Shown here: positions 1 through 13,958 of the stretch, piece after piece
How the letters are laid out: the number at the start of each line of letters is the position of its first letter
Position numbering within the stretch: the first letter of the stretch is position 1
From: Bryobacterales bacterium
GTDB lineage: Bacteria > Acidobacteriota > Terriglobia > Bryobacterales > Bryobacteraceae
Length of the DNA stretch: 13,958 bases
Assembly: GCA_003132865.1 (NCBI GenBank)
Contig: PKYZ01000024.1
Coordinates: 1 to 13,958 of the forward strand
Direction: 5' to 3'
The notes under the pieces: model-generated
What the model was told of the DNA's origin: nothing
The model's input: only the letters and a program-made list of their open reading frames with translations
Databases searched by the model: none
Translations under genes and position numbers: made by a program

Positions 1-73
1 CAGGTGGGACGGGAAAAGCACCGAAGGAAGCGACCATTGCCCCATCCTCGATCTGGTTGAGGTGTCGGCATGA
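1..73 (+). CDS. 3' end of an unidentified gene
   Basis: The second frame is open from the left edge to a TGA at 71-73 and gives a tail of about 23 residues ending in CPILDLVEVSA. I chose this frame because its stop overlaps the ATG at 70 as ATGA, the junction style used throughout the window. The frame starting at base 1 closes at 58-60 and leaves a gap, so it is less likely. Too little is visible to name a function. Confidence 0.45.
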   Translation, partial: RWDGKSTEGSDHCPILDLVEVSA

Positions 74-360
74 TGAAGAAGACTCCAAAACAAGAGCGGA
101 TTGAGGCACAAGCGCAACAGCCGGCGGTCCCCGCAACATTTTGCCAGAACCGCATGAAGCTTACCAAGGCACAGAGACGAGCCTTGATATGGGCTAGGCG
201 CAAGTATGAGGACGGTCGTGTTCCTCCGTACATGTTCAGGGATTACCGCACGCTTAGCAAGTTGCTGGAGGCTGGATTTATTGAACCGTGGGTCGGGTAC
301 GGAGCACCGATGTATAAGTTAACGCATCACGGTTTGGATGCGCTGGAGAGTAAATCGTGA
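70..360 (+). CDS. Small winged-helix-like protein
   Basis: This encodes 96 residues, starting at ATG 70 (ATG 73 is an alternative) and overlapping the upstream stop. The N-terminal 30 residues are polar and probably disordered. From about residue 31 there is a helix (LTKAQRRALIWARRKYEDG), then RTLSKLLEAGFIEP, then MYKLTHHGLDALES. The order 'helix, TLxxLxxxGFI, Y-LTxxG' matches the recognition helix and beta-wing of MarR/PadR-type winged-helix proteins, which suggests a small DNA-binding or adaptor protein. That function is inferred from pattern only. The stop overlaps the next gene as GTGA, so the two are probably translationally coupled. Confidence 0.75.
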   Translation: MMKKTPKQERIEAQAQQPAVPATFCQNRMKLTKAQRRALIWARRKYEDGRVPPYMFRDYRTLSKLLEAGFIEPWVGYGAPMYKLTHHGLDALESKS

Positions 361-584
361 CGAGAAAGACACTGACGAAAAGCATGGACCTCACCGGACA
401 GGAAGAGACCATCACGGCGATGGATTTCAGGCGGACTCCAGGAGACGTACTTCTTCAGGCTCAGATGGGCAAGCGCTTTAACATCACAAAGAATGGCGTA
501 GTTATTGCTGTACTTAGCGCCCCGGAGCCTAACGCCTTGGAATTGGCTGCCGAGGTTCGCAGAATGCGGATGGTGGGCGCATGA
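357..584 (+). CDS. Phd/YefM-fold antitoxin-like orphan
   Basis: GTG start within GTGA at 357-360; 75 residues. The central stretch, residues 24-56 (DFRRTPGDVLLQAQMGKRFN followed by ITKNGVVIAVLSAPEP), resembles the Phd/YefM fold: a short helix that dimerises, then 'xITKNGxxxAVL'. In that family the protein binds its own promoter and a partner toxin. No toxin lies next to it: the following gene is a tiny basic protein unlike Doc, RelE or PIN toxins. It may be a free-standing phage DNA-binding protein or an anti-abortive-infection antitoxin. The fold call is moderate and the role is unknown. Confidence 0.7.
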   Translation: MTRKTLTKSMDLTGQEETITAMDFRRTPGDVLLQAQMGKRFNITKNGVVIAVLSAPEPNALELAAEVRRMRMVGA

Positions 585-751
585 TCGGGAAAGTGTGGGT
601 GAAACGCGCGGGGGGGTATGACCCAAGGCGTGTTCCCAGCGAGTTAGACACGATAACTGATGTCGTACTTGCGTATCGGCCCAAGCCAAAGTCAAAAGCG
701 TCGAAACGGCGCGCGAGAAAGAAGCGGCAAGCCGATGCAAAGAAAGGCTAG
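581..751 (+). CDS. Small basic protein with ELDxIxDxVLAYxPKxK motif (copy 1)
   Basis: ATG 581 overlaps the previous stop (ATGA); 56 residues ending at TAG 749-751. The N-terminal 18 residues are followed by PSELDTITDVVLAYRPKPK (19-37) and a strongly basic Lys/Arg/Ala tail. The same motif recurs in the gene at 11215-11328 (PPELDRIVDKVLAYHPKEK plus a basic tail), so the two are paralogues within this genome. The short amphipathic helix and basic tail suggest nucleic-acid binding, but no function can be assigned. Confidence 0.65.
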   Translation: MIGKVWVKRAGGYDPRRVPSELDTITDVVLAYRPKPKSKASKRRARKKRQADAKKG

Positions 752-802
752 CGGGAGTCATGTATATAAATCCCCAATGAATCTGGAGAAGAGGTCGGCC
801 CG
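752..802 (+). other. Intergenic gap with two linked micro-ORFs
   Basis: No full gene fits here. An ATG at 760 reads MYINPQ and stops at 778-780, overlapping an ATG at 777. That one reads MNLEKRSAR and stops at 804-806, overlapping the ATG of the next gene at 803. A TATAAA at 765-770 resembles a -10 box lying 6 nt before ATG 777, but I see no matching -35 box. The micro-ORFs could be a leader that couples translation across the gap, or chance. Confidence 0.3.
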
Positions 803-955
803 ATGAGCGTGAACAGCGACAACATCGCGGCCATTATTCCGCTTGAACGGAGCGGCATTGCCTTCTCCGTTTTACGGACAACGGATTGCAGAGTGCTCTG
901 GACGATGGAAACGCTGGAGCAAATCGAGGCGAAGATGAAGCAGGCGCGAACATGA
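803..955 (+). CDS. Hypothetical protein, 50 residues
   Basis: ATG 803 is preceded by GAGG-type purines at about 787-793 and the ORF ends in TGA 953-955, overlapping the next ATG (952). The sequence begins MSVNSDNIAAIIPLERSGIA, then a short beta-like stretch (FSVLRTTDCRVLW), and closes with an amphipathic helix (METLEQIEAKMKQART). I do not recognise a family. Its last residues, KQAR, are encoded by the same 12 bases that end the HAD gene. Confidence 0.55.
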   Translation: MSVNSDNIAAIIPLERSGIAFSVLRTTDCRVLWTMETLEQIEAKMKQART

Positions 956-1359
956 ACGGATGGATAGGAGTAGACCTTGACGGCACGCTTGCCGAATATA
1001 ACGGCTGGGTGAGCGAGGAGCATATTGGCGCCCCGATAGGCCCGATGTTAACGCGCGTGCGCCAGTGGATCGCGGAAGGCAAAGACGTGAGAATCTTCAC
1101 TGCTAGGGTGGATGGCGGGGAAGTCGCCATCGCTATGGGTAATCAAGCCGGAGAGCGGTATAGAGACGTCCAGCGTATTCGCGGTTTTATTGAGAACTGG
1201 TGCATTGCTCACGTTGGGTGTGTGCTGCCTATCACCAACAAAAAAGATTACGGGATGATCGAATTATGGGACGACAGGTGCGTTCAGGTTGTCCCAAATA
1301 CCGGCCTTACTTTGATGGAGGCGCTAGTCAAGCAGGCGCGAGAGGCGGGAACGCCGTGA
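952..1359 (+). CDS. HAD-superfamily phosphatase, phage type
   Basis: 135 residues from ATG 952. All four HAD motifs can be read: motif I DLDGT (Asp8, Asp10), motif II Thr50 in IFTARV, motif III lysine in TNKKD (97-98) and motif IV Asp107-Asp108 in ELWDDR. Asp8 would form the phospho-aspartate and Asp10 would act as acid/base. The short length with little cap resembles the compact HAD proteins common in phage genomes, which probably act on nucleotides or polynucleotide ends; the substrate is unknown. An upstream in-frame extension exists, but ATG 952 sits in an ATGA overlap and begins directly at the first strand (GWIGVDLDGT), so it is preferred. Confidence 0.9.
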   Translation: MNGWIGVDLDGTLAEYNGWVSEEHIGAPIGPMLTRVRQWIAEGKDVRIFTARVDGGEVAIAMGNQAGERYRDVQRIRGFIENWCIAHVGCVLPITNKKDYGMIELWDDRCVQVVPNTGLTLMEALVKQAREAGTP

Positions 1360-1529
1360 GTAAATCATTCAAGATTGCGGGGGTTTTCGGATGGCTGGCG
1401 GTGGGTTTAATGGTGACAGCGGCGGGGATGGAACCTAACTCAGTCCGGAGAGCAACAGAATGGACTGAGGCCGGTCTTTACGTGGTGGCCCTTGGAGCAT
1501 TTATCTACAGCCAGCGAGGAAAATCGTGA
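1356..1529 (+). CDS. Small two-span membrane protein
   Basis: GTG 1356 overlaps the HAD stop; 57 residues. There are two hydrophobic segments, about residues 6-23 (KIAGVFGWLAVGLMVTAAG) and 40-52 (AGLYVVALGAFIY), separated by a charged loop containing RRATEWTE. This is the shape of a small helical-hairpin inner-membrane protein. No family is recognised. The bases just before the GTG form GGCG-GGAA-CGCC, a potential tetraloop hairpin also seen before the gene at 1693. Confidence 0.6.
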   Translation: MSKSFKIAGVFGWLAVGLMVTAAGMEPNSVRRATEWTEAGLYVVALGAFIYSQRGKS

Positions 1530-1696
1530 CCTACGAAGTGCGGGCGACATTCACACTGGACGCCGACAGCAAGCAAGAGGCTTTGCAAATGGTCTCGGCT
1601 TGTATCGAATGCTGGGACGAACAAAGCGGCATCGCCAATCTGCAAGGCGTTGGCGGCGCGCAGGGTTATGTCACGATCAAGGCGGAAACGCCGTGA
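1526..1696 (+). CDS. Hypothetical small alpha/beta protein
   Basis: GTG 1526 overlaps the previous stop; 56 residues. The protein runs beta strand (TYEVRATFTLDA), helix (DSKQEALQMVSACIECW), beta strand (GYVTIKAETP). This beta-alpha-beta layout with an acidic loop is common in tiny phage proteins. Cys26 and Cys29 are three residues apart, but a second pair is missing, so zinc binding is not supported. Function unknown. Confidence 0.6.
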   Translation: MTYEVRATFTLDADSKQEALQMVSACIECWDEQSGIANLQGVGGAQGYVTIKAETP

Positions 1697-1956
1697 GCAC
1701 TCAACCAAAGCCCGAATATAGTTTCAAATTCGACAAGGCGAAAAACACCTGGGTGTGCTGCGTCCATGGCGAGGTGGACTTCACTGGCTGGATTCCCTGC
1801 TGGGCTGGCTGTGATGGAGGCTTCTTCGATGATTACGAGGAAGATCCGCTTATGTATGATCCCGGAGACATGTCGCCATGCCGAGAGTGCCGCGGCAAAG
1901 GAGGCTGGAGAGTCTGCGGAGAATGCGTGGCTGACAATCCTGATGTCGAATGGTAG
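1693..1956 (+). CDS. Zinc-knuckle phage protein (CxxCxGxGxxxxCxxC)
   Basis: GTG 1693 overlaps the previous stop; 87 residues. The central part is Trp/Gly/Asp-rich (PCWAGCDGGFFDDYEEDP, residues 35-52), and the C-terminus has Cys63, Cys66, Cys75 and Cys78 in CRECRGKGGWRVCGEC. This is the spacing of a DnaJ-like zinc knuckle. Proteins with a 'GC-DGxFDDYEEDP' block followed by such a knuckle are common in phage accessory regions; their role is not established. Structural zinc binding is a reasonable inference. The GTG is preceded by a GGCG-GAAA-CGCC potential hairpin. Confidence 0.7.
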   Translation: MSTQPKPEYSFKFDKAKNTWVCCVHGEVDFTGWIPCWAGCDGGFFDDYEEDPLMYDPGDMSPCRECRGKGGWRVCGECVADNPDVEW

Positions 1957-2152
1957 CCACAACCGACCGGGTGACCCTCCCCGTGCAGATCCGTCACCAT
2001 CCGCGACCGACCGGATCCTCCCGCTCAGCACGCGAGAGCGCCGCGAGATGGCCCGCGCGATCGCGCTAGAGACGCTGATGCGCAGCATGGAACCGCGAGA
2101 GGCGCGTGTGGTTGGGAGACATCCCGATGTTCTAGACAGCGAGGAGGCGTGA
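1943..2152 (+). CDS. Hypothetical protein, polar, 69 residues
   Basis: ATG 1943 lies 14 bases inside the end of the previous gene. The frame stays open further upstream, but the ATG nearest the gene junction is the most plausible start. The N-terminal 25 residues are Pro/Asp/Arg-rich and probably disordered. Residues 28-56 form a helix (LSTRERREMARAIALETLMR, then SMEPREARV). No clear ribosome binding site is visible, so the start is uncertain. The stop at 2150-2152 abuts the next ATG at 2153. Confidence 0.5.
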   Translation: MSNGSHNRPGDPPRADPSPSATDRILPLSTRERREMARAIALETLMRSMEPREARVVGRHPDVLDSEEA

Positions 2153-2455
2153 ATGCCAAAGAGAATACAACGCAAGCGAACGCGCGGCTACAAGCTACCC
2201 CCAAATACAGTCTGCGTGACCAGGCCGAGTAAGTGGGGTAATCCGTTCAGAGTCGGAGATACCTGCGGCGCCGTCGTAATAACGAATGCTCAGATGGCTG
2301 TGGATCTGCATCGCGACATGGTGCTCGATATTTTCTGCGCCTATGATTTTCGCCTGCGGCTTCGCAAAGAACTGCGCGGTAAGAATTTGGCCTGCTGGTG
2401 TAAAGTCGGGACTCCCTGTCATGCAGATATCCTTCTCCGAATTGCAAACTCGTGA
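2153..2455 (+). CDS. DUF4326-family protein
   Basis: 100 residues with a strong ribosome binding site (GAGGAGG, 2141-2147). Two blocks typical of DUF4326 are present: near the N-terminus TRPSKWGNPF (residues 23-32), and near the C-terminus LRGKNLACWCKVGTPCHADI (74-93), with WCK and PCHAD. Members occur in many phages and bacteria and consist of this single domain of about 90-110 residues. The conserved Cys/His residues suggest metal or nucleotide chemistry, but the biochemical role is not known to me. Confidence 0.85.
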   Translation: MPKRIQRKRTRGYKLPPNTVCVTRPSKWGNPFRVGDTCGAVVITNAQMAVDLHRDMVLDIFCAYDFRLRLRKELRGKNLACWCKVGTPCHADILLRIANS

Positions 2456-2473
2456 CTAGGGCAGTTTTTATAT

Positions 2474-2635
2474 ATGAAAATCACCGAAGAATCACTCGAA
2501 TGTTCCGAATGCTCATGGCGCGGCTACGAGAGGGACGCTATCCCGCGTCGATACGGGGAGGATGACGCTTGGTACGAGTGCCCAGCCTGCCACGCCGGGT
2601 GCGCGCACTTCCCGCTGGATGAGCTAGACGCCTGA
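2474..2635 (+). CDS. Small zinc-ribbon protein
   Basis: 53 residues, ATG 2474 to TGA 2633-2635, with the stop sharing a base with the next ATG (2635). Cys10-x-x-Cys13 and Cys36-x-x-Cys39 (plus His40 and Cys43) make a classic two-knuckle zinc ribbon in a protein rich in acidic and aromatic residues. The upstream bases are T-rich and give no clear Shine-Dalgarno. It is probably a small nucleic-acid or protein adaptor; the exact role is unknown. Confidence 0.6.
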   Translation: MKITEESLECSECSWRGYERDAIPRRYGEDDAWYECPACHAGCAHFPLDELDA

Positions 2636-2901
2636 TGTACAGCGAAAGCCATTGGCGAAATAGCGCGGCCCCCATCATCGCCAAGGTGCTGGAGGAGACG
2701 CGCGACGAACCAGAGAAGATCATCAAAGCGCGGCTACGCGATGCCTACCCGTTCGGGCAAAGGAAATACCATCCGTATCAAATCTGGTGCTCTGAGGTTG
2801 CAATCCAGCGTGGCAAGAAGCCAAAGCTCGGCACGTTCGGGGCTAAAACCAAAGCAGTCAAGGAAGCACTGATTGTGGCCGGCCAACAGGATTTGTTCTA
2901 G
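2635..2901 (+). CDS. Conserved phage protein with YPFGxRxYHPYQIW motif
   Basis: 88 residues from ATG 2635. The N-terminal half is helical (PIIAKVLEETRDEPEKIIKA), followed by AYPFGQRKYHPYQIWCSEV (37-55) and a basic helical tail ending in QQDLF. The 'YPFG-R-YHPY-IW' block is a pattern I associate with small phage proteins of unknown function, often near replication or recombination genes. The positive charge and aromatic core fit DNA binding, but this is a guess. It is the last gene before the promoter at 2937. Confidence 0.65.
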   Translation: MYSESHWRNSAAPIIAKVLEETRDEPEKIIKARLRDAYPFGQRKYHPYQIWCSEVAIQRGKKPKLGTFGAKTKAVKEALIVAGQQDLF

Positions 2902-2936
2902 CGCGGCGCGGGAACGCCGAGGACGCAAGATTTCGC

Positions 2937-2971
2937 TTGACAAACCGATTTTAAATCGTTTAATCTCATTT
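2937..2971 (+). promoter_or_regulatory. Sigma70-like promoter with palindrome in spacer
   Basis: TTGACA at 2937-2942, a 16-bp spacer, then TTTAAT at 2959-2964. The spacer holds an inverted repeat, CGATTT-T-AAATCG (2946-2958), well placed for a repressor. The predicted start of transcription, about 2971, is only about 4 nt before the ATG at 2975, so the message would be almost leaderless. Confidence 0.7.
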
Positions 2972-2974
2972 TAG

Positions 2975-3145
2975 ATGAAACCAGAAGACACGATTAGCAC
3001 GGTGCTTGTCAGGGTCCCCACCAAGCTACACTTAGGGGCGAAGCGGATCGCCGGCGGTAGGGGCGTTAAACTTGCCGTGGTATATGCTGAGGCGCTGGCG
3101 CTGTTGCTGAAAGAGCGGCGCGCGCTGGAAGGCGGGAGGCAATGA
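2975..3145 (+). CDS. Probable ribbon-helix-helix regulator
   Basis: 56 residues. STVLVRVPTKLHLGAKRIA (8-26) reads as a beta strand followed by a helix, and GVKLAVVYAEALALLLKERR (30-49) as a second helix. This is the Arc/MetJ/ParD ribbon-helix-helix order. It is the first gene after a promoter carrying a palindrome, which suits an autorepressor; both the fold and the target are inferred. It has no Shine-Dalgarno before ATG 2975 and would be expressed from a near-leaderless message. The stop overlaps the next ATG (ATGA). Confidence 0.65.
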   Translation: MKPEDTISTVLVRVPTKLHLGAKRIAGGRGVKLAVVYAEALALLLKERRALEGGRQ

Positions 3146-3420
3146 AGGATTGGGACTGGGAAGACACGTGGCAATTGCTGTGCGTTATAGCCCTAGCGGC
3201 GCTGATGGCATTCCTGGTTACCCTGGTTATCAGCCCGAAAGCGGTGGACGATTACTACCTTTCTCGGGGTGGTTCCAGCAACTTGGACGTTGGAACCTGC
3301 GTGTATGCGCATTGGACGTGGCACACGGACGAGAAAGCGTACTGTACCAACGACGCCGCGCAAGCCGTGGACCTGCTTGCAAAACTAAAAGCTACGCTCA
3401 ACACGAAAGGCGCAAAATGA
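3142..3420 (+). CDS. Single-span membrane protein
   Basis: 92 residues. There is a short acidic/aromatic N-terminus (MKDWDWEDTW), one strong transmembrane helix (residues 11-30) and then a soluble domain containing Cys53 and Cys68 in GTCVYAHWTWHTDEKAYC, which could form a disulfide outside the cytoplasm. A small membrane-anchored protein with a two-cysteine domain of this kind is frequent in phage accessory regions; its role is unknown. GGGAGG at 3133-3138 is the ribosome binding site. Confidence 0.7.
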   Translation: MKDWDWEDTWQLLCVIALAALMAFLVTLVISPKAVDDYYLSRGGSSNLDVGTCVYAHWTWHTDEKAYCTNDAAQAVDLLAKLKATLNTKGAK

Positions 3421-3632
3421 GTGGGTTAAACACACGCGAGAAACAACCGGCCACCAAAGCGCAGCTCCGCGAGGAGATACGGCAACTGCGCGTAGTCGGA
3501 GCGCAAATGGCGAATCTTTGCTACAACTGGGGCCAGCGCGGTTTCGTGGAGATTCGAGAAAGCGATTGCGAGATGCTGAAGGAACTACAGACGGAGTGGG
3601 ACGCGATCAAGAGAGCGGAGAAAGCAGCATGA
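3417..3632 (+). CDS. Small coiled-coil protein
   Basis: 71 residues, ATG 3417 in an ATGA overlap. It is nearly all helix and charged: KAQLREEIRQLRVVGAQMAN (14-33) and then SDCEMLKELQTEWDAIKRAE (49-68). A short central break (CYNWGQRGFVEIRE) would let the two helices pack as a hairpin. No family is recognised. Confidence 0.65.
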   Translation: MSGLNTREKQPATKAQLREEIRQLRVVGAQMANLCYNWGQRGFVEIRESDCEMLKELQTEWDAIKRAEKAA

Positions 3633-3871
3633 GCGAAACCCACAAAGAGCAGATCGCCCGCGTGGAGATGGCGGCCAGTGATCGCGACACTTGGGATCTC
3701 AGCGACAATGACGTGCTGGCGCTGAAGGCGGTGCTGGAAGATCGCGCAGCGCTGCTGGCCGCGTGCGCTTCGGCTAGCCAGTGTGAGGGACTCCAGAATT
3801 GGGGCGGCGGGCGTTCACTAGCGCTTGAAGAAGTACGTGAGGCTATCGACAGAGCGGAGGGACGAAAATGA
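3629..3871 (+). CDS. Hypothetical helical protein with WDLSxNDV motif
   Basis: 80 residues, ATG 3629 in an ATGA overlap. WDLSDNDVLALKAVLEDRAA (22-41) is a motif seen in small phage proteins, followed by LLAACASASQCEGLQ and a C-terminal helix (LALEEVREAIDRAEGRK). Probably cytoplasmic and helical; role unknown. Confidence 0.65.
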   Translation: MSETHKEQIARVEMAASDRDTWDLSDNDVLALKAVLEDRAALLAACASASQCEGLQNWGGGRSLALEEVREAIDRAEGRK

Positions 3872-4086
3872 GTATCGAACTGACCGAGTTGGACATCGTG
3901 GTGCTGGCAGAGCGCGTCCCACATTCCTGTACCGAGAATTTGGAATGGCGGGAAGCAACCAGCGTCGAACCTCACGGCGAGCACTTCGATGATGCGGGAT
4001 GGGCCTGCGCTATCTGTGGCGAGGTGTACAGCTTGGAAGAACTGGCGGCGGTGGCTGAGAGAATGGAGGGCGGTCATGAAGATTGA
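3868..4086 (+). CDS. Small acidic Cys/His protein
   Basis: 72 residues, ATG 3868 overlapping the previous stop. Cys21, His37, His40, Cys48 and Cys51 (CAIC) could together bind one zinc, as in a short treble-clef or knuckle. The C-terminal part is an amphipathic helix (SLEELAAVAERMEGG). No family is recognised. Confidence 0.6.
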   Translation: MSIELTELDIVVLAERVPHSCTENLEWREATSVEPHGEHFDDAGWACAICGEVYSLEELAAVAERMEGGHED

Positions 4087-4327
4087 GGTTGTGAATATTC
4101 CCGACAAGCGCACCGTTTCCTGGGCGGAATTGGCGAAGAGCATTGCCGGTCTCGCTCCAGGAAAGGCGGCAAAGATTCTAATCAAGGACTTGTCGCAAGC
4201 CAAAACAAAGCAATCCGCTCAATCTGTCATTTACTCTTGTCTGCAACGGTACGGGTTATCGATCGACACGCACACTGAAGGCGAATACATCTACATTTCG
4301 AACAGGAGGAGTGATGCTCAGAAATAG
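4076..4327 (+). CDS. Hypothetical alpha/beta protein
   Basis: 83 residues from ATG 4076, which lies 11 bases inside the previous gene and follows purine-rich GGAGGG (4063-4068). The protein begins with a beta strand (MKIEVVNIPD), then a helical region with several lysines (SWAELAKSIAGLAPGKAAKI), then QSAQSVIYSCLQRYGLSIDT and a beta-like end (TEGEYIYISNRR). The closing 'RYGLSIDTHTEGEYIYISN' has the look of a wing or small DNA-binding sheet. Function not identified. Confidence 0.6.
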   Translation: MKIEVVNIPDKRTVSWAELAKSIAGLAPGKAAKILIKDLSQAKTKQSAQSVIYSCLQRYGLSIDTHTEGEYIYISNRRSDAQK

Positions 4328-4631
4328 AACGGAGATCCCGCTGCTAGATGAGCTTTATCCGCTTCGTCAGCGCGACGGTGACGAAGCGCGCGAGGACGAA
4401 GAGGCGATCGAGGAACGGGAGAGCTTCGAAGACGATCTGGACGACGACTACGTGCCTGGATTTGATGATGAGGAGACCGATGACCCTGACAAGGAATGCC
4501 TAATGTGCAAGAAGATCAGAGACGAACACAGTGGTTTCGGGCCGTCGCACAACGGCTCACGCTTCTGTGAGTCTGGTTCTATCGCATCAGGCGGAAAGAG
4601 ATCGCACTGCACGTGCGATATGTGCTTCTAA
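4314..4631 (+). CDS. Acidic protein with C-terminal cysteine cluster
   Basis: 105 residues. ATG 4314 is preferred over GTG 4311 because AGGAGG (4304-4309) is a better distance from it. Residues 20-60 are extremely acidic (long Asp/Glu runs, almost no hydrophobics) and probably disordered or DNA-mimicking in charge. The C-terminus has Cys62, Cys65, Cys85, Cys99, Cys101 and Cys104, enough for one or two zinc sites. The combination resembles no family I can name. Inhibition of a DNA-binding host protein by charge mimicry is possible but unproven. Confidence 0.65.
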   Translation: MLRNRTEIPLLDELYPLRQRDGDEAREDEEAIEERESFEDDLDDDYVPGFDDEETDDPDKECLMCKKIRDEHSGFGPSHNGSRFCESGSIASGGKRSHCTCDMCF

Positions 4632-4822
4632 TGAGCAGACCAAAGACTAATCCCGACGAAACGATACTTATCTATTTCATGGACGCGCCGCTGCTCGAAG
4701 CCGAGCGCCTGATGCGGCTGATACGCGCGGTGCTCCACAAGCGCTCCGGCAGCGGCGCTGCCGCGCCCCGAAAGCGCCGCAAGGACCAGGGGGCGCCACA
4801 GGCGGAGGGCGAGACGAAGTGA
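4631..4822 (+). CDS. Hypothetical protein with basic tail
   Basis: 63 residues, start overlapping the previous stop (TAATG). An N-terminal helical part (APLLEAERLMRLIRAVLHKR) is followed by a low-complexity tail of Ser/Gly/Ala and a run of Lys/Arg (PRKRRKDQ). It may bind nucleic acid. A GC palindrome at 4747-4763 lies within the coding sequence and is explained by the Ser-Gly-Ala codons. Confidence 0.55.
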   Translation: MSRPKTNPDETILIYFMDAPLLEAERLMRLIRAVLHKRSGSGAAAPRKRRKDQGAPQAEGETK

Positions 4823-5109
4823 GCGCGCAAGAACTGGGCGTCAGTCAGTCCGACGTGAACGAACTACGCCTCCAGGCCGGGCGGATGAAGAAGGCCACGG
4901 CGGTGGCCAACGTTGTGCTCAATCACGCCGTCAACCAAGCGCTTTGCGTGCTCGAAACGCTCACCGATGAAGAGTGGTACAGCCTCTGCGTAGAAGCCAA
5001 ACATACTAACCGTGAAAAGAAGCCTCCATCCGCAGAGTCACGGGCGATGGTAATCAAGATTTTGAGGAGCGCAAAGTGCCAGACACCGAACCAATGCGCC
5101 AGCAGATGA
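4819..5109 (+). CDS. Hypothetical helical protein
   Basis: 96 residues, GTG 4819 overlapping the previous stop (GTGA). Mostly helical: VSQSDVNELRLQAGRMKKAT (8-27), VANVVLNHAVNQALCVLETL (29-48), then DEEWYSLCVEA. Its last 34 bases overlap the start of the nuclease gene, so it is probably coupled to the recombination module. No family is recognised. Confidence 0.6.
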   Translation: MSAQELGVSQSDVNELRLQAGRMKKATAVANVVLNHAVNQALCVLETLTDEEWYSLCVEAKHTNREKKPPSAESRAMVIKILRSAKCQTPNQCASR

Positions 5110-6053
5110 GCGCCGCGGAGTACTTCGCTACGCCGGGACTCAGCAATAGCGCGATGAAGGACCTGGAGATTTCACCGTTACGATATTGGTATCGGCACCT
5201 CAACCCTGACCGACCTCCGGATGAAGAAACTCCCGAGATGCGCATCGGATCGGCTCTCCACTGCGCTGTCCTGGAGCCGAAAGAGTTAGACAAGCGCTAC
5301 GCCTGCGAGATTTCGCCCGAAGATGTTCCCGGAGTTCTGGTCACGATTAACGAGATACGCGCGTGGCTTCTTGAGCGCGGGATTAAAGCAAAAGGTACTC
5401 TGAAGGCCGAAGTTATTGCCCAAGCGCAGGCTTACGATGCTGAAGCTCCAATCCTCGACGTCCTGATAGCCCAGCATCTCGAGAAGCACGCCGGTAAGAC
5501 CATCCTTACGAAAGATGAGTACTTGCGCGTGACGCGGGCCGCTGGAGCATTGCTGGAGGAGCCGAAGTTGCAGCAGTTGCTTTCCGTCGGAGATCCGGAA
5601 GTTGAGGTGTTTGCGAAAGATCCCGAGACGGGAGTTCAGCTCAAAGCTCGCATGGATTGGGTGGCGCCGAATTTGATTTTGGATCTTAAAACCTTCTCCC
5701 AGCGTGAAGGCAAGACAATCGACAAGTCGATCTCCGATGCGATCTACTTTCAGAAGTACTATAGGACCGCATATTTCTATAGCCTGATGCGTGGTTGGCC
5801 GAAGTGGGACGGACAGTTCATTATTCCGTTCGTTGAATCCACCGAACCTTACGAGGTCCGCATCCGTGCCTTGCGTCCAAAGTTTGGCGGTGACGTAAAC
5901 ATCTGGTGGGAACGTGCAAGGCTCGAATGCCGAGCCCTGATCCGAACCTACGCCGATTACATGGAACGCTTCGGCGATAAGCCCTGGTGGGAGCCGCAGC
6001 AGATAACCGAATTGGAAGATAGGGAGATGCCGGGGATGGCATTCGACAGATAA
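5076..6053 (+). CDS. RecE-like PD-(D/E)XK exonuclease
   Basis: 325 residues from GTG 5076, with GAGGAG at 5064-5069; ATG 5094 is an alternative start. The N-terminus has the family opening LSNSAMKDLEISPLRYW (22-38), then GSALHCAVLEP (59-69) with the conserved His62. The catalytic core is readable as Asp194 in RMDWV and Asp203-x-Lys205 in LILDLKT, followed by QKYYRTAYFYS (226-236), the QxxxY helix of this nuclease clan. RecE-type enzymes resect double-stranded DNA ends 5' to 3' to make single strands for annealing. The adjacent ATPase gene (the stop base is shared with its ATG) supports a phage recombination role. The size suits the C-terminal nuclease domain of RecE rather than the full E. 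coli protein. Confidence 0.85.
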   Translation: MPDTEPMRQQMSAAEYFATPGLSNSAMKDLEISPLRYWYRHLNPDRPPDEETPEMRIGSALHCAVLEPKELDKRYACEISPEDVPGVLVTINEIRAWLLERGIKAKGTLKAEVIAQAQAYDAEAPILDVLIAQHLEKHAGKTILTKDEYLRVTRAAGALLEEPKLQQLLSVGDPEVEVFAKDPETGVQLKARMDWVAPNLILDLKTFSQREGKTIDKSISDAIYFQKYYRTAYFYSLMRGWPKWDGQFIIPFVESTEPYEVRIRALRPKFGGDVNIWWERARLECRALIRTYADYMERFGDKPWWEPQQITELEDREMPGMAFDR

Positions 6054-7105
6054 TGGAATTCATAAAAGCTATTCGTAAATCCGTGCCGATGCTGATGAGC
6101 GTTTCGGGAGTTTCTGGATCGGGCAAAACTTTTTCGGCTTTGTTGCTGGCTGCTGGAATCGCCGGCTCTGACGGTGAAGTTGGATTCATTGACACCGAGA
6201 ATGGCCGCGGCGAAATGTACGTTGATTCACCCGGCATCGTGAAGGCGCTCCCGAAAGGCTTTCGCTATGGGCGCCTTGATCCGCCGTTCACCCCCAAGCG
6301 CTACATCGAAGCTATCACCGCTGCTGAGAAGGCCGGCATAACGGTCTGCGTGGTGGATAGCACGACTCACGAGTGGGAAGGCATCGGAGGCTGCTGTGAG
6401 ATGGCGGAAGAACATAAGCTCCGCGGTATGCCAAATTGGGCTCTTGCCAAGCGAGAACACAAGCGTTTCGTGAATCACTGCCTCAGCACTAACATGCATT
6501 TGATCTTCTGCCTTCGCGCTCGCGATAAGGTTAAAATCCTTGAAGTTGGAGGAAAGACCGAGGTTGTGCCTATCGGAATACAGCCAATCTGCGAGAAGAA
6601 CTTCGTTTTTGAAATGCTGGTCTCTCTGCTATTGGACGAAAAAAGCCACGCCGCCCAACCGCTGAAGGTTCCCGAGCCGTTGCTGGCGTTGTTCCCCGAG
6701 GCCCACCTGATAACCAAGCAGGACGGCGAGCGCATCCGCCAGTGGAACTCCACGGGCGGAACGCTGGACCCGCATGAGCAGTTAAAGAAGCGCGCTCGTG
6801 CTGCCGCAGAGGATGGCGCTGATGCGTACGTGGCCTTCTACAAAGTGTTGCCGAATGCCCAGAAGAAAGTCCTGGCCGACTCGATCCACGGAGAACTGAA
6901 GGGCATCGCTGAAGCGGCAGACAGGGAACGTTCAAGCCAGAAGGAGGACGGCTTCTCGCTGACGCCGCCGGCCGACATCAGGACATGGGAAGAACTCCCG
7001 CGACCGCCCAGCATTGCGGGCTACAAACCTGGCGAGCGGGCCTGCTCCAACGGGAACGTCTATCGCGTCACGGATTCGGAAGGCTGGGAGATGGTCACGC
7101 AATGA
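6053..7105 (+). CDS. Phage recombination P-loop ATPase (RecA/Sak4-like)
   Basis: 350 residues, ATG 6053 overlapping the nuclease stop (TAATG). Walker A is GVSGSGKT (19-26). Strand 2 ends in FIDTENGRGE (45-54), and Walker B is VCVVDS (98-103), followed by THEWEGIGGCCEMAEE. The 'DS-THEWEG' block is typical of a phage AAA_24/Sak4-related group. The C-terminal third (from about 230) is a helical and then disordered extension not needed for the ATPase core. Paired with the exonuclease, it is likely to act in end-directed recombination or replication restart; Sak4 proteins stimulate single-strand annealing together with an SSB. No separate annealing protein is found nearby. Confidence 0.8.
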   Translation: MEFIKAIRKSVPMLMSVSGVSGSGKTFSALLLAAGIAGSDGEVGFIDTENGRGEMYVDSPGIVKALPKGFRYGRLDPPFTPKRYIEAITAAEKAGITVCVVDSTTHEWEGIGGCCEMAEEHKLRGMPNWALAKREHKRFVNHCLSTNMHLIFCLRARDKVKILEVGGKTEVVPIGIQPICEKNFVFEMLVSLLLDEKSHAAQPLKVPEPLLALFPEAHLITKQDGERIRQWNSTGGTLDPHEQLKKRARAAAEDGADAYVAFYKVLPNAQKKVLADSIHGELKGIAEAADRERSSQKEDGFSLTPPADIRTWEELPRPPSIAGYKPGERACSNGNVYRVTDSEGWEMVTQ

Positions 7106-7130
7106 ACGAGAACCGGCAGGAAGGCTTCTG

Positions 7131-7190
7131 ATGGCAATGACTATCGTTTGCGGTGAGTGCGGAATCGAGTTCTCGGGAGAAGGCGGATGA
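7131..7190 (+). CDS. Possible micro-protein or broken zinc-finger start
   Basis: ATG 7131 overlaps the stop of a 9-residue frame (MNENRQEGF, 7102-7131) that itself overlaps the ATPase stop. It encodes 19 residues, MAMTIVCGECGIEFSGEGG, with a CxxC knuckle that normally starts a longer zinc finger. A frameshift from a longer protein, or real micro-proteins linked by overlaps, are both possible. The 76-residue frame at 7153 overlaps it. Confidence 0.25.
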   Translation: MAMTIVCGECGIEFSGEGG

Positions 7191-7383
7191 AGACTCCCGT
7201 GGTGAACGCGGTCAATTGCTCGCTTGTGGTGATTATGTGCCTGCTAACCGAACGCTCTGGGAGGACATGCGGGAACTAGCGTTCCCATCGCTCACCACCG
7301 CCAGCAATTGCTTCACGGAGCTATCGCCGGCAGCCAAGGCGTTCGTACTTGACCGCTGGCGGAAGTGGAAGGGGCTGCCATGA
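7153..7383 (+). CDS. Hypothetical protein, uncertain start
   Basis: Open from GTG 7153 to TGA 7381-7383; 76 residues. The first 25 residues are polar and doubtful. The C-terminal part (LWEDMRELAFPSLTTAS and LSPAAKAFVLDRWRKWKG) looks like a genuine helical protein. Internal GTG starts near 7237 would give a shorter form. The stop overlaps the ATG at 7380, which supports the frame. No family is recognised. Confidence 0.5.
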   Translation: MSAESSSREKADEDSRGERGQLLACGDYVPANRTLWEDMRELAFPSLTTASNCFTELSPAAKAFVLDRWRKWKGLP

Positions 7384-7784
7384 GCCTGCTCAGTGTTAGC
7401 GAGTTCAAGGCGCTGGCGCAGCCGAGGCGCAGCAAGTATGGCGTGGCGCCAGCTAGTGAGCGGGCGTATGGCGGGAAAACGTATATGTCGAAGCTCGAAT
7501 GTGGCTATGCGCAACTGCTGGACACGTGGAAGCTGGCCGGCGCGGTGAAGGAGTGGACCGGCCAGGTTGCGTTTGTTCTGCACGCGCCTGGACTTCTGTT
7601 CTCAAGAAAGAAGCCGCCGGTACTCGGTAGGTACATCTGCGATTTCAAGATTGTGTGGGAGACTGGGCGAGTTGAGTACGTCGAGACGAAGGGCTTTATG
7701 ACGCCGCTGGGCAAATGGAAACTAGCGCACTGTCAAGCCGAATACAATCTCAAGATCACGCTGGTACGCAAACTTCCTACTTAA
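7380..7784 (+). CDS. DUF1064 phage nuclease-like protein
   Basis: 134 residues from ATG 7380 (ATGA overlap), preferred over an upstream GTG. The sequence KTYMSKLECGYAQLL (33-47), then GAVKEWTGQVAF (54-65), GRYICDF (83-89) and VEYVETKG (98-105) follows the DUF1064 order: 'SKxE...LL', 'GxxxxWxxQ', 'Y.xDF', 'vvExKG'. Glu40, Asp88 and Glu102-x-Lys104 fit a PD-(D/E)XK site, and the family is regarded as Holliday-junction-resolvase-like. It closes the recombination module after the exonuclease and ATPase, so junction resolution is a fair inference. Confidence 0.8.
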   Translation: MSLLSVSEFKALAQPRRSKYGVAPASERAYGGKTYMSKLECGYAQLLDTWKLAGAVKEWTGQVAFVLHAPGLLFSRKKPPVLGRYICDFKIVWETGRVEYVETKGFMTPLGKWKLAHCQAEYNLKITLVRKLPT

Positions 7785-7796
7785 CTCACAATTGTC

Positions 7797-7833
7797 TTGA
7801 CAAATCGCGGCGAAGTGCGCTAAAAATAGAAGT
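7797..7833 (+). promoter_or_regulatory. Sigma70-like promoter
   Basis: TTGACA (7797-7802), an 18-bp spacer and TAAAAA(T) (7821-7827). The flanking TTGTC-TT-GACAA (7792-7803) is a short palindrome over the -35 box and could be an operator. The predicted start near 7833 is about 5 nt before ATG 7838, with no Shine-Dalgarno between. Confidence 0.55.
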
Positions 7834-7837
7834 GTCG

Positions 7838-7963
7838 ATGAAACGGAAAGTTGGAAGACCCGCGAAGAAAACATACTGCGGTAAGTGCGGCAAGTTACAA
7901 CCCAGCGCACGGGCGGCTTGGAAGCACTGCATAGGCAAGGCAGCAAAACGTAAGGCAGCTTAG
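7838..7963 (+). CDS. 41-residue zinc/AT-hook-like protein
   Basis: ATG 7838 to TAG 7961-7963; MKRKVGRPAKKTYCGKCGKL, then residues ending in AAKRKAA. A GRP core flanked by lysines (6-8) is the AT-hook signature. Cys14 and Cys17, with His30 and Cys31 (KHC) further on, could bind one zinc. It is a highly basic, Lys-rich protein, likely to bind DNA or RNA. It is the first gene after the promoter at 7797. Confidence 0.6.
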   Translation: MKRKVGRPAKKTYCGKCGKLQPSARAAWKHCIGKAAKRKAA

Positions 7964-8017
7964 CTGGCTCGACCGGCGCAACCCGAAATAGCAGTTAACA
8001 AAAAGGAGAAACAAGCA
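7964..8017 (+). promoter_or_regulatory. Intergenic leader with strong ribosome binding site
   Basis: 54 nt without a gene. It ends with AAGGAG (8003-8008), 9 nt from ATG 8018. No terminator hairpin is visible. It marks a change from ATGA-coupled starts to genes carrying their own strong ribosome binding site. Confidence 0.4.
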
Positions 8018-8374
8018 ATGGCAAATTTGAATTTCACGAATCTACAGGCACCGCGGCAAAGCCTGAACATCAGCTTGGACCAGACCTCGGGATTCCTCGC
8101 GAAGCTGGCAGCTAACAACACTCCCGGCATCCTGGTCTGCGAGAACTTTGAAGGCATGGGAACTGGGACGTTCTTGATTCCCGTAACCGCAACCGAAGTC
8201 ACGAGCGGTGTGCCGTGGCTCGATGCAACCCAGAATCTTGCAGACCTCGGTGTCCCGACCGCATTGCCGATCTACCTCCAGGTGTGGATCGCGAAGAAGC
8301 AAAGCTTCTATGACGTTGCGGGCGTCATTGCGGATCTGAACCGCGGCGAGTCAGTCAACGAGGCGCTGGAGTAA
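8018..8374 (+). CDS. Unknown conserved-looking protein, 118 residues
   Basis: ATG 8018 with AAGGAG upstream, a strong start. The sequence alternates beta-like and loop segments: NLNISLDQTSGFLAKLAANN, then TPGILVCENFEGMGTGTFLI, then ALPIYLQVWIAKKQSFYDVA and an acidic tail. There is no signal peptide or membrane span. Because of its position ahead of the lipoprotein and peptidase genes it may be a virion or lysis-region protein, but I cannot identify it. The stop (TAA 8372-8374) is 2 nt from the next start. Confidence 0.7.
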   Translation: MANLNFTNLQAPRQSLNISLDQTSGFLAKLAANNTPGILVCENFEGMGTGTFLIPVTATEVTSGVPWLDATQNLADLGVPTALPIYLQVWIAKKQSFYDVAGVIADLNRGESVNEALE

Positions 8375-8376
8375 CC

Positions 8377-8937
8377 ATGGACCCTACTCAATCCACTCGC
8401 CGCGATTTCGGCCGCACCTTGGCCATCTCATCCCTGGGAGCGGCGTCACTGCCGCTCATCGGATGCATAAAGGGTGGCGTTAACGCGCCCACCACAGGGC
8501 AGTCGATAATCACGACAACTTTGGAGTTAATCATTCCGGCGGCTGAAACGATACTCCCGTTCATCCCTGGGTTGAATGGCGCGGAAGCCGCTATAATCAC
8601 CGCTGCCCTGAATGGGCTCGCCACCGCAGTCCCTTTTGCTGTTACCGAGTTAGCATCCACGGATACGCCGCTGGAGAGGTTCACTAAGATTTCGTTAGAG
8701 TTTGGAACGGTCGCGCTCAGTTCGCTCAACGGAAAGTTGGGCGGCGCTCCGGCAAAGGTTCTGACGATCATCACCGCCATCGCTACCGATGTGTCGAACT
8801 TCCTCGCATCGATCAACCCGCCGGCCGCTGCCGCACGAGGAGCCGCTGTGCAATTCCAGCTCACGCCTGGGGACTTGAAGGCTTTGCCTAAGATCGCCAA
8901 GCGGGCCGCTGCATTGAAGGCAAAGCTCGGTCACTAA
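8377..8937 (+). CDS. Twin-arginine lipoprotein, helical
   Basis: 186 residues from ATG 8377 with GGAG at 8368-8371. The N-terminus reads STRRDFGRTLAI, a twin-arginine (Tat) motif with Arg8-Arg9 and Phe11, then a hydrophobic segment and the lipobox LIGC with Cys30 as the lipidated residue. The mature part is Ala/Ile/Leu-rich and helical, with several hydrophobic stretches (TTTLELIIPAAETILPFIPG, AEAAIITAALNGLATAVPFA, KVLTIITAIATDVSNF), so it may associate with membrane. A Tat-exported lipoprotein in a phage is unusual. Candidate roles are superinfection exclusion or modification of the host envelope. Its neighbour is a peptidase. Function unknown; signal reading good. Confidence 0.75.
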   Translation: MDPTQSTRRDFGRTLAISSLGAASLPLIGCIKGGVNAPTTGQSIITTTLELIIPAAETILPFIPGLNGAEAAIITAALNGLATAVPFAVTELASTDTPLERFTKISLEFGTVALSSLNGKLGGAPAKVLTIITAIATDVSNFLASINPPAAAARGAAVQFQLTPGDLKALPKIAKRAAALKAKLGH

Positions 8938-8947
8938 GGAGGGCTAG

Positions 8948-9730
8948 ATGCCGATACAACGAAAATACGGGTGTAGATTCGGGCTGCCGGGGGATAATCG
9001 ATTCCCTCGGCTGGCTGTCGATCCGGCTTATCCGCCATTGTCACCGGATAAGAGCCTGCTCGAAACCGGATTTATGCCGCCGGTGTTTGACCAAATTACC
9101 ACATCAGGTTGTACGGGCCACGGCTACGCTGGTGTGTTGATGTATGCTCGCGCCAAGCAGGGGCTGCCGTTTATCGATCTATCGCGCCTTTTCCCGTACT
9201 GGAATGCACGCTCGATGGAAGGCACTTCATCTTCCGACTCAGGCGCGGTAATCGCTGATGTCATCACGGCTTCACAGCAATACGGTGACTGCCCCTACAT
9301 TGACCTGCCGACCGAACAATCGCTCGTCACGGTCGCGCCACCTCCGCAGGCGTTTACCGACGCCATTCTCCACAAGACGCTGGCAGCAACGCGCGTTTGG
9401 GGGAAGGACGCGTACGGGCTACAGTACCATGCCAAGCATGTGATCGACGTGCTCGGGCTTCCTGTGCTCTACGGGGTTACCGTATACGCGTCCTTCGAGT
9501 CCCAGCAGATCGCTGATACTGGCATCGTTCCAATGCCGGGGCCAAATGAGAAACTAGCAGGCGGCCATTGCATTTGGATTTATTCCTACGACGATGCGAC
9601 ACGGAAGGTAAGGTGCCGAAATTCTTGGTCGAAGTCGTGGGGACAGCAAGGAGATTTTGAGGCTGATTACGACTACATCTTCAACCCCGCGTACAGCTCG
9701 GATTTTCACGCGGTTACACTGGGAGCGTAG
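8948..9730 (+). CDS. Papain-family (C1A) cysteine peptidase
   Basis: 260 residues from ATG 8948, with AAGGAGG at 8936-8942. The complete papain catalytic set can be read: oxyanion Gln49 (FDQITTSGC), nucleophile Cys55 in SGCTGHGY, His207 in GGHCIW and Asn225 in CRNSWSKSWG, the family's NSWGxxWG signature. There is no signal peptide and no long inhibitory propeptide; only about 45 residues precede the catalytic domain. It is therefore probably made active, or activated in another way, in the cytoplasm or virion. Candidate roles are head/tail protein maturation, degradation of a host protein, or lysis. It is the best-defined gene of this section. Confidence 0.88.
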   Translation: MPIQRKYGCRFGLPGDNRFPRLAVDPAYPPLSPDKSLLETGFMPPVFDQITTSGCTGHGYAGVLMYARAKQGLPFIDLSRLFPYWNARSMEGTSSSDSGAVIADVITASQQYGDCPYIDLPTEQSLVTVAPPPQAFTDAILHKTLAATRVWGKDAYGLQYHAKHVIDVLGLPVLYGVTVYASFESQQIADTGIVPMPGPNEKLAGGHCIWIYSYDDATRKVRCRNSWSKSWGQQGDFEADYDYIFNPAYSSDFHAVTLGA

Positions 9731-9739
9731 GAGCGTAGA

Positions 9740-9910
9740 ATGTTTGACCACGATCGCGACAAAGACTTAAATGAGCTGATCATCGCGAAGCTCGACAAGC
9801 TCAAGGACCAGACGGATCGTATCGAACTTTCGCAGGCTCGGATCATCAGATTGCTGATGAGAACACCTGTGGCGGCAACAATGCAGTTAACCATCAACAA
9901 GGAGAAATAA
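9740..9910 (+). CDS. Small coiled-coil protein
   Basis: 56 residues, ATG 9740 to TAA 9908-9910, with GGAG at 9730-9733. Residues 8-40 form an amphipathic helix with heptad-like spacing (LNELIIAKLDKLKDQTDRIE, then LSQARIIRLLM), ending in a short polar tail. Probably dimeric; could be a scaffold, a chaperone for a neighbour or an assembly factor. No family is recognised. Confidence 0.6.
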   Translation: MFDHDRDKDLNELIIAKLDKLKDQTDRIELSQARIIRLLMRTPVAATMQLTINKEK

Positions 9911-9911
9911 G

Positions 9912-10277
9912 ATGTTAGAAAAAGTAGTCAAAGCAACTCTTGATTTGCCGCTACCGGATAGTGGTACCGGAACGGCCACCCTTTCATTCGTGGACGCCGC
10001 GGGGCTGGCCGGCGCGGTCCTTCCACCCGGAAGCGCTACAGTGTGGACTTCCAGCGACCCGACAGTTATCAGTGTAACCGGGAATGCGGACAACGTGACG
10101 GCTGCGTTTGGGCCGGCCACGCCAGTGAAGCTCGGTGTCGGTATCGTTATCAGCTCAGCGACCACACTTCCGGCTGTTGGTGCGGCTGCGCCAGTAGTCA
10201 TAAGCGCATCAGGTCAGCCGATTGACGTGATAGCTGGCGGCCCGGCTGGCGCCCAGATGGTAGAGTCGGTTAACTAG
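9912..10277 (+). CDS. Ig-like (BIG2-type) beta-sandwich protein
   Basis: 121 residues, ATG 9912 with AAGGAG at 9899-9904. The core VWTSSDPTVISVTGNADNVT (44-63) is the signature segment of bacterial Ig-like repeats (SSDxxVxxV), followed by further strands and PVVISASGQPIDVIAG. The N-terminal KVVKATLDLPLPDSG supplies the first strand. Phage Ig-like domains usually decorate capsids or tails and aid adhesion. It has no signal peptide, which fits a virion protein. The role is inferred. Confidence 0.7.
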   Translation: MLEKVVKATLDLPLPDSGTGTATLSFVDAAGLAGAVLPPGSATVWTSSDPTVISVTGNADNVTAAFGPATPVKLGVGIVISSATTLPAVGAAAPVVISASGQPIDVIAGGPAGAQMVESVN

Positions 10278-10282
10278 CGGTT

Positions 10283-10455
10283 TTGCTGGGTAGGGCGAGC
10301 CTAAAAACGAGCTTCGATCCCAGCAACGGGTGGTCTGCGACTGGCGCAGACCGTTCGTTAGAGGCTTCGGTTCGGGCGGGCAATCCGGGGGAAGGGTACG
10401 CCTGGATTGGAGCTTCTAACGAACGGATAAGCTGGCGGGAGAGAACTGCGCCCGC
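10283..10455 (+). ncRNA. Candidate structured RNA, four consecutive stems
   Basis: The region between the Ig-like gene and the gene at 10473 has no convincing coding frame. Stem 1 is TTGCTGGG (10283-10290) with CCCAGCAA (10319-10326), enclosing a small TAGG/CCTA hairpin. Stem 2 is GGTCTGCG (10332-10339) with CGCAGACC (10345-10352) and a 5-nt loop. Stem 3 is CCGTTCGTTAGAGGCT (10351-10366) with AGCTTCTAACGAACGG (10411-10426), 16 pairs including one G-U; inside it CAATCC (10381-10386) pairs with GGATTG (10404-10409), extending to nine pairs with another G-U. Stem 4 is GCGGG (10435-10439) with CCCGC (10451-10455). Both G-U pairs favour RNA of the plus sense. The call is from base pairing only. 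Confidence 0.55.
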
Positions 10456-10472
10456 GAGGGTTGGAGGGGATG

Positions 10473-10607
10473 ATGAAACGCAAAAAGAAGCCCGTGGTAG
10501 AGCCACCCGATGACATGCGCTCTCTATACGAGCCATTGAAGAGCGTGGAAGGTGAAATCGTTGGGAATTATATACTTGACTTCCCAGGGGAACTCATCTA
10601 CAATTGA
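10473..10607 (+). CDS. Small basic-to-acidic hypothetical protein
   Basis: 44 residues from ATG 10473; ATG 10470 is too close to the GGAGG at 10463-10467. It begins MKRKKKPVVEPPDDMR and ends LDFPGELIYN. A promoter for the next gene lies inside its 3' end. It is short and unrecognised, but the ribosome binding site is good. Confidence 0.5.
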   Translation: MKRKKKPVVEPPDDMRSLYEPLKSVEGEIVGNYILDFPGELIYN

Positions 10608-10611
10608 GTCA
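10576..10611 (+). promoter_or_regulatory. Strong sigma70-like promoter, leaderless start
   Basis: TTGACT (10576-10581), a 17-bp spacer and TACAAT (10599-10604). The predicted transcription start coincides with the A of ATG 10611. No Shine-Dalgarno precedes that ATG. The promoter overlaps the 3' end of the preceding gene. Confidence 0.7.
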
Positions 10612-10811
10612 TGGCAGACACAATGTATCTCGTTGGTTCCGAAGATGTTTCGCGGGCTGGTAACTCGATGCGAAACGCCGCTGAAGAAATGAGCAGGGCG
10701 GCGGCGAACATCGAAGGCGTGATGGAACGGCACCAGCGGTTCATGGACGATTGGCTCGAACGCTTCACGCAGGTACTGGAAAACGACTTCCAGAGAAAGG
10801 CGCGAAGCTGA
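10611..10811 (+). CDS. Coiled-coil protein from leaderless start
   Basis: 66 residues, ATG 10611. After a short N-terminus (MADTMYLVGSEDV) the rest is one amphipathic helix: AGNSMRNAAEEMSRAAANIE, then MERHQRFMDDWLERFTQVLE and a basic end. It is directly driven by the promoter at 10576. The stop is immediately followed by the ATG of the transposase fragment at 10812. No family is recognised; it may oligomerise. Confidence 0.6.
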   Translation: MADTMYLVGSEDVSRAGNSMRNAAEEMSRAAANIEGVMERHQRFMDDWLERFTQVLENDFQRKARS

Positions 10812-11231
10812 ATGAGCAAGAGCACAATCAGCACCTTCAAGTTGTTCGAACTTTTCCCTAACGAGGAAGCGGCTCGGACGTACCTCGAAGATCGTCTCTG
10901 GCCCAACGGCCCGATCTGCCCAGAGTGCAAATCTGGTGAGTCCGTGGTTTCCCGACCTAAAGGTTTTTACCGCTGCAACGCATGCGAGAAATTCACCTTC
11001 ACCGTTCGGACGGGTACCATCTTCGGTCGGAGTCACATCCCGCTGCATAAGTGGCTGTATGCCATGTACCTCCTGGTGACTTCGCGCAAAGGCATTTCGT
11101 CCATGCAACTCGCCAAGGAAATCGGCGTTACCCAGAAGTCGGCTTGGTTCATGCTCTCTCGGCTGAGATCCAAGATGCAATTGAGGATTCGCTTCACGGC
11201 GAACAGGAGAAGCCATGAAAACGCCTCCTGA
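10812..11231 (+). pseudogene. Truncated IS1595-family transposase (zinc ribbon + HTH only)
   Basis: 139 residues from ATG 10812. Residues 5-58 match the IS1595 N-terminus: FELFPNEEAARTYLEDRLWP, then a zinc ribbon with Cys36-Cys39 and Cys55-Cys58. After it come FTVRTGTIFGRSHIPLHKWL (64-83) and the helix-turn-helix KGISSMQLAKEIGVTQKSAW (93-112). At about residue 124 (RLRSKMQ) the similarity ends in an unrelated tail, LRIRFTANRRSHENAS. The ISXO2-like DDE catalytic domain, normally about 150-200 residues more, is absent, and no IS ends are seen. It is either a decayed element or a domesticated DNA-binding fragment. In another frame the last bases read LSAEIQDAIEDSLHGEQEKP followed by a stop in an ATGA overlap, perhaps the tail of a lost phage gene. 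Confidence 0.8.
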
Positions 11232-11328
11232 ACTTGACCGAATCGTGGATAAGGTTCTCGCCTATCACCCCAAGGAGAAACGAACCAAGACCACGCGCAA
11301 GCGGCGAAAGAAGGCCAAGCGTGCCTGA
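11215..11328 (+). CDS. Small basic protein with ELDxIxDxVLAYxPKxK motif (copy 2)
   Basis: 37 residues, MKTPPELDRIVDKVLAYHPK then a Lys/Arg tail, from ATG 11215 with AGGAG at 11205-11209. It overlaps the end of the transposase frame by 17 bases. It is paralogous to the gene at 581-751. Its stop lies just inside the methyltransferase remnant that starts at GTG 11321, so in the ancestral genome it sat directly before a DNA methyltransferase. Function unknown; the family context suggests a DNA-associated accessory. Confidence 0.7.
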   Translation: MKTPPELDRIVDKVLAYHPKEKRTKTTRKRRKKAKRA

Positions 11329-11440
11329 GCCATACCATGAGCAAAATGGCGTCCAGATATTCCTTGGGGATTGCCGTGAGGTTCTGCCAGCGCTGAATAT
11401 TCAGTTCGACTCGAGGGAATTAGCGGCTGCCGTGCTGTAG
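11321..11440 (+). pseudogene. 5' remnant of a DNA methyltransferase
   Basis: GTG 11321 begins VPEPYHEQNGVQIFLGDCRE followed by VLPAL. The pattern 'PYxxxxGxxIxxGDCxEVLPAL' is the conserved start of site-specific N6-adenine/N4-cytosine DNA methylases: the motif with GDC leads to the S-adenosylmethionine site. After LPAL the sequence turns into NIQFDSRELAAAVL and stops at 11438-11440. The catalytic DPPY/SPPY motif and the rest of the domain (250 residues or more) are missing, so it is not a working enzyme. The deletion junction lies near 11395-11400. Confidence 0.75.
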
Positions 11441-11499
11441 GTGGCGCTACGTGTAGTGGAGAGGTTGGAGAAGTAGGCTGACCGGCGCGGGAGGGGACG
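11441..11499 (+). other. Short intergenic stretch after remnants
   Basis: 59 nt with no gene, ending in a purine-rich GGGAGGGG ribosome binding site before ATG 11500. I see no promoter or terminator. Confidence 0.3.
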
Positions 11500-11634
11500 A
11501 TGAAATTGGATATGTGGTTAGTGCTGATCGCTTCCGTAATTGCTGTGATCGCGCTATACAAGAATGACCCTAAACCTGTCGGAGCGTGCTTCTTTTTCGC
11601 GATGCTGGCGTGGTTGATGAAAGGTCGCGCATGA
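11500..11634 (+). CDS. Small two-span membrane protein
   Basis: 44 residues, ATG 11500 to TGA 11632-11634. Two hydrophobic segments, WLVLIASVIAVIALY (6-20) and VGACFFFAMLAWLM (27-40), are joined by a KNDPKP turn and end in KGRA. The size and shape resemble a helical hairpin or a class II-type holin, but nothing proves a lysis role. The stop overlaps the next ATG. Confidence 0.6.
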   Translation: MKLDMWLVLIASVIAVIALYKNDPKPVGACFFFAMLAWLMKGRA

Positions 11635-11858
11635 CCGCCGCTCTCATTCTCGCCGCGATCTGCGCCGTCTGCCTGTGGCTGAAGATGCGGCACTCATGTA
11701 AGCATCAGGACCCGTTATGCACGCGCCACCGGCCATGCGTGGCGTGCTGGCGTGCTGGCGTGCTGAAGGCGCAAGAGGGATTAGCAGCGCCAAAGGTGAC
11801 GATGCCTCGTGTGAAGGTTAAGGTGCCAAAGCCGGTCGTTATACGGAGACAAGCATGA
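11631..11858 (+). CDS. Membrane-anchored Cys/His-rich protein
   Basis: 75 residues, ATG 11631 in an ATGA overlap. An N-terminal hydrophobic helix (AALILAAICAVCLWL) is followed by HSCKHQDPLCTRHRPCVACW (21-40), which holds enough Cys and His for a zinc site, and then a basic Val/Lys/Pro tail (MPRVKVKVPKPVV). The coding sequence contains an 8-bp unit repeated three times at 11741-11764. No family is recognised. Confidence 0.6.
   Translation: MTAALILAAICAVCLWLKMRHSCKHQDPLCTRHRPCVACWRAGVLKAQEGLAAPKVTMPRVKVKVPKPVVIRRQA
11741..11764 (+). repeat. 8-bp tandem repeat, three units
   Basis: The unit GGCGTGCT occurs three times without interruption inside the Cys/His-rich gene. Eight is not a multiple of three, so gain or loss of one unit would shift the reading frame after about residue 37. 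Confidence 0.8.
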
Positions 11859-12067
11859 AGCCCGCGACCAAGGCAGCGCTACGCGAGGCGCGTGAGGAAA
11901 TTGAGCAAGCCATTGCGGAAGACATCGCCATCAATGGCCCGATTCTGTTATGGAGCGGAAACGGTAAAATGCCGGCTAACTTCCGTGGGCTCGTGCCGAG
12001 CACGATTGAGGGATATCTGACGCATGTGCGGGAATGGCACCAGGAGAAGCAAAAGCGTGCGGGCTGA
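11855..12067 (+). CDS. Hypothetical helical protein
   Basis: 70 residues, ATG 11855 overlapping the previous stop (ATGA). The N-terminal helix ATKAALREAREEIEQAIAED is followed by a short GPILLWSGNGKM segment and a second helix (PSTIEGYLTHVREWHQEKQK). No family is recognised. Confidence 0.6.
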   Translation: MKPATKAALREAREEIEQAIAEDIAINGPILLWSGNGKMPANFRGLVPSTIEGYLTHVREWHQEKQKRAG

Positions 12068-12081
12068 ACCGGGAGGAGAGC

Positions 12082-12282
12082 ATGAAAGTTTGGGCGGTTG
12101 TGATGAAAACCAGCGGTAAAATATGGATCGATACCTTGTGGATAGTTGAACAATCAGCTTGTGATCGGTCGAAGCAATTGGAGGTGAGATTGACCGACGC
12201 TGGTCTGCGGGAAACGAAAACCGTAGCGTGCTGGGTCGCTGACTTGAACATTGAGGACGCTAAGATGGAGCCGAATCCATGA
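12082..12282 (+). CDS. Hypothetical alpha/beta protein, 66 residues
   Basis: ATG 12082 is preceded by GGGAGGAG at 12071-12078. The sequence reads KVWAVVMKTSGKIWIDTLWI, then a polar helix (SACDRSKQLEVRLTDAG) and another strand (KTVACWVADL). Trp residues are unusually frequent for its size. Function unknown. The stop overlaps the lipoprotein gene at 12279. Confidence 0.65.
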   Translation: MKVWAVVMKTSGKIWIDTLWIVEQSACDRSKQLEVRLTDAGLRETKTVACWVADLNIEDAKMEPNP

Positions 12283-12455
12283 GAGCCGCACTCATCCTAC
12301 TGGCCTTGGGGCTGGCGGGATGTGGCAAGAAAATGTCCAACGATCAGATAATTAACGAGGCTAAGAAATGCATGGCCGCTGGTATGCGGGCCGTAGAAGA
12401 CAACTTCTTTGGAGAGACTGAAGAAATTCGCTGTCAGTCATGGAGTAAGCCATGA
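12279..12455 (+). CDS. Small phage lipoprotein
   Basis: 58 residues, MRAALILLALGLAGCGKK..., with a signal peptide and the lipobox LAGC (Cys15 lipidated). The mature part KKMSNDQIINEAKKCMAAGM, with later Cys52, resembles a common family of very small phage lipoproteins with two conserved cysteines (one near AAGM, one near the end). It lies in a group with two small membrane proteins and could belong to a lysis cassette. It lacks the proline-rich body of classical Rz1 spanins, so that role is doubtful. Confidence 0.75.
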   Translation: MRAALILLALGLAGCGKKMSNDQIINEAKKCMAAGMRAVEDNFFGETEEIRCQSWSKP

Positions 12456-12619
12456 AACTCCTTGCCCTGCTCGCCCTGCTCTGCGCCGTACTACTGGTGC
12501 AATCCGAAGTGGGAGCGAAAGCCGTGAAGTCAGCAGATTGGGTGCTGCTTGTACTCATAATCAGCTACGGGCTCGGCTGTTATTTTCTGGGCTACGCGCG
12601 AGGAAGGAGAACTGGCTGA
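12452..12619 (+). CDS. Two-span membrane protein
   Basis: 55 residues, ATG 12452 overlapping the lipoprotein stop. An N-terminal hydrophobic helix (LLALLALLCAVLLVQ) is followed by a short charged loop and a second one (WVLLVLIISYGLGCYFLGYA) ending in RGRRTG. A cytoplasmic positive tail and two helices fit a small inner-membrane hairpin. Function unknown. Confidence 0.65.
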   Translation: MKLLALLALLCAVLLVQSEVGAKAVKSADWVLLVLIISYGLGCYFLGYARGRRTG

Positions 12620-13230
12620 TGCCGGCGGATAAGATTCTGACCGACGCCGAGCTGGAGGCGATTCATCGTCACAACGAACCGCAAGAAGATAGTGTTGTTG
12701 GCCGCTTGCTCGACTCCCACGCCGCCGTCTCGCTAGCGCTGTGGAAGCGAGAATCCGAGCGGGATGCTGCTGAAGATGCCGTTGCCGCCTTACGCGAGAA
12801 TGTTGGATCGCTCTACGCGCAGCTCGGCGGGGGCGAGGGAAACCTGACCGATGCCTACTTGTACTTCGCGTGTACGGAGATGGTGACAGAGATGAAAGCG
12901 CGCATTGAGCAACTGGAGACGGCAGCGAATAGCCTTGTCGAAGCTGGCTGGCACTCCTACGATTGTCAATGTAAGCGCAATCTATCAGGAGATGGAATCT
13001 GTAGCTGTGGACTAACGAAGGCCAGGAACCAAATGCGGCAGGCTCTCGCCCAGCCAGCAACGCCACGCTGTTTGGTGACAGGCAATCCAGTTGGAACCGA
13101 TACCCGGATGGTAGGTAGTCCGTGTCAATGCGTGGCCTGCAAGCCAGTAGCGCCCGAGGCCAAGCCGCGACCATGGGATGACCCATCTTGGTCACCATCA
13201 CCGCCCGAGGCCAAGGAGGAACCGAAGTGA
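12619..13230 (+). CDS. Coiled-coil protein with Cys-rich C-terminal half
   Basis: 203 residues from ATG 12619, which overlaps the previous stop (TGATG); the in-frame open region upstream is not used. It begins MPADKILTDAELEAIHRHNE, then a helix (SERDAAEDAVAALRENVGSL), then a coiled-coil region (MVTEMKARIEQLETAANSLV). Next comes CQCKRNLSGDGICSCG, a pattern of two Cys pairs suited to zinc, and later CQCVAC. The proline-rich tail has a 14-bp direct repeat (CGCCCGAGGCCAAG at 13151 and 13202, 51 bp apart, in frame) coding for PEAK. No family is recognised. Confidence 0.65.
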   Translation: MPADKILTDAELEAIHRHNEPQEDSVVGRLLDSHAAVSLALWKRESERDAAEDAVAALRENVGSLYAQLGGGEGNLTDAYLYFACTEMVTEMKARIEQLETAANSLVEAGWHSYDCQCKRNLSGDGICSCGLTKARNQMRQALAQPATPRCLVTGNPVGTDTRMVGSPCQCVACKPVAPEAKPRPWDDPSWSPSPPEAKEEPK

Positions 13231-13349
13231 GGATGGCACAACTAACGACAGGAATATCGGACTGGATACCGTGGTTTAGTGGATTCTGCTGCGGGGTCGG
13301 TGTCTGCCTGTTCATCCAGGAGATGCATACATGGCTGACAAGACGATGA
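13227..13349 (+). CDS. Small single-span membrane peptide
   Basis: 40 residues from GTG 13227 in a GTGA overlap (ATG 13233 is an alternative). WIPWFSGFCCGVGVCLFI (13-30) is one hydrophobic segment with three cysteines. It ends HTWLTRR. Short, but supported by the coupling and a GGAGG at 13215-13219. Confidence 0.45.
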   Translation: MRMAQLTTGISDWIPWFSGFCCGVGVCLFIQEMHTWLTRR

Positions 13350-13489
13350 GCCGGTACGAGCAGGCAATTCGAGATTACTTTGAAGCTGGTGGACTAATGC
13401 TAATTCCACGTAGCGGAAGCGGCCTATCGCCTTGGCAGTTGCAACTGATTGCAAATCTATCAGAGGCGCTAGTCTACGCCTTCGGTTGA
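13331..13489 (+). CDS. Hypothetical protein, 52 residues
   Basis: ATG 13331 has AGGAG at 13317-13321; ATG 13346, in an ATGA overlap, is the shorter choice. The protein reads MADKTMSRYEQAIRDYFEAG then LMLIPRSGSGLSPWQLQLIA and a short tail. It is the last gene on the plus strand and its last 16 bases overlap the convergent gene on the other strand. Confidence 0.6.
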   Translation: MADKTMSRYEQAIRDYFEAGGLMLIPRSGSGLSPWQLQLIANLSEALVYAFG

Positions 13490-13872
13490 GTCATAGCTTG
13501 CATACGCCGATTTATTTCAGTCTCGATAACCATACTTGATAGCTGGTCCCCTTGCTTGCCGAGCACGGCCTGCATCGCAACGGCGGTTTCTTTCAGGAGC
13601 ACAACAGACTGATTCATTAACCCCATCGCTGCTTCCTGATGCGCCGCCAGCAATTCAAGAGCCTGATCCTGTTTTTGTTGAGCGCTCGTGAGCTTGCTGA
13701 TGATGCCATAAAATGTGCCCAAGCCGCCGAGAACCACCACGCTGATAGTGATGATATTTCCCATTGTCCACGTCGGATCAAAGGCCAAGATGGCTATAAA
13801 GCCAGCTGCGAAGCCTGCCAGCGTACCTGAAGGAAGCCAGGGAATGTGCCAGTGTGATATGTCAATGGTCAT
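13474..13872 (-). CDS. Membrane protein with long coiled-coil tail
   Basis: 132 residues on the minus strand. There are two transmembrane helices (about residues 15-31, SGTLAGFAAGFIAILAF, and 38-59, GNIITISVVVLGGLGTFYGI), then a long soluble helix (from about 60) rich in Gln, Leu and Glu (SAQQKQDQALELLAAHQEAA...), predicted as a coiled coil. The layout resembles holin-like or spanin-like phage membrane proteins, with the helix lying outside the membrane. The function is not established. An AAGGAG sequence lies 17 nt before the start, further than usual. The gene is convergent with the plus-strand operon. Confidence 0.7.
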   Translation of the reverse strand: MTIDISHWHIPWLPSGTLAGFAAGFIAILAFDPTWTMGNIITISVVVLGGLGTFYGIISKLTSAQQKQDQALELLAAHQEAAMGLMNQSVVLLKETAVAMQAVLGKQGDQLSSMVIETEINRRMQAMTQPKA

Positions 13873-13892
13873 GCGGTTTTCAGCCCGTCTCC

Positions 13893-13958
13893 TTACCTCA
13901 TCAGTCCTGTGAACATCTCAACAATCAATGCCAGTACGAACGCCGCCACAAACAATAT
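13893..13958 (-). CDS. 3' end of a membrane-protein gene (cut by window edge)
   Basis: On the minus strand, 21 residues are open from the window end (ILFVAAFVLALIVEMFTGLM and R) to a TAA at 13893-13895, read as the complement. This looks like a final transmembrane helix with a short polar end. It lies just before the gene at 13872 and in the same direction, so the two probably form an operon of membrane proteins. Confidence 0.5.
   Translation of the reverse strand: MLFVAAFVLALIVEMFTGLMR

Follow-up and report, generated by a model that had tools for sequence, protein, structure and literature searches.

A probable structured RNA element behind an Ig-like gene in a phage contig, matching no Rfam family and found in one relative

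Described phage RNAs and processing hairpins in comparison to the locus

The tRNA cluster of phage T4 includes the stable RNAs species 1 and 2, which are non-tRNA RNAs beside phage tRNAs, and the put RNAs of phage HK022, two neighbouring hairpins in the phage transcript, act in antitermination. RNase III cleaves double helices roughly two turns long, and its processing sites have some 20 or more base pairs in a row. In integron attC sites the R and L boxes are inverted, with AAC inside the left arm. The GOLLD and ROOL RNAs are, according to PMC12286853, structured RNAs of phages and prophages that often lie near tRNA islands and have Rfam profiles, with many GOLLD members longer than 800 nt.

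The element described here was located in a window of 13,958 bases, the whole stretch of contig PKYZ01000024.1 that was analyzed, in the gap between the stop of an Ig-like ORF (10277) and an ATG at 10470 (Table 1). One relative, the IMG/VR phage contig IMGVR_UViG_3300014501_000013 (L002, also recorded as L003 and L004), carries the element behind the same Ig-like gene; it was reached by scanning IMG/VR for proteins encoded nearby and for patterns of the stems. Both sequences are phage contigs with phage genes, and the surroundings of the element in PKYZ01000024.1 are mosaic.

In common with RNase III processing hairpins, the element has an uninterrupted 27-bp helix, an intergenic position in a polycistronic region, and conservation of structure over sequence, but it contains six G-U pairs and a 20-nt loop, and its cleavage is only predicted. 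Like the put RNAs it has two hairpins next to each other in a phage transcript and, compared by description, differs in lying behind a gene, in having no spacer between the stems, and in a much longer hairpin. The likeness to T4 species 1 and 2, as RNAs beside phage tRNAs, is likewise one of description, and in a comparison with attC made by eye the geometry of the element was reversed. It resembles GOLLD and ROOL, as presented in PMC12286853, in being a phage-encoded structured RNA of unknown function next to a tRNA, which is adjacent in L002 and absent from the window. Unlike those RNAs, it is about 173 nt long, consists of simple stems, and has no Rfam match.

Table 1. Coordinates of the element, its stems, and neighbouring features (PKYZ01000024.1 unless another record is named)
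Feature	Coordinates	Strand	Remarks
Structured RNA element	10283-10455	+	173 nt, four stems
Stem 1	10283-10290/10319-10326	+	8 bp, interior 28 nt
Stem 2	10332-10339/10345-10352	+	8 bp, 5-nt loop
Stem 3	10352-10378/10399-10425	+	27-bp hairpin, 20-nt loop, six G-U pairs
Alternative nested stem	10381-10389/10401-10409	+	9 bp, excludes inner part of stem 3
Stem 4	10435-10439/10451-10455	+	5 bp, read from sequence
Ig-like ORF	9912-10277	+	121 aa, upstream of element
Small ORF	10470-10607	+	45 aa, preceded by Shine-Dalgarno-like GGAGGGG
Promoter-like match	10576-10604	+	10/12 consensus bases, ahead of ORF at 10611; a shuffled region is expected to hold 0.6 promoter-like matches of any type
Base of stem 1 in L002	L002 7726-7736/7795-7805		11 bp
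tRNA gene in L002	L002 7920-7991		directly after stem 3; ARAGORN; 46.4 bits with the Rfam tRNA model
Block shared with L002	7247-7765 and L002 3730-4248		519 bases, 99.8% identical
ORF beside the cysteine protease ORF	8377-8937		
Papain-like (C1A) cysteine protease ORF	8948-9730		
Coiled-coil-like ORF	9740-9910		
IS1595-type ORF	10812-11231		390 bp downstream of element
IS1595-type ORF in L002	L002 9241-9702		
IS1595-type ORF, 311 aa	L027 7447-8382	-	
ORF containing FLGDCREVLPAL	11234-11440		

Fold of the element and pairing of its stems in the relative

The plus strand of the element folded with a minimum free energy of -90.2 kcal/mol, compared to -64.2 ± 4.0 kcal/mol for 200 dinucleotide shuffles (z -6.5), none of which reached an equal or better energy. 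It ranked first by z and by energy among 396 segments of 173 nt taken along the window on either strand, a set that included the element itself. The minus strand gave -63.8 kcal/mol (z -3.6). Folding of the plus strand had been proposed in a preliminary description of the sequence. All four stems which that description had placed in the non-coding gap were located. Its range of 5 to 16 bp for their sizes had to be corrected for stem 3, which is one 27-bp helix rather than 16 bp, and the two G-U wobbles it had reported for the long stems are present within those 16 bp, while the full helix holds six.

Stem 1 is the least certain of the four, and the models leave it less firm because the best fold of the longer stretch 10278-10475 omits it. 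Stems 2 and 3 abut, and base 10352 is able to pair in either. A small hairpin comparable to stem 4 is present in the L002 fold, located after the tRNA cassette. In L002 the base of stem 1 is longer than in PKYZ01000024.1, its interior is also longer and unalignable, and stem 2 has 10 bp instead of 8. In stem 3, 27 of 27 pairs are formed in PKYZ01000024.1 and 26 of 27 in L002, a helix of the length cut by RNase III.

The idea that stem 3 and the nested stem represent alternative folds gained little support. The fold with a 16-bp stem and the nested 9-bp stem was 10.0 kcal/mol weaker than the 27-bp hairpin in PKYZ01000024.1 (-37.7 versus -47.7 kcal/mol) and 11.7 kcal/mol worse in L002. Four one-sided changes fall in the nested stem, yet its nine pairs can be formed in PKYZ01000024.1 and in L002 alike; since all four would preserve the pairing by chance in about one case in ten, by an estimate made by hand, this gives no strong support to the nested fold. 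With folding computed on a transcript growing in 3-nt steps, the nested stem was a predicted transient in PKYZ01000024.1 (0.67 at end 10407), compared to at most 0.10 in L002. The case for a conserved switch between two folds, as modelled here, is weak.

Covariation, named earlier as a check on the stems, was found in L002; the whole structural case consists of these two sequences, the PKYZ01000024.1 element and its one relative. In the arms of stems 2 and 3 the two sequences show ten substitutions. Four compensatory pairs account for eight of these, and of the remaining two, one produces a G-U pair and one breaks a pair. In stem 2, two G-C pairs changed to C-G and one G-C to G-U; in stem 3, a C-G pair changed to U-A and a G-C pair to A-U, and one further pair was broken. 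Simulations that placed substitutions at random, matched in number and kind, reached four compensations in 1 of 200,000 trials; two of the four observed, both in stem 2, depend on a hand-placed 2-base gap. Stem 3 alone, which aligns free of gaps, showed two compensations from five substitutions (P = 0.0032). In a MAFFT alignment with 32 pairs, two pairs had a two-sided change and 98.4% of the cells were paired, compared to 27-46% with the partner slid; a pair-counting shuffle control was matched in 129 of 500 trials, two rows giving this control little power.

Stem 3 departs from Watson-Crick pairing at six pairs, every one a G-U when the plus strand is read, and L002 has these same six, so that a functional plus-strand RNA fits better than a DNA palindrome. 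Changes in stem 3 affected 5 of 54 arm positions and 3 of 20 loop positions, compared to 21 of 366 bases in the Ig-like gene, where 11 of the changed codons were synonymous and 7 nonsynonymous. No sequence block in the element was more conserved than the neighbouring gene. Because the arms changed more than the Ig-like gene and yet stayed paired, selection seems to preserve the pairing of the stems, i.e., their shape, and not their sequence. A folded RNA with stems held paired through evolution is very probably encoded here.

Whichever of the six frames is read through the 74-base hairpin, which aligns without gaps, the changed codons were mostly nonsynonymous and no frame looked constrained; a conserved coding frame through the region, which the preliminary description had said would count against a structured RNA, was thus not found. 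One plus frame is open in both sequences, with 1 synonymous and 5 nonsynonymous changed codons, and matched nothing in Pfam and PHROG up to E 10.

Distribution of the element and its genomic surroundings

The element is an uncatalogued, very probably structured phage RNA that matches no Rfam family. As in the preliminary description, in which no known family was recognised, Rfam 15 gave 0 matches in the PKYZ01000024.1 stretch at the gathering threshold, and matches at a relaxed threshold were at chance level, the best ones near the element (E 0.26 and 1.1) scoring far below gathering scores. In L002, Rfam matches were limited to the tRNA and one at chance level, and the GOLLD and ROOL profiles matched neither the element nor L002. 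The literature searched, including the accessible parts of PMC12286853 and PMC2864571, yielded no description of the element.

At E 1e-5, the element matched none of the phage records searched. A query with the L002 stretch gave 18 phage records at E ≤ 1, and among the matches listed 18 of 18 lay in the tRNA part. A single weak plasmid match (E 0.2) inside a topoisomerase gene was taken as chance. In IMG/VR, three DNA patterns gave no match or the L002 contig only, and five scans with proteins or protein alignments led to L001, L002, L004, and L013-L022, among which the element was present in the L002 contig only. Eight pattern matches in genome contigs included the hairpin in none. Model R2, run on 13 sources, gave no hits apart from the two copies already described, the opposite strand of each, and one hit at E 3.5; of ten whole virus records it matched L002's own alone, and in genomes 0 of 4, 0 of 392, and 0 of 298, counts of little weight. 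With 106 bases as blastn query, 2 of 12 whole records were matched, the second by 18 bases of the right arm lying in an HNH endonuclease gene of record L019 (E 0.003 for that record, with 12 searched). This was taken as chance, and a remnant of an HNH gene was rejected, as none of the arm's 10 weak hits in phage records was annotated as HNH, some of these records having no annotation.

Six more distant Ig-like relatives (L013-L018) contained no core words and no model match at E below 1, and the sequence that follows their Ig-like gene is a different one; in L014 and L015 it includes a hairpin plus T-run that is terminator-like by eye. Since the element is absent from these six, it is not required by the Ig-like gene. 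Two other candidates were discarded. A retron msr-msd did not fit, no RVT_1 domain being found in the 73.8-kb L002 record, which is possibly incomplete, or in ten Pfam-scanned ORFs of PKYZ01000024.1. An intrinsic terminator was rejected in that no G+C-rich stem with a T run occurs on the plus strand at the element; terminator-like sites numbered one per region in PKYZ01000024.1 and L002, each lying outside the element and on the minus strand.

Between the Ig-like stop and the element no sigma-70-like match was found, and the promoter-like match behind the element suggests that a new transcript starts downstream of the RNA. With no promoter match in between, the only terminator-like site on the minus strand, and a promoter match behind, the element most probably forms the end of the transcript of the Ig-like gene.

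Directly after stem 3, L002 carries a tRNA gene that ARAGORN called tRNA-Ser with anticodon AGA. Bacterial tRNA-Ser has a long variable arm, which this 72-nt tRNA lacks, and its true identity may differ from tRNA-Ser. The stem GCTGGCGTG/CACGCCAG encloses it, and 263 nt including the tRNA separate stem 3 from the next ATG preceded by a Shine-Dalgarno sequence, which belongs to a different ORF. ARAGORN detected no tRNA in the 13,958 bases of PKYZ01000024.1. Judged from the two sequences, this region resembles an RNA island whose inserts can be exchanged. Elsewhere in the window, the nearly identical block shared with L002, set in surroundings that are largely diverged or unalignable, suggests a recent exchange between the two phages.

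The coiled-coil-like ORF is separate from the Ig-like ORF in PKYZ01000024.1 and fused to it in 10 of 18 aligned homologues; the junction of the two ORFs reads AAGGAGAAATAAGATG, so a Shine-Dalgarno-like sequence lies inside the old fusion. The cysteine protease ORF had 97 relatives in a protein search, many of them with PF00112, and the ORF beside it has an N-terminus with RRDFGR, which we take to be Tat-like. Downstream of the element, the IS1595-type ORF (zinc ribbon PF12760, E 1.8e-11) is cut short; L002 has a short one as well, and a 311-aa version occurs in the same phage record. The translation of a further ORF contains FLGDCREVLPAL, which resembles the beginning of a truncated DNA methyltransferase.

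Possible roles of the element

We tentatively place first, with somewhat less than even confidence, the reading that the element is the 3' tail of the Ig-like transcript, kept double-stranded as a processing or stability unit in a phage RNA island. The plus strand would be transcribed as part of the Ig-like message, whose 3' untranslated tail it would form, and the tail would fold into consecutive stems dominated by the 27-bp hairpin. Selection on the paired form would mean that the double-stranded shape is what matters. The long hairpin might then be cut by a double-strand-specific RNase, probably of the RNase III type, or it might block an exonuclease, and the Ig-like message would thereby be separated from what follows, the tRNA cassette in L002 and the small ORF in PKYZ01000024.1. 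In L002, processing of the hairpin would also release the tRNA cassette. A processing or stability hairpin fits because shape rather than sequence appears to be selected.

Nearly as likely, and the main rival, is an independent small RNA of the phage, about 95-180 nt long with stems 2 and 3 as its core, which would act in trans from an RNA island beside tRNAs. The structure maintained with compensation, the tRNA neighbour in L002, and the different downstream genes in the two phages are consistent with such an RNA, and phage structured RNAs are known near tRNA islands (PMC12286853). However, neither a promoter match of its own nor a plus-strand terminator was found, and the element lacks the block conserved above its neighbouring gene that is usual for trans-acting or ligand-binding RNAs.

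A bolder proposal, which we consider rather unlikely, is that the element represents a new class of small RNA that phages use in trans during infection. The 27-bp hairpin and the abutting 8-10-bp hairpin would form the core of an exchangeable RNA island with cassettes bracketed by GCTGG/CCAGC-type stems, the cassettes meant being the unrelated interiors of stem 1 and the tRNA, present in L002 and absent from PKYZ01000024.1.

That the element is a leader, a 5' untranslated region regulating the small ORF, had been one of the original suggestions and now appears improbable. It lies directly upstream of the Shine-Dalgarno-like sequence and the ATG, and the 173-nt fold contains long-range pairs to 10450-10454, but searches with the small ORF returned no homologue other than itself, and it has no counterpart at the corresponding place in L002, where the RNA stands before an unrelated ORF; in this one relative, no association with a downstream gene is conserved.

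A hairpin acting at the DNA level in recombination, in replication, or as the end of a mobile element would agree with the near-perfect inverted repeat, the nearby IS1595-like ORF, and the mosaic surroundings. The shared set of plus-strand G-U pairs in stem 3, the change of a G-C pair to G-U in stem 2, and the lack of a second copy in the PKYZ01000024.1 stretch or the L002 record make this highly improbable. A coding frame or HNH gene remnant through the hairpin, to which the frame open in both sequences and the 18-base match could point, is hardly credible in view of the predominantly nonsynonymous changes, the absence of constraint in any other frame and of Pfam or PHROG matches, and the arm hits described above.

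The element adds an uncatalogued RNA structure of phages for which a single pair of relatives already gives evidence of selection on pairing. Its setting suggests that exchangeable RNA cassettes, a tRNA among them, can be accommodated downstream of a phage structural gene. As a separate RNA, the element would join the small number of structured phage RNAs whose role is unknown; as a processing hairpin of the Ig-like transcript, which we tentatively favour, it would provide an ordinary yet useful annotation.
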